Source: Culicoidibacter larvae (lineage in GTDB: Bacteria > Bacillota_I > Bacilli_A > Culicoidibacterales > Culicoidibacteraceae). From it: a DNA stretch of 64,000 nucleotides. Shown here piece after piece: positions 1 through 64,000 of the stretch. The stretch's first letter is position 1; every line of letters starts with the position of its first letter. Position numbers and translations under genes: made by a program. The notes beneath the pieces are model-generated. The model did no database searches. It saw only the letters and a program-made list of their open reading frames with translations, and was not told where the DNA came from. The stretch lies in NCBI RefSeq assembly GCF_005771635.1, contig NZ_VBWP01000009.1:1-64000 (forward strand), written 5' to 3'.

Positions 1-209
1 CTGCCGCTCCGAAGCGACTTTCTTAGTGTATCATATCCCTACACCTACTGTCAATCACTTTTTATGCTTTTTGTGAATTATTTTTTCGCAATTGCACACA
101 AAAAAGATTGCCTATTAATAATATAATTTATACGTCTGATTGTCAATGGTATTTCAAGGATTTCTCTAAATTAATTTATTTTTAAATTGTTTCCTATTAT
201 TTATACAAT

Positions 210-235
210 AAAAGCCAGCATTTCTGCTGGCTTTT
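210..235 (-). terminator. Terminator after the potassium transporter gene
   Basis: An 11-bp perfect stem (AAAAGCCAGCA, 210-220, with its complement at 225-235) encloses a TTTC loop and is followed on the minus strand by a T-rich stretch. It lies 15 bases past the stop of the transporter gene. Confidence 0.85.
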
Positions 236-249
236 ATCATTTTCCCCCA

Positions 250-1551
250 TTAAACAGCTACATCGGCTGCTTCATAGTGCTGGCGGATTCGCGAACGGAT
301 AGTAATCGCGGCAATGGCAGTAAATACACCTACCCGACCAACATACATTAGCAATATAAGAGTTATCTTCCCAACGATAGAAAACGAACCGGTAATTCCG
401 GTACTGAGTCCAGTTGTCCCAATGGCGCTTGCGGCTTCAAAAATTAGTTCATGTAATGGGATGTGCGGATCACTGAATGATAGGATAACAATCCCTAGTA
501 CAAGTAACGATATATATATGACAAAATTCGAAGTTGCCTGCTTAACTCGTTCCGCCGGAATAACGCGATGGAAGAGCGTTGCCTCTTTCTGCCCTTTTAA
601 GTGACTGATAACTGATCCATATACAGCACTTAGTGTAGGAATCTTTAAGGCGCCTGATGTTCCGGTCGGCGCGGTTCCGACAATCATTAATAAAGTCAGG
701 ATTAGCATCATTCCTAAAGATATTGGTGCCAAATCAACTGAATTGAATCCCGCTGTATTAATCGCATTGACGGTTTGGAAGAAGGTTATCATCAACCGCA
801 TACCTAATCCATAGTCAGCAATCTCAGGAATCCCGTTGCTGAATGTATTAATTAAGGTAGCGCCAACTACCAGTACAGTAAATACGGTGAGAATAATTTT
901 AGTCGTAAATGTAAATTTACGACGACGGTGGCGAATAACCGAGAAGAAGTCCATGGCAACGATAAATCCAAGAGCACCGAGTATAGATATTATACTAATG
1001 ATGATATTAGCAGGAACATTAGTCATATAACTAACAAAGTTATCCGGATATAAACTGAACCCAGCAGTGTCGAATGCAGAAACACTATGGAAGATTGCAC
1101 TCCAAATTGGATTCGCCCGCGGGTCATTCCAGAAAACCGGGATTAAGAACAGCGCTCCGATAGCTTTAACACTAACTGCATATATAAAGATGTGACGAAT
1201 CATGCGCAGAACATCCATATCGCGAGGAATTGAAAAAGTTTGCTTTAGAACATTTCTTTGCTCACGACTCAAACGTCCTTTAATTGATAAAGTAATGAAT
1301 GCGCCGAAAGTCATATAACCAATACCGCCGGCAAAAATCATTGCCCAGACTACAAATTGACCAAAGAAAGTGAAGTTAGCAATTGAAACGCTTACGAGTC
1401 CGGTAGTCGATACTGCACTGGTAGCAATGAATAAACTATCAATATATGAAATCCCAATACCACCTTGATGGGCAAACGGCAGCATTAACAATAATGAACC
1501 AATAAAAATATAGGCAGCGTAGAAAAATAAAATCTTCTGTAATACTTTCAT
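250..1551 (-). CDS. ktrB: KtrB/TrkH-family potassium uptake channel subunit
   Basis: Integral membrane subunit of a Ktr/Trk potassium uptake system, 433 residues, the usual length for KtrB. The four M1-P-M2 repeats can be followed through their pore loops: TSAVSTTGL (around residue 44), SAFDTAGF (around 160), NAINTAGF (around 265) and SAIGTTGL (around 377). Each keeps the central glycine that forms the selectivity filter in this family. The start is preceded by GAAGGAG. The cytoplasmic RCK partner (KtrA) that normally gates the channel is not in the window. The gene is divergent from the HAD phosphatase and ends at a clear hairpin. The family is secure; KtrB rather than TrkH is inferred from the short length. 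Confidence 0.93.
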   Translation of the reverse strand: MKVLQKILFFYAAYIFIGSLLLMLPFAHQGGIGISYIDSLFIATSAVSTTGLVSVSIANFTFFGQFVVWAMIFAGGIGYMTFGAFITLSIKGRLSREQRNVLKQTFSIPRDMDVLRMIRHIFIYAVSVKAIGALFLIPVFWNDPRANPIWSAIFHSVSAFDTAGFSLYPDNFVSYMTNVPANIIISIISILGALGFIVAMDFFSVIRHRRRKFTFTTKIILTVFTVLVVGATLINTFSNGIPEIADYGLGMRLMITFFQTVNAINTAGFNSVDLAPISLGMMLILTLLMIVGTAPTGTSGALKIPTLSAVYGSVISHLKGQKEATLFHRVIPAERVKQATSNFVIYISLLVLGIVILSFSDPHIPLHELIFEAASAIGTTGLSTGITGSFSIVGKITLILLMYVGRVGVFTAIAAITIRSRIRQHYEAADVAV

Positions 1552-1722
1552 ATTAACACTACTCCTTCTCCCCTACAAAAATGCTATACAATAGCTATAT
1601 TATTATCTGAATTTACCAGAAAGTCAACAAAAAATCGTCCACCATCAATAACTTTACATTTTACATAAAAGCAGTTATCATTATCGGTAATTACATTATA
1701 AAAATTTTTCGAGGTGAAATCC

Positions 1723-2514
1723 ATGTACAAACTTGCATTATTTGACATTGACGGTACATTAACAAAAGAAGATGGTACAATTGATTCTGCAGTTATTGCA
1801 GCAGTACAAAAAGCCGGGCAAAATGGCACTCGCATTATTCTTGCCAGCGGTCGACCAACATTCGGGATGCTGGATTTAGCAAAAACTTTTGCTCTAGATA
1901 AAAATGACGGCTATATAATCTCATATAATGGTTGCGCGCTGTACCACGTTCCAACGCAGAAATATATTATTGAGCATTTTATGGCTGAAGAAATTGTCAA
2001 ACAACTGGCTCAGGCTGTTCGCCAACATCCTGAGGTAGCCCCCATATATTACGAAAACGAAAAAATCGTCACTACTGCCCGCAACCAATATGTTGACTTT
2101 GAAGCCGAAGTGAATGGTAGCGTTGCATATGATATCAATCACACACCTTTGCATACACCAAAAGTAATTTGGGCTGCCAAACCAAGTGCCCTTGATGCAA
2201 TCGAAGCGCAAGTCCGTGCACAGTTCGGTGAACTGTGCACCATTGCCCGCTCATTGCCATGCTTCTTGGAATTCACTCCGCATGGCATCGACAAGGGATT
2301 TGCGATTGAAGAAGTTTGCAAACAGCTTGGTGTTGATATTGCTGACACATTTGCCTGTGGCGATGGCGGCAACGACAAAACCATGATTGAGCGTGCAGGC
2401 ATCGGGGTTGCGATGGCTAACGGCCGCGACGATGTCAAGGCAGTTGCCGATTTCATTGCCCCGCCAAATTCTGAGAACGGTGTTATTGTCGCAATTGAAA
2501 AATATTTGTTGTAA
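1723..2514 (+). CDS. Cof-type HAD-superfamily phosphatase
   Basis: Cytosolic HAD-IIB (Cof) phosphatase of 263 residues, a family that removes phosphate from sugar phosphates, FMN or similar metabolites. Motif I is LFDIDGTLT at the N-terminus with the nucleophile and acid aspartates, motif II is the SGR region (ILASGRPT), motif III is the lysine of GIDKG, and motif IV is the GDGGNDKTM loop that binds magnesium. A GTG lies nine bases upstream in frame, but GAGGTG sits six bases before the ATG at 1723, so I use that ATG. Only this gene and no other on the left host side runs rightward. Substrate cannot be told from sequence. Confidence 0.92.
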   Translation: MYKLALFDIDGTLTKEDGTIDSAVIAAVQKAGQNGTRIILASGRPTFGMLDLAKTFALDKNDGYIISYNGCALYHVPTQKYIIEHFMAEEIVKQLAQAVRQHPEVAPIYYENEKIVTTARNQYVDFEAEVNGSVAYDINHTPLHTPKVIWAAKPSALDAIEAQVRAQFGELCTIARSLPCFLEFTPHGIDKGFAIEEVCKQLGVDIADTFACGDGGNDKTMIERAGIGVAMANGRDDVKAVADFIAPPNSENGVIVAIEKYLL

Positions 2515-2516
2515 AG

Positions 2517-2550
2517 AAAAAAGCCGACCCGAAAAGGGGGCGGCTTTTTT
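2517..2550. terminator. Bidirectional terminator between HAD gene and ricA
   Basis: A-run, AAGCCG stem, short loop, CGGCTT, T-run. The hairpin is symmetric, so it can serve both convergent genes; its right edge overlaps the stop codon of the ricA-like gene. Confidence 0.9.
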
Positions 2551-2884
2551 ATATGTTTAATTCGCTGAGCAACAAGCTACTGAACTGCTCCAAGTACTGG
2601 TTGAGTTCAGCTTCATATTGCTGATACTGGGTGTAGAGCGGAATTTGCTCCAGTTCATTTTCAATCGCTTGCAGCTGTTGCTTGGCAGAAATGATTGCAT
2701 CAGTTTTGCCTACTTGTTCAAGGTTTACCAGGTTTTTCTGGTGAGCCTTGTATTCTGCTAGCAGGTTTTGAATATGTTCGTTTTTAGCCATCAGTTCATA
2801 GGCTTTTATATAGTTAGAATATAGTTCGCCTTTTTTGATAGCTTCGATAGCTTCATTGACGGCAGCTTTTAATTCTTCATTCAT
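2549..2884 (-). CDS. ricA: YlbF/YmcA (RicA) family regulator subunit
   Basis: Small all-helical protein of 111 residues of the Com_YlbF family. In Bacillus, RicA (YmcA), RicF (YlbF) and RicT form a complex that affects RNase Y mRNA processing, competence and biofilm formation. It directly follows miaB with a 4-base ATGA overlap, which is the Bacillus ymcB-ymcA arrangement, so I assign RicA rather than RicF. The sequence is rich in Glu, Gln and Lys with heptad-like spacing and has no enzymatic motif. The RicA cysteines that hold an Fe-S cluster in Bacillus are absent here; the protein contains no cysteine. Confidence 0.8.
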
Positions 2885-4344
2885 GCTTCTACCAACTCAC
2901 CTTGCATTGACCATGTTCTCGCTTCAGTTACCCGTACTTTGACGATTTTACCGATATAGCTATCATCACCGATAAAGTTGATGGCTTTACTTTGCGGTGT
3001 ATAGCCAGCATAGGTGTTTTCTCCTTTTTGGCTACGGCCAACGACAAGAACGTCAAGTTCTTGTCCAATATAGCCTTGATTGTGCGCCAATGAATCAGCA
3101 TTTACTTTTTGATTGAGTTCTTGAAGTCGTGCCTTCTTCACATCAAGCGGAATATTATCATTCATTCTAGCTGCCGGTGTTCCATCACGCGGCGAATACA
3201 AGAAGGTAAACGCACCGTCGAACTGACAATCGTTTACAAGCGCCATTGTTTCTTGGAATTGCTCGTCAGTTTCGTTTGGAAACCCAACAATAATGTCGGT
3301 TGTAATTGAAACGTTAGGAATTTGATTGCGTAGTTTACCATAAAGTTCACGATAAGATTCACCACTATATTGACGGCGCATCAATTTTAATATGTGATTG
3401 CTTCCCGCTTGAACCGGTAAATGCACATGCGGCATCAGGTTACCACCATTGCTGAGCACCTGAATCATTTCATCAGTAAATTGCCAAGGATGACTCGTTG
3501 AAAATCTTACTCGGGGAATATTGATTTTTTGCACGTCTGCAAGCAGACTTGCAAAAGTATAGCTTCCATCACCCAAGTCACTGCCATAGCTATTTACGTT
3601 CTGCCCCAATAAAGTTATCTCTTGATAGCCACGATCAGCAAGTTCCTGTACCTCAGCTAATACATCTTCCGGTAAACGACTGCGTTCTTTGCCGCGAGTG
3701 TACGGAATAATGCAGTAGGTACAGAATTTATCACAACCATAAGTAATGTTAATCCACCCACGAATATTGTCGTTACGAGTCTTCGGTAAGTTTTCAATAA
3801 TATCGCCTTCTTTAGACCATACTTCAACAACCATTTCCTTACTCATGTAAGCATTATGCAAAATCTGTGGCAAGCGGTGAATATTATGGGTTCCGAAAAT
3901 AATATCTACATGTTGATGTTTAGTCAAAATTCGATTAACTACCGCTTCCTCTTGCGACATACAGCCACAAACACCAAGAATAACTTCTGGATTATTTAGC
4001 TTTAGATGTTTAAGTTCACCAAGTTTACCAAATACTTTATCTTCCGCATTTTCGCGAACCGCGCAGGTATTCAGTAAAATAACATCCGCCTCATTAGTTT
4101 CATCAGTACGAGTGTAGCCCATTGCTTCAAGAATGCCGGCCATGACCTCCTCATCATGCTCATTCATCTGACAACCATATGTCCGAATATAAAATTTCTT
4201 ATTATTGCCTGCTTGCAACATTTCTTCAGGAATAATGAACTCATCTTTTAATACTTGTACTTCACTGTGACGGCGCACCTTAGCATCTTTAAGTGATGGT
4301 GCTTGGAAGTATTTCTGCATATCTTTTGACGTTTTTTCACTCAT
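2881..4344 (-). CDS. miaB: tRNA-2-methylthio-N6-dimethylallyladenosine synthase MiaB
   Basis: Radical-SAM methylthiotransferase that adds the 2-methylthio group to i6A37 of tRNAs reading UNN codons. 487 residues, typical with the N-terminal extension seen in Bacilli. The N-terminal MTTase domain has YGCQMNEHD and two more cysteines ([15 protein letters not shown]) for the auxiliary 4Fe-4S cluster; the radical-SAM cluster is GCDKFCTYC (around residue 205); a TRAM domain closes the protein. AGGTGA precedes the ATG. It is the middle gene of ymdB-miaB-ricA, all three linked to RNA metabolism. Confidence 0.97.
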
Positions 4345-4454
4345 CGAGTCTGGTCACCTCATTTATTCTTACTGCCTGAAATTTATCAGGCAATTGCGTC
4401 ATTGATTGTATCAAAGCTACTGAGCAATTGCAATTTATTGCAATTACTCACAAT

Positions 4455-5234
4455 TTATTGTTCGATGTGAATTGGAACTATTTCAATGGCTTTTTTACTC
4501 TCGTCATCGAAAGTGATAGCAACTGCATTAAGCTGCGTGACTCCTTCAGCAACACTAAACCCTTGCGGCAAGCCGGTAACGAAGCGGTGAATAATAATAT
4601 CCCGATCAACGCCAATCACGCCGTCACGTGGTCCGGTCATACCAACATCAGTTTGATAGGCACACCCCTTAGGTAAAATCCGCGCATCTGCTGTCGGCAC
4701 ATGTGTATGGGTTCCAACTACTGCACTTGCCCGGCCATCAACATACCAGCCAAAAGCAATTTTTTCACTGGTTGCCTCTGCATGCAAATCAACAAATATA
4801 TAGTCAACTTCATCTTTGATTTGTTCATATATAGCATCGAAGCAGGTAAACGGTGAACTTGCCGCGCCATTGACATCAACCATACCAAGCAGGTTGATAA
4901 CTGCAATCCGACTTTTTCCTGCTTTCATCAAGCGATAGCCAACCCCAGGCCAAGCCGCAGGACCATTCGCCGGACGAACCAAGTTATTAGCCTCATCGAT
5001 AAATGAAAAAATTGATCTGTTGTCCCATGTATGATTCCCCATTGTCATAACATCGGCACCCATATCTAAAATCGATTCATAAATTTTTTGATTAATGCCT
5101 TTACCATGAGCCGCATTCTCAGCATTAACAATAATAAAATCCGGTTGATATGCTGCACGCAGTTCCGGAAGTTTATCACTTAATATATCTCGACCGCTAC
5201 TCGCATAGATGTCGCCAACAAATAAAATTTTCAT
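4455..5234 (-). CDS. ymdB: YmdB-family metallophosphoesterase (2',3'-cNMP phosphodiesterase)
   Basis: Cytosolic binuclear-metal phosphodiesterase, 259 residues. The metal-binding series is GDIYASSGRD at the N-terminus, NAENAAHG, MGNHTWD, DLHAEATSEK and GTHTHVPTAD. Bacillus YmdB hydrolyses 2',3'-cyclic nucleotides and influences the RNase Y-dependent choice between motility and biofilm. GAGGGA precedes the start. It lies upstream of miaB with a 110-base gap that contains two AT-rich inverted repeats but no T-run, so readthrough into miaB is likely. RNase Y (rny), its usual upstream neighbour, is not present here. Confidence 0.93.
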   Translation of the reverse strand: MKILFVGDIYASSGRDILSDKLPELRAAYQPDFIIVNAENAAHGKGINQKIYESILDMGADVMTMGNHTWDNRSIFSFIDEANNLVRPANGPAAWPGVGYRLMKAGKSRIAVINLLGMVDVNGAASSPFTCFDAIYEQIKDEVDYIFVDLHAEATSEKIAFGWYVDGRASAVVGTHTHVPTADARILPKGCAYQTDVGMTGPRDGVIGVDRDIIIHRFVTGLPQGFSVAEGVTQLNAVAITFDDESKKAIEIVPIHIEQ

Positions 5235-5286
5235 AATGTCCCTCTTTCTACTATTGTGTTTACTATTGTACTGTATTTGACCTAAA

Positions 5287-5317
5287 AAAGAAAGTCCCGG
5301 TTGGCGGGACTTTCTTT
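5287..5317 (-). terminator. Terminator after the hydrolase/two-component operon
   Basis: Stem AAAGAAAGTCCCG (5287-5299) with a 13-bp perfect complement at 5305-5317, five-base loop, then TTTTTT on the minus strand. Confidence 0.92.
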
Positions 5318-5325
5318 ACTTTTTC

Positions 5326-5895
5326 TTATAATAAATTGTTGATATAAGTTTGAGTTTCTGACTGATTCAATATGTCGTAGTGATTGCAGCCTTCAATTAT
5401 TTGGTATGGGATATCACGTGCATCCAGCAATGATTCGGTATATTGCTGTTTAGCTAACTCATTAGCTGCAAATACAAATGTTACTTTTTGATTTGCCAAT
5501 ACTGTATCTAATGCCGCGGTTGCAGAAACGCGGAATCGTTCGGCAATCTGCATTTCTGCAACTGGGTGTTGTGCTACATAATGCATAAAGCTAGGATTGC
5601 TTTTATCAATGGTAATCGGTGTTTGCGGATTTTTTGCCAGTAACTCACTGGTGTCGGTGAGCTCCAAGCCTGGTCCGATGAGGATCAGCTGGCGGAGTTT
5701 TTGCTTGGCAGCAATGCTTAGCGCTACCAGGCTTCCGGCAGAATGTCCGATAATTGTTGTACTTTCATTTATACTTGTCAACAGTTGTTGGTATGTTGCC
5801 GCATTGCCAAGTTCCGCAAAGCTGTAAACTTGGTCAACATTATAATGCTGATATGCTTGATGTTGTTCACCGATGCCGGTTATTGCGATAATCAT
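5326..5895 (-). CDS. Small alpha/beta-hydrolase
   Basis: 189-residue alpha/beta-hydrolase without a signal peptide. The nucleophile elbow is GHSAGS (serine around residue 52), an oxyanion-side ITGIGEQH follows the first strand, and the histidine is in GCNHYD near the C-terminus, so a Ser-Asp-His triad is possible. It begins inside the last codons of the histidine kinase gene (4-base overlap) and is thus translationally coupled to the two-component system, an unusual partner. Substrate unknown; it may act on a compound the kinase senses, but that is only inferred from coupling. Confidence 0.75.
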   Translation of the reverse strand: MIIAITGIGEQHQAYQHYNVDQVYSFAELGNAATYQQLLTSINESTTIIGHSAGSLVALSIAAKQKLRQLILIGPGLELTDTSELLAKNPQTPITIDKSNPSFMHYVAQHPVAEMQIAERFRVSATAALDTVLANQKVTFVFAANELAKQQYTESLLDARDIPYQIIEGCNHYDILNQSETQTYINNLL

Positions 5896-7415
5896 TTTTC
5901 ATCATCCGCTTTCTTTCTGCGACGTAAGATTGTATTAGTTTTTTTCTTACGATTTTTTTGCTTGCCGTTAACGTTGGTGCTTCCTGTGTCTTCAATCGTG
6001 TTTTGCACATTCTCAATTGTTTCCGGGAAGTACAAACTACACTCTACACCATTTTCTACATTGGCAATTGTTGCCAGTCCATTGTGTAACTGCATGATTT
6101 TGCGAACAATGTACAAGCCGATGCCGGAACCGCCGGTGTAGCGGTTCCGTGATTTTTCTGCCCGATAAAATTGGTCGAAAACATGATTGATATCTTCAGC
6201 ATCAATGTGGCTGCCCTCATTATATATACGGACAACGACCATTTGATCATTTTGCGTTACGGTAATTTTTACTTCGGCATGCTCTGGTGCATAAACAACT
6301 GCATTCATCATTACACTATGCAATGCCTGCTTAATGAGTACCATTTCACCATCTACTCGCCCATCATTCGTCTGAATATCAAGGTTCATTTTTAATTCTT
6401 TTTCATCAATAAAATGAGCAAATTCTTCTGGTAAACTTTCAATATACGGAATCAAACTAACAGCAATACGGTGATCAAGATTATCGATATCATCAAGATT
6501 AACCAAGCGAATCATATCTTGAATCAACTCCTCCATATGATCAGCAGTTTTTAAGGTTTCAACTAAATATTTGTCGCGGTCTGCATAGCGGCCAATATTG
6601 TGCAACATACCTTCAAGCTGACCTTTAATGACTGTTAGTGGTGTTTTTAAGTCGTGAGATAAGGTAGTAATAAATTCTCGGCGCTTTGCTTCATTGATTC
6701 TTTCTTTTTCAATATCATCTTTCAATTGATTATTCACTTCTTGTAATCCGGTCATTGCCCGTTGTAAGTTGCGTGAAAGTTCATTCAACATTTTTGAAAG
6801 CTCGCCAATTTCATCTTTGGAATTTACGGTCGAGACTTCCGAAAAATCTAAACGCGATAACTTTTGCGCTGTTCGATACAAACGAATTAATGGATCGGAA
6901 ATAATTTTCGAATAAATAATTGAACTGATAATCGCAAAAATAAGGACTGAAATAATTATATATGGCAGGAATAGATACAATGCTTGGATCGACTCATCAA
7001 TTGGTTGCAATGTTCCTAGAACATACAGTGTATACGTTTGACCATCAATTTTTATATTTTCGGCACGAAATTGCAGCTCCGCCGGATTGAGTTGTTCATC
7101 AGGATTAACAATAATTTTCCCTGGGAACCAAGAAAATAGTAGTTCTCCGGTTTGGTTATTTACCAATTGAACATTAGCATTATTTTTTTTAGCAAAGTCA
7201 GTTAATAGTAGTTCCGCTTCGCCAGTAGTACCATTATGCAATTGATGAGCAACTGTATCAGTATTTTCATAAAGCGTTGTTGCTTTGTAATCTTTATAAA
7301 AACCAGGCAGAAAGAAGAAGATCATTCCCATCCAAACGACGGCAGCACTAAAAAGTAACGCTAGCGTTACTATAAATACTTTTCTGGTTATGCCACGTTT
7401 GAATATATCAGTCAT
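5892..7415 (-). CDS. Sensor histidine kinase with extracytoplasmic domain
   Basis: Membrane kinase of 507 residues: a TM helix near residues 12-35, an extracytoplasmic domain of about 115 residues, a second TM around 150-170, HAMP, HisKA with the phospho-acceptor TLSHDLKTPLT (around residue 253), and HATPase_c with an N-box region (MMNAVVYAPEH) and GGSGIGLYIVRK. The C-terminus ends in an unusual tail rich in Lys, Arg and Asn (RKKK, RRRKK) of about 25 residues, perhaps binding nucleic acid or the membrane. It overlaps the response regulator by 8 bases. The ligand is not apparent. Confidence 0.92.
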   Translation of the reverse strand: MTDIFKRGITRKVFIVTLALLFSAAVVWMGMIFFFLPGFYKDYKATTLYENTDTVAHQLHNGTTGEAELLLTDFAKKNNANVQLVNNQTGELLFSWFPGKIIVNPDEQLNPAELQFRAENIKIDGQTYTLYVLGTLQPIDESIQALYLFLPYIIISVLIFAIISSIIYSKIISDPLIRLYRTAQKLSRLDFSEVSTVNSKDEIGELSKMLNELSRNLQRAMTGLQEVNNQLKDDIEKERINEAKRREFITTLSHDLKTPLTVIKGQLEGMLHNIGRYADRDKYLVETLKTADHMEELIQDMIRLVNLDDIDNLDHRIAVSLIPYIESLPEEFAHFIDEKELKMNLDIQTNDGRVDGEMVLIKQALHSVMMNAVVYAPEHAEVKITVTQNDQMVVVRIYNEGSHIDAEDINHVFDQFYRAEKSRNRYTGGSGIGLYIVRKIMQLHNGLATIANVENGVECSLYFPETIENVQNTIEDTGSTNVNGKQKNRKKKTNTILRRRKKADDEK

Positions 7416-8064
7416 CTATCTTATAGCCAACTCCTTTTACGGTCTGAATATAATCTACTTGTAATTTCTTACGTAAATTTTTGATATGGGTATCAACAAC
7501 CCGGGTGTCACCAAAGAAATCATAACCCCATATGCTATCAAGTAGTTGTTCACGAGAAAGCACTTTACCACGATGCTCAATAAGTGAGCAAAGCAGCTCA
7601 AACTCTTTAAGTGTCAATTGAATTTCCTTACCGTCAACAAATACACTGTGGCCATCAAGATCTATACGAATGTTCTTGAATCCTAAATCTTTAGTTTTAT
7701 CTTTATAAGCTCGACGCAAGACTGCTTCTACCCGCTTAATAAAGATAGTAAATGAAAATGGTTTAGTGATATAATCATCGACTTCCAAATCAAAGCCGCG
7801 CACTTGATGATTCTCCTCACCAAGCGCAGTTAACATAATAACCGGAATTTCCGATTTACTTCTGATTAGCTGCACTAATTGATAGCCATCCATTTTGGGC
7901 ATCATGATGTCAGTTATCACTAAATCGTAATTCTTTTCCTTAAACAGTTCCCAAGCTTCCATTCCATTGGCGGCACTGCTTACTTCATAATTTTGTGATG
8001 TTAAAAATTCAACAATCAGTTCTTGAACATTTTGTTCATCCTCAACAACCAGAATTTTATACAT
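7408..8064 (-). CDS. OmpR/PhoB-family response regulator
   Basis: 218-residue transcription factor: receiver domain with the acidic pair VEDEQ, phospho-acceptor Asp in LVITDIMMP, Thr in VIMLTA and Lys in ITKPFS, then a winged-helix Trans_reg_C domain (LTLKEFELLCSL, RVVDTHIKNLRKKL). A GTG lies nine bases upstream, but the ATG at 8064 has GAGGTGGAG correctly spaced and gives the canonical start MYKILVVEDE. It is the first gene of the regulator-kinase-hydrolase operon. Confidence 0.95.
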   Translation of the reverse strand: MYKILVVEDEQNVQELIVEFLTSQNYEVSSAANGMEAWELFKEKNYDLVITDIMMPKMDGYQLVQLIRSKSEIPVIMLTALGEENHQVRGFDLEVDDYITKPFSFTIFIKRVEAVLRRAYKDKTKDLGFKNIRIDLDGHSVFVDGKEIQLTLKEFELLCSLIEHRGKVLSREQLLDSIWGYDFFGDTRVVDTHIKNLRKKLQVDYIQTVKGVGYKIDD

Positions 8065-8122
8065 TGTCTCCACCTCAACTTTATTTATTATATCCTGCAG
8101 ATGTGTTTTTCTTGTGTCGTTT

Positions 8123-8851
8123 TTATAATTGCTCTAAAAAACTTCGGCTTTTGATCAATAGCCCGCTGTATTGATCAAAAAGTGCACTATACAAAGCTTG
8201 AATCTCTGTAATAAATGACTCGTCAATATCCAGAGTTTCTAGTGTTGTCAAATTCACTCTATCAAAGGCTCGCAGAATCCGTAATGACATTGGATCCTGA
8301 ATAATAAGCAACTCTCCGCGATAACATTTTCGACATAGCAGCCCACCTTCGTTCAGGGATAGTCCAACAATATCCTGAGTGCCACCACAGCGAACACAGC
8401 CGTCAAGCTTTGGTCGGATACCAACCAGCCCCAGCACTTCACGTTCTAAATAAATTCGCAGCAATTTAGGATTAATACCATTTTCAAGCAAAGTCAGTAA
8501 TTGTTTTAACAATTGATAACTGTGTCCAACTGCTTCCTTCTCAGGAATAACCCGATCAAGCAACTCACAAAAGTAAGAAGCATATGCCATCATCATAATG
8601 TCTTCAGACAGTCGGCGATGATAATCATAAATCTCAGCATCATAAAGCAATGAAAGTCCTTCTTTATAATTGAAGGTAAAGCTGGCGTCGACAAACAACT
8701 TAGTTGCCGGATAAAGCTTACTGCGGCTTTTCTTTGAACCACGGGCAAACAAGCCTAACTTGCCGGCCGTGTCAGTTAAAATGGTAATAATTTCATGCGA
8801 TTCACCATAATTAATCCGGCGAATAACAATACCATCAATTTGTTTTTGCAT
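8123..8851 (-). CDS. recO: DNA repair protein RecO
   Basis: RecO, 242 residues, loads RecA on SSB-coated DNA together with RecR and RecF. An N-terminal OB-fold (IVIRRINYGESHEIITIL) is followed by a helical domain carrying a zinc knuckle with paired cysteines (CVRCGG and LLCRKC). It lies 10 bases after era on the same strand, the conserved era-recO arrangement. Confidence 0.95.
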   Translation of the reverse strand: MQKQIDGIVIRRINYGESHEIITILTDTAGKLGLFARGSKKSRSKLYPATKLFVDASFTFNYKEGLSLLYDAEIYDYHRRLSEDIMMMAYASYFCELLDRVIPEKEAVGHSYQLLKQLLTLLENGINPKLLRIYLEREVLGLVGIRPKLDGCVRCGGTQDIVGLSLNEGGLLCRKCYRGELLIIQDPMSLRILRAFDRVNLTTLETLDIDESFITEIQALYSALFDQYSGLLIKSRSFLEQL

Positions 8852-8860
8852 ATAGCATCC

Positions 8861-9760
8861 CTACAATTCAAAATCATCGGTATTGTAACCAAACTCATGC
8901 AGGTAACGATCCTTATTGCGCCAATCTTTCTCAACTTTTACCCAAAGTTCAAGAGTCGTAGGCTTATCAAACATACGCCGCATATCGCGTTCAGCCTGTT
9001 GACGCACTTTTTTAATTAAACCGCCCTGTTTACCGATTAATATACCTTTTTGACTTTTTCTTTCAACGATAACCGAAGCAATAATATGAATGCTCTCCTC
9101 TGTTTCTTCCCAAGCATCAATAACTACTGCAACCGAATGTGGCACTTCTTCTTTAGTATGGTAAATAACTTTCTCACGAACATACTCGCGAGCGACAAAC
9201 TGACGTGAAACATCAGTTAACTGCTCTTCTGGATATAAAGCCGGTCCCTCAGGCAAATACTGCTTAATTACTGTCAGTAACTCGGTTACATTATCACCGG
9301 TTTTAGCGGCAATCGGAATAATCTCACTAAAAGCACCCATTGCTTCAAGCTCGACCAAGCGTTCAATCATCTTTGACTTAGAAAATTTATCAATCTTATT
9401 TAAAACTGCAATAATTGGTGTCCCAAGTTGCTTCAAGCGTTCCAAAACAAACTCGTCACCTTTACCAAAACTTTCCTCACCATTAATCAGCATTAAAATA
9501 ACATCAACACCCTCAAGTGCAACATAAGCTGAATCATTCATGTAATCCCCCAACTTATGTTTTGGTTTATGAATACCTGGTGTATCAACAAAAATAATTT
9601 GCGCATCATCATAATGAGCAATACCGCGAATCATATTTCGAGTCGTCTGTGCAGTATCACTGGTGATTGCCAGCTTATAGCCTATCAAATCATTCAACAG
9701 CGTCGATTTTCCAACATTTGGCCGGCCAACAATAGCAACAAAGCCTGATTTATACGTCAT
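8861..9760 (-). CDS. era: GTPase Era
   Basis: Essential Ras-like GTPase that binds the 3' end of 16S rRNA during 30S assembly; 299 residues. G1 GRPNVGKS, G2 TTRN, G3 DTPGIHKPKH, G4 NKIDK, then the C-terminal KH domain with GKQGGLIKK. The ATG at 9760 is preceded by GAGGT with six bases spacing. Upstream, where cdd is found in most Firmicutes, there is instead the glucosidase, so the cdd-era junction has been broken here. Confidence 0.97.
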   Translation of the reverse strand: MTYKSGFVAIVGRPNVGKSTLLNDLIGYKLAITSDTAQTTRNMIRGIAHYDDAQIIFVDTPGIHKPKHKLGDYMNDSAYVALEGVDVILMLINGEESFGKGDEFVLERLKQLGTPIIAVLNKIDKFSKSKMIERLVELEAMGAFSEIIPIAAKTGDNVTELLTVIKQYLPEGPALYPEEQLTDVSRQFVAREYVREKVIYHTKEEVPHSVAVVIDAWEETEESIHIIASVIVERKSQKGILIGKQGGLIKKVRQQAERDMRRMFDKPTTLELWVKVEKDWRNKDRYLHEFGYNTDDFEL

Positions 9761-9834
9761 CACATTACCTCTTTTGCTTAAAATACTATATCTATTGTAC
9801 TATATCTTGACCCGCCGGTCTACTTCGGGAAACT

Positions 9835-9866
9835 AAAAAAGCGCGCCGGCAAGCGGCGCACTTTTC
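9835..9866 (-). terminator. Terminator of the beta-glucosidase gene
   Basis: GCGCGCCG / CGGCGCAC stem with one G-T pair and a five-base loop, followed on the minus strand by TTTTTT. It separates the glucosidase from era. Confidence 0.9.
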
Positions 9867-9872
9867 TTTTTT

Positions 9873-11391
<1,519 letters not shown>

Positions 11392-11404
11392 GCCAGTCAC
11401 AGCT

Positions 11405-11421
11405 TTTTCAAAAAATGAAAA
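11405..11421. repeat. attL core (17-bp direct repeat)
   Basis: TTTTCAAAAAATGAAAA, identical to 50069-50085. The core is itself an imperfect palindrome (TTTTCA / TGAAAA), as expected for a tyrosine recombinase crossover site. AT-rich 17-mers can match by chance, but the two copies sit exactly at the edges between host-type and phage-type genes, the right one 82 bp past the integrase stop. Confidence 0.82.
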
Positions 11422-11441
11422 GGTTTATTTTTTTATCAAAC

Positions 11442-11470
11442 AGAAAAGCCCTTGTTTATTGGGCTTTTCT
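11442..11470. terminator. Hairpin terminator at the left prophage end
   Basis: AGAAAAGCCC / GGGCTTTTCT with a nine-base loop; T-rich on both sides, best on the plus strand (TTTTCTTTTTATTT). Just inside attL, it would insulate the phage end from host transcription. Confidence 0.75.
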
Positions 11471-11519
11471 TTTTATTTGTTTTTATTATTGCTATTCATT
11501 ACAATTCATTTTGCATAAA

Positions 11520-11541
11520 GTGTTCGCAAAGTGTTCGTAAC
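11520..11541. promoter_or_regulatory. Left integrase arm-type repeat pair
   Basis: GTGTTCGCA at 11520 and GTGTTCGTAAC at 11531, an 11-bp step. The same pair with the same spacing and orientation is found at 49990-50011 next to attR. Two such pairs flanking the core on the phage circle are what an AP2-type N-terminal integrase domain binds. It overlaps the stop codon of the lipoprotein gene. Confidence 0.7.
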
Positions 11542-11993
11542 TATTCAGCATACAAGACAAATATTAAAGTTACACCCGATTCATCACCGCCATTTCCATA
11601 GACACCATATAACACTTTTGCCTCTTTGTTACAAACAAAATCTTTGTATCCTGTGTCTAAAACAGCGATATTGTATGAACCTATTTCACCTTTTTGTGTA
11701 ACTCCAGCAACGCAGAAACTCCCATCGTCACTGTAATCTGCATAATCGTAATTGTTGACTATTATTTTTATAATTGTATTTGCTGAATTATTTGTATAAC
11801 TATCTTCATTTAGTTTTAAATCCCACCAGTTTGCTTCAATGGCAAGTTCCTTTAATAACTCATTGGAAGTATTAATATTTGACAATCCCGTTTTTTCTGA
11901 ATACTCTTTTCTCAAGCTCATGTTCTGCGAGTCGCACCCAACTAACCCAAAAAACAAAAACAATGATCCAACTAATAAAACAACTTTTTTCAT
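11541..11993 (-). CDS. Prophage lipoprotein (accessory gene)
   Basis: 150 residues with a type II signal peptide: KK, a hydrophobic run and the lipobox LVGC (cysteine at residue 20), so the mature protein is lipid-anchored outside the cell. The rest matches no family I recognise. It is the last gene before attL, has its own promoter and an adjacent palindrome, and lies outside the lytic operon, the usual position of lysogenic-conversion genes. Surface lipoproteins in this position sometimes block superinfection, but that is only an analogy. Confidence 0.75.
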   Translation of the reverse strand: MKKVVLLVGSLFLFFGLVGCDSQNMSLRKEYSEKTGLSNINTSNELLKELAIEANWWDLKLNEDSYTNNSANTIIKIIVNNYDYADYSDDGSFCVAGVTQKGEIGSYNIAVLDTGYKDFVCNKEAKVLYGVYGNGGDESGVTLIFVLYAE

Positions 11994-12022
11994 ATCCTAA
12001 ACCTCATTTCATATTTGATAAA

Positions 12023-12051
12023 AATATATCACAATTATGCACGCACTGCAA
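12023..12051 (-). promoter_or_regulatory. Promoter of the lipoprotein gene
   Basis: TTGCAG (12046-12051), 17-bp spacer, extended -10 TGaTATATT (12023-12031) on the minus strand, about 30 bases before the start codon. Confidence 0.7.
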
Positions 12052-12072
12052 GAACGCAAATATTTGCGTTCT
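12051..12072. promoter_or_regulatory. 22-bp perfect palindrome upstream of the lipoprotein promoter
   Basis: Two 11-bp half-sites (AGAACGCAAAT and its complement) meet without a loop and abut the -35 box, sharing one base with it. A loopless palindrome is more likely a dimer-binding operator than a terminator. Confidence 0.65.
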
Positions 12073-12077
12073 GGCAA

Positions 12078-12163
12078 AAGAAAACACCTTTCCGCTACAA
12101 TGTTACTCGAAAGGTGTTTAATATTCGTGTACGCCCATATATCGCGCGTCTGTCATGTTTAAA
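12078..12163 (-). ncRNA. Candidate small RNA downstream of the HEPN gene
   Basis: On the minus strand a TATAAT box (12169-12174) is followed by about 85 bases ending in a perfect 11-bp hairpin (12082-12092 with 12109-12119, 16-base loop) and TTTTCTTTT. The only reading frame inside is a 12-codon ORF without a ribosome site. The -35 region is poor. The long-looped hairpin resembles those in the array at 13.4-14.4 kb. Confidence 0.45.
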
Positions 12164-12207
12164 GCTAAATTATAACCCTGTGACATACATCTCACACTTT
12201 GGGAATA

Positions 12208-12234
12208 AAAAAAGCACCACAGGGGTGCTTTTTT
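12208..12234 (-). terminator. Terminator of the HEPN gene
   Basis: AAAAGCACC / GGTGCTTTT stem with five-base loop and T-runs on both sides, 50 bases after the HEPN stop codon. Confidence 0.88.
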
Positions 12235-12285
12235 GACACCTAATGGCGCCTTGATATATTTATTATACCATACATATAAAATTAA

Positions 12286-13302
12286 TCAATAACTTTCTTG
12301 TAAAATTCCATCTATCACTTCTATACCTATTTTAAAATTGATTACCCATGAATCGTAGTAATTTAAATTATTTATTTTTTGTAATATATCCTTTATATAA
12401 ATTCTGCATTCTTTAATTGTAATGTCTTTACGTTTGGATAATGCATCATCTCTACACAGCAAATTTATTGTCGAAACTACCACAACGAAAATTCTTAATA
12501 AGTATTTATTTTCCTCAAGTAAGTTTATCAAATCATTCCTAGTATAGCTAATAGGAAATAAACTCATTAAATAATTCACAAATTCTGGCACATGATTTAA
12601 AGTATCAACCGGAATGCAACTAAAGACAACATTATTATGTGCATATAAATTCCTTACATTTGATATTTCTTTTATAATATTATTATGACTCTTAATTGAT
12701 GAACCATCTGCATTTGTTGAACTAAAAATTAAAATATCTTTCTGAAGATGATAAAAATGTCTAATGAAAAAATCAATTAATTCACTAAGAGTTGCAAATG
12801 AAAATAAATCATAGAATTTATCTATACCTTGTAATTGATTGAATTTTCCATAATCAAATGTAACAGCACCAACTTTAAATTTAATCCTTTTACTACCTTT
12901 TATATTTGGGTTGTTTGACATAATCCTACTTATTTCATTTCTAATTATACTACTTGCAGTTAAACTATTTATTATAATTCTGTTAGATTCGGCGGTATTG
13001 AAATAGAGTTCATTCATGTATACTTTTAAGTCATGTTCAAAGCCATTTAATAGTCTCCCATATAACAATAAAAATCTGTGATTAATTGCTGCAGCAGTTA
13101 CCAAATCATCAAAATATATATTTCCATACTTACAATTGTTGTTTTTAAGGTTATACCTGATCATATTTTCAAAACATACCCTGTTTCTTTTTAAAATCTG
13201 GAAAGTTGTATTATAAATTAAATATGTTTCTGCATATTTATCATCACTAAATTGCAACCCTTGCTGTTTTAAGTCGATAATTATTTTCTCTGCACTATCC
13301 AT
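12286..13302 (-). CDS. Abi_2 (AbiD/AbiF-like) HEPN-domain protein
   Basis: 338 residues. The N-terminus follows the Abi_2 pattern (IIIDLKQQGLQFSDDKYAETYL, then YGNIYFDDLV and a helical stretch with GFEHDLKVYM), and the C-terminal half carries NVRNLYAHN, the R-x4-H motif of HEPN ribonucleases. AbiD/AbiF proteins are phage abortive-infection effectors; AbiF has been reported as an RNA-antitoxin toxin and a relative of Cas13. An in-frame ATG lies 57 bases upstream, but AAAGGAG is eight bases before the ATG at 13302 and the upstream part overlaps the promoter. The gene has its own extended -10, lies after a terminator and next to a hairpin array on the same strand. Family assignment is by motif and pattern; activity is inferred. 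Confidence 0.78.
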   Translation of the reverse strand: MDSAEKIIIDLKQQGLQFSDDKYAETYLIYNTTFQILKRNRVCFENMIRYNLKNNNCKYGNIYFDDLVTAAAINHRFLLLYGRLLNGFEHDLKVYMNELYFNTAESNRIIINSLTASSIIRNEISRIMSNNPNIKGSKRIKFKVGAVTFDYGKFNQLQGIDKFYDLFSFATLSELIDFFIRHFYHLQKDILIFSSTNADGSSIKSHNNIIKEISNVRNLYAHNNVVFSCIPVDTLNHVPEFVNYLMSLFPISYTRNDLINLLEENKYLLRIFVVVVSTINLLCRDDALSKRKDITIKECRIYIKDILQKINNLNYYDSWVINFKIGIEVIDGILQESY

Positions 13303-13321
13303 TCCCATCACTCCTTTAAAA

Positions 13322-13330
13322 ATTATATCA
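13322..13330 (-). promoter_or_regulatory. Extended -10 promoter of the HEPN gene
   Basis: TGaTATAAT on the minus strand, with only a T-rich stretch at -35. The predicted start leaves a leader of about a dozen bases holding just AAAGGAG. Confidence 0.65.
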
Positions 13331-13343
13331 TATTGATTAAAAT

Positions 13344-13370
13344 AAAAAAAGACCGCCAATTAAGCGGTCC
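13344..13370 (-). terminator. Terminator between the RNA array and the HEPN gene
   Basis: GACCGC / GCGGTC stem (13351-13368) followed on the minus strand by TTTTTTT. It stops transcription from the array just before the HEPN promoter, making the two separate units on one strand. Confidence 0.85.
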
Positions 13371-13371
13371 C

Positions 13372-13442
13372 GTTTTTATTGAAGTGAGTACGTTGTTAAG
13401 GGCAAAGATATGAATCAAAACGCACCCAATTATTATTTTACA
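13372..13442 (-). ncRNA. Candidate short RNA between array and HEPN gene
   Basis: A TATACT box (13448-13453, minus strand) could start an RNA of about 70-95 bases that ends at the terminator at 13344-13370. It has no open frame with a ribosome site. Its position directly upstream of the HEPN gene is the one expected for an RNA antitoxin of an AbiF-type pair. Weak promoter, so tentative. Confidence 0.35.
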
Positions 13443-13460
13443 CATATAGTATAAAATCAA

Positions 13461-13558
13461 GACGGCAACCAAGATTATCGAAAAGTGTGAAATGATCGAG
13501 AATACAAGGATTGTTGCCGTCTGGTGGGATTATAAAATGGAAATTTTAGTATTCCCAC
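13461..13558 (-). ncRNA. Array unit: hairpins Y (13524-13558) and X (13461-13521)
   Basis: Minus-strand extended -10 TGCTACAAT (13565-13573) precedes hairpin Y (GTGGGA / TCCCAC) and hairpin X (GACGGCAAC / GTTGCCGTC, 43-base loop), followed by TTGATTTT. Confidence 0.55.
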
Positions 13559-13592
13559 AAAATAATTGTAGCATATTATCTTTAAATATCAA

Positions 13593-13649
13593 AGGCAGAA
13601 GATTGATAATTGATAAGGGCATATCAGTGAAACAACAATTCTTCCGCCT
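13593..13649 (-). ncRNA. Array unit: single hairpin
   Basis: Minus-strand extended -10 TGTTATAAT (13656-13664) precedes one hairpin with arms AGGCAGAAGATTG and CAATTCTTCCGCCT. Shorter than its neighbours, lacking a Y hairpin. Confidence 0.5.
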
Positions 13650-13671
13650 ATTTAAATTATAACATAAAAAT

Positions 13672-13770
13672 GACGACAACAGGAGCATCAAAAAATTGAA
13701 GTAATCTGATTGCTTAGGGAGTTGTCGCCTGCGGGATTAAAGGCTCTTTTGAACGAAAAGACCTCCCGCA
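13672..13770 (-). ncRNA. Array unit: hairpins Y (13730-13770) and X (13672-13729)
   Basis: Minus-strand extended -10 TGTTATAAT (13776-13784), hairpin TGCGGGA / TCCCGCA, then hairpin GACGACAAC / GTTGTCGCC, then ATTTTTTAT. The cleanest full unit. Confidence 0.6.
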
Positions 13771-13791
13771 CAATCATTATAACACAAAATT

Positions 13792-13891
13792 ACGGCAGGT
13801 CCCCCCATGTATTTTACAAAAATAAAAATGCGCATCAAATAAAATAACCTGCCGTATGGGTGAATGCTTATCTGAATAACACTCGCCCATA
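13792..13891 (-). ncRNA. Array unit: hairpins Y (13855-13891) and X (13792-13855)
   Basis: Minus-strand extended -10 TGATATAAT (13897-13905), with TTGCCG at -35 supplied by the arm of the preceding hairpin. Hairpin TATGGGTGA / TCGCCCATA, then perfect ACGGCAGGT / ACCTGCCGT with a 46-base loop, then AATTTTGT. Confidence 0.6.
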
Positions 13892-13916
13892 AACGCATTA
13901 TATCACAAAATAAAAA

Positions 13917-13972
13917 GACGGCAACATATTACAATTCAATTGGGGGAGAATTAATAAAGTGTTTATGCCGTC
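13917..13972 (-). ncRNA. Array unit: hairpin X only
   Basis: Arms GACGGCA / TGCCGTC, the same arm sequence as the unit at 13461, ending in TTTTTATTTT on the minus strand, a good terminator tail. A TATAAT box lies at 14014-14019. Confidence 0.5.
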
Positions 13973-14130
13973 TACAAATGTAAAAGATAAATCAAATACC
14001 TTTGTGTAATTAATTATAAAGTAAAAAATAAAGGATTTCAAGTGTTACAAAAACCAAATTGTAATGTAAAAACATATGATTATTGATTGAAATATTTTGA
14101 TTAGATAGGCATATACAGACACCTAATTAT

Positions 14131-14195
14131 AAAAGCAACCACACTACTTTAAAAAAGGAAGATGAAATTAATTCACCATTATGTGGTTGCTTTTT
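14131..14195. ncRNA. Array hairpin with CAACCACA arms
   Basis: A 13-bp perfect stem (14131-14143 with 14182-14194) around a 38-base loop, T-rich on both sides and so terminator-like in either direction. Confidence 0.5.
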
Positions 14196-14294
14196 ATTGT
14201 TACGAGTATGTCTAAGGGAAATACTCAAATCAAATATATATTAGATTACTTGTATTTTCAATCAATACGCTTTTTTAATTTATCAATCAAAAAA

Positions 14295-14330
14295 CAACCA
14301 CGTCAAAGGACAGGCAAGCCTACGTGGTTG
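14295..14330 (-). ncRNA. Array hairpin with CAACCACGT arms
   Basis: A 9-bp perfect stem (14295-14303 with 14322-14330), 18-base loop, followed on the minus strand by TTTTTTG. Its arm shares CAACCAC with the hairpin at 14131. Confidence 0.5.
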
Positions 14331-14352
14331 CAGCATTATTCTATAATGGTAT

Positions 14353-14391
14353 GGACAAAACAATAACTGGAAATAGTGTTCAACATTGTCC
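14353..14391 (-). ncRNA. Hairpin at the end of the putative toxin gene
   Basis: GGACAA / TTGTCC with a 27-base loop, overlapping the last codons of the neighbouring gene. The weakest of the set and possibly chance. Confidence 0.3.
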
Positions 14392-14919
14392 ACGTTCTAG
14401 ATGCAACATACAAAAACTATACTTGTTTGTATCATTTTGATTGTAGTTTTTGCTTGGACAAACTAAATGATGCGGATCAAGAAACAATAAACTCATTATA
14501 TTTGGATTATCCTTTATGAAGAAAACTCTTAGGCTGTCAACCCCGCATTGATAAATCTCATCGAATTCAAAATCAATTACCCTTTTAGTATTATATTTCA
14601 ATATTATTTTACGAACTATTTCTAGCTCTTTTCCTTCAACCCTATGAAAATGATAGTAATTTGATTTATCATTACCACTTAACCACTGTTTGAAATTATA
14701 CAATTGTACTTCCTGCAAAATCTTATAAAACAACGTGTTCATAACTTGAGTAAACTGTGCAGAATCTTTTAAATAATTACTAAATCTATCAACTTTAACA
14801 CTTTCAAAAGAAAAATTTTTAGTTGAAATTACAACTACTTCATCCTTGGGTGGCATTGTTGTATTACTCACACTTTTATGGGCAGTTCTATTGTTTTTAA
14901 CCTTTTTCTTCTTCGCCAT
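14380..14919 (-). CDS. Putative toxin partner of a Panacea antitoxin
   Basis: 179 residues, no family recognised. A basic Lys-rich N-terminus (MAKKKKVKNN) is followed by a compact domain; the C-terminal part has FLDPHHLVCP and two further cysteines (FCMLH and the final QC), a possible metal or active site. It starts six bases after the stop of the Panacea-domain gene and shares its promoter. Panacea domains neutralise very diverse toxins encoded next to them, so toxin is the best guess for this protein. It ends inside the first hairpin of the RNA array. Confidence 0.55.
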   Translation of the reverse strand: MAKKKKVKNNRTAHKSVSNTTMPPKDEVVVISTKNFSFESVKVDRFSNYLKDSAQFTQVMNTLFYKILQEVQLYNFKQWLSGNDKSNYYHFHRVEGKELEIVRKIILKYNTKRVIDFEFDEIYQCGVDSLRVFFIKDNPNIMSLLFLDPHHLVCPSKNYNQNDTNKYSFCMLHLERGQC

Positions 14920-14925
14920 AATGTT

Positions 14926-15375
14926 CTATCTTTCCGCATATTCTTTAAAGATATCTTTGTCGGAAATAACATTTTGACTAGCTTCGTATGGTTTCAAATC
15001 ACCTCTGGCATTTTTCCACGGCAACTCTTGGTGAGTAATGCTTTCTAATTCTCCGCCGTCAAATTCTCCATAATTATCAAAAATATCGTTTAAAAATTTT
15101 TCTACTTCAGCATTAAACTTTGGAGACTTACTTGTCTCTAGGAGCGTCATACCGCTTCCTTTATATATATCATACAATTCAGTTGAAACCGGACCGTGTA
15201 CCCAAGCTTGAAATTTACAATCAAATAATTTGTTAGTTAAATCCTCAGGAGAATCATTTTCAATGTAGATAAACCAACTGTATGCATACCAGCATAGTTT
15301 TTGTAATTTTTTATGTGTCATAGGCTCTTTGTTTAAAAACCATTCAGCAACACTAAAAATTGTGATCTCATTCAT
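14926..15375 (-). CDS. Panacea-domain (SocA/GepA-like) antitoxin
   Basis: 149 residues of the DUF4065/Panacea family: VAEWFLNKEPMTHKKLQKLCWYAYSWFIY at the N-terminus and FDCKFQAWVHGPVSTELYDIYKG in the core are its hallmarks. Panacea is a domain known to neutralise toxins of many unrelated families. The ATG at 15375 has AGGAG eight bases upstream; a longer frame starts inside the promoter and is rejected. Independent promoter, location between lysis genes and attL, and a small unknown gene behind it fit a type II toxin-antitoxin module expressed in the lysogen. Confidence 0.82.
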   Translation of the reverse strand: MNEITIFSVAEWFLNKEPMTHKKLQKLCWYAYSWFIYIENDSPEDLTNKLFDCKFQAWVHGPVSTELYDIYKGSGMTLLETSKSPKFNAEVEKFLNDIFDNYGEFDGGELESITHQELPWKNARGDLKPYEASQNVISDKDIFKEYAER

Positions 15376-15395
15376 AATCACCACTCCTTTCCTTA

Positions 15396-15423
15396 ATTTT
15401 ACCATAAAAGGCTTTACTTGCAA
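15396..15423 (-). promoter_or_regulatory. Promoter of the Panacea toxin-antitoxin pair
   Basis: TTGCAA (15418-15423), 16-bp spacer, extended -10 TGGTAAAAT (15396-15404) on the minus strand. Confidence 0.65.
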
Positions 15424-15503
15424 TAGGTTTCGCTTTATATCAGTATGCCAGGATATATATTATATAACTAAAGCGACACAATAAAGAGACATTAGGTAGA
15501 CAT

Positions 15504-15528
15504 AAAAAGACGAACCGAAGTCCGTCTT
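15504..15528 (-). terminator. Terminator of the late (lysis) operon
   Basis: AAGACG / CGTCTT stem, ten-base loop, TTTTTATG on the minus strand, directly after the endolysin stop. It ends the long leftward structural operon before the accessory region. Confidence 0.82.
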
Positions 15529-15532
15529 GTGG

Positions 15533-16297
15533 TTATTCAAATGCAGCTTTTTCAATCCAGACTAACCGACGCTCTTTTTTGTTTCCTTGCCAATCACATG
15601 TAACCACTTCGCAACGATAGAAATCGCCTTGTTCCTGAACAATTGTATCTACCCATCCGCCTAATTGGTCTTGTGGGCGAATGTGTACAATGAATGGGTC
15701 TTTCCAACGGTCGGCATCAGCAGGCTTGTTTACATTAAAGCCAATCAATGCTCCGTTACCCCATTCAGGCATACTACGCCCCCACGCTTCACGTTTTAAT
15801 AATTTTGGTGCAATAACCATGAAATCATCATCTCCTTGTAAATTTGAATCGTTTTGTGATTCCTGAATAAAATTGTATGGGTCGACATACTTACCATCAA
15901 CGCTAATATCAACGTGCAAATGTTCGCCGTATGATAACCCGGTATTTCCCTGTGTGCCGATTGCATCACCGGCTTTGATGTTCCCATCATTAATCAATAA
16001 ACTAGCCATGTGCATTAATCGATACTGTACATTCCCGCTTGTAATAATAACGCAATTCCCTCTGTTGTCTACATTGCGTACTACTTGTGCGTAGCCGCTT
16101 ATTGGGGCGTATATTTTGCAACCACGCGGTGAACCGACTAAGTCAATACCTTTGTGTCCCTGGTATGGGTTTGGAATTGCGGTATTTGAATAACCATATT
16201 CACCTACCCAATCACGAACACCATTGCCCCACGTGCGGTTATCATACAGACACGTTACGGTAACAACCATTTTATGCGCTGCGCTGTATATATCCAT
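15533..16297 (-). CDS. Endolysin, M23 metallopeptidase
   Basis: 254-residue lysin. The M23 zinc site is HKGIDL (H-x3-D) and GEHLHVDI (H-x-H), with GNTGLSYG between, so it should cut peptide cross-bridges. A C-terminal region after residue 160 (around WGNGALIGFNV and WVDTIVQEQGDFYRC) is probably the wall-binding part. No signal peptide, as expected with a holin. The first 100 residues are clearly related to the M23 insert of the tail hub protein (shared pattern DNR-WGNG-DWVG-GY). Last gene of the late operon. Confidence 0.88.
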   Translation of the reverse strand: MDIYSAAHKMVVTVTCLYDNRTWGNGVRDWVGEYGYSNTAIPNPYQGHKGIDLVGSPRGCKIYAPISGYAQVVRNVDNRGNCVIITSGNVQYRLMHMASLLINDGNIKAGDAIGTQGNTGLSYGEHLHVDISVDGKYVDPYNFIQESQNDSNLQGDDDFMVIAPKLLKREAWGRSMPEWGNGALIGFNVNKPADADRWKDPFIVHIRPQDQLGGWVDTIVQEQGDFYRCEVVTCDWQGNKKERRLVWIEKAAFE

Positions 16298-16299
16298 AA

Positions 16300-16731
16300 T
16301 TACCCCTCCAATATATCGGGTTTTTTATATTGCCCTGAATCATCGTTTTTAGGCGTTTCTAGCGATGTTTGTTCCGACTGTACAATTACAGGTTCTTGAA
16401 CCGTTTCGCTTGGTTGTGTTAGAGTCTCTGCTACCTGTGCAGCATCTACAACAATCGGTTTATCAGTATCGATTTTCAATGATGCTCCATTAACCGTCTG
16501 TTTGAATAAATCGTAACCATATACCGCTAACCCGGCAGATACAACACCTGTAATAGCTGCTTCAACTGTTAATCCATTAAAGGCTAGAGAGACGCCAATA
16601 CCTGCGACCGTTACAATAATCGGCACAAACTGGTTTTTAATATTCACTCCTTTAACAACTTGACCTAAAACTAAACTAATTGCGATAACCGGTAATGATA
16701 CCGTTACTCCTAATATATTCATAGAATCCAT
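16300..16731 (-). CDS. Phage holin
   Basis: 143 residues with two hydrophobic segments near residues 8-25 and 36-70, a short linker and a long polar C-terminal tail rich in Thr, Glu, Gln and Pro. This layout and its position directly before the endolysin (two-base gap) mark it as the holin; I cannot place it in a holin family with confidence. AAGGAG lies nine bases upstream. Confidence 0.75.
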   Translation of the reverse strand: MDSMNILGVTVSLPVIAISLVLGQVVKGVNIKNQFVPIIVTVAGIGVSLAFNGLTVEAAITGVVSAGLAVYGYDLFKQTVNGASLKIDTDKPIVVDAAQVAETLTQPSETVQEPVIVQSEQTSLETPKNDDSGQYKKPDILEG

Positions 16732-16773
16732 CTATTTCAACTCCTTAAAGGGGCTAACGCCCCATAACATTTT

Positions 16774-16869
16774 TTAATTTCTTCCCGCTTTATTATCAAG
16801 GCATCTTCCAGTGAAAACAGCTTGCGCAAGGCAAGTTGCACGTTTCCACCACGGACAATAATGTTTCAT
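16774..16869 (-). CDS. Possible 31-residue microprotein in the lysis module
   Basis: ATG two bases after the stop of the XhlA-like gene, preceded by GAGGGGGG, giving a basic, Cys- and Trp-containing peptide (begins MKHYCPWWKR). No similarity known. It is followed by a GGGGC/GCCCC hairpin before the holin. Supported only by the ribosome site and spacing. Confidence 0.35.
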   Translation of the reverse strand: MKHYCPWWKRATCLAQAVFTGRCLDNKAGRN

Positions 16870-16871
16870 AA

Positions 16872-17204
16872 CTACCCCCCTCTCAAAATTGATACCACTA
16901 CCCCAAGAATAAACATAAACAAGGTAATTAAGAAACCAATAATCGTTCTATCTTTCCATTTATTGTTTTCCTTGTATTCTATCGCTAATTCACGATGGAC
17001 TGTTAATATCGCGTTCTCAATAGCTTGTTTAACAGTAGTGTCAAAGTTGTTTTGTGTAGTTTCAATCTTAGCAATCTTTTGGCTATTCTCATCAGCCTTT
17101 TTATCAGCCTCTTTAGCAATCTTTTTTGCATCATTTGCAGTATCCGCTACGTTTTGCAACATCGCATCAATTGACTTTCTCGTGTAGGTTTCACCAGTTG
17201 TCAT
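16872..17204 (-). CDS. XhlA-like hemolysin/holin-associated protein
   Basis: 110 residues: a charged coiled coil rich in Ala, Lys, Asp and Glu (residues 10-60) and one C-terminal transmembrane helix (IIGFLITLFMFILGVVV). This is the XhlA layout of Bacillus PBSX, where XhlA works with the holin in lysis. GGGGTGATGACGA precedes the start. Confidence 0.75.
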   Translation of the reverse strand: MTTGETYTRKSIDAMLQNVADTANDAKKIAKEADKKADENSQKIAKIETTQNNFDTTVKQAIENAILTVHRELAIEYKENNKWKDRTIIGFLITLFMFILGVVVSILRGG

Positions 17205-17210
17205 TCGTCA

Positions 17211-17660
17211 TCACCCCGCTGTTTTAAATGTTGTGTTGTAATATACTTGAAGTTGAACAAGCGATTCAGGTCGTTCGATTGCCTCTCCCTTCAAGTTAAT
17301 GCTGTTACGGCACTCTTGGTAATATGCTTTTAAATCCGCTGTATTTTCTGCAATATCTTTCCCATTTGCAACAATACATTCATCATCAAACAATGTACCA
17401 AGAATGACAACAATTTCCGCCCGAAACTTATTCAACTCATCCAGTTCATTTTGTTTTTTATTGAATAACAAAGCATCATTATACTTTTGGTTATCAAATG
17501 AAAATTCTCCACCTGAATATTGCCAAAACTCTACACCTGTTTCGATCATCTTTTCAAACTGTTTTTGCGTAATTTCAACCAAACCAAGCTCAGGATCAAT
17601 AACCTTATTTATACAAGTTATGTATTTATTATCATCTACTGTAATATTTATTTCTAACAT
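17211..17660 (-). CDS. Tail-associated protein of unknown function
   Basis: 149 residues, acidic, no recognised domain. Pattern of aromatic-rich N-terminus and a helical middle (FNKKQNELDELNKF) resembles small proteins found between the receptor-binding protein and the lysis genes in siphoviruses. GGAGGTGCAGGA precedes the start. Confidence 0.6.
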   Translation of the reverse strand: MLEINITVDDNKYITCINKVIDPELGLVEITQKQFEKMIETGVEFWQYSGGEFSFDNQKYNDALLFNKKQNELDELNKFRAEIVVILGTLFDDECIVANGKDIAENTADLKAYYQECRNSINLKGEAIERPESLVQLQVYYNTTFKTAG

Positions 17661-17671
17661 TCCTGCACCTC

Positions 17672-18445
17672 CTATTTATACCCGATTACTTTTCTCAATC
17701 GGACATCTTGATTTTGACGATATATATACGCACTCACTAATGAATTTGCCGTTCTTGAAAACTCAAATGCACATGCTACAATTACTGGTGTTGTATAACC
17801 TTGAATTACGTTTATATACACACCCCTATTACTTGTACCACCATCAATAATTGTATCTTTGTATACTTTTGCTGTGGGCGCAATTAACCAAGTACTTGCA
17901 TCTTTCTTAATTTCTAAAGTTATTTCTAAGCAACTATAATCATTCCAAGATTTACCGTTGCTTATTGGAACAATCGTATTTCCGGTCGTTGTTACGGTCA
18001 ACGCTCCATCAAACAATACTTCGCCCTGCAATCCAACTATACTATTAGTATTTTGAATTGTTTTCTGCTCATGTACTTCTAGTCGGGGATTAATTGTTGG
18101 ATAGTTTACTCCATAAGCCGCTGAACTTCTAGCATCTTTGATTTCTTGTTCTGATGGTGCCAATCGCGCTGATAAAGTGGCGAAATTACCATATACCGCT
18201 GATTTACGTGCATTTATTAACTCTGCCTCTGGTACCACTTCTCCAATAATATCCAATATTTCTTGTTGAGAAACATCAACCATTTGTTGCAATTCTTCTT
18301 TATAATAATTGATATAATATTGCCAAATTTCAATGTCCTTATCAGTTATATCAGCAAGCTTCAAGCGCACGTTTTTGCTACACTTAATTATTCGTAATTC
18401 TTCAGCTAATTGACTGAGTTCCTGTAATAGTTGTTCTAAACTCAT
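17672..18445 (-). CDS. Tail fibre / receptor-binding protein
   Basis: 257 residues. A helical N-terminal part is followed by two imperfect repeats with the spacing typical of tail-fibre shafts (LINARKSAVYGNFATLSARL and IKDARSSAAYG...TINPRL), then a beta-rich C-terminal domain of about 115 residues that should carry the receptor-binding function. Lies at the end of the baseplate genes as expected. Confidence 0.7.
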   Translation of the reverse strand: MSLEQLLQELSQLAEELRIIKCSKNVRLKLADITDKDIEIWQYYINYYKEELQQMVDVSQQEILDIIGEVVPEAELINARKSAVYGNFATLSARLAPSEQEIKDARSSAAYGVNYPTINPRLEVHEQKTIQNTNSIVGLQGEVLFDGALTVTTTGNTIVPISNGKSWNDYSCLEITLEIKKDASTWLIAPTAKVYKDTIIDGGTSNRGVYINVIQGYTTPVIVACAFEFSRTANSLVSAYIYRQNQDVRLRKVIGYK

Positions 18446-18455
18446 ATTCTACCTC

Positions 18456-19190
18456 CTATATATACTTAATCTGTTCGTATTCGACAAATACATTAACGTT
18501 TGCCAAGTTGTATTTAAGCGTGTTTTTCATTTGCAATTGATTTGCAATAATTGTGTTGTTTCCTACTATCAACGCCACATTCTTACCATTTATTGATACG
18601 GTACAGTCTTTGTCAACATTGATAACAAGTTCGGTAACCTCATTATGGAAGTTTAATTCATATATCATTGACGTATTTGTTTTGTAATAATAGTCGCTTT
18701 CGCACCAATCTGTTGCTTCGTCAAACAAATCGCAATATCCATAACCACCAATTTGCACTTTGACAAACGGTAATGCTAGAAAATTAAACTTATAGTATAC
18801 TAATCCTTCGCTTCCTTCGGCTTTTGTAACTTCGGTACTTGTATGCTTAGCAGTAAAGATATCACCTTCGCGATCAGATACTTCAACTCGCATCATAGAA
18901 GCTGGAACAACAATATTATCAATGAGTAGTTGGCCAATATCATACGTTTCACTTCTTGAATGATTTTTTGTAACCACCGCAACAGTAAATGACAACGGTA
19001 TGTCTCTGAAATGATTTTTATTATCGAATATATTTTCTTGCCATATAGTGCCGTCTCTGAATGGTACTTCAACACCAATATTCTTTTTTTCAGATGTGCC
19101 GACTAATATATCAGAAATATAAAACTGCACTCCTAACGCAAACCTATTCAAGTCTACACCGTTTATTTTTACCCAATTCCGTTTACGCAA
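18456..19190 (-). CDS. Distal-tail (Dit)-like protein
   Basis: 244 residues. The N-terminus (VKINGVDLNRFALGVQFYI) and the later beta-rich part resemble the Dit/siphovirus tail family, which forms the ring joining tube and baseplate. A TTG further upstream is in frame, but GGAGG lies eight bases before the TTG at 19190, so I choose that. The order is odd: Dit normally precedes the hub genes, here it follows two of them. It could instead be an evolved Dit-like accessory ring. Confidence 0.6.
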   Translation of the reverse strand: MRKRNWVKINGVDLNRFALGVQFYISDILVGTSEKKNIGVEVPFRDGTIWQENIFDNKNHFRDIPLSFTVAVVTKNHSRSETYDIGQLLIDNIVVPASMMRVEVSDREGDIFTAKHTSTEVTKAEGSEGLVYYKFNFLALPFVKVQIGGYGYCDLFDEATDWCESDYYYKTNTSMIYELNFHNEVTELVINVDKDCTVSINGKNVALIVGNNTIIANQLQMKNTLKYNLANVNVFVEYEQIKYI

Positions 19191-20892
19191 AATTACCGCC
19201 TCCAATCATCTTTATAAAACTTAATGGCTCATTATCAACTATGAGTTTATCATTTTGGGGATTGAGTACATCGTAGTTATACCCAACTATATGAGTATCT
19301 TCTCCATTCATGAATGGCACATTGCCAATAGTAACTCCTTGACCGATAATATCAGCACTAATATAAGCCAAATCCAACTCGACACTCCTATTCAAACCAA
19401 TTTGTAAATAAATATTTAGCGACTGTTGAGCTAATGCATCGACATCTGCTTGTGTTCGCAAATCATTATTTCTAATAACAGCATATACTCCCCCGAATTT
19501 CTTGTAACTATCAGCATCAACAATTTTTTTAACAATTTGCCTTGGCTCCATTTTGTATCCGATTATTCCCCATTCTTTTGCAACAATAAATGTGTTCCAT
19601 CCTTCTAAACCTTTAGTTGATGGGTCGAAGCTGTTTTCACCAATGTTAAAGATATATTGATATGGGTCGCGCAAATTAGCCCCAGCGGCAAGTCCCCCGC
19701 CTTGAGAACCATAGTAATTGAAACTTACTCCGAAATGTAAATGCGGTCCACTCGACAATCCTGTATTTCCAGTTCTTCCAATCCATGTATTTGGCGCTAA
19801 AAGTTGTCCAACTGACGGCTCTATTGATGACATATGCAAATAATAAAACTGTCCATATTGCTTAACTCTCTGTGTACCATAATCTACAACTTCTAAAAAC
19901 ACATATAAGCCTCGATCATCACTTGCATTAGACCAGTTAACATCAATTACTTTTGTCCAAAACGGTGGAGAATATAACGGTGTTCCAACAGATGCCTGGA
20001 TATCGATACCATTGTGTTGATAATAGGGCTGTGGATAACCGCCACCATAGCCAAATATCCCAACCCAATCTTTAAATCCATTTCCCCAATAGCGATTATC
20101 GAAATGAGTGTTTACTTGCACTAAATCAGCGTGGTTAGCACCAACTATTGAACTTAGCCCCTTGTAATTATCATAAACAAGGTTATTAGGAATAGCATTT
20201 CCGTTGTCAATCCAACCATAAATAGGTACTTCTTCTTCCCATTCACTCACCGCCATTATTCCGTTTTTAAATAATGTTCCATCAAGCGTCTGTTCAACCA
20301 TAAGCGTATTATTAATATCACCTAGAAGCTCACCGCCATTAACAATTGGTAAATGGGATATATTAAGAGCTTTACCAACGTTATCTACGACAATATAACC
20401 ACCCACAATATCTACTATCTCCATCAATGCTTCATACACGGTTATGGGCGTTTTCAATTCATAAATCAAGTCTTTATTAACGCTAATATTTCTGCCATTA
20501 ACTTTGTACATAGTAGCTTTAGAATTATACTGATTCAAAATATCATCAATAACAGCTTTTGATTTCTGATTGTACGTTTTGTCAGTATTTAGAATGACAT
20601 TATTTAACTGACTAATCAGTGACTTACACGTGTACGCTTCAGTAAATAACCCTTGATTATCCATGTTTGACTTCTTTACAACAGGAACACCAGCAAATAC
20701 TTTCTTGCTATCCTTAAACACTTCAACAAGCGTTGCACCCGTTTCTATTGAAACATCACAACCGAATAATAGAGTAAATTCAAAAGTAGAAAAGTCATTC
20801 ATGATATTGTTTCCGGTTGCTGATATCAGATAGCTATTACCATTTTTAGAATCAAATAATAATGCGCCATCTAGATATATCATATATTCCAT
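19183..20892 (-). CDS. Tail hub protein with inserted M23 peptidase
   Basis: 569 residues. Hub-like beta-rich N-terminal (to about 250) and C-terminal (from about 440) regions are split by an M23 metallopeptidase with HNGIDIQ and GPHLHFGV zinc motifs and GNTGLSSG. This would be the tail-associated lysin that cuts peptidoglycan during DNA entry. The insert is a relative of the phage's own endolysin. The C-terminal part (ADVDALAQQSL, AYISADIIGQG) has the form of phage hub proteins. The ATG at 20892 has AAGGAG nine bases upstream. Confidence 0.8.
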   Translation of the reverse strand: MEYMIYLDGALLFDSKNGNSYLISATGNNIMNDFSTFEFTLLFGCDVSIETGATLVEVFKDSKKVFAGVPVVKKSNMDNQGLFTEAYTCKSLISQLNNVILNTDKTYNQKSKAVIDDILNQYNSKATMYKVNGRNISVNKDLIYELKTPITVYEALMEIVDIVGGYIVVDNVGKALNISHLPIVNGGELLGDINNTLMVEQTLDGTLFKNGIMAVSEWEEEVPIYGWIDNGNAIPNNLVYDNYKGLSSIVGANHADLVQVNTHFDNRYWGNGFKDWVGIFGYGGGYPQPYYQHNGIDIQASVGTPLYSPPFWTKVIDVNWSNASDDRGLYVFLEVVDYGTQRVKQYGQFYYLHMSSIEPSVGQLLAPNTWIGRTGNTGLSSGPHLHFGVSFNYYGSQGGGLAAGANLRDPYQYIFNIGENSFDPSTKGLEGWNTFIVAKEWGIIGYKMEPRQIVKKIVDADSYKKFGGVYAVIRNNDLRTQADVDALAQQSLNIYLQIGLNRSVELDLAYISADIIGQGVTIGNVPFMNGEDTHIVGYNYDVLNPQNDKLIVDNEPLSFIKMIGGGNFA

Positions 20893-22022
20893 CACAGCAC
20901 ACTCCTTACAAGTAAACGAGCAAAGTTAGCACTCTTGTTACTTGCATCAATTTGAACGTCATATGGACTTAATAAATCATATTTCAATGATTCAATATAC
21001 ATCTCAACATCAATTCCTTGCACTGGTTCAAATACCCTGATAATATTACCAACCTTGAACGCATCGACATTATCAACGTATGATAAATCATAAGTAGAAA
21101 AGCTAAGTGAATATATTGGTGTTTTGTATTGATTCAAATATTCTTTAGCCCATGAAGTCAGAGCTGCTTTATCTACGATTTCATTATTCTTTGGTTGAAC
21201 AATGATTTTCCCATACTTAGCAATCGAAACAGCATCATTGACCGAACCATTACTTAAATCATCTCGACCGGTCGCATATACTTCCGTAGCTAAATTGGTA
21301 GCATCTTCAGTTAATTCATAAGACCGAATATTGTATCCAAGTTTAACTGGTTGATTTACTCGGAATACGTCATGGTCTTTAGAATATACATTCATAATCA
21401 ACGCCCAGCTTGGCAATGTATCTCCGCCATCGATTTCTGGGTCATAGCGTCTAATGTTAAATGTTGCTCCAATTGAATCGAAAAATACGTTCAAAGCTTC
21501 AACACCACTTTTTCCGAAATCATCATTAATCTTAAACTTTGTTGTATCAAAGTACGGATCAGTTACAGAAATAAATTGGATTTGCTTTTCCTTTGGCTGT
21601 CCGGCATTATAGACACGGTTAGTAAAGTTCTTGATAACATCGTTCGGCGTAATACCAAAGGCATTGCCATTTGTCATTAATAAGCAATCATTTAAAAACG
21701 CTTCGGCACTTTCGCATATTATTTTTTTCTTCAACAATCCATCATCAAATACATCAATTGTTTTTAGAATTCGTCCTGTAAACTCCCAGCGGTCTGACTT
21801 CCACAAGTATACAAGTGTACTCATTGGTTCTAACCAATCATACAATGGGTGTTCTCGTAGTATTTCAAACTCTAGTACGTCAACATCGTTACGATTGCCG
21901 GCAAAACTCCCGCTGATAATTGTGTAATTATCCCGCTGAAATTGACTATCCCAAATAACACGCTCATCATCAGCAGAACCAATCTTAATTGCGGTTAATC
22001 GAAAGTTATTATTTTCGCCCAT
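20892..22022 (-). CDS. Tail hub protein (Gp37-like baseplate protein)
   Basis: 376 residues, beta-rich. The segment YELTEDATNLATEVYATGRDD and the C-terminal pattern KVGNIIRVFEP...YIESLKYDL are typical of the siphovirus hub family. The next gene has the same architecture plus an M23 insert, so the two are probably ancient paralogues forming one hub. It overlaps the end of the tape-measure gene by 14 bases and the following gene by its stop. Confidence 0.72.
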   Translation of the reverse strand: MGENNNFRLTAIKIGSADDERVIWDSQFQRDNYTIISGSFAGNRNDVDVLEFEILREHPLYDWLEPMSTLVYLWKSDRWEFTGRILKTIDVFDDGLLKKKIICESAEAFLNDCLLMTNGNAFGITPNDVIKNFTNRVYNAGQPKEKQIQFISVTDPYFDTTKFKINDDFGKSGVEALNVFFDSIGATFNIRRYDPEIDGGDTLPSWALIMNVYSKDHDVFRVNQPVKLGYNIRSYELTEDATNLATEVYATGRDDLSNGSVNDAVSIAKYGKIIVQPKNNEIVDKAALTSWAKEYLNQYKTPIYSLSFSTYDLSYVDNVDAFKVGNIIRVFEPVQGIDVEMYIESLKYDLLSPYDVQIDASNKSANFARLLVRSVL

Positions 22023-24261
22023 AATTAAAGCCCCTCATCTGCACTTGCAATTCATTTGTTTGCTGTTTATTCACATCATCAAGTAAATACTTTATAATTT
22101 CCTTACCGTCAAGGTTAACAACAACTTGAATAGGTTGATTACCGCCAATATTCGCACCAATTTTTTCCATGCCTGATAATATCCAATTTGCAAGTTCTTG
22201 TTGAACTCCACCATTTGTCATTGGAACAACTGCTTCAGCACCTCTCTCGCCAGCAATATTCAATGTTGCCTTAGTCAAAATACCACCAGTGGCTAGCAAT
22301 GGGATGTGTGGTACTGTCGGGAACTTAAATCCACCTACAAACGGAACCCAATCGGGAATATCAATTGTTCTTAACAGTGTATTAATACCATCAATTGCTA
22401 AGTTAATTAGTCCAATAATTGCATTGAAGGGGACTTTTACAAATGCAAACAGCATATCAAATAGTCCACCGAATATTTGCACAATGTTATACCAAGCATC
22501 TTCCCAATTGCCCGCTAACACATTATTTACAAAAGCAATAAGGTTATCAAATACCTTTATTACCGCATTGAACCAATCCTCAAATGGTTTTACTAGTACC
22601 CCGTATATTAGGTCTGCAAAAGGTCCAAACACTTGATAAATGCCATCCTTAAGCCCAGTAAATATCCCTAAAATATCATCCCTGAACACTGTAACTGCTA
22701 AAACAATCGCAGCGATAGCTAATATAGCTAAACCAATCGGGCTTGTTAAAAACCCTATTGCTGCTCCTATTCCAGTAATAATTGGCATTAATCCCATCAT
22801 AATTACTCCTAATGGTAGTAAGGCTGCAACAATACCAACTATCGCAACAATTAAGCCTTTAGCTTCGGGACTTAACTCCTTGATCCATTTCACTACTCCT
22901 TGAATAATCGGCACCAAATCACTTATTATTGGCGCAACAACTTCAGCAATAACATCTCCAAACTCCGCCATAGCCAATTCCATATTATGTGTTGCAATAG
23001 TCAGCTTTCCCATCGGTGTCGATATTTCTGAGCCAGTTGCCGCCAGTTGCCCATCGGCACCAGCTAATGTATCTAGTAAACTCTCAAACTCGAATCTTCC
23101 ACCCCTAATGGCATCTGCCAAATCCGGACCCGCCTTAGCGCCGAACGTCTCAATTGCCATTGTTGTAGCAGCGGCAATATTTGGGGCGTTTTTTATTTGC
23201 TCAAGCATTGACTTAAACTCTACTTTCGCATCTTTTCCAGCGGCACTCCAATTGCTTATTGCTTTCTTCATACCAGAGAATGCAATTTCTGTATTAACTC
23301 CGGCTTTTTCCCAAGTACTAAATAAAGCAATTGATTCTTTAACTTCAAATCCTAAAGCACGCATCGGGGCTCCATATTTCGCCAAATTAGTGGTAAGCAC
23401 ATCCATAGATATACCTGTGTTTTGAGATGCAACTGTCAACGTGTCCAATACGCTCATATATTCTTCAGCAGGAATTGAAGCATCACCCATCGCGCGAGAA
23501 ACCAACTGAATAGCTGATGAAACATCTAATTCGTTAACCTTCGCAAATCTTAAAAAGTTTACAGAAGCGTCTTTTAATACACTTCCTGTGAATCCAAATC
23601 GAGTATTTAAATCACCAACTGCAGTAGCAACATCATCGCTATCAGATGCAACACTTCCATATACGTCCTTGGCTGTTTCCTTTAGTTCCTTAAGTTCATC
23701 ACCAACCGCTCCTGTTGATTTGGCAATTGTATTCCAACTTTTATTTAGATTCTGAGAAATTGCATAAGCACCAGTTAATGCTCCAGCAGCCGTACCACCG
23801 ATAACAGTCATTGTTTTACCAACGTTTTTGATTTTTTCGGCATTATCTGTTAATTTAGTCCCTAACTGACCCAGTCCTTTGGAATAGTCTTTCTCTGCTT
23901 TCTCGACATCTTTCAACTCATTTTTATACTTAGCTAAAGCATATTCGGCAGAATTTATTTTCTTCTCGTACTTTTCAACTTCCGCAACGCTTAGACTACG
24001 AGTTTTACTCTCTTCTTCATAAGCCTTTTTCATTGCCTTTACTTTGTCGGATTGTGTAGCAATTTGACTAGTCAAAAATTGATGCTTTCGTGCTAGTTTT
24101 TCAGATTGAGTTTCAGTCTTTTTCATTTCTTCATTTTGAAGTTTAAAAGATGCCGCACTCTTTTTTTGCGACGTTTCCATTTGGTTAACCGTCTTTACAT
24201 ATTCCTGCGCACCTTCAGCAGTTATTTTAAAACCTACTGTTGCAACTTTATTTTTCGCCAT
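22009..24261 (-). CDS. Tail tape measure protein
   Basis: 750 residues. A long charged coiled coil (30-150) is followed by a TP901-type tape-measure core (YGAPMRALGFEVKESIALF, FGAKAGPDLADAI), two or three hydrophobic segments around 465-530 that may insert in the membrane on DNA entry, and a Gly-rich end. With the usual 0.15 nm per residue the tail would be near 110 nm. It starts right after the stop of the -1 frameshift product of the tail chaperone gene. Confidence 0.9.
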   Translation of the reverse strand: MAKNKVATVGFKITAEGAQEYVKTVNQMETSQKKSAASFKLQNEEMKKTETQSEKLARKHQFLTSQIATQSDKVKAMKKAYEEESKTRSLSVAEVEKYEKKINSAEYALAKYKNELKDVEKAEKDYSKGLGQLGTKLTDNAEKIKNVGKTMTVIGGTAAGALTGAYAISQNLNKSWNTIAKSTGAVGDELKELKETAKDVYGSVASDSDDVATAVGDLNTRFGFTGSVLKDASVNFLRFAKVNELDVSSAIQLVSRAMGDASIPAEEYMSVLDTLTVASQNTGISMDVLTTNLAKYGAPMRALGFEVKESIALFSTWEKAGVNTEIAFSGMKKAISNWSAAGKDAKVEFKSMLEQIKNAPNIAAATTMAIETFGAKAGPDLADAIRGGRFEFESLLDTLAGADGQLAATGSEISTPMGKLTIATHNMELAMAEFGDVIAEVVAPIISDLVPIIQGVVKWIKELSPEAKGLIVAIVGIVAALLPLGVIMMGLMPIITGIGAAIGFLTSPIGLAILAIAAIVLAVTVFRDDILGIFTGLKDGIYQVFGPFADLIYGVLVKPFEDWFNAVIKVFDNLIAFVNNVLAGNWEDAWYNIVQIFGGLFDMLFAFVKVPFNAIIGLINLAIDGINTLLRTIDIPDWVPFVGGFKFPTVPHIPLLATGGILTKATLNIAGERGAEAVVPMTNGGVQQELANWILSGMEKIGANIGGNQPIQVVVNLDGKEIIKYLLDDVNKQQTNELQVQMRGFNYGRK

Positions 24262-24263
24262 GC

Positions 24264-24477
24264 CTACACACCCCCCATTTCACTTAAAAAGGCATCACCG
24301 TCTGAAATAACGCTAGATTCTTGATTTTCAACCTTACCGCCGTTTCTCAAACGTTCAATTTCAAAATATTGATCAATAATATTGTTGAGTTCAAATATAT
24401 CCATTGTTTTAAAATCAGTTTCGGTCATGCCTATTTGATATGCGATAGTTCTTAAAAAATTAAAATCTATCGTCTCT
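24264..24477 (-). CDS. Frameshift extension of the tail assembly chaperone (gpT-like)
   Basis: The -1 frame is open from the A-run at 24477-24485 to a TAG at 24264 and adds about 70 residues (containing GMTETDFKTMDIFELNNII, a typical gpT-type segment). It has no start codon with a ribosome site. With a -1 shift the full product is 192 residues, and 578 bases plus one repeated base give exactly 193 codons. Confidence 0.8.
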
Positions 24478-24841
24478 TTTTTTTTACGTTTGCCGGGTGT
24501 TTGACTGCTTGCTTCTCAGCCGCTTTAATATTCATAGTGTCAAACGCCAACCCAACAGCTTTCACAAGATCGGTATATTGCCAACCGTTCAAGTCCTTCA
24601 ATTCATTAATGTCAATGTTGTAAGTGGGGTTAATTTCATTCATAGACTTTAATGCGCAATACACAATAGTTTTCATGTCCCTCACGAACAGATTTGAAAT
24701 ATTGTTGCCATCCATCGAATCGGCAAGCGCGTGGAAAGATTTTCCTGTAATTTCCTCGTACCACTCCATAGCTCCAGTGCTTAGGAAAAGTCTGTATGTT
24801 TTATCGCCAATAGTTAGCGACTTATGATTGATTACACTCAT
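24467..24841 (-). CDS. Tail assembly chaperone (gpG-like)
   Basis: 124 residues. Coats the tape measure during tail assembly and is not part of the virion in well studied phages. Contains MEWYEEITGKSFHAL, the usual N-terminal element of the Firmicute family. It ends VKKKRR, read from nine A residues followed by G, a classic slippery run from which part of the ribosomes shift -1 into the extension. Confidence 0.85.
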   Translation of the reverse strand: MSVINHKSLTIGDKTYRLFLSTGAMEWYEEITGKSFHALADSMDGNNISNLFVRDMKTIVYCALKSMNEINPTYNIDINELKDLNGWQYTDLVKAVGLAFDTMNIKAAEKQAVKHPANVKKKRR

Positions 24842-24850
24842 GTGAAAAAC

Positions 24851-25510
24851 CTACTCTTTCTTTAAATTATTAGTCGCTGTTTCGATTAATAACTTTGCTT
24901 CGGCATGATCACGTGGCGGGTTAGAGTGCCATTGTGCTCGAACTAAATCCACATTGTCTTTATTTACCTCAGCAAAAATGCATGGTTCACCATCTTTAGA
25001 TGCTGACATAGCCGTAAAAGTATATTCGTCTGGATTCTCCTCATAACCGCTACCCATTTCTTTATGCTCTTTTTCTAATTCTTTAGCCATTAGTAAGTGT
25101 GGATAACAAATAAAAGTTGAACCACCGCTCCGCATTGGTAACTCAGTTGTAAGTGCGAATGCTTCGGGATTTGCTTGCTCCCCAACGGCTGCAACATAAC
25201 CAACTTCTCCAATTTCTTCAAACTTGCGACCCAATATTCTTGCTTGTACCTTCGGCGGAGTAGCAATAGTACTCAAAGCAACTTCTAACTCATTATTACC
25301 TGGTACAACATCATACACCTTATTTGAAGCTGTAATTTTAGTACTTTCATTAGTAATTGTTTGTTTGTAAGACTTTAAGTTTGGTGACTGAATTGTCTCG
25401 TTTTCGTATTCAACCGGCGATGCCTCTCGGTCTTTGATAAATGTAATATAACTATCTAATAGGCCAGTAATTACACTTTGCTTTTTTTCTGTAACAGTAT
25501 TTCCTGCCAT
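24851..25510 (-). CDS. Major tail tube protein
   Basis: 219 residues of the phi13-type major tail family, forming the tube. The sequence TIATPPKVQARILGRKFEEIGEVGYVA and the late YTFTAMSASKDG are typical. No C-terminal Ig extension is seen here. A strong ribosome site GGAGATG precedes it. Confidence 0.87.
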   Translation of the reverse strand: MAGNTVTEKKQSVITGLLDSYITFIKDREASPVEYENETIQSPNLKSYKQTITNESTKITASNKVYDVVPGNNELEVALSTIATPPKVQARILGRKFEEIGEVGYVAAVGEQANPEAFALTTELPMRSGGSTFICYPHLLMAKELEKEHKEMGSGYEENPDEYTFTAMSASKDGEPCIFAEVNKDNVDLVRAQWHSNPPRDHAEAKLLIETATNNLKKE

Positions 25511-25524
25511 TCTATAACATCTCC

Positions 25525-25890
25525 TTAAATTAATTTTTCAATTTCTTTTGCAACAATATCCATCATTGCCTCTGTTTCACTTTCTAATGTAGGGCGTAAA
25601 TACGGTTGCGCTTGTTGGAACTCGGTTCCATCTTCGACAAATCGTCCATAAAATTCGTCAGCAGTCCATCCAATAGATGCCGTGCCATCTTCTTCAATTT
25701 GATAAGCTATGCCATCTTTTTTAATGGCTCCTTTTGAATAACCCTTAACAAACTCAGCTTGACTCTGAACCTTTTCAACTCCGTGTTGAGCAGCCTTCTC
25801 AGTTATGTTGCCGATTTGCGTTGGATTTAACTCCAGCTTTCTTAATGTATCTGATACAAATTCAAACGCTGTTTCTAAATCATTACTCAT
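25525..25890 (-). CDS. HK97 gp10-type neck/tail component
   Basis: 121 residues with a helical N-terminus and the C-terminal signature YGRFVEDGTEFQQAQPYLRPTLE that defines the HK97-gp10 family of head-tail joining proteins. Overlaps the previous gene by 4 bases. Confidence 0.87.
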   Translation of the reverse strand: MSNDLETAFEFVSDTLRKLELNPTQIGNITEKAAQHGVEKVQSQAEFVKGYSKGAIKKDGIAYQIEEDGTASIGWTADEFYGRFVEDGTEFQQAQPYLRPTLESETEAMMDIVAKEIEKLI

Positions 25891-26222
25891 ACCAACACCT
25901 CTACTTCTAACTTCATGTGATAAATCTCTTTACTTTCAGTCGCACCTTCCAACCAATCAGAATTAATAAATACAACATCAGACTTGAGGCTTCCCATAAC
26001 ATCAGAAAGCAGCTCGAAGTCCATTGTTTGCATAAATAATGAAACCTGAAAGGTAAAACTAGTAATGTACTCTTCATTTGACGCCGAATACCTATTGTTA
26101 AATATTTGATGATATACAATGCGCGGGTAAACATTAGCATCTGCTTGTTTATAATAGACACCGCATTTATTTGTATTTAAAAGTGAATATAAAACATCAT
26201 TCGCTATTTGAAATTTGCTCAT
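25887..26222 (-). CDS. Tail terminator protein
   Basis: 111 residues. The alpha/beta pattern with RIVYHQI early, a middle FTFQVSLF strand and a last strand YHMKLEVEVLV fits siphovirus tail terminators. Position between gp10-like and head-closure genes supports it. Overlaps its upstream neighbour by 26 bases. Confidence 0.7.
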   Translation of the reverse strand: MSKFQIANDVLYSLLNTNKCGVYYKQADANVYPRIVYHQIFNNRYSASNEEYITSFTFQVSLFMQTMDFELLSDVMGSLKSDVVFINSDWLEGATESKEIYHMKLEVEVLV

Positions 26223-26544
26223 CTACACCAACCCTTTGCATTGTTACTTTCTGATTAAGTGCTGAAATATCAACTGTTGAAATAACTGTGTAAATTTCAT
26301 CGCCAATTTGTATGTGCTTGTCTATTAAATCCTCTTTCAAGGTAACTATCTGTAAATCATAGGTTTTAGATTCAGCACTATTTTTTGATGAGAACCTTTC
26401 ACTGTTAAATGCACGTCCATAGTACAACGAATACTCTTTGACAAACTCTTTTCCGTCAATGACGCCATTTACTCGTTTGTTTTCGATTTTTCCAACATCA
26501 CATATTCCATCATTCAGAACTACTGTCTCCGACTTTAGTTTCAT
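26197..26544 (-). CDS. Head closure / head-tail joining protein
   Basis: 115 residues, beta-rich (IQIGDEIYTVISTVDISALNQKVTMQRV), typical of the SPP1 gp16-like stopper family in this position. ATG at 26544 overlaps the end of the connector gene and has GGGGTG six bases upstream. Confidence 0.65.
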   Translation of the reverse strand: MKLKSETVVLNDGICDVGKIENKRVNGVIDGKEFVKEYSLYYGRAFNSERFSSKNSAESKTYDLQIVTLKEDLIDKHIQIGDEIYTVISTVDISALNQKVTMQRVGVDEQISNSE

Positions 26545-26800
26545 CAATAACACCCCGCAGACTTAATTGCAGCAACTCTTTAGCATAGTTTGTTGAGAAT
26601 AGTTCGCCAACATCGTTGAAATAATAACGGCAATATTCAAACAACAATACGGTGTCAGAATGTTTATCTCCCGGACTGAAGTCGTCATTGATATTTTTGA
26701 AATACTCAATACCCGAATCTATGATTAACTTCAAATCATCATCAAACACATTTGAGACAACCTTAAGTCTTTGTTTTAGTTTAGGTAATAATTCTCCCAT
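26510..26800 (-). CDS. Head-tail connector (gp6-like)
   Basis: 96 residues, mainly helical, with DDDLKLIIDSGIEYFKNI and LLFEYCRYYFNDVGE, the pattern of HK97 gp6/SPP1 gp15 adaptor proteins that dock under the portal. Confidence 0.78.
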   Translation of the reverse strand: MGELLPKLKQRLKVVSNVFDDDLKLIIDSGIEYFKNINDDFSPGDKHSDTVLLFEYCRYYFNDVGELFSTNYAKELLQLSLRGVIDETKVGDSSSE

Positions 26801-27195
26801 TACTCATCAACTGCCAATCCATCAACTAACGCCTGTAATTCTGCTTTTCTTGCATTGCTTGGATATTTAACTCCCGCTTCATCTAATATTGCTTTTAACT
26901 GATCAGAAGTTAACCCGAATGATCGCAAAGCTGAATTAACATTTACTGTTATATTCTTAAACACCGAATTATCTTCAGCCGAATATACTTTTACAGTAGC
27001 TGTACCATCTAAATCGCCATAGATTTGTAATTCAGTGTCGCTTTGTGCTGAAGGCTGAGCAACATCAGCGTCCGACGTTTCATACATGAACATTTTATTA
27101 GTAGCGCCCTCAATTGTTACAGTAACAACCTGACTACCGCCACTTGTTAAGTTAACGGTATCAGGTGCTACATCAATTGTTACGGGCTTAACTGG
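26800..27195 (-). CDS. Frameshift-encoded Ig-like plus LEM extension of the capsid protein
   Basis: In the +1 frame relative to the capsid gene this frame is open from 27219 to 26800. From the capsid end it reads KPVTIDVAPDTVNLTSGG, the start of a Big/Ig-like beta domain, then a second half ending VKVYS, and a C-terminal HeH/LEM helix-loop-helix (LTSDQLKAILDEAGVKYPS). A separate ATG exists at 27093 (97 residues) but lies in the middle of the Ig fold and has no good ribosome site, so a fused capsid-Ig product made by frameshift is the better reading. Ig domains displayed on capsids this way are known from other phages. Confidence 0.72.
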   Translation of the reverse strand, partial: PVKPVTIDVAPDTVNLTSGGSQVVTVTIEGATNKMFMYETSDADVAQPSAQSDTELQIYGDLDGTATVKVYSAEDNSVFKNITVNVNSALRSFGLTSDQLKAILDEAGVKYPSNARKAELQALVDGLAVDE

Positions 27196-28288
27196 GTGAA
27201 TTACTAACTTTTGGTAATGTTACTACCAAGAAGTTCCCATCTTTAATTGATAATCCATGAGCAAATAACCGTGTCTTGTAAACTCGTTGGTCATCAAGGA
27301 ATTTGAACTCATCAGAGTATTCAATTTTTTCAGCCATGCCAATTGCCATTTCATAATCCTTTCCAAATCCAAACACTGCTACACCAACTTCAACAGCGAA
27401 TGATTCTACAATTTCTACTGCGATTGGTAAGTTCATAACCCAAACACCAAGAGCGTTTTGAATTGTGACTTGTCCAGCAAATTGGTCAGTGTATGTATCT
27501 GGATGCATTACTAGTAAAAGGCTGCCATTAGGACGTTTGTAGTTGCGCCCCTTATTTAATTTTCCTTTTAATTCATAGAATGATTGAGCAGTATAATCAG
27601 CCAAATCAATTTTATCTTTCAATGGTTGCTCTCCATTTACTGCATCTTTTTCTGTCGAACGCAAAATTCCGATTGGTTGGTCTTTTCCTGTACCATTCAC
27701 AACTGCTTCTTCTAAAGCTACTGAAACTGCTTCGCTCAATACTGTGCGAACATAACGGTCTAACCATGTATTACCAAGTTCGAGCATAGCAAGAGGGATA
27801 GTCATAAATGCAGATAGTTTGTTTAACCCTGCATCAACACCTTCAAATCCAGCAGTTAACTCGGCAGTAATTTTATCGTTTAGTTTACCCCAAGTAGCTA
27901 CACCGGTTACATTTGAGAATACCCAACGTGTTAGCCCTTTTGTGTATGTAATATTTAACTTTGACAATAATGGGTGGTCACGAAGTAAATCTTCAAATAC
28001 ACGATCAACAATTGTTGCCGGAAAAGCAAACTCTTCTTTAGTGCCATAATTTTCTTCATCTTTAATTTTGTTGTAGAATTCATTTTCTTCAGTAGTCAAA
28101 ACTTGAGCGCCACGTTGAATTAATACGTCTTTATCTTGCGCGTTAATATATTCAGTTAGCGTATTTTGTGCTGCGTTTTCAGTTACTGCCGTGATGTAAC
28201 TAGCAAACGCTTCTTGCTTTTCATCTTCTGTTAAACTGTCATTAAAAACTTGTTTTTTAAATTCATTTAATTTATCTTGATTCATCAT
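27188..28288 (-). CDS. Major capsid protein, HK97 fold
   Basis: 366 residues. A charged helical N-terminus acts as scaffold, then the HK97-type body (YTKGLTRWVFSNVTGVATWGKL, the E-loop and P-domain FMTIPLAMLELGNTWLDRYV, and GTGKDQPIGIL). The ClpP-like protease just upstream would remove the N-terminal region. The end SNSPS* is read ...TCA CCC AGT TAA; a +1 slip on CCC joins the downstream Ig frame. GGAGG is eight bases before the start. Confidence 0.93.
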   Translation of the reverse strand: MMNQDKLNEFKKQVFNDSLTEDEKQEAFASYITAVTENAAQNTLTEYINAQDKDVLIQRGAQVLTTEENEFYNKIKDEENYGTKEEFAFPATIVDRVFEDLLRDHPLLSKLNITYTKGLTRWVFSNVTGVATWGKLNDKITAELTAGFEGVDAGLNKLSAFMTIPLAMLELGNTWLDRYVRTVLSEAVSVALEEAVVNGTGKDQPIGILRSTEKDAVNGEQPLKDKIDLADYTAQSFYELKGKLNKGRNYKRPNGSLLLVMHPDTYTDQFAGQVTIQNALGVWVMNLPIAVEIVESFAVEVGVAVFGFGKDYEMAIGMAEKIEYSDEFKFLDDQRVYKTRLFAHGLSIKDGNFLVVTLPKVSNSPS

Positions 28289-28943
28289 TTTTTCTGCCTC
28301 CTAAAGCATCTAATATATTTTTTACAAAAGCATCGCTTTGCATAAACTTCGTTGAATATGAGTTTTCAGTAGTTTCAACTTCTTCTTCATCTTCTTCATC
28401 TTCTTCATTTTCAACTTTATTATCTTGAGTGTTTTCATCTTGAATAATTTCATTACAAAATCCTAATTCAAGTGCAGATTCAGCACTTAACCATTTTTCA
28501 TCATCTAATAATGATTTGAGCTCATCATCTGAAATATTAATTTTTGTCTTATAGCTATTAACAACCGCTTCATTAATTGTCCGTAAATCTGAAGCGAGCT
28601 TTTCAAAGTCGTCAGCATTACCAGCGCCAAACGTCCATGCATTATGAATCATCATTGTTGAGTTGTTATGCATTTTGATAACATCACCTGCCATCGCAAT
28701 AATACTTGCTCCACTGGCTGCTAATCCGTCTACAATAATTGTCACTTTGCCATCATGGCGTTTAAGCATGTTATGGATAGCTACCGATGCAAACACATCA
28801 CCACCACCCGAGTTGATATAAACGGTAATGTCACCGCCTTTAGAGGTGCTAAGTGCGTTTTCAAACTCTTTTTGCGTACTACTATAAATGTAGTCATATA
28901 GCTTAATCTCCGTTGCTACTTTGTTCATTACTTCCAGCACCAT
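28272..28943 (-). CDS. Head maturation protease, ClpP-type
   Basis: 223 residues. Catalytic serine in GLAASGASIIA and histidine in MMIHNAW, with the ClpP fold strand VYINSGGGDVFA. After the protease domain comes an acidic tract (about 25 residues, almost all Glu and Asp) and a short tail, perhaps scaffold. ATG at 28943 follows GGGGGTGAG and overlaps the portal gene end. Confidence 0.92.
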   Translation of the reverse strand: MVLEVMNKVATEIKLYDYIYSSTQKEFENALSTSKGGDITVYINSGGGDVFASVAIHNMLKRHDGKVTIIVDGLAASGASIIAMAGDVIKMHNNSTMMIHNAWTFGAGNADDFEKLASDLRTINEAVVNSYKTKINISDDELKSLLDDEKWLSAESALELGFCNEIIQDENTQDNKVENEEDEEDEEEVETTENSYSTKFMQSDAFVKNILDALGGRKNDESR

Positions 28944-30084
28944 TCTCACCCCCTTTCAATGTCAATTCACCATAGTTTTTAGTTAAATATCGTTTCTGCA
29001 TTCCTGCTTCTCCGGTTGCTCTATCTCCGAGCTTAATTCTTATTTCGTCCGGCGAGTAAACGCTAGTTGCGATTAACTTATCAATTTTTTCCGCTACTTC
29101 AAATGGGTTAATATAAACTACTCTTGTTGTATCAATGAACACCGAATCACCTTGTAGAAATTCACTTGGTTTATATAGTTGTCGATTGATCTCACTTGCA
29201 AGCAACTCGACAATTGGATTGATACAAAATGATATGAAGTTCTTTGTTTGAGCTTCTACATCTGCTAGGTCTCCTTTTAGCAGCCCGGCAGGAATATGTA
29301 GTGCCATAGCAACATCGTCCTTAACCATTCCCAACGCATTCTTTGTATCCTCGAATGACGAGGATTTATACTGGTTGTTTAAATCCTCGAACTTCATCCC
29401 TTCCTGCAAAGGAACCAACTGCACGGGCTTATCACTTGATAAGGCGTTGAATAACTTCTCAAAATACTGCTTTATTTTTTTCTCTGCATCATCTTGAGCT
29501 GACATAGCAGCCGAAATATTAACGATTCCTCTAAAAGCCTTGCCAGCTTTGTAGCTTGATAATGTAGATGCAATAACTTTACCAAATGTCGAATAATAAT
29601 CATCAATCATTGAAATAGCTGAATTATCATTAAGTCTGAAATAAAACACATCATCTCTTTTAAACGAACGATTTAACGACAAATCATCAATAACAACGTT
29701 ATTAAAATACTTTGGTTTTAATACATAGTCGTCGCGATCAAAAGAAGAAGCTAAGTACAGATAATTGTTTTGTCCATCAGGAATTGAAACAACTAAAGCC
29801 TCATTGTCAAAATAAAGCTTCTCAATAACCGCTTTCCAAAACTCAATTGCATTTTGATTAGGATTAGGTTTAATGTTGAGCATATAGTAATTCATCTTTT
29901 TTACTTCACTGTCTTTTTCAAAGGTTCTAAACTCACACATGGCGATAGCATTTGCGATTAAGTCAACTGCCGAAGAAATAGCAAGCAACTTGAATTTATC
30001 TTCGTCAGCACTTCCCCCAGCTACAATCGGAATTTCTAGGAATGAGGAACTGTTTTTACTTTTCCAAAAATTAAATAATCCCAA
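28903..30084 (-). CDS. Portal protein, HK97 type
   Basis: 393 residues, dodecameric DNA channel at the capsid vertex. Hallmarks: AVDLIANAIAMCEFRTF, NPNQNAIEFWKAVIEKLY, and VAMALHIPAGLLKGDLADVEAQTKNF. Starts with TTG preceded by GGAGG with six bases spacing. Confidence 0.93.
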   Translation of the reverse strand: MGLFNFWKSKNSSSFLEIPIVAGGSADEDKFKLLAISSAVDLIANAIAMCEFRTFEKDSEVKKMNYYMLNIKPNPNQNAIEFWKAVIEKLYFDNEALVVSIPDGQNNYLYLASSFDRDDYVLKPKYFNNVVIDDLSLNRSFKRDDVFYFRLNDNSAISMIDDYYSTFGKVIASTLSSYKAGKAFRGIVNISAAMSAQDDAEKKIKQYFEKLFNALSSDKPVQLVPLQEGMKFEDLNNQYKSSSFEDTKNALGMVKDDVAMALHIPAGLLKGDLADVEAQTKNFISFCINPIVELLASEINRQLYKPSEFLQGDSVFIDTTRVVYINPFEVAEKIDKLIATSVYSPDEIRIKLGDRATGEAGMQKRYLTKNYGELTLKGGENGAGSNEQSSNGD

Positions 30085-30098
30085 ATTATCCCTCCTCT

Positions 30099-31730
30099 CT
30101 ATAAATCATCTAACCAATCTATATTTAATATCGGCGCAGCTACGGGTAATTCGTCACGATAAGCAAATGCGTGAATCATCGCCATAAATGCGTCTGTCTT
30201 TCTCGTCTTATATTCCTTTTTCTTGTATGACTTATTACCTTTAGCATCAACATCAACATAGACGTTATTTACATTCCACCGCATAAATGGATTATCACCA
30301 TAGCTAATTAAATCTCTGTCGAATACATCTTCAATCAATGGTGCCAATTTGTTATGCGTAATATATCCAGAACGTACACACTTTAGTTCAAACGGTGATT
30401 CGGAATATATCTCTTTAAGAACATCAAACCTATAACTATCACAGGCGATTACTCCAACGTTGTAGTCTTTACTCATTTCGACAAACCAATTTAATGTGTG
30501 TTGTGCCGATATGCTAGTATCATCTACAATCGTGATTAACCCATCTTTAGCCCATGTATCAAGTGGCGCTTTGATGCCTTGTTCGAATATTGCCTGCTTT
30601 GTAATAAAACCGTGAGTGATGTAGTAATATTGGTCATTTTCCTTAAATAACAATCCAACTGCACAAAAGTCTTTGAATGAAGCGAAGTCGATACCACCAA
30701 TAGCATTCTTACCTTTTAAATCAGGTAATTCTCTAGATGCTCTTTTGATATTTTCCCAACTAGTAACCTCGTTTAAAGCGTTCTTAAATGGCATATTCAT
30801 TCTTTTTGTCATAAACTCATACATAGTTTCAGAATGTTTTAGCCCCTTGTTATACTCGGTAATCATTCCGTCTTTTAATATTGGAAATACTGTTATTGAT
30901 GGATTTGCCATTTCCCAATTATCAAAATCCTTAACTTGTTCTTCATCATCTAGCCGACAAATGAATGGAAAGAACTTATCTGCTGGGTTGTATTCCTTAA
31001 GTACTAATTCTGACATTTCAATCATGTCATCAAGTACTGAATCGCGAATATCACCATTCGTTGTAAGATACAAGGTGCGATTATCTGCAACCTTATTTAG
31101 ACCAGAGCGGAAAACCTTTATGCTGTCATAACTACTGAATCCATGTACTTCATCAAAGAAAACTGCTCCTTGGCGACCACCATCTTTTGTCCTGGCATTT
31201 GAAGTGCGATACCTAATTTTTGATTTTGTCGCTTTATTAACTATCGCTGTTTTTGTCCAATCAAATGACTTTTTCATAGTTGGTCGCCAATTGTTTAACA
31301 TATCGTATATTTCTTCATACATAATCTTTGCTTGATCTTCACTGGTTGCGATAAAATCTATTCCATATTTATCGATACCGTTCTTCTTTGATGTAAGGAA
31401 GAATGCTAATGATGCGCCAAAACCAGATTTACCACCACCACGACCCATGAGCAGTAAGAATTCGTTAAATCTCAATATTCCATCTGATTGACGGTATCCA
31501 AGAAAATAACTTGCAAAAAACTTTTGCCAATCTAATAATGGGAAAAAGTAAGCTTCAGTAATGCTGATATAATCCTCAATTATTTGCATATCGAAATAGT
31601 TATCCTCTTTGGAATCTAGCAAATCTAAATAGTCAAATAATGCAAACCTATCTTTATTTACTTTAATTATTCCCATCTCAACTTTTTTTCGATATTCATC
31701 AACATACTTACAATTCCGGCTCCGGTTCAT
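30099..31730 (-). CDS. Terminase large subunit
   Basis: 543 residues, ATP-driven DNA packaging motor and nuclease. Walker A MGRGGGKSG (around residue 96), Walker B AVFFDEVHG, motif III region YLTTNG, and RNase H-like nuclease aspartates in GGIDFASFKDF, VIACDSYRF and the C-terminal RKTDAFMAMIHA. Terminase_1 family, as in cos phages with an HNH protein. ATG at 31730 lies within the end of the small-subunit gene. Confidence 0.95.
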   Translation of the reverse strand: MNRSRNCKYVDEYRKKVEMGIIKVNKDRFALFDYLDLLDSKEDNYFDMQIIEDYISITEAYFFPLLDWQKFFASYFLGYRQSDGILRFNEFLLLMGRGGGKSGFGASLAFFLTSKKNGIDKYGIDFIATSEDQAKIMYEEIYDMLNNWRPTMKKSFDWTKTAIVNKATKSKIRYRTSNARTKDGGRQGAVFFDEVHGFSSYDSIKVFRSGLNKVADNRTLYLTTNGDIRDSVLDDMIEMSELVLKEYNPADKFFPFICRLDDEEQVKDFDNWEMANPSITVFPILKDGMITEYNKGLKHSETMYEFMTKRMNMPFKNALNEVTSWENIKRASRELPDLKGKNAIGGIDFASFKDFCAVGLLFKENDQYYYITHGFITKQAIFEQGIKAPLDTWAKDGLITIVDDTSISAQHTLNWFVEMSKDYNVGVIACDSYRFDVLKEIYSESPFELKCVRSGYITHNKLAPLIEDVFDRDLISYGDNPFMRWNVNNVYVDVDAKGNKSYKKKEYKTRKTDAFMAMIHAFAYRDELPVAAPILNIDWLDDL

Positions 31731-31995
31731 TATCTTCACCACCACCATTGTTTAACCACTGAATACCAAGTAACTCACGTAGTTTAATAATGTCATCTCT
31801 ATGTATTTTCATTTGCTTCAAGTATGTATCTTGGATTTGAACCGCCGGATTTCTAATCAGACCATTAGAAGCCGATTCAATCGTAAGTCCATGTTTTTTT
31901 ATCAGTGCTTTGGCATCTTCTACTTGCTGTTCGCAAAAACGATAATTCTCAATTGCTTTGCGCAATAATTCTTCGTTCTTTAGTTCCGTGTCCAT
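31708..31995 (-). CDS. Terminase small subunit, P27-like
   Basis: 95 residues, helical, with EDAKALIKKHGLTIES and NPAVQIQDTYLKQMKIHRDDIIKLRELLGI, the P27 pattern. The ATG at 31995 has AGGAG eight bases upstream; a longer frame runs to 32121 but crosses GC-rich DNA that looks like the cos region. Confidence 0.82.
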   Translation of the reverse strand: MDTELKNEELLRKAIENYRFCEQQVEDAKALIKKHGLTIESASNGLIRNPAVQIQDTYLKQMKIHRDDIIKLRELLGIQWLNNGGGEDNEPEPEL

Positions 31996-31999
31996 TTCA

Positions 32000-32110
32000 T
32001 CAACTCCTATCTGTTTGGTGGGGGTTATACGCGCGATGTATTTCTTTTGTAAGTGCCCCACCCCGTTCCCCATCACCTTTTTATTGGTCAAAACCTTTCG
32101 AGTGGGGGTA
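32000..32110. other. Probable cos region
   Basis: Between HNH and the small terminase lie unusually GC-rich blocks for this phage (GGTGGGGGTTATACGCGCG and GTGCCCCACCCCGTTCCCC) without a clear gene. In HNH-terminase phages the cohesive end sits here. No cut position can be read from sequence. Confidence 0.4.
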
Positions 32111-32127
32111 TAATTATTCAAAAATAT

Positions 32128-32415
32128 TTACCATCGTTCATCATTCCATTTACTTTCTCTCTTAACAAAACGATCATGCTTAGCATTGTGACATCTCTTA
32201 CATAAACAACGTAGGTTATTAATATCTAGAGCTAACTGTGGATAGTTCTCTATCTCTTTTACATGGTCTACATCTTCAGCTTTGTGATACACTCCATTAG
32301 CTTTACATTGCTGGCATTCGTTGTTATCTCTTTCTAAAGCAACAAGCCTAAGTTGCTTCCATGCTTTACTCTTATAGAACTTAAGTTTTTGTTCTTTAGT
32401 TTTATAATTATTCAT
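32128..32415 (-). CDS. HNH endonuclease of the packaging module
   Basis: 95 residues. Zinc-binding cysteine pairs CQQCKANG and CLCKRCHN with the HNH core DVDHVKEI...NLRCLC...HNAKH. HNH proteins next to terminase are required for cos cleavage in HK97-like phages. Overlaps the end of the preceding small gene by 8 bases. Confidence 0.92.
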   Translation of the reverse strand: MNNYKTKEQKLKFYKSKAWKQLRLVALERDNNECQQCKANGVYHKAEDVDHVKEIENYPQLALDINNLRCLCKRCHNAKHDRFVKRESKWNDERW

Positions 32416-32542
32416 CTAACCTAACCGTCTTATACTTAGGTTCTCTTATTAACCTATTAGCAATATTAATTATTCTCTTTGCTATAAATAGTTTTAACTT
32501 ATATATAGGGGTGGGTATTATCTTGTATTTAATACTAGGCAT
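32408..32542 (-). CDS. Small basic protein, 44 residues
   Basis: Begins MPSIKYKIIPTPIYKLK; basic (Lys/Arg-rich), no known family. AAGTGAGATGATC precedes the ATG and the stop overlaps the HNH start, so it is probably translated as part of the late operon. Confidence 0.5.
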   Translation of the reverse strand: MPSIKYKIIPTPIYKLKLFIAKRIINIANRLIREPKYKTVRLDE

Positions 32543-32614
32543 ATGATCATCTCACTTCATTTATTTATTAAGTATTATTGATATAACTTAGCTTGTACCC
32601 AAAGTATGTTTGGG

Positions 32615-32830
32615 TTACTCATCTTCTTCATGTCCAAAGTATTTATCAAACTCATCATTGAGTATCTCTATATCAACAGGAATCAAAGTTCGGTAAGTTG
32701 TGATTCCTTCACCTAAGTCATTGCATACTGTTTGAATTGCTGTGAACTCTGTGCCTTCCGGTAGCTCGATTGAATCCTCTTTGTGGTTGATGTCTGCCAT
32801 TCCTACAAATGGTTTTATTAATCTCGGCAT
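32615..32830 (-). CDS. Hypothetical late-operon protein
   Basis: 71 residues, acidic C-terminus (FGHEEDE), no recognised family. AAGGAG is eight bases before the ATG at 32830. First well-supported gene of the late operon. Confidence 0.65.
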   Translation of the reverse strand: MPRLIKPFVGMADINHKEDSIELPEGTEFTAIQTVCNDLGEGITTYRTLIPVDIEILNDEFDKYFGHEEDE

Positions 32831-32857
32831 TAATACCACTCCTTTATTTTTGTATTT

Positions 32858-32929
32858 TCAAAACAATAAACGCTCATCAAGAGTTCCGATTCTTTCGCCT
32901 CTTGCAATGATGTTTGTTAGGTAATGCAA
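32858..32929 (-). CDS. Possible leader peptide of the late operon
   Basis: 23 codons from a TTG preceded by AAGGTGG (begins HYLTNIIARGERIG). It lies 15-90 bases after the likely late promoter. Only the ribosome site supports it. Confidence 0.3.
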   Translation of the reverse strand: MHYLTNIIARGERIGTLDERLLF

Positions 32930-32955
32930 AAGTCACCACCTTGTTTGCAACGATT

Positions 32956-32984
32956 ATTCTATGTTCAGAATATTGTTAAAGCAA
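32956..32984 (-). promoter_or_regulatory. Candidate late promoter
   Basis: TTGCTT (32979-32984), 17-bp spacer, TAGAAT (32956-32961) on the minus strand, upstream of the packaging genes. Nearby inverted repeats ATTCT/AGAAT (32957-32972) and GTGAC/GTCAC (32992-33007) could bind a late regulator. The gap 32840-33200 otherwise holds only the terminator below. Confidence 0.5.
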
Positions 32985-33052
32985 AATAGGGGTGACTAAA
33001 ATGTCACTGTTTAGATTAATAAAAACATGGTATAATTTATGGTTATTTTAGA

Positions 33053-33082
33053 CATAAAAAAAGAGAGGTATTTCAACCTCTC
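33053..33082 (-). terminator. Terminator of the early operon
   Basis: GAGAGGT / ACCTCTC stem with a six-base loop followed by TTTTTTT on the minus strand. It separates the early from the late genes. Confidence 0.9.
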
Positions 33083-33200
33083 ATAAAGTAAACTTTATTA
33101 ATTAAGTAATCTATATGGCTTTAGTATAATTCATGTCAAGAGGCATTAAAAATAGCCTTATTTAGAATGTCTATATTTGGTATAGATTTACTGCTGAAAA

Positions 33201-33734
33201 TTAAGCCCGTTCAATATGTGCGCGTTTAGATGCTTTTTTAAGATTAAACAGCTTATTTTCAGTCTTGTTGGTAATTATTCTATTGACTGTTTTTCTGTCA
33301 ATATGAAGTACTTTTGCCGCTTCAGCAACACTCTTGTATGTAGTTATATACTCACCGTTGCTATCAAAGTGATCTATCGGCTTTCTACGCTTTTTACCAA
33401 TGACTTTCGCTCTTTCAGAAGTACTAATCAACTTTAGATTAGCGATATGATTGTCATGGTTTATTTCATTCATTCTGTGAACATAGTAGCCTTTCGGAAC
33501 CTTCTTCTTATAGTAAGACTGATAAACAAGTCTAGCAAGCGATAAATTACGTCTTGTAATAGTTCCAGAATCACTTACTTTAATTAAGGTAACTACTTGA
33601 TTCTTACCAGAGCGCCCCAATTCCCTTTTTGTTTCAACATTCCGCACCTTTCCAGTATTGCTGCATTCGTAGAGTGGGAATCCATACGCTGGAAACCAGT
33701 ATTCGCCGTCAGTTTCTTGGTGTTTGTCTTTCAT
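33201..33734 (-). CDS. NUMOD4/HNH homing-type endonuclease
   Basis: 177 residues. N-terminal NUMOD4 (YWFPAYGFPLYECSNTGKVRN), central HNH (YYVHRMNEINHDNHIANLKLIS) and C-terminal NUMOD1-like helix-turn-helix (SVAEAAKVLHIDRKTVNRII). Such free-standing nucleases are mobile genes within phage genomes. Last gene of the early operon, so a dispensable passenger position. Confidence 0.9.
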   Translation of the reverse strand: MKDKHQETDGEYWFPAYGFPLYECSNTGKVRNVETKRELGRSGKNQVVTLIKVSDSGTITRRNLSLARLVYQSYYKKKVPKGYYVHRMNEINHDNHIANLKLISTSERAKVIGKKRRKPIDHFDSNGEYITTYKSVAEAAKVLHIDRKTVNRIITNKTENKLFNLKKASKRAHIERA

Positions 33735-34011
33735 TGGCTTCACCCTCAATCAACTTTTTAATTATTTTTTGTTGGCGTTCATTGCGTTGCTGTAAACTTT
33801 GAATTATTTTATTTGATGTGTCCGCGCTAATTTTATTTGAAGTTCTACTTAATTCTAGTGATTCTTTGTAATAATCTCTTGCTTGTTTATAATGGTTTTT
33901 CCACCATTCTAAATCTTCATTTTTTTGTTTTAAAGTGCGATTTTTAAGTAGTAAATAAATTGCTGTAATTGCTACAATTAGATTTGATAGTGTAGATATT
34001 ATTTCAATCAT
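33709..34011 (-). CDS. Small membrane-anchored coiled-coil protein
   Basis: 100 residues: an N-terminal TM helix (IVAITAIYLLL) followed by a charged coiled coil to the C-terminus. GAGGTT precedes the start. Function unknown. Confidence 0.65.
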   Translation of the reverse strand: MIEIISTLSNLIVAITAIYLLLKNRTLKQKNEDLEWWKNHYKQARDYYKESLELSRTSNKISADTSNKIIQSLQQRNERQQKIIKKLIEGEANERQTPRN

Positions 34012-34241
34012 TTTTTTGAACCTCGATTCCTTGCCATATATGCAATCGTATCCTCCACCAACATTCTTTCCGAAGCTCCTTCTGTCAGAACAGGTAATGC
34101 AACCGGTTCAATAAAGTTAGCTAGTTTTATGATACTGGTGTTTTGACAAATAAATGTTAATTCTTCAGTTGTGAATCGTTTTTGCATTTTTTCGTTAAAT
34201 TCAATTTTATAGCAATGTTTTCTTTCGTGATACACACACAT
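34008..34241 (-). CDS. Hypothetical early protein
   Basis: 77 residues, no family recognised. The ATG at 34241 has GAGGTGG six bases upstream; an earlier ATG at 34268 lacks a good site. Overlaps both neighbours' ends by a few bases, so translation is coupled. Confidence 0.6.
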   Translation of the reverse strand: MCVYHERKHCYKIEFNEKMQKRFTTEELTFICQNTSIIKLANFIEPVALPVLTEGASERMLVEDTIAYMARNRGSKK

Positions 34242-34252
34242 ATCATTCCACC

Positions 34253-34474
34253 TCAAATCATTTTCCATGCTGATGATATTACGACTTTTTTCGAGAAATC
34301 AAAACCTTTTCCACTGAACATAAACCCTTTGTTATATTCATTATCCTTACAATAAACAACCTCTTTACTTATCGGTATTTCTCCGAGATGTTGTCCAGTT
34401 ACATAATAATTAATTTCTTTCCTAAATTGAATGCAATCAGGATTAATATTTTGTAATAACTTTGACGGTTTCAT
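34253..34474 (-). CDS. Hypothetical early protein
   Basis: 73 residues, no family recognised; aromatic-rich middle (EVVYCKDNEYNKGFMF). ATGA overlap with the 27-residue gene before it. Confidence 0.6.
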   Translation of the reverse strand: MKPSKLLQNINPDCIQFRKEINYYVTGQHLGEIPISKEVVYCKDNEYNKGFMFSGKGFDFSKKVVISSAWKMI

Positions 34475-34554
34475 TTCTTCACCAACCCTTTCATTTTCAA
34501 ATATTCAATCACAGCATCAAGGTATAGTTGCTCTAATAGTTCGCGGTCATTCAT
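34471..34554 (-). CDS. 27-residue protein in a coupled chain
   Basis: Starts MNDRELLEQLYLDAVIEYLK. ATGA overlaps at both ends link it to the gene before and the gene after, which is good evidence that it is translated. Confidence 0.6.
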   Translation of the reverse strand: MNDRELLEQLYLDAVIEYLKMKGLVKK

Positions 34555-35138
34555 AATTCATCATTCTCCATACTATCCACCAATGTATATAGACGTATTA
34601 CATCATCAGATGTATGCCCGTCCCACTCGGGCGCATTTTCTAATTCTGGAACATTGTAACGATTCCACCACATCATTTCATCGTGATAAGTAAACATTCC
34701 AGCGGGTGTTTCAATACCTACAACAAACATATTATTAAACATTGAGCCATCAGCGTGTTTCTTCGACTTCCATGCAACTTTACTATTTAGATTGCATATT
34801 ACTGAAAACAATACACTACGATGATTATACAATTCATTGAATGTATGATACCCATCACTCATATCTCCGTCAATTACATTAACCATTTCTGATTTAACAA
34901 TATATTCGTACTCAGGAATAACGCCGTCATTCTCGCAATCTTCCAAATAATCTTCTGTGGCACCATCATCTTTAACAAATTTTCCAACCTTTACAAGTTG
35001 ATAAATTCCCACTTCAGTATCTGTATCCTCATATTCCAACGCCTCTTCCATCCAGCTTTCGGCCATTTGCTTAGCCTCCGTCATTGATTCTGCATCTTCA
35101 AAGTTGTTACGAGTATCTTTTGCTAAAAATTTATCCAT
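34551..35138 (-). CDS. Hypothetical phage protein with WDGHT motif
   Basis: 195 residues, strongly acidic. The C-terminal part (DGSMFNNMFVVGIETPAGMF, then TYHDEMMWWNRYNVPEL and WDGHTSDDVIRLYTL) is a module I know from many phage and plasmid proteins of unknown function. ATG at 35138 has GGAG eight bases upstream. Confidence 0.7.
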   Translation of the reverse strand: MDKFLAKDTRNNFEDAESMTEAKQMAESWMEEALEYEDTDTEVGIYQLVKVGKFVKDDGATEDYLEDCENDGVIPEYEYIVKSEMVNVIDGDMSDGYHTFNELYNHRSVLFSVICNLNSKVAWKSKKHADGSMFNNMFVVGIETPAGMFTYHDEMMWWNRYNVPELENAPEWDGHTSDDVIRLYTLVDSMENDEL

Positions 35139-35149
35139 GTTATTCACTC

Positions 35150-36355
35150 CTATTTATAATAATTTTTCGGTACTGCGATGTGTTTTACTACGTCAATACC
35201 ATTCTTTTTATCAAACACAAGTAGCTGCATTGCTTTCTTGTTGCCAACATATCCGGATTCAGCGTGCCAATAGTCAGTTCCACTGATACTTGAACAATGA
35301 TGAATCATAATACCGTGTATTTCCTCGACTTTGTAAGTATGAAAATGTCCAGCAATTACATGGCGATCAGTTGTCGCCGCAAACATCATCGGTTCTTCGG
35401 TAGATAGCATCATCGGCAGTCGCTTACCTTCTTTATCTGAATGAGTAAAGCAAATCATATTCACACCAAATTGATAATATTGTCGTGGTTTATGGTTCAA
35501 AATAGGTGTTACTCTATCGTAATTATTGAAATACGCTTCTAATACCTTGAATATTGCATAACTAAGTGTTTCATCATGATTGCCACGCGACCATACGAGT
35601 GTAATGTTTGCCACTTCAGAAAGTCTGCTGATATTATCAATCATTGTTTCGCAAACTGTATCAATCATTTTTTTCCAACGTACATCGGTATCTTGTAGTG
35701 TTCCGGCTGATGTGAATGGTTTATTACTATCAAAGTGCAGCAAGTCTTGTCCAATTGGAACGATAGCTTTTTTGATGTCATTTTCTTTCATGTACTCATA
35801 ACTTTGTTGAAATACATAATCAACTGACTTTCTGGCAATCTTCATATCGTAATTATCGCCTGTTTCCGAAGCCCAAGCGAGCTTTGGCATGTGGAAGTCA
35901 ACTGCTGCTAAAACGGCTAATTTATCGCCTATTTTGTGCTTCTCAACGCCAACCCATGACTTTGGCATTGGTCGATTGCATAATCGTTTGAACAATTCTT
36001 CAAAATCAATTTGCTGCATCACACTTTTTGCCTTAAAAATCACTTGAAAATGTGAATTCCCTTTTGTATTAAGTGTTGGTCGCTGCCGTTGCAAATCATA
36101 CTTCTCCGGGTCTTTTTTAAAAAAATCGTAAATCTCTGCATCGGTCATACGTGCTACATGAATTGCAACATCACCATTAATTTCAGATGCTTCAATTTCT
36201 TTGAACTCCGAAGGCTGTATTTTGTCCCTGTTTCGACGAATAACACATCTTACAGTTTCGTATGTCAAATTCATTACATCTGCAATATCAGTCATTTTAA
36301 GCCCGTCTGATGCGTGCTTTAATATCTGTTCGTTACGTTCTTTCTTGTGGTTCAT
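35150..36355 (-). CDS. Metallophosphoesterase with N-terminal HTH
   Basis: 401 residues. A helix-turn-helix at 10-40 (MTDIADVMNLTYETVRCVIRR) precedes a calcineurin-type phosphoesterase with VDFHMPKLAW, GQDLLHFDS, RGNHDETL, CFTHSDKEG and AGHFHTYK. Phage proteins of this type are thought to process DNA or nucleotides; substrate unknown. AAGGGG precedes the start. Confidence 0.82.
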   Translation of the reverse strand: MNHKKERNEQILKHASDGLKMTDIADVMNLTYETVRCVIRRNRDKIQPSEFKEIEASEINGDVAIHVARMTDAEIYDFFKKDPEKYDLQRQRPTLNTKGNSHFQVIFKAKSVMQQIDFEELFKRLCNRPMPKSWVGVEKHKIGDKLAVLAAVDFHMPKLAWASETGDNYDMKIARKSVDYVFQQSYEYMKENDIKKAIVPIGQDLLHFDSNKPFTSAGTLQDTDVRWKKMIDTVCETMIDNISRLSEVANITLVWSRGNHDETLSYAIFKVLEAYFNNYDRVTPILNHKPRQYYQFGVNMICFTHSDKEGKRLPMMLSTEEPMMFAATTDRHVIAGHFHTYKVEEIHGIMIHHCSSISGTDYWHAESGYVGNKKAMQLLVFDKKNGIDVVKHIAVPKNYYK

Positions 36356-36476
36356 TATTCCGCCCCTTCCAATAATTTGGATATTTATTATTTACATAAT
36401 TCATCAAACTTTCATATCTTCGTCGGACAAATAGTTGCTTTCCGCTTCTTCTGCCTGCAATAATTAATCTAGGCAT
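36333..36476 (-). CDS. 47-residue protein with a P-loop-like start
   Basis: Begins MPRLIIAGRRSGKQ, which resembles a Walker A motif (GxxxxGK) but the protein stops after 47 residues and cannot form a P-loop NTPase. It overlaps the stop of the previous gene and the start of the phosphoesterase. It may be a remnant or a basic DNA-binding peptide. Confidence 0.5.
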   Translation of the reverse strand: MPRLIIAGRRSGKQLFVRRRYESLMNYVNNKYPNYWKGRNNEPQERT

Positions 36477-36714
36477 TTGGATCACCCGTTGTTTCTCCGA
36501 AAAGACGCATTAATCTGTCGTATCCAAGTTTTTCGACCAACAGCTCGTAAGATGTTTCAGCATACTGCTTTACCTCAATAAGTCTAAGATTCGTTGTTCC
36601 AACAACTTGTTCAAAAGTTGTTTCATCGTTTGCATCAGCGACGGCTTCAAGAGCAAGACATAAACCAATTATGATTCCAATATCTTTTCCTTTCTCGAAT
36701 TGAACGCCCATCAT
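36469..36714 (-). CDS. Hypothetical early protein
   Basis: 81 residues, helical, no family recognised. Overlaps both neighbours (4 bases upstream, 8 bases downstream). Confidence 0.6.
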   Translation of the reverse strand: MMGVQFEKGKDIGIIIGLCLALEAVADANDETTFEQVVGTTNLRLIEVKQYAETSYELLVEKLGYDRLMRLFGETTGDPNA

Positions 36715-37118
36715 TCCACCTCCAGCAATTCGGGGTTATCACATTTATTGCCGATTACTTCATACTTTATAACACACATTTGATAACCCGGTGAAATATT
36801 GTAACAAGCTTCTGTTTCAATCCAAGATACTACAATCGTATGCGCTGTATCAGAACCTTTAGATTTGGCTATGACAATATCACCTTCATAAATTTTAGTG
36901 CCATTTATATCTTTTAGTCCCGTGTACTGTCCAACAGATTCTGGAATTACTTTTATACATTTTAATTGAAAGTAATATTCATAATTTATTGTACCTTCAA
37001 ATATTTTACTATCAAAAGGGGTTATAAAATGGTCACCTGTTTCATTTATTTTAAATACTCTACCATACACCCACAAGCCGCTTTCAACGCTCTTTCCTGC
37101 AAATTTATATTCACGCAT
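36711..37118 (-). CDS. YopX-family protein
   Basis: 135 residues. REYKFAGKSV at the start and VGQYTGLKDINGTKIYEGDIVIA in the middle are the YopX signature, a beta-barrel-like phage family without known function. Confidence 0.87.
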   Translation of the reverse strand: MREYKFAGKSVESGLWVYGRVFKINETGDHFITPFDSKIFEGTINYEYYFQLKCIKVIPESVGQYTGLKDINGTKIYEGDIVIAKSKGSDTAHTIVVSWIETEACYNISPGYQMCVIKYEVIGNKCDNPELLEVE

Positions 37119-37293
37119 TCTCATTCACCCTTTCAACGATCCAACACGTACGGTCGAATTCTCTTACTGTATGATTGCCAAAATCTAAGCTCCAATGTTT
37201 ATAGTGATTCTTAGAAATAACAATATTTCCATGTTCGTTATATATAGCGAGAAGGCGCGCTTTCCACGCCTCACGCTCTCTCTTGCTACTCAT
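37111..37293 (-). CDS. Hypothetical early protein
   Basis: 60 residues, basic N-terminus (SSKREREAWKARLL), no family. Overlaps the YopX gene start; good spacing in the operon. Confidence 0.55.
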   Translation of the reverse strand: MSSKREREAWKARLLAIYNEHGNIVISKNHYKHWSLDFGNHTVREFDRTCWIVERVNENA

Positions 37294-37306
37294 ATTACCA
37301 CCTCAA

Positions 37307-37708
37307 TTAGAACGGGAGATCATCGTTAGTAATATCAAACGTTTGCGTTGGTTCTTCATAACCATGACTTGGCGCTTGATATTCATTACTTTGAGCAGAC
37401 GACTTGGATTCAACAAAATCAAAACTATTTACATTTACATATATTTTATTGCGCTTGCTTCCGTCTTGTGCTGTATATTCATCTTGTTGAACTTCACCAG
37501 TAATTCCAATCATAGAACCTTTTCGGAAATATTTTTCAATATTTTCGGCAGTTTTACCCCAAGCAGTACAAGGAATAAAATCGGTTTTATCTTTTTGCAT
37601 TTTGCGTTTGACTGCAATATTAAAATTCAATAAAGCGGTTTGTTTATCTCCAACATATTTTAATTCTAGGTCATTAGTAATTCGACCAATTCCATTAAAT
37701 GATTGCAT
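37307..37708 (-). CDS. ssb: Single-stranded DNA-binding protein
   Basis: 133 residues. OB-fold (FNGIGRITNDLELKYV, FNIAVKRKMQ, IPCTAWGKTAENI, GSMIGITGEVQ) and the acidic C-terminal tip NDDLPF that recruits repair and replication partners. Protects ssDNA during phage replication and works with the neighbouring RecT. Confidence 0.95.
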   Translation of the reverse strand: MQSFNGIGRITNDLELKYVGDKQTALLNFNIAVKRKMQKDKTDFIPCTAWGKTAENIEKYFRKGSMIGITGEVQQDEYTAQDGSKRNKIYVNVNSFDFVESKSSAQSNEYQAPSHGYEEPTQTFDITNDDLPF

Positions 37709-37712
37709 TATA

Positions 37713-38159
37713 TTACTCCTCTATCTTTTTATTTTGCCAGTATTCATCGAAATTCCAGCAGATATTATCATCAAACTTAATACTTCTCATATCATGTTGA
37801 AGAATAGCTTCAAGCTCAACAATAACTTTTCTTTTTTGTTCATAAAACCAAATAGCTACCAACGAGATTCCGCCATTTCCCTTAGCTTCAAGCAATAAAT
37901 CTAGTTGACTTTTTTTAGATGTTTTATTTTTCATTTCCAACCTTGAAATAGAAAATCTATCTGTTTTATTAGCCTTACATTCGATGTAATATGCGTTACC
38001 ATTATTTAGCGAGTGAATATCGCAAGGGTTTTGGGTACTCTTTGTTCGCCTTCCCTCAATCAAACCAACATCTCGCAATCTAATAGCAAAGTGTCCATTT
38101 TTTTGCAGGTATGATTCCGTCCACTTTTCAAAGGCTTTACCTTTGTTTTGTTTCGCCAT
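37713..38159 (-). CDS. RecU-like Holliday junction resolvase
   Basis: 148 residues. NKGKAFEKWTESYL at the N-terminus and the nuclease core with DIHSLNN followed by YYIECKANKTDRFSISRL match the RecU/PBP-related-factor fold with a D...E-x-K active site. Would cut recombination intermediates produced by the exonuclease/RecT pair. Confidence 0.75.
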   Translation of the reverse strand: MAKQNKGKAFEKWTESYLQKNGHFAIRLRDVGLIEGRRTKSTQNPCDIHSLNNGNAYYIECKANKTDRFSISRLEMKNKTSKKSQLDLLLEAKGNGGISLVAIWFYEQKRKVIVELEAILQHDMRSIKFDDNICWNFDEYWQNKKIEE

Positions 38160-38161
38160 AA

Positions 38162-38785
38162 CTATTCAACTCTTTCAATAGCACGAACAGCCTCATTAAC
38201 AGCTACAAGCAACGCACCAACTGTGTTATCACGATTCATTTTTGATTTGTCGGCGATTGCTGACGCTAGTTTTTCGCACAATTCTTCAACCGTTACATCT
38301 TCCGGGTCTTTCAACGCAGAAAGCATTTTGTCAGCTGCTGTTTGTGCTTCTTCTTTTGTTTTAAAAACACTGTTCTGCGACAAATAACGTTTATCGAATT
38401 CATCATTGCTCCAGCCATATTCATATACGTTTTCTTTAGCACCCAATACAACAGTCCAATAATTATCACCATCATTCGGAATCCATTGTTTTGGACTTGT
38501 TAGGCTATTAATTGAAACAGACGCTTTACCAAAGGCAGCGTTTAGACGTGCAAATTGTTCTTCAAACTCAATGTTAGATAATTGGTTTTTCTTTGATTTT
38601 AGTTCGGCTCTTTTAATTTCTAAACACCGTTGGCGATTCTTTATATCTTCAAAAATGTAAAAAGGTACTGGTTTGTCATACTTTGCACAGAATCGTTGTA
38701 AGTCTGATACTTCTGTCTGTTCTTGTTTTAGTTCGGTTTCAAGTTTTGTAATAGATTCTTTTAAAATTTCTTTATTCATTTTCAT
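38162..38785 (-). CDS. Hypothetical phage protein
   Basis: 207 residues. Coiled coil at 5-75 and a middle part (DNYWTVVLGAKENVYEYGW...FDKRYLSQNSVFKTKEEAQTAADKML) that recurs in Firmicute phages next to recT genes. Function unknown. Confidence 0.65.
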   Translation of the reverse strand: MKMNKEILKESITKLETELKQEQTEVSDLQRFCAKYDKPVPFYIFEDIKNRQRCLEIKRAELKSKKNQLSNIEFEEQFARLNAAFGKASVSINSLTSPKQWIPNDGDNYWTVVLGAKENVYEYGWSNDEFDKRYLSQNSVFKTKEEAQTAADKMLSALKDPEDVTVEELCEKLASAIADKSKMNRDNTVGALLVAVNEAVRAIERVE

Positions 38786-38892
38786 TCTCCTTTAAATTCA
38801 ATTTCGATAACAATTTCTAGATTTCCGTTATCGCTTTTTATTTCGCTGTTAATTTGTATTTGTTTCATGATTTCGTCAACTTCGGAATACAT
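38782..38892 (-). CDS. 36-residue acidic protein
   Basis: Begins MYSEVDEIMKQIQIN. Starts immediately after the recT stop and ends in an ATGA overlap with the next gene, so it is likely translated by coupling. Confidence 0.55.
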   Translation of the reverse strand: MYSEVDEIMKQIQINSEIKSDNGNLEIVIEIEFKGE

Positions 38893-39738
38893 TTATTTTT
38901 CTTCATCAATCAAGAACTCTGGAATATATTCTTCTGTTTCCGGCTCTTGAACTGGCGCTTCAGATACTCCCAATAGTTCGTTTGCTTTAGCAGTTTGCGC
39001 TGCTTGTTCTTCTGCCGATACTTCAGCTACGACTTTATCTGCATAAATATATTCGCCTTCTTCGGTAATGATTGCTTGGTCTGCTTTTACAGCTTCAGCC
39101 ATTTCAACTGATAACGGAGCGTATTTACTTAGTAATTGCTTCAATACAGTTTTACGGCTCATTCCGTCAAAGTTATCTTTCCACTGTCCATTGTTGAATG
39201 TCTTAGAATATTTTTTGCCGTGACCTCGTGTTTCTTCAGCTGACATATAAACTTGTTTTTCAAATCCGTTCTTTAATTTGAAATAAGCAACATATCCGAT
39301 AATCTCTGCTTTTTCACGTTCAGATTCATCATCAATCCAGTTGTATTCAATGTCACCAGACAAACGGTCACGCTTGCCAAGTTCACCCTCTCGAACATCT
39401 GTTACGTTGATACGCTCGAACTGTCCGGAACGCATCGCTAATTGAATGAAACCTTTGTAACCCATTTGGAATTGCGCTTGGTTTCCGTAAGGTATAACGT
39501 ATGCAAACCCTAAATTGTTGTCTAGTGGTAAGTCTAAAGCTGTTGCTTTAATTGCGGCGAACATAGTTGTCTGTGGATCACACTTCTGCAAACCTTTTAC
39601 ATTAGACACTAGTGCAACTGCGTTATTTACGAACGAGCTTTTTTTGTTACCTAAAACCGACTGTAAATATTCTTGTGTTTTATCATTTGAAATAAATTGG
39701 TTAAAATCTTTCAATGTACTAACTTGATTTCCTGCCAT
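38893..39738 (-). CDS. recT: RecT single-strand annealing protein
   Basis: 281 residues. NVKGLQKCDPQTTMFAAIKATALDLPLDNNLGFAYVIPYG and the central QFQMGYKGFIQLAMRSGQ are diagnostic of RecT. ATG at 39738 has AAGGAG ten bases upstream. With the exonuclease upstream it forms the phage recombination pair. The tail is acidic and Pro/Glu-rich. Confidence 0.95.
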   Translation of the reverse strand: MAGNQVSTLKDFNQFISNDKTQEYLQSVLGNKKSSFVNNAVALVSNVKGLQKCDPQTTMFAAIKATALDLPLDNNLGFAYVIPYGNQAQFQMGYKGFIQLAMRSGQFERINVTDVREGELGKRDRLSGDIEYNWIDDESEREKAEIIGYVAYFKLKNGFEKQVYMSAEETRGHGKKYSKTFNNGQWKDNFDGMSRKTVLKQLLSKYAPLSVEMAEAVKADQAIITEEGEYIYADKVVAEVSAEEQAAQTAKANELLGVSEAPVQEPETEEYIPEFLIDEEK

Positions 39739-39885
39739 TTTGGCATCACTCCTTATTTTTTTGTAGAACACCACTTTTTAGGTGTTTTTAACTATTTTTA
39801 TTTATACCCCTGCAATCACTCATAAAAGCGATTTGCTTTCAGTAGATATATATAAATGTGGTCGTATTTGGTACTTAGATTTAAT

Positions 39886-40122
39886 TTATTCGGCTTTGAG
39901 AATGCCCGTTTGTAATATTTTCCCCATGTTGTCGAATTTTTCGATGAATATTGCGCCACCTTTATCAACTTTATGCGGTTTTAAACCTTTTCGGATAAGA
40001 CGGCGATAAACTGTATTGTTTGACGTGAATAATTCAATGTTGTGACTAAAATGGTCGATATTGATTTGTGTCTCTCTTTCATCGGCACCGCTATCAAACT
40101 GCATTACTTTTGGATAGTCCAT
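39886..40122 (-). CDS. Hypothetical early protein
   Basis: 78 residues, no family; looks like a small HTH-type fold (NTVYRRLIRKGLKPHKVDKGGAIFIEKF). Lies between exonuclease and recT genes. An AT-rich stretch of about 110 bases follows it and holds an AACACC/GGTGTT hairpin before recT. Confidence 0.55.
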   Translation of the reverse strand: MDYPKVMQFDSGADERETQINIDHFSHNIELFTSNNTVYRRLIRKGLKPHKVDKGGAIFIEKFDNMGKILQTGILKAE

Positions 40123-40134
40123 ATAATCTCTCCT

Positions 40135-40269
40135 TTAAAAAATAAAACTCCATACTTCTTTTAGTCCAATAATAAATATCAATAAAGCTGCAATAAATGA
40201 TAGTCCGGAAGCAATCACGAACATGCAACCACAACCAGCAGCACAGCCGTCGTTTTCGTAATTATCCAT
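40135..40269 (-). CDS. 44-residue membrane microprotein
   Basis: Begins MDNYENDGCAAGCGCMF, with three cysteines before a TM helix (GLSFIAALLIFIIGL). AGGAG-type site precedes it. Real by spacing; function unknown. Confidence 0.6.
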   Translation of the reverse strand: MDNYENDGCAAGCGCMFVIASGLSFIAALLIFIIGLKEVWSFIF

Positions 40270-40273
40270 ATAA

Positions 40274-41212
40274 TCACTCCTTAACTTTCATTTTGATAAA
40301 TGCTTTTTTGATACTTGCTTTTGTGTATCGCTCTGCAATCTCCGGTTGCTCTAACTTCAGTCGTTTTGAATCCAATCTACTTTCAACGGTTTCATTTACT
40401 AAAGTTACCGTCATGTTTTCAGATTGAATTTTCTTAATTCCGGCGTTTAGCATCTGTTCAGTCAGCTGTTCACGGAAGTTTGCAATCTCTTCTTTTGCCT
40501 TTTTCTCTGCAAGAACTGCTTTTTCAAGTTCTTTGATTTGAATTTGCAACGGGTGATTTGAATCAACAACCGTTAAATCCAATTCGCCGCCTTCTAAATA
40601 TTCAAATGTTTCCCAGTTTTGAGATAAGTATTCAAAAGAATCATTGAACAATATTGAAAATTGAATGAGATATGAAACATCAAATTCAAAGTAATTAATC
40701 TTGCTTGCGTCAAACTGCACATAGTCGGTTGTATCATAATGTACAAGTCGTACTCGAATATTCTTATCCGGATAAATAGCTTTTGCACACATATACTGCC
40801 AAGCTACTTGATACAATGCTTCTTGCTTCCAATATTCTATCGGCTTTATACTTGCCTTGTTTTCGAGAATAAGAATTTCATCTTCAGTAATAACAACTTG
40901 ATCGGGGTGGCAGAATACCGAAAAAGGATATTCGACAGGCATCACCCACAACGGGTTGCTTTCAATGTTGGTGTTTTCATCTTCGTTAGCATTTCGCAGC
41001 ATTTCATAAATTTGCTGCTCAATCGCATCACCTTGCCGCATTGCCGCTGTACTGATTTGTTCTTTTTCAATTCCATGTTTGATTGCATGAATTCGTTTTT
41101 GCAGACCAACGTTCGGAACACCGTTTGTTGTTAGTGCAATAATGTTCTTCGCATCACTACTGCCAAATCCGCTTTTGTGTGATTCAATGATTCCAGTTTT
41201 GTAATCAGTCAT
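40274..41212 (-). CDS. YqaJ/lambda-type exonuclease
   Basis: 312 residues. PD-(D/E)XK nuclease with SGFGSSDAKNIIAL, RQGDAIEQQIYEML, the acidic core HPDQVV...ILENKAS and QVAWQYMCA. Digests one strand so that RecT can anneal. The C-terminal third is a coiled coil (LEKAVLAEKKAKEEIANFREQL). Confidence 0.87.
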   Translation of the reverse strand: MTDYKTGIIESHKSGFGSSDAKNIIALTTNGVPNVGLQKRIHAIKHGIEKEQISTAAMRQGDAIEQQIYEMLRNANEDENTNIESNPLWVMPVEYPFSVFCHPDQVVITEDEILILENKASIKPIEYWKQEALYQVAWQYMCAKAIYPDKNIRVRLVHYDTTDYVQFDASKINYFEFDVSYLIQFSILFNDSFEYLSQNWETFEYLEGGELDLTVVDSNHPLQIQIKELEKAVLAEKKAKEEIANFREQLTEQMLNAGIKKIQSENMTVTLVNETVESRLDSKRLKLEQPEIAERYTKASIKKAFIKMKVKE

Positions 41213-41481
41213 TACAACTCACCCCACAACTCAATTAAGTCAGTAGTTTCTATGTGATTAATAACATTAATACACTCTTTAAGTCCAGTAACTCCAATTG
41301 TATGACCTGTTTCTGTTCCTAAAGCAACGTCACCAGTTTCGACAATTTCAAAATATCCGATAAAATCTGGACTATCAGCAAATGAAAACTTTATTTGCCA
41401 TACGTTCATGTTCAATAAGTGGATTCCATATTTGTTTAATAGTTCTTCTTTAAAGCGATTAATAATTTGTTCTGGTTTCAT
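41212..41481 (-). CDS. Hypothetical early protein
   Basis: 89 residues, no recognised family, AGGAG 8-9 bases upstream, overlaps the exonuclease start by one base. Confidence 0.6.
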   Translation of the reverse strand: MKPEQIINRFKEELLNKYGIHLLNMNVWQIKFSFADSPDFIGYFEIVETGDVALGTETGHTIGVTGLKECINVINHIETTDLIELWGEL

Positions 41482-41493
41482 TTTTCTTCACTC

Positions 41494-41721
41494 CTATAAA
41501 TCAATTTCAACAGTTTTTAAGTCATCATTTAAAGCGTGATGTACTTTACTTTCGCAATTGCTACAAACTTCAATTTGATGTGCAATTTCTGTTCCATTTG
41601 ACGAACATTTTAATTTACCATCTTTGTAATAGTCATAGCTAACTGGTCTACTTTCACTTGTAACTAATACTGGCTTTTCACCAGTTTTTGATTGCTTATT
41701 GCATTTTTGACATATAAACAT
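41494..41721 (-). CDS. Zinc-ribbon protein
   Basis: 75 residues with CQKC at the N-terminus and CSNC at the C-terminus, four cysteines set up for one zinc. Unknown role. Confidence 0.65.
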   Translation of the reverse strand: MFICQKCNKQSKTGEKPVLVTSESRPVSYDYYKDGKLKCSSNGTEIAHQIEVCSNCESKVHHALNDDLKTVEIDL

Positions 41722-41734
41722 ATTTTTTCACTCC

Positions 41735-41938
41735 TTAAAAATGTATTGGTTTGTTATCAATCAACTGGCATTCGTTACCTTTGCAGTCAATCCATGTTGT
41801 TTGGTTTTTTGCGCGGCGGACAGCATTACGTACATATCGCATACCGCGTGATTTCAAATACTGTTCAGCAGCGAACTTTGTTTCAAAGTCCCGATGTTTT
41901 CCGCCGGGTATAACTACTGTGAATTTTGGTTGTTTCAT
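41735..41938 (-). CDS. Hypothetical early protein
   Basis: 67 residues, basic (RYVRNAVRRAK), no known family. Part of the same tightly packed early operon. Confidence 0.55.
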   Translation of the reverse strand: MKQPKFTVVIPGGKHRDFETKFAAEQYLKSRGMRYVRNAVRRAKNQTTWIDCKGNECQLIDNKPIHF

Positions 41939-41944
41939 TTTGAA

Positions 41945-42244
41945 TCACTCCTTATCCTTTGGCACATAATCTTCTGGGTATATTAGTTTTGAATATTTCT
42001 TGTTTGTTAGATATATGTATCTGTCGTTATATTTATATCCTTCTTCATCTGTGAATTTTGAATATTCAACATTGATATAGCCATCACGTTTTAATCTCGA
42101 TATTATCGTACTAACATTTTTTGCACTAATTGACAGTAGCGTTGCTATAATTTGATTCGATGTCCAACAGAAATCAAACTCATAATCATAACTGTTTATA
42201 ATTACTTGCATAACCTTGTCACGTGTTGTTTCGCTTAACCCCAT
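41945..42244 (-). CDS. Winged-helix DNA-binding protein
   Basis: 99 residues. TSNQIIATLLSISAKNVSTIISRLKRDGYINVEY is a clear winged-helix. ATG at 42244 has AAGGAG eight bases upstream. Possible early regulator. Confidence 0.65.
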   Translation of the reverse strand: MGLSETTRDKVMQVIINSYDYEFDFCWTSNQIIATLLSISAKNVSTIISRLKRDGYINVEYSKFTDEEGYKYNDRYIYLTNKKYSKLIYPEDYVPKDKE

Positions 42245-42249
42245 TCCGC

Positions 42250-42792
42250 TCACTCCTTACTTTCAATTTTTAATTTTGATTGTGTTTCAAGAGCCTCAAA
42301 CATATTATTAGCCCCTGTTACCTCACGCTCTAAATAACTGTTGTACGTTTTAATCATTCGTTGTTTTAAAAACGGTGTGCCATCAATCGTCAAGCCTTTT
42401 AAATCTGTTTTGTAGTCTTGAGCAACACGTTCTGCAACTTCTCCAAATTTGTTTTTGACTGCTTCAAAGTATTTATCTGGATTGTAGATGATGCCAGTTG
42501 ATGACAACTCCCGAATAATTCCCTCAACAATTTTTTCAGAACTTCCGTTGTCTAATTCAAATTGTTGAACTGCGACTTGTTTAATGTATTTTGTTAATGA
42601 GGCAACTGTCGGATTCCACACTTCATTTTTAATATGTAGCTGAATAGCTTCTCCAAGCTCAACATCTGTGTAATTTCTAAAGTAAGGAAACCATGCACTT
42701 GTTTGCTTCTCGTTCAATCCGAAGTCTGAATAAAAATTCGACAACTTTTTCATCATAGCTACAAAAGTTAGTTCGTTAATTTTAGAACACAT
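42250..42792 (-). CDS. Helicase loader-like protein
   Basis: 180 residues. The N-terminus (MMKKLSNFYSDFGLNEKQTSAWFPYFRNY) resembles the loader/inhibitor G39P fold that delivers replicative helicase to the phage origin. It follows the replisome organizer gene, the standard order. GGAGG nine bases before the start. Confidence 0.7.
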   Translation of the reverse strand: MCSKINELTFVAMMKKLSNFYSDFGLNEKQTSAWFPYFRNYTDVELGEAIQLHIKNEVWNPTVASLTKYIKQVAVQQFELDNGSSEKIVEGIIRELSSTGIIYNPDKYFEAVKNKFGEVAERVAQDYKTDLKGLTIDGTPFLKQRMIKTYNSYLEREVTGANNMFEALETQSKLKIESKE

Positions 42793-43639
42793 TTATTTCT
42801 ACCTCCAAGTCCAAATCCCTAGTTGTCAATTCACTTTGCTTTTTGTTGTAATTACCCTCAATAATTTTCACTGCATTAGCTTGCTTTGTGATCCAATCAA
42901 ATGTCGCTTTCCAACCATTCTTGTTATTGCCATTAAGAAAGCCGCTGTTAGATATTGTTTTAAGAAATGGAACCGCAATATTTGTATATTCATGTTCACT
43001 AGTTATTCCAAGTAATTTCATAAGAGATTTTATTGCTGTTTTTCTTCCTGCAGTTATTTTTTGTACTTTAGATAATTCGGTACAGATATTATTAAAGTCA
43101 TTTTTGAATTGTTCAGAAAAATCAATGTGAGTTGATTTTTGGACATTGTCATTTATGACAAGAGTATTATCTATATCTTTCTTTATCTCTTTCTCTATAT
43201 CTATCTCTTTCTCTGTGTTACAGATTTGTTTCAATTTGTTACTTGGTGTTACGGAAGTGTTACATTGTAACGTTTTTTGATTTTCACGATGCTTTCTTAC
43301 ACGGGCAGCAGCGCTTGTTTCTGATCCAATCATGTTTGCTATTTTAGACATATATATCGTTTCATCTTCTAAAATTTCAATCATATTGAATTTTTCAAGC
43401 AACTTAATCGCCATTTCAACGAATGCTGTTTCATACTCGAACAAAATTGCCAACATTTCTGCGTCGTATGGTATCAAATCATCAAATCTTAAATTTCCGT
43501 CATGATCGATGCTTTCTGTAAGAAGCATCATGTAGAAAAGTGCTATGCTATCGCCTTGAGGCATTTTTCTGATTAATTTAAGGTCGTGACGTTTGAAAAA
43601 TCCTTTGTCTAATCTTAACCAGTAATATTTATTAGCCAC
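42782..43639 (-). CDS. Phage replisome organizer
   Basis: 285 residues. The N-terminal winged-helix domain (YYWLRLDKGFFKRHDLKLIRKMPQGDSIALFYMMLL) is the phage replisome organizer family; the C-terminal half is DnaD-like. It binds the origin and recruits the loader. GTG at 43639 has GGGG nine bases upstream; an ATG at 43645 is the alternative. Iteron-like repeats lie inside the gene in the linker region. Confidence 0.87.
   Translation of the reverse strand: MANKYYWLRLDKGFFKRHDLKLIRKMPQGDSIALFYMMLLTESIDHDGNLRFDDLIPYDAEMLAILFEYETAFVEMAIKLLEKFNMIEILEDETIYMSKIANMIGSETSAAARVRKHRENQKTLQCNTSVTPSNKLKQICNTEKEIDIEKEIKKDIDNTLVINDNVQKSTHIDFSEQFKNDFNNICTELSKVQKITAGRKTAIKSLMKLLGITSEHEYTNIAVPFLKTISNSGFLNGNNKNGWKATFDWITKQANAVKIIEGNYNKKQSELTTRDLDLEVEINVF
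43215..43271. promoter_or_regulatory. Candidate phage replication origin (iterons)
   Basis: Four copies of (G/T)TGTTAC start at 43215, 43236, 43246 and 43257 with an inverted copy (GTAAC) at 43267. Steps of 21, 10 and 11 put them on one DNA face. A polypyrimidine stretch (43170-43215) is next to them. Origins within the organizer gene are usual in Firmicute phages. Confidence 0.6.
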
Positions 43640-44003
43640 GAACATCAACCCCAGCTGCTGCCGCAAGTTCTAAAGCCTTGTGTTCTCGAGAACGTGCGCT
43701 CGCCAATTCTTTCGCAACGTGGTGTTCAATTTCAGCGCGATCTTGTTGATTGTCATAATATGCTAATCGGTAACCATAGTTGCCACTGACGATAGTGAAC
43801 GGTTCTTTGTTATCAATCATTTTTTGTTTTAAAGAATTATTGATAATATCTCGTAATTGGCGCGTACTTTCGATATAAATTTTGTGATACTGGCGAACAT
43901 ACTTGATTAGCTTTTCTGCTTTAGCATCTACTGTATGTTTCATAATGTCCAATATCGCAAGCTCCGTATCTGTATACGGGCTTGCTTTTGTTAAATCACC
44001 CAT
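43632..44003 (-). CDS. Hypothetical early protein
   Basis: 123 residues, basic and helical, alternating charge; GAGGTG seven bases before the ATG. The middle (YIESTRQLRDIINNSLKQKMI) has the look of an HTH but I do not recognise a family. Confidence 0.6.
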   Translation of the reverse strand: MGDLTKASPYTDTELAILDIMKHTVDAKAEKLIKYVRQYHKIYIESTRQLRDIINNSLKQKMIDNKEPFTIVSGNYGYRLAYYDNQQDRAEIEHHVAKELASARSREHKALELAAAAGVDVRG

Positions 44004-44217
44004 TTTGTTTCACCTCTTTAATAAATTTCATTTTCGTTTTAAAAATGTCGTTCGGATCAGTTTGTGCTGATTCACAAGTCCAACCGTCATTCGCAAACCC
44101 TTGGACGAACTGCTGCACCACTTCGTTTAGTGAAGTATTTGTCAACGATTCGCAATCAATGGTGAGCGTCACTTCTTTTTTAATCGGCTGTCTGCCAGTA
44201 TATATTTTTGATTTCAT
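43996..44217 (-). CDS. Hypothetical early protein
   Basis: 73 residues, alpha/beta pattern (VTLTIDCESL...FVQGFANDGWTC), no known family. Overlaps the next gene by 8 bases. Confidence 0.55.
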   Translation of the reverse strand: MKSKIYTGRQPIKKEVTLTIDCESLTNTSLNEVVQQFVQGFANDGWTCESAQTDPNDIFKTKMKFIKEVKQNG

Positions 44218-44227
44218 TGTTTACCAC

Positions 44228-44485
44228 CTAAATCTGCACTGGTTCGAATTCTTCGCAATAGCGTATGTCGTCCTCAAGTGCGCTAATTTCGTCGATAAGC
44301 TCAAAAAATACATTTGTTGTAGAACCTTGTTGCACTTTTTCAAGCTCATTGTTTAGCAATTCCATTTTGTCGTACAATTTTTGCAGTAATTCGCCCTTTT
44401 TAAGCTCGTTCTGCTCTGTTTGGTACTTCCAGCTCTCGTTATAGCTCGGAGTATTAAAACGGTCAAAACCTCGTAAATTCGACAT
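44228..44485 (-). CDS. Coiled-coil early protein
   Basis: 85 residues, coiled coil in the middle (LLQKLYDKMELLNNELEKV). No known family. Confidence 0.55.
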   Translation of the reverse strand: MSNLRGFDRFNTPSYNESWKYQTEQNELKKGELLQKLYDKMELLNNELEKVQQGSTTNVFFELIDEISALEDDIRYCEEFEPVQI

Positions 44486-44683
44486 TTAAATCACTTCCTC
44501 ATTTGTGTCGGTAATTTGAATATGTTTTGCAGCGAATATCAACATTGCTTCTGATATTTCAATATGGCTTCTATTCGTTCGTTTTGCGATGTCATTAATA
44601 ATCGCTTTTGATGTCCGAGAAACTCGGATAACTTCAGTTGATTCAACGCTTTCGCCAGCTTTTTGAATAATAAGTTTTTCCAT
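44486..44683 (-). CDS. Small protein with a ribbon-helix-helix pattern
   Basis: 65 residues. EVIRVSRTSKAIINDIAKRTNRSHIEIS looks like a ribbon-helix-helix DNA-binding fold, so a possible early regulator. Confidence 0.55.
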   Translation of the reverse strand: MEKLIIQKAGESVESTEVIRVSRTSKAIINDIAKRTNRSHIEISEAMLIFAAKHIQITDTNEEVI

Positions 44684-44806
44684 TTAAATCACCCCTAGCA
44701 TCATCAATATGAATAACCAGAACGGCAAACCACACATGAAGCATATGAAGCTATGAGCTATACTAATAACCGGCACAGCATAATGCTTATCTTTATCAGT
44801 ATTCAT
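44684..44806 (-). CDS. 40-residue membrane microprotein
   Basis: Begins MNTDKDKHYAVPV; two hydrophobic segments (ISIAHSFICFMCGL and FWLFILMMLGVI). Stop and start codons are interlocked with both neighbours. Function unknown. Confidence 0.55.
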   Translation of the reverse strand: MNTDKDKHYAVPVISIAHSFICFMCGLPFWLFILMMLGVI

Positions 44807-45030
44807 TATGATTTCATTCCTTTCACTAACCCCGCATTTGAGTTGTCGTCAAATTGCAGTGCTTCGATTTCTTTTTTAAATGTTAGTATCGCAACTTCAA
44901 GTCTTTGTTTTTCTTCGCGGTAAGCTTTTTCGCTGTGCATTGATACAAAAAGACTTTTGTTTTTCAATAAACCCATAAGATTCGTTCTCAACGCTCTTAA
45001 AGCTGTTTCAATTACTTCAACTGTTAGCAT
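44806..45030 (-). CDS. Hypothetical early protein
   Basis: 74 residues, helical with Lys/Glu-rich coiled coil. ATG at 45030 with GGAGG nine bases upstream. Confidence 0.6.
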   Translation of the reverse strand: MLTVEVIETALRALRTNLMGLLKNKSLFVSMHSEKAYREEKQRLEVAILTFKKEIEALQFDDNSNAGLVKGMKS

Positions 45031-45031
45031 A

Positions 45032-45190
45032 TTAATCAACCTCCTTGCATGATATTTGTTTCAGATGCGGTTTTGATACAATCGCCGCTCTGTGTGCTTT
45101 CTTCGCTTTGTTCTTCGAAGGTGCAGCAACCATGTCACTAAACACCTTGCCGGTATTCCGGTTGTATGTTGATATCTCAAACTTTGGCAT
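45032..45190 (-). CDS. Small basic early protein
   Basis: 52 residues (MPKFEISTYNRNTGKVFS...), many Lys. AGGAG eight bases before the ATG at 45190. Unknown. Confidence 0.55.
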   Translation of the reverse strand: MPKFEISTYNRNTGKVFSDMVAAPSKNKAKKAHRAAIVSKPHLKQISCKEVD

Positions 45191-45201
45191 TTGAATCACT
45201 C

Positions 45202-46047
45202 CTAAATCGTTAGACATTCCTGTACCATTGGTGCTGGAATGTTCGATAACATTTCAGCATTCGCTTTTAAGTACATATCTTTTTTGATTTCAAACCCAAA
45301 CGAATTTCGATTTAATTCGGCGGCAGCACGTAAAGTTGATGCACTGCCTGCACATGGATCAATAACCACTTCACCCTCATCAGTAAATATCTCAATTAAC
45401 TGCTTAAGCAAATTTACCGGCTTTTGAGTTGGGTGGATTTTTGGATAGACTTTTTTGTCATCCTGTTTCCACTCAAACCAGTTCTTAATCATTTTCCCGG
45501 TGCCTCTAATAGTTTTACCTTCAGCGTCTTTTTGTGCTCCGTTATTAAACTTTGGCAATTTATCACGATACAAAACGACTGCGTATTCTGTTGCACCAAC
45601 AATTTTCATGTTGGCTTTTAACACTTGAGCTGATGATGGTTTAATAAATACAAGTGGATAAGAGTTGTTGAAACCATACTTCTTTCCATAGTCAATCACC
45701 ATTTGCATTTGTTGAAATGCACAGAATACAATCATTGCTGGCGCTTTTCCTTTATCTTTTGGCTCTTTTATCAGCATTTTTGAACAAAAGTGCATAAATT
45801 CGGATATTCTAAAATCATTATCAGTATCAAAGAATGCTTTGTTAGCCTTATCTGATTCACCCTTTTTATTATCACCATCTACATACCATTCAAGACTTGA
45901 AGCGTAAGCATTGTTTCCTAGATTGTATGGTATGTCAGCAATAACTAATTGCGCTTTTGGTATATGATATCTTTTATAATTTTGGAAATGGTCATTTATA
46001 AGTTCTGTCTTTAATTTGCGTTCCGGATTGTAAACATTAGCACCCAC
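45202..46047 (-). CDS. DNA methyltransferase, beta-class (N6-A or N4-C)
   Basis: 281 residues. Motif IV reads IADIPYNLG, an unusual variant of DPPY with isoleucine in place of the first proline; motif I is VIDPCAGSAST near the C-terminus preceded by HPTQKPVNLLKQL. The order IV-then-I is the beta class. The gene lies in the early region without a restriction partner, so it probably protects phage DNA or regulates it. GTG at 46047 has GAGGTG seven bases upstream; a longer frame overlaps the preceding gene and is rejected. Confidence 0.88.
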   Translation of the reverse strand: MGANVYNPERKLKTELINDHFQNYKRYHIPKAQLVIADIPYNLGNNAYASSLEWYVDGDNKKGESDKANKAFFDTDNDFRISEFMHFCSKMLIKEPKDKGKAPAMIVFCAFQQMQMVIDYGKKYGFNNSYPLVFIKPSSAQVLKANMKIVGATEYAVVLYRDKLPKFNNGAQKDAEGKTIRGTGKMIKNWFEWKQDDKKVYPKIHPTQKPVNLLKQLIEIFTDEGEVVIDPCAGSASTLRAAAELNRNSFGFEIKKDMYLKANAEMLSNIPAPMVQECLTI

Positions 46048-46240
46048 AATTGAACACCTCATTAAACTGTTCTTTTGTAATACTGATAAATGATTCATGT
46101 TCAATTCTTATTGATGATAATGTGATAATATTACCTTCAATTTTGGTAACGGTGTATCTTCTTCCTAAGATAACGCCATGTTTAGTTGCCCCGTCCTTTG
46201 GCATGTTTGCTCTATAACTTTTTCCTGCTTTAATTTCCAT
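46037..46240 (-). CDS. Hypothetical early protein
   Basis: 67 residues, basic beta-rich (GVILGRRYTVTKIEGNIITLSS), possible SH3-like barrel. AAGGAGA before the start. Promoter-like palindrome upstream (46259-46274). Confidence 0.55.
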   Translation of the reverse strand: MEIKAGKSYRANMPKDGATKHGVILGRRYTVTKIEGNIITLSSIRIEHESFISITKEQFNEVFNCGC

Positions 46241-46257
46241 TTTGCATTCTCCTTAAA

Positions 46258-46275
46258 TTCCTGTTATAATACAGG
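46258..46275. promoter_or_regulatory. Palindromic bidirectional promoter element
   Basis: CCTGT TATAAT ACAGG: inverted arms around a TATAAT that reads as TATTATA on the other strand. It lies between the minus-strand early gene and the plus-strand Cas2-like gene and could be an operator sitting on a -10 box. Confidence 0.45.
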
Positions 46276-46334
46276 TGAATTATTTTTATTTGTCGCTCAT
46301 TTTTAAATGGGCGATTTTGTTATTTATTCACCTA

Positions 46335-46343
46335 TTCACAAGT
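46335..46343 (+). promoter_or_regulatory. Extended -10 promoter of the Cas2-like gene
   Basis: TGTTATAAT on the plus strand, about 20 bases before GGAGGTGA. Confidence 0.65.
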
Positions 46344-46371
46344 GTTATAATCAACTTGAGGAGGTGAGATT

Positions 46372-46656
46372 ATGAGTAAAGTTTATATAATTACATATGA
46401 TTTAAACGCGCCCGGTCAAAAATACAATGAAGTTATTGAAACGATAAAGACTACATTGTCTACTGGCGTGTGGTGTTCTTTCTGGAAGTCATCATATGTT
46501 TTTAGGAGTAACCTTACTCCAACTGAAATGATGAGTTGCTTAAACCCACTTTTAGATAGTGACGACCGTGTTTTTATTTGCGAACTAAACGAAAATTACA
46601 ACGGCAGTCTACCTAGCGAAGGCTGGGATTACATCAAGCAAAGCATTTTTCATTAA
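46372..46656 (+). CDS. Cas2-like (SinR-type) ferredoxin-fold protein
   Basis: 94 residues. KVYIITYDLNAPGQKY at the start, a middle VWCSFWKSSYVFRS and a last strand VFICELNENYNGSLPSEGW are typical of the stand-alone Cas2/SinR-like family. Cas2 dimers integrate spacers, related VapD proteins cleave RNA; this one has no Cas1 and no CRISPR near. It is the only plus-strand gene in the early region and has its own promoter, so it may be expressed in the lysogen. Confidence 0.72.
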   Translation: MSKVYIITYDLNAPGQKYNEVIETIKTTLSTGVWCSFWKSSYVFRSNLTPTEMMSCLNPLLDSDDRVFICELNENYNGSLPSEGWDYIKQSIFH

Positions 46657-46895
46657 TCGCTTTCCGGACGTTGAATTGCTGGTGTTCGTTCTGTCGTGCA
46701 ATAACCACCCGCATGTTCGAAAACTGATTTTTCACCCAGTTGAACCGTTACACCTACATTGTGCGGTTCTTTTTTTATTGTCGCTTTTCTACTTAGTTGA
46801 TCTTCTATGTATTCTTTAATGAAATAAAACTCGTATAGTGTAACTTCGTGTTCAATACACAAATCAAGAAATATATTTCGTACATCTTTTGCCAT
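46653..46895 (-). CDS. Hypothetical early protein
   Basis: 80 residues (from MAKDVRNIFLDLCIEHEVTLYEF). AAGGGAAG is eight bases before this ATG; an in-frame ATG at 46934 sits one base after the previous stop and is the alternative. Convergent with the Cas2-like gene, overlapping it by 4 bases. Confidence 0.55.
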   Translation of the reverse strand: MAKDVRNIFLDLCIEHEVTLYEFYFIKEYIEDQLSRKATIKKEPHNVGVTVQLGEKSVFEHAGGYCTTERTPAIQRPESD

Positions 46896-46935
46896 CTTTT
46901 TTACTTCCCTTCTACTACAAATATTCTTGGACATT

Positions 46936-47127
46936 CTAATATGTACCCATAACCATGTTTACAACAGTTTCGTAAGATGTATTGATTATGTGCCAACCGT
47001 CGCATAACAACATTTGCGTAAATCCTTCTTTGGTTTCACCATTTACTCGTAATGGCTCAATTCGTTTGATTTCTGAAATTGCGACTGTAACATCATTATC
47101 TAAAACAATATGTGTTCGTTTTCCCAT
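46936..47127 (-). CDS. Hypothetical early protein
   Basis: 63 residues, beta-rich (THIVLDNDVTVAISEIKRI), no family. Confidence 0.55.
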   Translation of the reverse strand: MGKRTHIVLDNDVTVAISEIKRIEPLRVNGETKEGFTQMLLCDGWHIINTSYETVVNMVMGTY

Positions 47128-47131
47128 GTTC

Positions 47132-47434
47132 TCACTTCCCTTCTGCCGTCTGATCGGCGGGGGTTTTTTTTCTTGGAATCTTGTTTAGAGTGATTCCTCT
47201 TTTCTCAAGCACCCACCAAGTTGGTACTTTATGTTTGTCTAGCTCTGTATGTTGTGGGTACTTGTTCAAATAGCTTTCCCGATACTCCTTTAGCTTTTTA
47301 CTTGCCGTACTCGCTGCACAAGCACAAAGTATTTGAACTTCTTTGTTCCCAACAAAATATAGTTTGTCTGCAATCTCTAATATCTGTTCATTTGTTGGCT
47401 CCGGTCTTGATTTTCCAAGTCCCATTTTTACCAC
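47132..47434 (-). CDS. Small HTH-like early protein
   Basis: 100 residues, basic C-terminus. EQILEIADKLYFVGNKEVQILCACAASTASKKLKEYRESYL may be a helix-turn-helix. First gene after Cro, a position often held by an excisionase or anti-repressor. Operator-like repeat upstream at 47446-47465. Confidence 0.5.
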   Translation of the reverse strand: MVKMGLGKSRPEPTNEQILEIADKLYFVGNKEVQILCACAASTASKKLKEYRESYLNKYPQHTELDKHKVPTWWVLEKRGITLNKIPRKKTPADQTAEGK

Positions 47435-47445
47435 CTCTCCTGTTC

Positions 47446-47465
47446 TGTGTCGCTAAAACGACACA
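47446..47465. promoter_or_regulatory. Operator site 1 (7-6-7 inverted repeat)
   Basis: TGTGTCG-6-CGACACA, perfect, between the Cro gene and the next early gene. Confidence 0.72.
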
Positions 47466-47466
47466 A

Positions 47467-47685
47467 CTAACTTAAATTTTTTTGTGCTTCTTTTCGGAAA
47501 TCAATTTTCTTAGCTTCTACATTTGTTATGATGCTAAAAGTAATTCCTTCAGATGCACTCATTGCTCTTTCGCCAGATTCCTTAGCTTGATATGTTCGCA
47601 ATTTCATTTTCATTTCTTTAGCAACTACTGCTTGCGAAAGTTTTGCTTTTTTTCTAGCTGATGCGATATTATGTTCAAACTGCAT
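47467..47685 (-). CDS. Cro-like XRE repressor
   Basis: 72 residues. HTH FEHNIASARKKAKLSQAVVAKEMKMKLRTYQAKESGERAMSA. First gene of the lytic direction, divergent from the CI-like gene, so the Cro counterpart of the switch. Confidence 0.8.
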   Translation of the reverse strand: MQFEHNIASARKKAKLSQAVVAKEMKMKLRTYQAKESGERAMSASEGITFSIITNVEAKKIDFRKEAQKNLS

Positions 47686-47708
47686 GATTTCACTCCTTCC
47701 AAAGTATT

Positions 47709-47728
47709 TGTGTCAGTTTAGTGACACA
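47709..47728. promoter_or_regulatory. Operator site 2 (7-6-7 inverted repeat)
   Basis: TGTGTCA-6-TGACACA, perfect, just downstream of the Cro promoter -10 box, a blocking position. Confidence 0.75.
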
Positions 47729-47731
47729 TTT

Positions 47732-47760
47732 AGCTTATCACTATATAAATTTGCTGTCAA
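47732..47760 (-). promoter_or_regulatory. Early lytic promoter (cro direction)
   Basis: TTGACA (47755-47760) with 17-bp spacer and TAAGCT (47732-47737) on the minus strand. Confidence 0.65.
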
Positions 47761-47766
47761 TCGTTT

Positions 47767-47786
47767 TGTGTAGTTTTTTCGACATT
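47767..47786. promoter_or_regulatory. Operator site 3 (imperfect)
   Basis: TGTGTAG-6-CGACATT, same 7-6-7 spacing, between the two divergent promoters. Confidence 0.6.
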
Positions 47787-47789
47787 TTG

Positions 47790-47818
47790 TTGTAAAATGT
47801 TATTCTAAGTGTTACAAT
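47790..47818 (+). promoter_or_regulatory. Repressor maintenance promoter
   Basis: TTGTAA (47790-47795), 17-bp spacer, extended -10 TGTTACAAT (47810-47818) on the plus strand. Operator 4 overlaps its -10. Confidence 0.6.
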
Positions 47819-47827
47819 AAGGACACA
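47808..47827. promoter_or_regulatory. Operator site 4 (imperfect)
   Basis: AGTGTTA-6-GGACACA, covers the -10 and start of the repressor promoter, suggesting autoregulation. Confidence 0.55.
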
Positions 47828-47848
47828 ACATTATAGAAAGAGTGATTA

Positions 47849-48298
47849 ATGATGCCTGAAAAATTAGATAAGCCATTTTATATTGCACTTGGAAAATTAC
47901 TTCGTACAAGAAGGCTTGAGCTAGGATATAGTTTAGAAGAAGTTGCAAACAGATTAAACAGTACAAAGAAAACAATATCAAGATACGAAACAGCAGAAAG
48001 CAGAATCAAAATGTCAACATTGCAGATGCTAAGCTCTGTACTAGACTTTGATCAAGATGTTTATTTGCAAAAAGCGAATGAGCAAATACAGTTAGAATTT
48101 CCAGATTTATTCTCGTTAGAAAATGCCGAATTAGCACGAACATACTTAAAAGAGAACTTCATGTTAATGGCGATGTCTGGTTCTGATTACAACAACAAGA
48201 CAGATGAAGAAGTTGTTGAAATGGCTAACTTCTTAAAATCTCAAAACTTGCAAACGACAGCAAAGTTCAAAAAGTTATTTGGAAAGGAGAACGACTGA
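47849..48298 (+). CDS. CI-like XRE repressor
   Basis: 149 residues. Lambda-type HTH (LGKLLRTRRLELGYSLEEVANRLNSTKKTISRYETAESRI) then a helical C-terminal oligomerisation part. No LexA-type peptidase domain, so induction probably goes through the neighbouring ImmA-like peptidase. First gene of the lysogeny operon. Confidence 0.85.
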   Translation: MMPEKLDKPFYIALGKLLRTRRLELGYSLEEVANRLNSTKKTISRYETAESRIKMSTLQMLSSVLDFDQDVYLQKANEQIQLEFPDLFSLENAELARTYLKENFMLMAMSGSDYNNKTDEEVVEMANFLKSQNLQTTAKFKKLFGKEND

Positions 48299-48367
48299 AA
48301 TTTGTCGCATATTCGTCGCAAGCATATTTGCCCCAGTGCTACAATGAAATTGTCTGGAGGTAAAAGA

Positions 48368-48790
48368 ATGACAGTTGAAGAATTATATGCGATAACAGGT
48401 TCATACAATGCCCATAATATTATTGAAAAACTTGGCATCATTGTAACAGAAGTCAGCTTTTCAGTTCTGAACGAATTAGCAATTTGTGACCCGCAACAGG
48501 GACTAATATTTATAAGAAATGATTTAAGCAATAATCTACATGAATTTGCTCTTGATCATGAAATTGGACATATCGTAATGCACAATGACATACAAAGCCC
48601 TCTCTATATGAGTGGTAATAAATCAAAAATCGAAAAACAAGCTAATGACTTTGCAATTGAATTAGTTGCTAAAAATCATAAAATACCTGAGGAACAAGTC
48701 GTAAAATATCTAAATGACACATTTCCGTTCTTAAAATTGAATAATAAAAAAACACGTTGCGTCAACAACGTGTCCGAAAATGTGATATAA
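48368..48790 (+). CDS. ImmA/IrrE-type metallopeptidase
   Basis: 140 residues with DHEIGHIVMH (HExxH variant HEIGH) as zinc site. In ICEBs1 ImmA cleaves the repressor ImmR to start induction, so this should be the anti-repressor of the CI-like protein. The ATG at 48368 has GGAGG seven bases upstream; the frame is open 66 bases further but without a site. Confidence 0.88.
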   Translation: MTVEELYAITGSYNAHNIIEKLGIIVTEVSFSVLNELAICDPQQGLIFIRNDLSNNLHEFALDHEIGHIVMHNDIQSPLYMSGNKSKIEKQANDFAIELVAKNHKIPEEQVVKYLNDTFPFLKLNNKKTRCVNNVSENVI

Positions 48791-48862
48791 ATACCACGCT
48801 TTACAAACTGTATTATATCATAATCGTTTTCGGCGTACAATAAACGAAAAGGAATGATATTA

Positions 48863-49987
48863 ATGTCAGTTCATTATAATGAAAAAAAGAAAAAATACTA
48901 CTATCGAATGAGGGTAAAAAACCCAAACTTTATGATAGACGGAAAACGATACATAAACAAACAAAGTGACGAATACTATACATCAGAGAAGAAAGCTAAA
49001 AATGCCGAAGCATTAGCAAAGGCAAAACGAGATGATGACCAAAACATCGGCAATTTATTAACAATTGAGACTACTTGTATGGAGTATCTTGATATTCAAA
49101 AAAGGGCTGTACGTAATAATCAAGTTAAAGTATCTACATTTCAATTATTGCATCATGTTCTTACGAAGTTAGTGATACCTAAATTAGGTTCAATTAAATA
49201 TTCTGAACTAACTACTGAAAACATAGAATCGTTCCAAAAATTTTTATTAGAAAATCGCAAGCACTCAACTGCGTCAAAATACTTCGATAAATTTTTGGAG
49301 AACATAAAATTTTGTAAACGGAAATATCATGTAAAACCGCCTTATATCCCCCCATTCCCTAGAAAGAATGACTTCAAGCAATTCGGAAAAGAAAGATATA
49401 TTGATATTGACAATTTCAAGATTGCAATAAGTTTTGCTGAACCAAAGTTTGTTCTGGTACTAAGTGCCTTATTCTACTGTGGACTTAGAGTTGGCGAATC
49501 TACCTCATTAACATGGGAGAAAGTAGATTTTGAAAAACAAGGTCTATTTATTAAAGATAATATTTATCCTGCAAATAGAAAGTTGTTTCCTGAATACAAT
49601 GGCTTTAAACACAACGATAGCCCAAAAACTGAATCATCAGTACGGTTTCAACCATGCCCACCTTCATTCTGGAAAATATTGTTAGTAGAATACGAACGCC
49701 AAAAATCTATACCTGGTTTTAAATCAACTTGGTACGTTTTCGGTGGTGCCACATTCTTTACACCTCTTGCAGTGCGCTACAATGTTAAAAAGATGCTAAG
49801 AAATGCTAATATGCCGGAATTAACACCACATGAGCTGCGGCACTCTTATGCTACACATCTAACAAATGAAGGTGTAGACAGCAGAGTAATTGCAGAATTA
49901 ATGGGTCATGCTGATGAAAGTGAATTGAAGAGATACGCACATATCAAGCCCGACAAAAAAGTAGAGGCTTTAAAAGTATTTGAATAA
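48863..49987 (+). CDS. int: Tyrosine integrase
   Basis: 374 residues. N-terminal AP2-like arm-binding domain (KKKYYYRMRVKNPNFMIDGKRY), SAM-like core-binding domain, and the catalytic domain with R in CGLRVGESTSL, HELRHSYATHL, GHADE and the tyrosine in KRYAHIK. Related to Tn916/phage integrases. AAGGA is nine bases before the ATG at 48863. It lies next to attR; arm-type repeats start just after its stop. Confidence 0.95.
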   Translation: MSVHYNEKKKKYYYRMRVKNPNFMIDGKRYINKQSDEYYTSEKKAKNAEALAKAKRDDDQNIGNLLTIETTCMEYLDIQKRAVRNNQVKVSTFQLLHHVLTKLVIPKLGSIKYSELTTENIESFQKFLLENRKHSTASKYFDKFLENIKFCKRKYHVKPPYIPPFPRKNDFKQFGKERYIDIDNFKIAISFAEPKFVLVLSALFYCGLRVGESTSLTWEKVDFEKQGLFIKDNIYPANRKLFPEYNGFKHNDSPKTESSVRFQPCPPSFWKILLVEYERQKSIPGFKSTWYVFGGATFFTPLAVRYNVKKMLRNANMPELTPHELRHSYATHLTNEGVDSRVIAELMGHADESELKRYAHIKPDKKVEALKVFE

Positions 49988-49989
49988 AA

Positions 49990-50011
49990 GTGTTCGCAGG
50001 GTGTTCGCAAC
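49990..50011. promoter_or_regulatory. Right integrase arm-type repeat pair
   Basis: GTGTTCGCA at 49990 and GTGTTCGCAAC at 50001 (11-bp step), directly after the integrase stop; same form and orientation as the pair at 11520-11541. Confidence 0.7.
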
Positions 50012-50068
50012 ATTATTATTTACGAACCATTAACCATTGGTATATATAAAGATATTGATACTATATCA

Positions 50069-50085
50069 TTTTCAAAAAATGAAAA
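50069..50085. repeat. attR core (17-bp direct repeat)
   Basis: TTTTCAAAAAATGAAAA, identical to the attL core at 11405-11421. Confidence 0.82.
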
Positions 50086-50105
50086 TAGCCAATAAGCATC
50101 AGATT

Positions 50106-50114
50106 TGATATACT
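50106..50114 (+). promoter_or_regulatory. Extended -10 promoter of the HTH gene
   Basis: TGATATACT on the plus strand, about 20 bp from attR on the host side, so the gene kept its core promoter after integration. Confidence 0.6.
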
Positions 50115-50144
50115 AAAACCAAGAATATAACAGTTGGTGATACA

Positions 50145-50573
50145 ATGATCGATTTAAACCAAGTACTTACCTTTAGCGAAGCCGCGGAGAAATGGGGCCT
50201 CGCTGATGGCAGCGCCATCCGCAAGGCAGTAGAAAGAAATAAGTTTCAAGCTGGTGAAATAAAGAAAAGCGGCCAAGTTTGGTTGACAACTTACTCGGCC
50301 ATGAGTCGGGTATTTGGTGAACCTAAAATCAGTACTTTAAAAATTGATCGCCGGCATTTCTTCAACCTGATTACAACCCGGGATAATTCTCTCGAAGTTC
50401 GCACTCAATTAGAGACTATGCAACAAGAAGTTTTGCAAGCCTTTGCCGATCACAAAAAAGTAATGATTGTTGAATATAAAAAAGATAAAGAACAAATTCT
50501 CTATCTGTTTACTAATGTCGAAGAATTCAACTTCTGGATTGCCCTACATGAAAAAAGCACTAAAAATAAATAA
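50145..50573 (+). CDS. HTH-domain protein of unknown role
   Basis: 142 residues. The first 60 residues (LTFSEAAEKWGLADGSAIRKAVERNKF...KSGQVWLTTYSAMSRVFG) are a helix-turn-helix module common in antitoxins and plasmid proteins. No toxin partner is seen. Before integration it was divergent from the glucosidase gene, so it might have regulated it. Confidence 0.65.
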   Translation: MIDLNQVLTFSEAAEKWGLADGSAIRKAVERNKFQAGEIKKSGQVWLTTYSAMSRVFGEPKISTLKIDRRHFFNLITTRDNSLEVRTQLETMQQEVLQAFADHKKVMIVEYKKDKEQILYLFTNVEEFNFWIALHEKSTKNK

Positions 50574-50604
50574 AAACGCTTTTGTTCTACAAAAGCGTTT
50601 TTTT
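50572..50604 (+). terminator. Terminator of the HTH gene
   Basis: AAAAACGCTTTTG / CAAAAGCGTTTTT stem (13 bp), short loop, T-run; symmetrical and shared with the convergent IIB gene. Confidence 0.9.
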
Positions 50605-50624
50605 AGTTCTCTAATAATCCATTA

Positions 50625-51017
50625 CTAGCCAATCCATTCCCCGGTCTTCTGAAAATATTTGATATCACTATACACCTTGGCTCCATTCATCGTACCAAAA
50701 ACTTTTGGATCTAGTTTCTTTATGGGCGTATCATAAGCTGCCATTATCGCTTCGTGCGAAGCAAAATGATGATGTACTTGCGGACACACTAAAATCAAAT
50801 CACAATACTTATCAAATTCAGCAGCAGTCTGTTCGGTAATCATATGCAGTCCTCCGTATGCCAGAATATAATCATACTCCGCAGTAAGCTTCTCATAATC
50901 TTTAACAATATCTGGTACATACTCATAAATAACCTTTGCATCAGTCATTGCTCTTTTAAGATGTACGCAAAACATACTTGAGGTTCCACCACCGGAACAA
51001 CAAATAAACACAACCAT
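50625..51017 (-). CDS. PTS lactose/cellobiose-family IIB component
   Basis: 130 residues. The phospho-accepting cysteine is in the N-terminal CCSGGGTSSMF loop. IIB passes phosphate from IIA to the sugar entering through IIC; neither IIA nor IIC is in the window, so it depends on other loci. With the phospho-beta-glucosidase, originally about 2 kb away, it suggests use of cellobiose-like sugars. A strong operator overlaps its start region. Confidence 0.87.
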   Translation of the reverse strand: MVVFICCSGGGTSSMFCVHLKRAMTDAKVIYEYVPDIVKDYEKLTAEYDYILAYGGLHMITEQTAAEFDKYCDLILVCPQVHHHFASHEAIMAAYDTPIKKLDPKVFGTMNGAKVYSDIKYFQKTGEWIG

Positions 51018-51030
51018 TTTAACACCTCCA

Positions 51031-51060
51031 TTGTTTTGTCACGAGTTAGTGACAAAACAA
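51031..51060. promoter_or_regulatory. 12-6-12 palindromic operator of the IIB gene
   Basis: TTGTTTTGTCAC, six bases, perfect inverted copy, placed right after the -10 box and before the ribosome site GGAGGTG. A roadblock repressor position. Confidence 0.8.
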
Positions 51061-51088
51061 TCGTATCATGAAAGTTTTTATCAGTCAA
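51060..51088 (-). promoter_or_regulatory. Promoter of the IIB gene
   Basis: TTGACT (51083-51088), 17-bp spacer, TGATACGAT extended -10 (TACGAT at 51060-51065) on the minus strand. Confidence 0.7.
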
Positions 51089-51092
51089 TAAA

Positions 51093-51126
51093 GAAAGCAA
51101 CGAATTGATTTCAATCCGTTGCTTTC
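51093..51126 (-). terminator. Hairpin between pheromone locus and IIB promoter
   Basis: GAAAGCAACG / CGTTGCTTTC with a nested AATTGA/TCAATC, then TTTATT on the minus strand. Confidence 0.65.
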
Positions 51127-51269
51127 ACTTTTCATAGATCTGCACAATAAAACAACAATTAAAAAGTCACACTATTATCTATTAACTAAATATACTTATA
51201 ATTGTTAATTTTGTAGAAATAACTACTTCACATATACTCTAGTCTTCTATACTTGATGAAAAGCAAAAG

Positions 51270-51299
51270 AAAACTGCACACCAAACGGTGTGCAGTTTT
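51270..51299 (-). terminator. Strong hairpin downstream of the peptide gene
   Basis: AAAACTGCACACC / GGTGTGCAGTTTT, 13 bp perfect, four-base loop, then CTTTTGCTTTTC on the minus strand. Probable end of the pheromone transcript. Between it and the peptide gene (51300-51520) I see no well-supported gene. Confidence 0.75.
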
Positions 51300-51522
51300 C
51301 AAGTTGCATATTATGCTGGAATAATTAATTTCCTGCCAAAGCTGCATCGTAATATTCTCATGGGGGAGTATGAATATACTAGCAAAAACATAAATAAATG
51401 GCATTTAGAATTTTATAATACAGGACTAAAACTCTTCAATAAACATATCATACTATTGCAAAAATAGGGAAAAAACTGTATGATAAATCTAGGAAATGAA
51501 AATGAACTTTGTGCACAGCAGC

Positions 51523-51561
51523 TTATTCAAGCCACCAAGCCCATGGCATCAATCCAAACAT
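51523..51561 (-). CDS. Short hydrophobic peptide, candidate Rgg pheromone
   Basis: 12 codons: MFGLMPWAWWLE. AAAGGAG lies nine bases before the ATG. The peptide is divergent from an Rgg-family regulator, carries the Trp-Trp doublet seen in ComS/XIP-type signals of streptococci, and has its own promoter with an operator-like palindrome. Rgg pheromone precursors are usually 15-35 residues, so this is short; it may be secreted as such or trimmed. Detection relies on the ribosome site, promoter and context. Confidence 0.65.
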   Translation of the reverse strand: MFGLMPWAWWLE

Positions 51562-51608
51562 AATATTCAACTCCTTTTGTGCTCAATATTCATCAATCAA
51601 GCACCTTT

Positions 51609-51637
51609 ATGATATCACACTATAATGTGTGTTGCAA
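51609..51637 (-). promoter_or_regulatory. Promoter and operator of the pheromone gene
   Basis: TTGCAA (51632-51637), 17-bp spacer, extended -10 TGATATCAT (51609-51617) on the minus strand. The spacer contains the inverted repeat CACAC-TATAAT-GTGTG (51616-51631), a likely Rgg box. Confidence 0.7.
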
Positions 51638-51698
51638 TAATTATTTATATTCAAATACCATAATCACAATTTCACTATAAAGAAAAAGAGGAAAATAT

Positions 51699-52598
51699 AT
51701 GAAAGATTATCTCTCAGAGCTAGAAAAACTTAATATTGGCGAAGCTTTTAAGGAAATTCGTCAAAATAAAGGGTTAACACAAAGTGATGTAACACCACCC
51801 CACTCTACTCAAAGTATGATCAGTCAAATTGAGAATGAAAATAGACGATCTTACTTTACCACTTTTTTATATATTCTTCATCGCATTAATATGTCTTTTG
51901 ATGAGTTCATGTATATTATTAATGATTACCAATTAACAAGCAAAGCTAAACTTAGGCAGGAAATCCGTATTGCTAATCACAACTTTAATATTGCTGACTT
52001 AAAAAAGGCCTATATCAAATGTGAACAATACATTGAAAATGAACATGATGTTGATATTGTCGTGCAAATGAATAAAATCCTCACTTCGATTTGTGTTTTA
52101 GAACGCGATTATGATCAAGCAATTATACATTCTTTAGATACATGGGCATATTTGCAGAGTCTAGATGAATGGTATTTTGAAGAATTAGCACTCTTCTTAT
52201 CAATCATGGCTTCACTTCCAAGAGAACGTGTTGAGAAAACCAGTCAATATGCGCTGAAAAGAATTAAACTTTATACTGACCTATATCCTGACTCTGAAAT
52301 TGAACATAAATATCTATCTAATCTCGCCGAGTTATATCTGCGCGAAAAAAGCTATGAAAAGGCTTTGAACTATAGTACTCAAGCAATCGAATTATGTTTG
52401 CGTACTAACAAGTTTTTAGTTCTTGGTGACTCTTACATTAAAAGTGGGGTTTCACTTATAAAACTTAACCGAGAAGATGAGGGTTATCGTTACATTGATG
52501 ATGGCTTCGAAATGCATCGTTTAATTAAAAAAGATAAGTTAGCAAATCATTGGTTAGAAGAACTTGAAAACTTACACGACATCAAATACCCGAGATAA
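51699..52598 (+). CDS. Rgg/RRNPP-type transcriptional regulator
   Basis: 299 residues. N-terminal XRE HTH (IGEAFKEIRQNKGLTQSDV...STQSMISQIENENRRS) and a C-terminal TPR-like repeat domain of helical hairpins (NLAELYLREKSYEKALNYSTQAIELCLR, DSYIKSGVSLIKLNREDEGY), as in Rgg, PlcR and Rap. These proteins sense small peptides inside the cell and activate promoters. The divergent peptide gene 138 bp upstream is the likely ligand. AGAGGAAAA precedes the start. Confidence 0.85.
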   Translation: MKDYLSELEKLNIGEAFKEIRQNKGLTQSDVTPPHSTQSMISQIENENRRSYFTTFLYILHRINMSFDEFMYIINDYQLTSKAKLRQEIRIANHNFNIADLKKAYIKCEQYIENEHDVDIVVQMNKILTSICVLERDYDQAIIHSLDTWAYLQSLDEWYFEELALFLSIMASLPRERVEKTSQYALKRIKLYTDLYPDSEIEHKYLSNLAELYLREKSYEKALNYSTQAIELCLRTNKFLVLGDSYIKSGVSLIKLNREDEGYRYIDDGFEMHRLIKKDKLANHWLEELENLHDIKYPR

Positions 52599-52627
52599 AA
52601 AAAGCACCCGTATGCGGGTGCTTTTTT
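52597..52627. terminator. Bidirectional terminator between rgg and cdd
   Basis: A-run, GCACCCG, four-base loop, CGGGTGC, T-run. Confidence 0.92.
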
Positions 52628-52628
52628 C

Positions 52629-53027
52629 TTACATATCTAAAGTTGTAAAAGCAAATGGCAGTAACTCAAGTACTGTCAACTCTTTAATTTCATGTTGACC
52701 ATTGGTTAAATACACTGGCATATCCGGTGCAAAGAACTCAGCAAATACCTGACGGCAAATGCTACAAGGCGGTAAATAATCCTCAGTGTCACCAGCAATT
52801 GCAATGGCCATGAAATCATCTTTGGTATATCCTTGAGCTATAGCGGTAAAAATTGCTGTTCTTTCAGCGCAATTGGTTGCTCCAAAAGAAACATTTTCGA
52901 CATTAACTCCGGTAATCACTTTGCCATCTTTCATTAAAATAGCGGCACCAACCGGAAATTTTGAATACGGTACATAGGCATTTTTTAAGACTGTGCGTGC
53001 AGTAGCAACAAGTTCTTGTTTATCCAC
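52629..53027 (-). CDS. cdd: Cytidine deaminase
   Basis: 132 residues, pyrimidine salvage: (deoxy)cytidine to (deoxy)uridine. Zinc site NCAERTA with catalytic Glu and PPCSICRQ. Starts with GTG, GGAGG seven bases upstream. Normally followed by era; here the operon ends at a terminator shared with the Rgg gene. Confidence 0.95.
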   Translation of the reverse strand: MDKQELVATARTVLKNAYVPYSKFPVGAAILMKDGKVITGVNVENVSFGATNCAERTAIFTAIAQGYTKDDFMAIAIAGDTEDYLPPCSICRQVFAEFFAPDMPVYLTNGQHEIKELTVLELLPFAFTTLDM

Positions 53028-53038
53028 ATGTATACCTC

Positions 53039-53401
53039 CTAATGAATATATTGATCAATGAACAATAAGATTATAGCAAGAATTCCGCTCCATGCAAAGA
53101 GGAAAACACTTCCGGCAGCCGCATCCTTGGCAAAAGCGCCTAATTCCGAGTGCTCTTCACCATACATATCCACTGCCTTTTCAACTCCGGTATTGATTAA
53201 TTCAAAGGCTAACACTCCTGAACCAGCAACAATAACTATTGCCCATTTAACTAAACTAAAGCCACTAAATATCGCTGCAATAATGATGATAATATAAGCC
53301 GCCAAATAAAAACGAGACATAAACTCGCTGCGCAAGGTAGCGCGTATTCCGGCGATAGCAAAACTCCCGGATTTGCTAACTCTTTTTAAGATTTTCAGCA
53401 C
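53039..53401 (-). CDS. dgkA: Undecaprenol kinase / DgkA family
   Basis: 120 residues, integral membrane kinase with three TM helices. Active-site motif FELINTGVEKAVD and AKDAAAGSV. In Gram-positives it recycles undecaprenol to lipid carrier phosphate. GTG start with GGAG seven bases upstream; it overlaps ybeY by 26 bases. Confidence 0.93.
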   Translation of the reverse strand: MLKILKRVSKSGSFAIAGIRATLRSEFMSRFYLAAYIIIIIAAIFSGFSLVKWAIVIVAGSGVLAFELINTGVEKAVDMYGEEHSELGAFAKDAAAGSVFLFAWSGILAIILLFIDQYIH

Positions 53402-53837
53402 TTAGAATCTCCTCCTGTAATTGAAACATCACTTCTTCATCTTCTTTATTTTGGTGATCATACCCTAGCAGATGCAAAAACCCATGTACAAGTAAAAACC
53501 CAAACTCACGCTCAAAACTATGTCCATATTCAAGCGCCTGTTCTCTTGCCCGTTCAACTGAAACGAAAATATCACCAAGTGCTCTTGGCATATCTTCCAG
53601 CATAACAATACTCGCTTCATCTTCTAAAGCAAAGGTAATTACATCGGTAGCAGAGTCCTTACCACGATAGTCGCGATTGATTTCTTGAATAGCGGCATTA
53701 TCAACTAAAATAACCCCTAATTCAACCTCGCCATTCAATTGCATATAATTCGCTGCATTTTGCAAAATATTCATTGCAAACAGTTCAAGCTGATCAAAAT
53801 TTTCTTCTGTCTGATTGACAAACCCAATATCCAACAT
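53376..53837 (-). CDS. ybeY: Endoribonuclease YbeY
   Basis: 153 residues, zinc-dependent RNase for 16S rRNA 3' end maturation and quality control. Zinc motif HGFLHLLGYDH (H3-x4-H type); N-terminal half has RDYRGKDSATDVITF. Starts directly after the phoH stop. Confidence 0.96.
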   Translation of the reverse strand: MLDIGFVNQTEENFDQLELFAMNILQNAANYMQLNGEVELGVILVDNAAIQEINRDYRGKDSATDVITFALEDEASIVMLEDMPRALGDIFVSVERAREQALEYGHSFEREFGFLLVHGFLHLLGYDHQNKEDEEVMFQLQEEILSAENLKKS

Positions 53838-54806
53838 CTATTTTTTCGCCTCAGCTTTCTCGTATTGTTCCAAAATCCGCTGTACCAGAGGATGTCGAAC
53901 AACATCAGCATTGGTAAACTCAGTAATGTTAATCCCTTTAACATTACGTAACAGATGCAACGCAGTTTTTAATCCAGAAGTGCGGTTGTGCGGTAAGTCT
54001 ATCTGTGTGATATCACCGGTCACTACCATTTTTGAACTCGAACCTAAACGGGTTAAGAACATTTTCATTTGTTCATCAGTTGTATTTTGTGCCTCATCTA
54101 AAATAACGAATGACTCATTCAATGTTCTACCACGCATAAATGCTAGCGGCGCCACTTCAATAACACCACGTTCAAGCAAACGTGCCGTCTGCTCTGCACC
54201 AAGCATCTCATAAAGTCCGTCATAAAGCGGACGCAAATATGGATCAACCTTCTCTTTCATATCCCCAGGCAAAAAACCAAGGTTCTCACCAGCCTCAAGT
54301 GCCGGCCGGGTTAAAACAATTCGTTTCACTTGATTGTTTCGCAATGCCTGCACTGCACAAACAACAGCTAAAAATGTCTTCCCGGTTCCTGCCGGACCAA
54401 CACCAAAAACTAAATCCTCTTGATTAATAGCTTCGACATATTGTTGCTGGGTTTGCGACTTAGCAAATAACTTTTTGCCACGTGCTGATTTAGCAATATT
54501 ATAATTATAGAGCTCATCAACCTGCTCTTCTTTTTTACTGGTAATAAAATCATAAAAATATAAATAGTCACGTTCTTGAATATCTTGACCATGCTGAATT
54601 CGTTTCAAAATCTCTTGCAAAGTTTTCTGCACTGCAATTACTTTCACTTCATCACCGCTAACACGTAATTCAGTACCACGGGCACTCAGCTCAATACCAG
54701 CATGATCACTCAGCAGCTTCAAGAATCTATCATTGGCACCAAACAATTGCTGGGCTTCCTCAGTCGTTTGAAAATTCAATTGAACATTTTTCGTCTGTTT
54801 ACTCAA
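53838..54806 (-). CDS. phoH: PhoH-family ATPase
   Basis: 322 residues. Walker A GPAGTGKT, Walker B FVILDEAQN, sensor region VVTGDITQ and a KH-like N-terminal part. Usually grouped with ybeY, suggesting an RNA-related role. Starts with TTG, AAAGGGA seven bases upstream; no ATG is near. Confidence 0.93.
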   Translation of the reverse strand: MSKQTKNVQLNFQTTEEAQQLFGANDRFLKLLSDHAGIELSARGTELRVSGDEVKVIAVQKTLQEILKRIQHGQDIQERDYLYFYDFITSKKEEQVDELYNYNIAKSARGKKLFAKSQTQQQYVEAINQEDLVFGVGPAGTGKTFLAVVCAVQALRNNQVKRIVLTRPALEAGENLGFLPGDMKEKVDPYLRPLYDGLYEMLGAEQTARLLERGVIEVAPLAFMRGRTLNESFVILDEAQNTTDEQMKMFLTRLGSSSKMVVTGDITQIDLPHNRTSGLKTALHLLRNVKGINITEFTNADVVRHPLVQRILEQYEKAEAKK

Positions 54807-54839
54807 TATATCAATCCCTTTAAAATATCATTTGTAATT

Positions 54840-54868
54840 ATTATATCACAAGTTGTTTCAGCAGGTAA
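54840..54868 (-). promoter_or_regulatory. Promoter of the phoH operon
   Basis: TTACCT (54863-54868), 17-bp spacer, extended -10 TGATATAAT (54840-54848) on the minus strand. Confidence 0.6.
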
Positions 54869-54882
54869 ATAGAACGGCCGCT

Positions 54883-54996
54883 ACCAAAGAAAACACGACT
54901 GCTATCTCCTGCAGTCGCGCTTCCATTAATCTCTATCTTCCGCCGATTCCCGCTTCTATCACCAAACAAGATATGTTATGTTTTCTATCATTCCAC
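54883..54996 (-). ncRNA. Candidate small RNA upstream of phoH
   Basis: About 113 bases from a promoter TTGGTG-17-TGATATAAT (55003-55031, minus strand) to a terminator with a 10-bp stem (54893-54902 with 54911-54920) followed by TTTTCTTT. No open frame with a ribosome site. The interior is GC-rich and purine-rich (GAAGCGGGAATCGGCGG), unlike neighbouring spacers, and does not match a class I recognise (not SRP RNA, 6S, T-box). Confidence 0.6.
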
Positions 54997-55065
54997 GGTA
55001 GAATTATATCACAATTGAATTATTACACCAATGAATATGCATGCTTTTTTTATGTTGAGAAACAG

Positions 55066-55098
55066 AAAAACAGAAGCACCACTGGCGCTTCTGTTTTT
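55066..55098 (-). terminator. Terminator of the rpsP-khpA operon
   Basis: AAAAACAGAAGC / GCTTCTGTTTTT, 12 bp, nine-base loop, T-rich tail on the minus strand. Confidence 0.88.
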
Positions 55099-55104
55099 AC
55101 CCTT

Positions 55105-55368
55105 TTATTCGTCAAATTCTTCAATCTGAATTTTAACTTTTTTATCGATTTGTCGTCCGGCGGCAACCGCAAGAGTACGGATACTGCTAGCCATACGTCC
55201 GCTTTTTCCGATAACTCGTCCAATATCTTCTTTATCAACAAGAATTGTAAACAACAAGACATCTTCTTCTGCGGTAGGCATTTGACGAATAGCAACAGCT
55301 TCAGGAGTTGAAACAATTGCTTCCGTCAAGGTAACTAGTAAACTTTGTACATCTACGTTTTTAGCCAT
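55105..55368 (-). CDS. khpA: KH-domain RNA-binding protein KhpA
   Basis: 87 residues. KH GxxG loop IGKSGRMASSIRTL. Pairs with KhpB/EloR in streptococci to control cell elongation genes by RNA binding. It follows rpsP with a two-base gap, the standard order. Confidence 0.92.
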   Translation of the reverse strand: MAKNVDVQSLLVTLTEAIVSTPEAVAIRQMPTAEEDVLLFTILVDKEDIGRVIGKSGRMASSIRTLAVAAGRQIDKKVKIQIEEFDE

Positions 55369-55370
55369 AA

Positions 55371-55643
55371 TTACTTACCTGATTTTGAATCATGGAATTT
55401 TTTCATAATCCCTGCATCACTCAACATGTCACGAACTGTGTCAGTTGGTTGTGCACCGTTTGCAAGCCATTTTAATGCAAGTTCTTCGTTGATGTTAATA
55501 GCTGCTGGAACGGTTAATGGATTATAAGTTCCAATACTTTCAATGATTCGTCCATCACGAGGTGAACGTGAATCCGCTGCAACAATACGATAAAAAGGTG
55601 CTTTTTTAGCTCCCATACGTTTTAAACGCAATTTAACTGCCAT
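55371..55643 (-). CDS. rpsP: Ribosomal protein bS16
   Basis: 90 residues: [20 protein letters not shown] at the start and the [16 protein letters not shown] signature. AGGAGG lies ten bases upstream of the ATG at 55643; upstream in-frame codons are inside the promoter. Confidence 0.97.
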
Positions 55644-55676
55644 GGTGAAATACCTCCTAATAATGTTTCTATAAAA

Positions 55677-55705
55677 AGTATAGCTGAAATCAAACAAGCT
55701 GTCAA
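55677..55705 (-). promoter_or_regulatory. Consensus promoter of rpsP
   Basis: TTGACA (55700-55705), 17-bp spacer, TATACT (55677-55682) on the minus strand. The -35 box lies inside the 3' arm of the preceding terminator. Confidence 0.88.
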
Positions 55706-55727
55706 GCATTTTTGCTTGACAGCTTGT
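55696..55727 (-). terminator. Terminator overlapping the rpsP promoter
   Basis: CAAGCTGTCAAGC / GCTTGACAGCTTG, 13-bp perfect stem and short A/T loop, then TTTGATTT on the minus strand. It ends the ffh-membrane protein transcript. Confidence 0.78.
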
Positions 55728-55731
55728 ATTT

Positions 55732-56148
55732 TTACATCTCTTCTGTATTGCCTTGGTTCTGTGAACAATAGAGAATACCAATAATCACTAAAGCTAGTGA
55801 TGGCAGCATTGATAAAGTTCCATTAAGTATAACATTAAGCGGATTGCTGCTGCTGATCAAATAATAGGCCCAATTACCAATACCAATCATACCTACAACA
55901 ATCATAGGAAAGACAGCATATATTTTTGAAGCCGGTTTTACACGCAATGCCCAGATAATAGCATATATAAATCCAGCCGCCTCAATAAAGGTCAGTACTA
56001 AAACAATAATAGTCGCTAAAGGTACTGTAATAATTGCTTCATCATACAAATTAATAATTTGCAGATAGAAAATTATGCTTGCTATTCTTAACAGCACTCC
56101 TAAAACACTGATAATTATTGTTTCTAGCTTTAATCTTTTAATATTCAT
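55732..56148 (-). CDS. Four-TM membrane protein (tandem family, third copy)
   Basis: 138 residues, four predicted TM helices, end [16 protein letters not shown] like that of the first copy (57 kb). No known family. AGGAG five bases upstream. Located between ffh and rpsP, where such genes are not usual. Confidence 0.65.
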
Positions 56149-56156
56149 AAACGCTC

Positions 56157-56609
56157 CTATGCTTTTCTCATTTTCTTAATAACTAAGTATGCTACTACAG
56201 CAAGTAATACCACTGGCAGCATTGTTATAGCAGTCGTTAATAAAGTAAGTGGGATAACTGAAGATGTCAATGAATTCAATATCCACCCTAAAACACTAAC
56301 AAAGCCAATGCCTATAAGCAAAATTGCTCCGCCTTTACTAGGGTGTTTAACTAAACGATTACTCCAGAAAATACCAAATATACATCCAAATAGTTCAATA
56401 AGACTTAAAACAAATAATGCCGGGAACAATGAAACCGTAAGTTCCGCAATTGCCGGTGATATACCACTACTCAGCAAACTTCCATAAACATCCGCCCTGG
56501 TAAGTACTAACTGCGTCGATACCCCAAATGACAAACTGGATACCACACGCAAAACCGTACCAACAATGGCACAAACTAATCCAAATACTCGTAATTGCTG
56601 ATAACTCAT
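56157..56609 (-). CDS. Four-TM membrane protein (tandem family, second copy)
   Basis: 150 residues, four TM helices with a Ser/Thr-rich second loop and a basic C-terminus (IKKMRKA). Same layout as its two neighbours but more diverged. ATG at 56609 has GAGGAG eight bases upstream. Confidence 0.65.
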   Translation of the reverse strand: MSYQQLRVFGLVCAIVGTVLRVVSSLSFGVSTQLVLTRADVYGSLLSSGISPAIAELTVSLFPALFVLSLIELFGCIFGIFWSNRLVKHPSKGGAILLIGIGFVSVLGWILNSLTSSVIPLTLLTTAITMLPVVLLAVVAYLVIKKMRKA

Positions 56610-56630
56610 TATACGCACTCCTCAGTATAT

Positions 56631-57092
56631 TTATTTTTGCGAAGCAAGATGTCGGGTATAAACACCAATAAGAATTAATCCCAGAGATGGCAACATTGGA
56701 ATAAGTGGCAACAGTGCTGCATTTATTCCACTAATAACAATATTGAGCAACCAAGTGGCCACACCTAATACACCAAAAACAATCAATAGTGTTGTCCCCT
56801 TGCTGCTCACGGGCTGACTGAGCTTTCGGCTCCATCTATAAGCATAGATAAACCCAATTGTTTCAATAATTGCCCCTACGAGCATTACTGATGTTAGGAG
56901 AATAATTTGCGTAACCACCGGAGCTTGAGCACCTGTGGTCGTAATCATCTCAGGATTGTTTAAAGCAATTATTGCACTTACCAAAGTCAAAATATACTGA
57001 ACAAAAGAAACACCGCGGATAGCAATACCAATAAGCGTATCAATTGATGCCAGTTGTTTAAAAGTTGTAAATTTCAATTTCAAATTACTCAC
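56631..57092 (-). CDS. Four-TM membrane protein (tandem family, first copy)
   Basis: 153 residues, four TM helices; AYRWSRKLSQPVSSKGTTLL between TM2 and TM3 parallels [13 protein letters not shown] in the third copy. Function unknown. Begins seven bases after ffh. Confidence 0.65.
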   Translation of the reverse strand: MSNLKLKFTTFKQLASIDTLIGIAIRGVSFVQYILTLVSAIIALNNPEMITTTGAQAPVVTQIILLTSVMLVGAIIETIGFIYAYRWSRKLSQPVSSKGTTLLIVFGVLGVATWLLNIVISGINAALLPLIPMLPSLGLILIGVYTRHLASQK

Positions 57093-57098
57093 TTCTTT

Positions 57099-58463
57099 CT
57101 AGAACGGGAAGCCACCTTTTTTACCGCCGCCCATAAGACCGGCTAATGGATTTTTCCCAGATTTCATCATCTGTCCCATTTGCTTCATCGCTTTTTTCGA
57201 TTGTTCAAATTGTTTTAATAAACGATTGACTTCTTGAATGCTGGTACCACTACCATTCGCGATACGGTGCTTGCGGCTATTATTGATAATAACCGGTTTT
57301 TGCCGTTCCTTTTTAGTCATCGACTGAATAATTGCTTCCGTACGGGTTAATTGTTTCGGATCAACATTCGCTTTAGCCAGCATTTGTTTATTCATACCCG
57401 GTAACATACCAAGAATACTTTCCATACTGCCCATTTTTTTCATTTGTTGCATCTGATTCAAATAATCTTCTAGATTGAAGTCATTTGAGAACATCCGACG
57501 CGCTGCCGCTTCGGCATCGTCTTCGGAAATTTCTTCTTGAGCTTTTTCAATCAGACTCATCACATCGCCCATACCAAGAATCCGCTGTGCCATACGTTCA
57601 GGATAGAACACTTCAAGGCCATCAAGTTTCTCACCGGTACCAACAAACTTAATTGGCACACCAGTCATCTGACGAATTGATAAAGCTGCCCCACCGCGCG
57701 CATCACCATCTAATTTAGTGAGCGTTGCGCCGGTCACTTTTAAATCATCATGGAAATGAATGGCAACATTAACTGCATCTTGACCCGTCATACTATCAGC
57801 TACCAGCATAATTTCATTTGGCTGTGCAACCTCTTTAATGGCAATAAGCTCATCCATTAAGGTCTCATCAATATGTAAACGACCAGCAGTATCAATTAAA
57901 ATATGCGTATAGCCCTCACTCTTAGCTTTCGCCACCCCATTACGCACAATATCTACCGGATTCTTATCAGTTCCTTCTGAATAAACAGTTACCCCTAATT
58001 GATTTCCTAGGGTGTGAAGCTGATCGATTGCTGCCGGACGATAAACGTCGGCCGCAATCATAAATGGTTTGCCGTCCAGTTTCTTTTGAATATAGAGAGC
58101 TAACTTACCGGTAAGCGTTGTTTTCCCGCTCCCCTGTAATCCAACCATCATAATTGTGGTAGCACCCATTGCCGCACGATTTAATGGTACATTTTCATCA
58201 CCCATTAAATGCTGCAACTCGTCGCTTACCACTTTAATAACTTGTTGTGCCGGAGTAAGCGACTTCAATACGTCTTCACCCAAAGCTTTTTCACGAATTG
58301 TTTTCATGAATGCCTTAACAACAAGGTAGTTAACATCCGCTTCCAACAATGCTAAACGGACTTCCTTTAAAGCTGCTTCAACATCTTCAGGACTTACTTT
58401 TCCTTTTCGCCCCAAGTTTTTAAATGCGCCTTGGAGCCGATCGCTTAATGTATCAAATGCCAT
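57099..58463 (-). CDS. ffh: Signal recognition particle protein Ffh
   Basis: 454 residues. NG domain with GLQGSGKTT, DTAGRLH, TKLDGDARGG, and the Met-rich M domain that binds SRP RNA and signal peptides (QMQQMKKMGSMESILGMLPG). Directs membrane proteins to FtsY, encoded just upstream. Confidence 0.97.
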   Translation of the reverse strand: MAFDTLSDRLQGAFKNLGRKGKVSPEDVEAALKEVRLALLEADVNYLVVKAFMKTIREKALGEDVLKSLTPAQQVIKVVSDELQHLMGDENVPLNRAAMGATTIMMVGLQGSGKTTLTGKLALYIQKKLDGKPFMIAADVYRPAAIDQLHTLGNQLGVTVYSEGTDKNPVDIVRNGVAKAKSEGYTHILIDTAGRLHIDETLMDELIAIKEVAQPNEIMLVADSMTGQDAVNVAIHFHDDLKVTGATLTKLDGDARGGAALSIRQMTGVPIKFVGTGEKLDGLEVFYPERMAQRILGMGDVMSLIEKAQEEISEDDAEAAARRMFSNDFNLEDYLNQMQQMKKMGSMESILGMLPGMNKQMLAKANVDPKQLTRTEAIIQSMTKKERQKPVIINNSRKHRIANGSGTSIQEVNRLLKQFEQSKKAMKQMGQMMKSGKNPLAGLMGGGKKGGFPF

Positions 58464-58470
58464 ACTTGCT

Positions 58471-58824
58471 TCAATCCCTTCCTATGGTTACTTCTACTTC
58501 AATACGTGCCTCGTCTAGCAATGCTTTGACAGTTTCAAGACTTTCGGCAGCATAAATTTTCTCTAATAATTGTTCGTACGTCATGGCCATCTCCAGCATA
58601 CCAAGCTTTGCTTCATATGTTTCCAGTCCATGTTCTACCTTTTTAACTTGGTCGTGAACAGCATTACGAGAAACCTGATGGTTCTCAGCAATTTCAGCCA
58701 GACTTAAATCCTCAAAATAATATTCTTCAAAATAAGCTTGCTGTTTCTCGGTAAATAATTGCTGATACAATTCATACAAGCTAATTAAACGAACCTTCTT
58801 TTCCAATAAATGTAAATCTGCCAC
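58471..58824 (-). CDS. ylxM: YlxM-family SRP-associated HTH protein
   Basis: 117 residues. Sigma-like HTH (LSLAEIAENHQVSRNAVHDQVKKVEHGLE). YlxM enhances SRP function in streptococci. Starts with GTG at 58824 with AGGTGGG six bases upstream. Between ftsY and ffh as usual. Confidence 0.9.
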   Translation of the reverse strand: MADLHLLEKKVRLISLYELYQQLFTEKQQAYFEEYYFEDLSLAEIAENHQVSRNAVHDQVKKVEHGLETYEAKLGMLEMAMTYEQLLEKIYAAESLETVKALLDEARIEVEVTIGRD

Positions 58825-58899
58825 TGCTATCCCACCTATCAAACTATATTTTTAGTTACCATTCTGGCTGATTTATAAATGCGAATTCTCAGAATGTTT

Positions 58900-59010
58900 G
58901 AAAACACTTTTCAGTCTAAGAAAATCTATTAATATTTGTGCGAAGCGTATTCAGCATACGTCCCAAACAAATATTTATAGACATTCAACGAATGCGAACG
59001 TTTTTCTAGT
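58900..59010. repeat. Structured intergenic repeat, copy A
   Basis: A 15-base stem with one mismatch (58925-58939 with 58967-58981)encloses GTGCGAAG, an inner stem CGTAT/ATACG (58946-58950, 58956-58960) and CCCAA, and is followed by AACGAATGCGAACG. Copy B at 63245-63407 shares the core and the tail, but the outer stem differs in sequence while still pairing. Located between ylxM and ftsY. Confidence 0.7.
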
Positions 59011-59019
59011 ACTCTGGAT

Positions 59020-60168
59020 TTATTCGAACATCTCGGCAAACAGCCCATACAAATAATTTTCAATTCTGAATGGCTCTAAATCAGTGATTTTTTCACCTAA
59101 ACCGATATATTTAACCGGGATACCTAATTCTTTGCCGATTGCCAGCACGATTCCACCTTTAGCAGTACCATCCAACTTGGTCAGAACAACACCGCTGATT
59201 GGTGCAACCTCAGTAAAGGCACGCGCTTGTGATAAACCATTTTGCCCGGTTGTTGCATCAACAACCAGTAAAGTCTCATGCGGTGCTCCGGGATACTCAC
59301 GATCAATAATCCGGCGAATTTTTGCCAACTCATTCATTAGATTCGTTTTATTCTGCAAACGCCCGGCAGTATCACATAGAACGACATCATAATTACCATT
59401 CTTTGCTTTCTGCATCGCATCAAACATGACCGCACTTGGGTCGCCACCTTCGGTCCCAAGCACAATATCAACATTCGCACGCTGTGCCCAAACCGCTAAC
59501 TGGTCAATTGCACCGGCACGGAAGGTATCACCTGCTGCAAGTAAAACTTTCTTCCCTTGCGACTTGAACTGCTCGGCAAGTTTACCAATTGTTGTTGTCT
59601 TACCAGCACCATTCACACCGATCATTAAAATAACCGTTGGCTGCCCATGTTGCATATTTAGTTCACGACTACCGCTAATGCTCTCATTATAAATATCATA
59701 AAGTTTATTAACAATAACCTCATTTAATGCCCGTGGATCACTCACACCGCTGCGCTGCACCTCACGACGCAATTCATCCGTCAGCTCAGTTACCGTGGTC
59801 ACACCGACATCAGCCATAATTAAAATATCTTCAAGCTCTTCAAAGTATTCCTCATCAACCGTCTGGAACCGTGACATCAAATCACCAAACGCCGATAAAA
59901 TTCCACTACGGCTTTTGCTCATTTTCTGATGATAATCCTGAGCCTGCTCAATGCTACCTTGGGAAACCCCGGCACTAACAGCATCTTTCACTTCCTCAGC
60001 GGCTACCGGACTAGATTCCGGAACCGGTTGCGCCGCGGGCGCAGCCGGTTCCTCTAGCGTTTCTTCAGCATCAAGAGTAGCCGGTTCAATTATTTTGGCA
60101 TCGTCCAGATTTTGTTCTTCTTGTTCTTGACCTTTAAACAGGTTTTTAAATTTTGAGAAAAAACTCAT
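59020..60168 (-). CDS. ftsY: SRP receptor FtsY
   Basis: 382 residues. An acidic, Ala/Pro/Glu-rich A domain (30-80) is followed by N and G domains: GVNGAGKTTT, DTAGRLQN, TKLDGTAKGG, and the final GLGEKITDLEPF. ATG at 60168 has AGGAGG ten bases upstream. Confidence 0.97.
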   Translation of the reverse strand: MSFFSKFKNLFKGQEQEEQNLDDAKIIEPATLDAEETLEEPAAPAAQPVPESSPVAAEEVKDAVSAGVSQGSIEQAQDYHQKMSKSRSGILSAFGDLMSRFQTVDEEYFEELEDILIMADVGVTTVTELTDELRREVQRSGVSDPRALNEVIVNKLYDIYNESISGSRELNMQHGQPTVILMIGVNGAGKTTTIGKLAEQFKSQGKKVLLAAGDTFRAGAIDQLAVWAQRANVDIVLGTEGGDPSAVMFDAMQKAKNGNYDVVLCDTAGRLQNKTNLMNELAKIRRIIDREYPGAPHETLLVVDATTGQNGLSQARAFTEVAPISGVVLTKLDGTAKGGIVLAIGKELGIPVKYIGLGEKITDLEPFRIENYLYGLFAEMFE

Positions 60169-60188
60169 TTGCAACATGCCTCCTTTTG

Positions 60189-63173
60189 TTATTCAACGAT
60201 TTTTTCAGCCTCTTCCAAACGTACTGAAATCATCTTGGTAATTCCTGGTTCTTGCATTGTTACCCCATAAAGAATATCAGCTTGTTCCATTGTTCCTTTA
60301 CGGTGAGTAACAACAATAAATTGGGTTTCTTTGCTAAAGTTTCTTAAGTAGTTGGCAAAGCGTGATACGTTAGCATCATCAAGTGCCGCCTCAACTTCAT
60401 CAAGAATACAGAATGGTACGGTGCGGGTTTTTAATAGCGCAAACAGCAATGAAATTGCAGTTAGTGCTCGCTCTCCGCCGGAAAGCAGCGATAAATGCTG
60501 CAATTTTTTTCCTGGTGGCTGAGCGATAATATCAATACCTGAGGTTAAGACATTATCCGGATCGCTTAATTCAAGCAATGCTTTCCCGCCGCCAAAGAGC
60601 TCGCTGAAGGTCTCATTGAAATGAGTCTGGATGGTTTGGAAAGTCGTATAGAAGCGACTTTCCATCTCTTGATCCATTTCAGTGATAATCTCTAACAAAT
60701 TATCTTCTGCTTGTAACAAATCGGCTTTTTGCTCTGTCAGGAAAGTAAAACGTTCATTAACTCGTTCAAATTCTTCAATGGCACCAATATTTACCAGTCC
60801 CATTCGATCAATTGCCCGTTTTAATTCGGTTACACTTGCAACTGCTTCCTCAATTGGTTGTTCAAGCGTATGGCCGCAAGCACGCTCGTACGACAGTTGA
60901 TACTCTTCTCCAAGTCTGGTTAATTTAGTATCAATTTCAACTTCTAAGCGCGTTTGTTTTAATTCGATTGCTTTCAATTCCTGCGCTGCTTTTTGTTGTT
61001 CTTTTTGCAGTCCGCGCAATTCATTACGTAAATCTTCCAACCGCCCGGTTTGCTCTAAACGTAATTTCCGCTGTTCATTAATTGCAACAATAATCGCATC
61101 GCGCGATTCTTGTTGCACGGTATTATCATCATCAACATCAGTCCGCGCTGATTCTATATCAATTTGCTGACCTTTCAACTCCGCCAACCGAACTTCTAAG
61201 CGACCGATTTCTTCGGCAATTTGAATGTTTTGATTTTGTAATTGCTCAGTTTGCAGCGTTTGCGTGTTGAGCATTTCTTCTTTACGCACAAGTTCAAGTT
61301 GTAGGTCCTGCAGTTGGTTATGCGCATTTTGCTCAGCAGCTTTTTGCGTTGAATATTGCTCTTGCAATTGGCTGACTGATTGTTCCATTGTAGTAATATT
61401 CTTACGCAGTTGCTCAATCTGATGTTTTTGCGTCAATAATCCGGTTCTTTCATTAGCAACTTTACCACCGGTCATTGAACCGCCACGGTGAATAACTTCA
61501 CCTTCCAAAGTAACTACCCGGAACCGGGCGCCAACTTTTTTGGAAATATCGGTCGCATCTTTCAAGCTGTGCGCCACTAATGTAGTGCCAAGCAAATTCT
61601 CAACGATTGCCCGGTATTTATGATCAGTATTAATCAGGTTGCTGGCAACATCAACAAAACCATGTTGTTGTTTCAACATCGCTAAATCACCAGCGCTGGC
61701 AACGTTCCCTTTAATTCGGGTAATTGGTAAAAATGTTGCCTTTCCTAAACGATTCTCTTTCAAATACTGAATCGCATTTTGAGCAACGTATTCATCCTCA
61801 ACAACAATATTCTGTAAATTGCTGGCTAAAGCTACTTCGATAGCAACATCATAACGGGCATCTAGTTCAATTAAATCTACTAATACACCGTTTACACCTT
61901 TGATGCGGCCATTTTCAGCATGTTTTAAAACTGCCTTAACCCCATGAAACAAATGACCGTAGCTTGCTTCAACATCACTTAAAGTCTGGAAACGCGAACG
62001 AGTTGACTCAAGTTCACGAATTTGTTGCATTTGCTGTGCTTCAATACCACGAACCTGCTCATTTAGTTTGCCGGCTTCGGCAGCATGAGCAGCAATCGTC
62101 GCCCGCATCGTTTCAATTGCCTGTGCATCATTCGACTTCTGATTAGCAAAGGTTGATAACACTTGATCAATTTGTGCCTTTTTATCCATCAGTAACTGAT
62201 AATCAGTTTCCAGCTGTTTGTTGCTTTCTTGCATATTGCGGGCCCGTTCATCTAAAACCGCTTTTTGACCCTGAACATTTTCCAACACCCGGGTTGCTTC
62301 AACCAATTGTTCTTGCAACTGATTAATTTTTTGATCCTGAGTCACTAGTAATTGTTCAAATTCGTCAATTGACAATTCAGTTTCAACAACACTGGTAGCT
62401 AATGCAATATCCTTGGCAGTCAACTCTTCAGCCTGTACCTTTAATTCTTGCAATGCCTGATAAGAAGTTGTAATCTCTTGTGCTAATACCGCAATTTCAA
62501 TCGCCTGCAACTGCTCTTTCTTGCTTAAATATTCTTCAGCAACTGCTGCTTGTGCACGCAAAGGCTCAACTTGATATTCAAGCTCACCAATAATATCTTC
62601 AACCCGGCGTAAATTTTCATGTGTTGATTCCAATTTACGCAAAGCTTTTTCTTTTCGAGTCTTATATTTCAAAACGCCTGCAGCTTCTTCAAAAATAACC
62701 CGGCGTTCTACCGGCTTACTATTTAAAATCTCATCAATCCGACCTTGACCAATAATACTGAAAGCCTCTTTACCAACACCGCTGTCCATAAAAAGACCGG
62801 CAATATCTTGCAGCCGGACATTCTCGCCATTAATTTTATATTCACTCTCGCCATTCCGATACAATCGGCGACTGACACTTACTTCCTGAAACTCAATTGG
62901 CAACTGCTTCTCCGAGTTATCCAAAACTAAAGTCACTTCAGCAAAATTCAACGGCTTTTTAGTTTCACTGCCCTTGAAAATAACATCCTGCATCTTACCG
63001 CCGCGAAGCGTCTTAGCCGACTGCTCCCCGAGTACCCAGCGCACAGCATCAACAACATTGCTTTTCCCGCTGCCGTTAGGACCGACAATAGCAGAAATAC
63101 CCGCATTGAACTCAATGTCCGTGCGGTTGGCAAATGATTTAAAACCGTATGCTTCTATCCGTTTTAAAAACAT
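60189..63173 (-). CDS. smc: Chromosome segregation ATPase SMC
   Basis: 994 residues, about 190 shorter than Bacillus SMC (1186). Walker A GPNGSGKSN, Q-loop GQGRIDEIL, hinge with VEASYGHLFHGVKAVL to RGGSMTGG, C-terminal signature LSLLSGGERALTA and Walker B CILDEVEAALDD. All functional parts are present; the difference lies in the coiled-coil arms (about 90-95 residues less on each side). No rnc gene upstream, unlike Bacillus. Confidence 0.96.
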   Translation of the reverse strand: MFLKRIEAYGFKSFANRTDIEFNAGISAIVGPNGSGKSNVVDAVRWVLGEQSAKTLRGGKMQDVIFKGSETKKPLNFAEVTLVLDNSEKQLPIEFQEVSVSRRLYRNGESEYKINGENVRLQDIAGLFMDSGVGKEAFSIIGQGRIDEILNSKPVERRVIFEEAAGVLKYKTRKEKALRKLESTHENLRRVEDIIGELEYQVEPLRAQAAVAEEYLSKKEQLQAIEIAVLAQEITTSYQALQELKVQAEELTAKDIALATSVVETELSIDEFEQLLVTQDQKINQLQEQLVEATRVLENVQGQKAVLDERARNMQESNKQLETDYQLLMDKKAQIDQVLSTFANQKSNDAQAIETMRATIAAHAAEAGKLNEQVRGIEAQQMQQIRELESTRSRFQTLSDVEASYGHLFHGVKAVLKHAENGRIKGVNGVLVDLIELDARYDVAIEVALASNLQNIVVEDEYVAQNAIQYLKENRLGKATFLPITRIKGNVASAGDLAMLKQQHGFVDVASNLINTDHKYRAIVENLLGTTLVAHSLKDATDISKKVGARFRVVTLEGEVIHRGGSMTGGKVANERTGLLTQKHQIEQLRKNITTMEQSVSQLQEQYSTQKAAEQNAHNQLQDLQLELVRKEEMLNTQTLQTEQLQNQNIQIAEEIGRLEVRLAELKGQQIDIESARTDVDDDNTVQQESRDAIIVAINEQRKLRLEQTGRLEDLRNELRGLQKEQQKAAQELKAIELKQTRLEVEIDTKLTRLGEEYQLSYERACGHTLEQPIEEAVASVTELKRAIDRMGLVNIGAIEEFERVNERFTFLTEQKADLLQAEDNLLEIITEMDQEMESRFYTTFQTIQTHFNETFSELFGGGKALLELSDPDNVLTSGIDIIAQPPGKKLQHLSLLSGGERALTAISLLFALLKTRTVPFCILDEVEAALDDANVSRFANYLRNFSKETQFIVVTHRKGTMEQADILYGVTMQEPGITKMISVRLEEAEKIVE

Positions 63174-63244
63174 GCTTTCTGACTCCTAAAATAATCTTCT
63201 TAAATTAAACAATTCAAGCTTCTATCTTCATGGTAAATTAATAC

Positions 63245-63407
63245 TTCAGGCTTAATGAAAACGTTTGTCATTCTAAGGATAATTGTTGGATTTGTGCGAA
63301 GCGTATCTTGATATACGTGCCAAACAAAGACAACAATTTTCCAACGAATGCGGACAACGTGTTTCCGACGCAGCTTTGCTGCTAGTGCCTTTGGCGCAAA
63401 GCCTGAA
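63245..63407. repeat. Structured intergenic repeat, copy B
   Basis: About 163 bases. Outer closing stem TTCAGGCTT / AAGCCTGAA (63245-63253, 63399-63407), a second stem (63257-63273 with 63346-63365), a third stem AATTGTTG-GA-TTTGT (63281-63295 with 63324-63338), the shared GTGCGAAG core with CGTAT/ATACG inside, and a separate hairpin GCAGC-TTT-GCTGC. Multi-branched like a structured RNA. It fills the gap between smc and the DUF308 gene; no reading frame is supported. Confidence 0.7.
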
Positions 63408-63476
63408 TCTAAATATATATTATACCATTTATCCCCTCTATAAAAAAGAGAAAATTTTCCTGGATAAAACCAAAAA

Positions 63477-63507
63477 AACAAAGCCGGAAATACCCGGCTT
63501 CGTTTTA
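63477..63507 (-). terminator. Terminator of the DUF308 gene
   Basis: GAAGCCGG / CCGGCTTT stem, six-base loop, TTTTTTT on the minus strand. Confidence 0.85.
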
Positions 63508-63510
63508 TAA

Positions 63511-63999
63511 TTAAAATTGATGATTCTTAATTGCCACCGATTCAATGATGCTGGCAAAACCGGCAATAATGACGAAGATTGCTACCAGAATGGTCAGCAA
63601 ACTAAAGCTGGTAATCGGATTAAGAATAATCAATATTCCGACAATAATCAGCACGATAGCGAGTAACGCTTGCCAAATCCAAGCTGAAAAACCAAAGCGA
63701 CGCATATCGAAGGCACTAATAAACCGTAACAAGGCGAACAGAATCGTCCAGGCACCAAAACAATATGCCAAAACAATCATACTTTCCATTGGCACAAATA
63801 GTAAAATCAAACCAAAACCAATATCAATAATACCTTGAACTAAATGCCAACCCCAGCGCGGAAAGAATTTACGATTAATAATTGTTGCAATCGAAATACC
63901 GATTCCGGAAATTAAAAGTAAGGCACCAACAATCATTAATACAACCATAAAGGCTTCTGAAGGATTTAAGATAGCTACAACCCCTAAAATAATCAACAA
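63511..63999 (-). CDS. DUF308/HdeD-family membrane protein, cut by the window edge
   Basis: At least 162 residues with five or six TM helices arranged in repeated pairs (ILNPSEAFMVVLMIVGALLLISG and ILIILNPITSFSLLTILVAIFVIIAG), the HdeD/DUF308 pattern. The frame is open to the end of the window, so the true start may lie beyond it. Related proteins are linked to acid or envelope stress. Confidence 0.75.
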   Translation of the reverse strand: MLIILGVVAILNPSEAFMVVLMIVGALLLISGIGISIATIINRKFFPRWGWHLVQGIIDIGFGLILLFVPMESMIVLAYCFGAWTILFALLRFISAFDMRRFGFSAWIWQALLAIVLIIVGILIILNPITSFSLLTILVAIFVIIAGFASIIESVAIKNHQF

Positions 64000-64000
64000 A

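Follow-up and report, generated by a model that had tools for sequence, protein, structure and literature searches.

A probable leaderless peptide and Rgg-type regulator pair in Culicoidibacter larvae, with sister pairs in the same genome

Genes and signals of the locus

The window analysed here, a 64-kb stretch of the Culicoidibacter larvae genome, holds a very small gene and an Rgg-type regulator on opposite strands, pointing away from each other (Table 1). The small gene (codons 51561-51523, minus strand: ATG TTT GGA TTG ATG CCA TGG GCT TGG TGG CTT GAA TAA) is a 36-nt frame for 12 amino acids, followed by a stop codon; its product, MFGLMPWAWWLE, is hydrophobic, has the C-terminus WWLE, and is encoded by the only mini-frame in the window that combines a Trp-Trp doublet with a preceding Shine-Dalgarno sequence. 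This gene, with AAAGGAG nine bases upstream, had been pointed out in an initial annotation and is read directly in the sequence. The same annotation described a near-consensus promoter built on TTGCAA and a 17-base spacer. The site exists and its 29-mer is unique in the genome when up to three mismatches are allowed, but "near-consensus" is generous for a 9/12 match with a TG extension, and promoter-like sites of this kind are not enriched in the stretch (13 found against 10.1 expected by shuffling).

Table 1. Positions of the features discussed, in window coordinates unless a locus name is given.
Feature	Position	Strand	Basis or remark
Leaderless mini-gene, proposed signal peptide MFGLMPWAWWLE	51523..51561	-	read directly
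Shine-Dalgarno AAAGGAG of the mini-gene, 9 bases before ATG	51571..51577	-	read directly
Promoter-like site of the mini-gene: TTGCAA, 17 bases, extended -10 TGaTATCAT	51609..51637	-	9/12 consensus match with TG; TTGCAA 51637-51632, TATCAT 51614-51609
Intrinsic terminator of the peptide transcript	51269..51300	-	14-pair stem, then TTTTGCTTTT
Inverted repeat CACAC-N6-GTGTG over both promoters, proposed regulator operator	51616..51631	.	two places in the genome, both at this locus
TATAAT, possible regulator -10 within the inverted repeat; no good -35	51621..51626	+	read directly; role inferred
Regulator Shine-Dalgarno AGAGGA, 6 bases ahead of its ATG	51687..51692	+	read directly
Rgg-type regulator of 299 aa with a helix-turn-helix at the N-terminus and a TPR-like peptide-binding domain at the C-terminus	51699..52598	+	PF21259; profile and fold matches
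Hairpin flanked by runs of A and T, in the gap separating the regulator from the cytidine deaminase gene convergent with it	52599..52628	.	read directly: aaaaaagcacccgtatgcgggtgcttttttc
MLNFLRDI mini-gene, Turicibacter-labelled MAG (G055)	L071 1345-1371		divergent from an Rgg-like gene
MTLLNWFYPRLFPWV mini-gene, Turicibacter-labelled MAG (G055)	L089 1138-1185		divergent from an Rgg-like gene

The peptide transcript runs for about 220 nt beyond the mini-gene and ends at a strong terminator. Its predicted fold has a z-score of -5.1, most of which is due to the terminator, because the value is -1.3 once the terminator is removed. An imperfect inverted repeat (51302-51322 and 51552-51572; 81% over 21 nt, 229 nt apart) pairs the Shine-Dalgarno and start region of the mini-gene with the 3' end of the transcript, and might conceivably permit a translational fold-back of the mini-gene.

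The divergent partner proves to be an Rgg/TPR protein, as had been proposed. It scores 29.7 bits against the Pfam family PF21259, Rgg_C (cut-off 27), and most of the length of the PDB sequences of Rgg2, Rgg3, Rgg144, ComR, PlcR and PrgX is matched by a profile built from 11 related regulators. An AlphaFold model (mean pLDDT 80) returns 42 PDB matches at E <= 0.001 in Foldseek, mostly to Rgg144, Rgg2/3, PlcR, PrgX and ComR, and together with PF21259 it bears out the helix-turn-helix and the Rgg_C/TPR-like domain of five TPR-like helical pairs that mark the Rgg family. The TM-scores are modest, at 0.4-0.6, so that membership of the Rgg family is secure and placement in a subfamily less so. Against TIGR01716 the score of 22.7 lies below the cut-off of 36.9, and the E-value of 6.4e-5 misses the threshold of E < 1e-5 that, along with placement in the RopB clan, is used to recognize LCP receptors (PMC10518010). 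Searches of a collection of genome contigs, of 395 genomes of the class and of viral contigs turned up no relative exceeding about 30% identity. The hairpin behind the regulator is likely a terminator in common with the cytidine deaminase gene.

A CACAC-TATAAT-GTGTG element had also been reported from the promoter spacer, and this was borne out: the spacer reads CACACATTATAGTGTG on the minus strand and CACACTATAATGTGTG on the plus strand. With TATAAT at the centre of the repeat on the plus strand, and the repeat itself within the peptide-promoter spacer, the two divergent promoters overlap, and a protein bound to the repeat would touch both. We propose CACAC-N6-GTGTG as a candidate Rgg operator. 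In the whole 2.5-Mb genome the motif occurs only here and at 51277-51292, 339 bp apart; the latter copy lies within the stem that terminates the peptide transcript and is a possible second operator, but may be a coincidence. No further copies were found in the genome, and no regulon is visible.

The locus lies within an interruption of a gene order. At 9763-52632 of the window, the order phoH-ybeY-dgkA-cdd...era-recO is broken: about 43 kb separate cdd from era, and they contain bglA, an integrase-bearing prophage, a PTS IIB-like gene and the rgg/peptide pair. Within the prophage, an intergenic gap holds an orphan mini-gene with a strong Shine-Dalgarno sequence, MSLFRLIKTWYNLWLF (33001-33051, plus strand), which runs opposite to the surrounding phage genes. 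It resembles the host peptides in style and has no HTH-TPR neighbour, and is possibly a phage mimic or an eavesdropping signal; a search of viral contigs with the back-translated sequence returned the same prophage only, at 100% identity.

Related pairs in the genome and in other taxa

The genome was scanned with a pattern that is blind to regulators (GGAG, 4-12 bases, ATG, 9-39 bases, TGGTGG), keeping in-frame matches that reach a stop within 25 codons; the pattern W[WF/Y] was too loose and was left unused. Five frames remained, two within larger genes and three intergenic, and each of the three intergenic frames adjoins an HTH-TPR regulator: MFGLMPWAWWLE in the window, MFKWIVALMEWWV on contig C1 and MWLSPFIWWHS on C21. 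A profile search found 13 full-length HTH-TPR regulators in the genome, and four more of them have a strong Shine-Dalgarno mini-gene beside them: MFWFLIAWFV (C8), MLNFLKWISTFAWYSV (C2), MLSIFSILVPYIWYWE (C18) and MLRFLLLIWIGH (C10). Thus 7/13 regulators are paired with a hydrophobic peptide of 10-16 residues, and all seven peptides, counted back from the C-terminus, carry Trp at -3 or -4. The remaining six regulators, among them C1:23k and C2:267k, the two closest paralogues within the genome, have no such mini-gene, and a regulator of this kind therefore does not require one.

The association is far from random. Mini-genes were counted if they began with ATG behind a Shine-Dalgarno match of 5 bases or more, spanned 8-20 codons, and encoded one or more Trp in a product with at least 65% of its residues hydrophobic. 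They occur in 7/20 intergenic regions flanking HTH-TPR genes and in 1/128 others (Fisher P = 2e-6), a comparison that covers targeted stretches of the genome with a composition criterion fixed after the first peptides were known; part of the background loci had been chosen by Trp-biased patterns, a bias that runs against the enrichment. In 400 dinucleotide-preserving shuffles of the 20 regions the mean number of such mini-genes was 0.22 and the maximum 2, against the 7 observed; for those with at least two Trp, 6 were observed against 0.02 in the shuffles.

A tree of 17 receptors separates two clades, one that includes the window Rgg and every divergent mini-gene found among the members of the tree, the other with the six convergent pairs. 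Contig C21 encodes a ParA-like protein, and C15, C18 and C21 have a common gene upstream of the regulator, so some of the pairs reside on plasmid-like replicons. On C21 the HTH-TPR regulator convergent with MWLSPFIWWHS lies at 3536-4561 of the extracted locus (L045), and three TACAAGATTTCTTGTA-like palindromes upstream of the mini-gene may be operators for this regulator or for an adjacent HTH protein of 105 aa.

Among plasmid-borne homologues, those closest to the window regulator are Rgg proteins of Listeria, with 24-27% identity (WP_185384148 and WP_014601128; plasmid and chromosomal). Divergent mini-genes with strong Shine-Dalgarno sequences accompany these as well: MLGLMNLVVNVCSNWWIG, of 18 residues ending in NWWIG, upstream of Rgg on plasmids of L. 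seeligeri and L. ivanovii, and MLTLLKSINWLF, of 12 residues ending in NWLF, beside Rgg in L. monocytogenes. Like the window peptide, MLGLMNLVVNVCSNWWIG starts with M[FL]GLM and ends with WW[LI]x. Both mini-genes are unannotated (L139 731-787 and L140 759-797, both minus strand), and both encode candidate cognate peptides for orphan Listeria Rgg proteins. The other homologues examined in Listeria, Macrococcus, Lactiplantibacillus and Streptococcus had no such mini-gene, or a longer, more SHP-like one. In a Turicibacter-labelled metagenome-assembled genome, two Rgg-like genes have divergent mini-genes with strong Shine-Dalgarno sequences (Table 1).

With Trp-Trp or Trp-aromatic mini-genes next to other HTH-TPR regulators of the genome and next to Listeria Rgg genes, the initial annotation's proposal of a peptide-regulator pair gains considerable substance. 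Its placement of the host outside the streptococci also holds, since just two of the 60 relatives drawn share the window's order, which hence is not the large order Lactobacillales.

Proposed mechanism and competing explanations

Overall, we consider it probable that the two genes form a leaderless Rgg (RRNPP) quorum-sensing pair of the LCP kind, rather than one built on a ComS/XIP precursor. The sequence features, the protein family and the non-random pairing of peptide and regulator here and in Listeria are observed, and from them we infer how such a circuit might run, from translation, export and import to binding, the sign of regulation and any targets beyond the pair. By analogy with LCP systems, the 36-nt frame would be translated directly into a mature hydrophobic 12-mer with no precursor. 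The 12-mer would then be exported and accumulate outside the cell, as in LCP (PMC10518010) and Rgg/SHP systems (PMC13361665), and be re-imported through an oligopeptide permease; the genome encodes two OppA-like proteins (SBP_bac_5). Once inside, the peptide would bind the divergent Rgg at its TPR-like C-terminal domain. The regulator, for its part, may sit on CACAC-N6-GTGTG, over the -10 of its own gene and between the -35 and -10 of the peptide promoter, and would repress both overlapping promoters until released or reshaped by the peptide, giving positive feedback. This sign of regulation is suggested by the position of the repeat: repression relieved by peptide is favoured because the repeat lies in the spacer and over the rgg -10, and not upstream of the -35.

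Trp-Trp doublets are typical of trp operon leaders, and the long transcript with its strong terminator is of a piece with a transcription-attenuation leader, in which the tandem Trp codons would sense charged tRNA-Trp and control downstream genes. We regard this explanation as very improbable: no Trp biosynthesis gene follows downstream, where an attenuator would have such genes together with an alternative terminator, the next gene on the same strand is PTS IIB-like and lies behind a second terminator with a promoter-like site of its own, no Rfam match reaches its gathering score, and at C1, C2 and C8 a terminator-like hairpin, shared between the sister mini-gene and its convergent regulator, follows almost directly, with no downstream operon. 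That the frame is open by chance, and that the Rgg senses something else, is most unlikely as well. Some Trp-bearing hydrophobic mini-frame with a strong Shine-Dalgarno sequence arises in 3.3% of dinucleotide-preserving shuffles of the intergenic region, but one with at least two Trp in only 0.18%, and the genome-wide association and the Listeria counterparts argue further against chance.

Two other explanations accept the peptide and assign it a different role. A hydrophobic, Trp-rich product could be a small membrane peptide or resemble a toxin (akin to type I toxins, or else a leaderless antimicrobial), with the divergent Rgg as the repressor of its gene, and the stable transcript fold and the 21-nt repeat between start and 3' end recall the fold-back control of toxin mRNAs. 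We think this unlikely, given that the fold signal comes mainly from the terminator, that 10-16 residues is shorter than most type I toxins, that no antisense RNA family was found with Rfam, and that the mini-genes are strongly associated with genes for peptide receptors. Alternatively, the peptide might serve as a ligand of Rgg inside the producing cell only, an autoregulatory co-factor that is never exported. It has no leader, no exporter was identified here, and the export of LCPs is itself uncharacterised (PMC12700828), but characterised LCPs act extracellularly and are then re-imported (PMC10518010), and the genome has the OppA-like proteins for such re-import; a purely internal role thus seems improbable to us.

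Significance and comparison with known systems

LCPs and WW-type pheromones are each already known, separately. A divergent leaderless Trp-Trp peptide of this lineage, the six sister pairs, the geometry of the clades and the Listeria counterparts were absent from the open literature that we searched, of which coverage was partial. We would give an even chance to a broader reading in which this deep, little-sampled lineage of Bacillota speaks a private multi-channel language: at least seven leaderless peptides with the C-terminal motif W-[WFYI]-x(1,2), two receptor clades with fixed geometry (Rgg-like divergent, second clade convergent), on chromosome and plasmid-like replicons, and a prophage with an orphan mimic or eavesdropper. 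If this is true, leaderless Trp signals predate the Lactobacillales or lie outside them. Seven pairs in a small separate lineage, with the WW and WLF mini-genes of Listeria, widen the range listed for LCPs, and they offer a rule for finding the partners of orphan receptors: a frame of 10-16 codons with a strong Shine-Dalgarno sequence, ending in W-aromatic-x(1,2). With several pairs in one cell, crosstalk and receptor-ligand coevolution become directly testable with short synthetic peptides.

The initial annotation had labelled the peptide XIP-type, a label that fits poorly. The type II ComR/ComS system, whose XIP carries a double Trp (PMC5131902), has in common with the window pair a Trp-Trp doublet in the last residues of the peptide and a related receptor fold of five TPRs. 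ComS, however, is a longer precursor, is encoded directly downstream of comR (PMC5131902) and is processed to a C-terminal 7-8-mer, whereas MFGLMPWAWWLE is a leaderless 12-residue frame, divergent from its regulator, with no competence gene nearby. Rgg2/Rgg3-SHP systems likewise share the receptor fold and a gene for a small hydrophobic peptide beside that of the receptor, but the window peptide lacks the N-terminal basic leader and the SHP-type precursor. The Listeria Rgg genes resemble the window pair in their divergent mini-genes with strong Shine-Dalgarno sequences and differ in their distant sequence and in peptides of 18 and 12 residues.

The closest likeness is to LCPs, leaderless ultrashort frames encoded divergently from their receptor (PMC10518010, PMC13361665), where that receptor is an Rgg protein of the RopB clan, as in S. 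pyogenes RopB-SIP (PMC10518010, PMC6565748). At 12 residues, MFGLMPWAWWLE has the attributes by which LCP genes are recognized: it is ultrasmall, without a leader, has a strong ribosome-binding site, is hydrophobic and aromatic, and adjoins its receptor in the preferred, divergent orientation, the receptor in both cases being an Rgg-type HTH-TPR gene. The differences are a length of 12 residues against the usual 8-10, a Trp-Trp doublet near the C-terminus, a receptor below the TIGR01716 cut-off, sister pairs that are convergent and belong to a different receptor clade, and a host that belongs to none of the families given for LCPs: Streptococcaceae, Lactobacillaceae, Enterococcaceae, Carnobacteriaceae, Bacillaceae and Staphylococcaceae.
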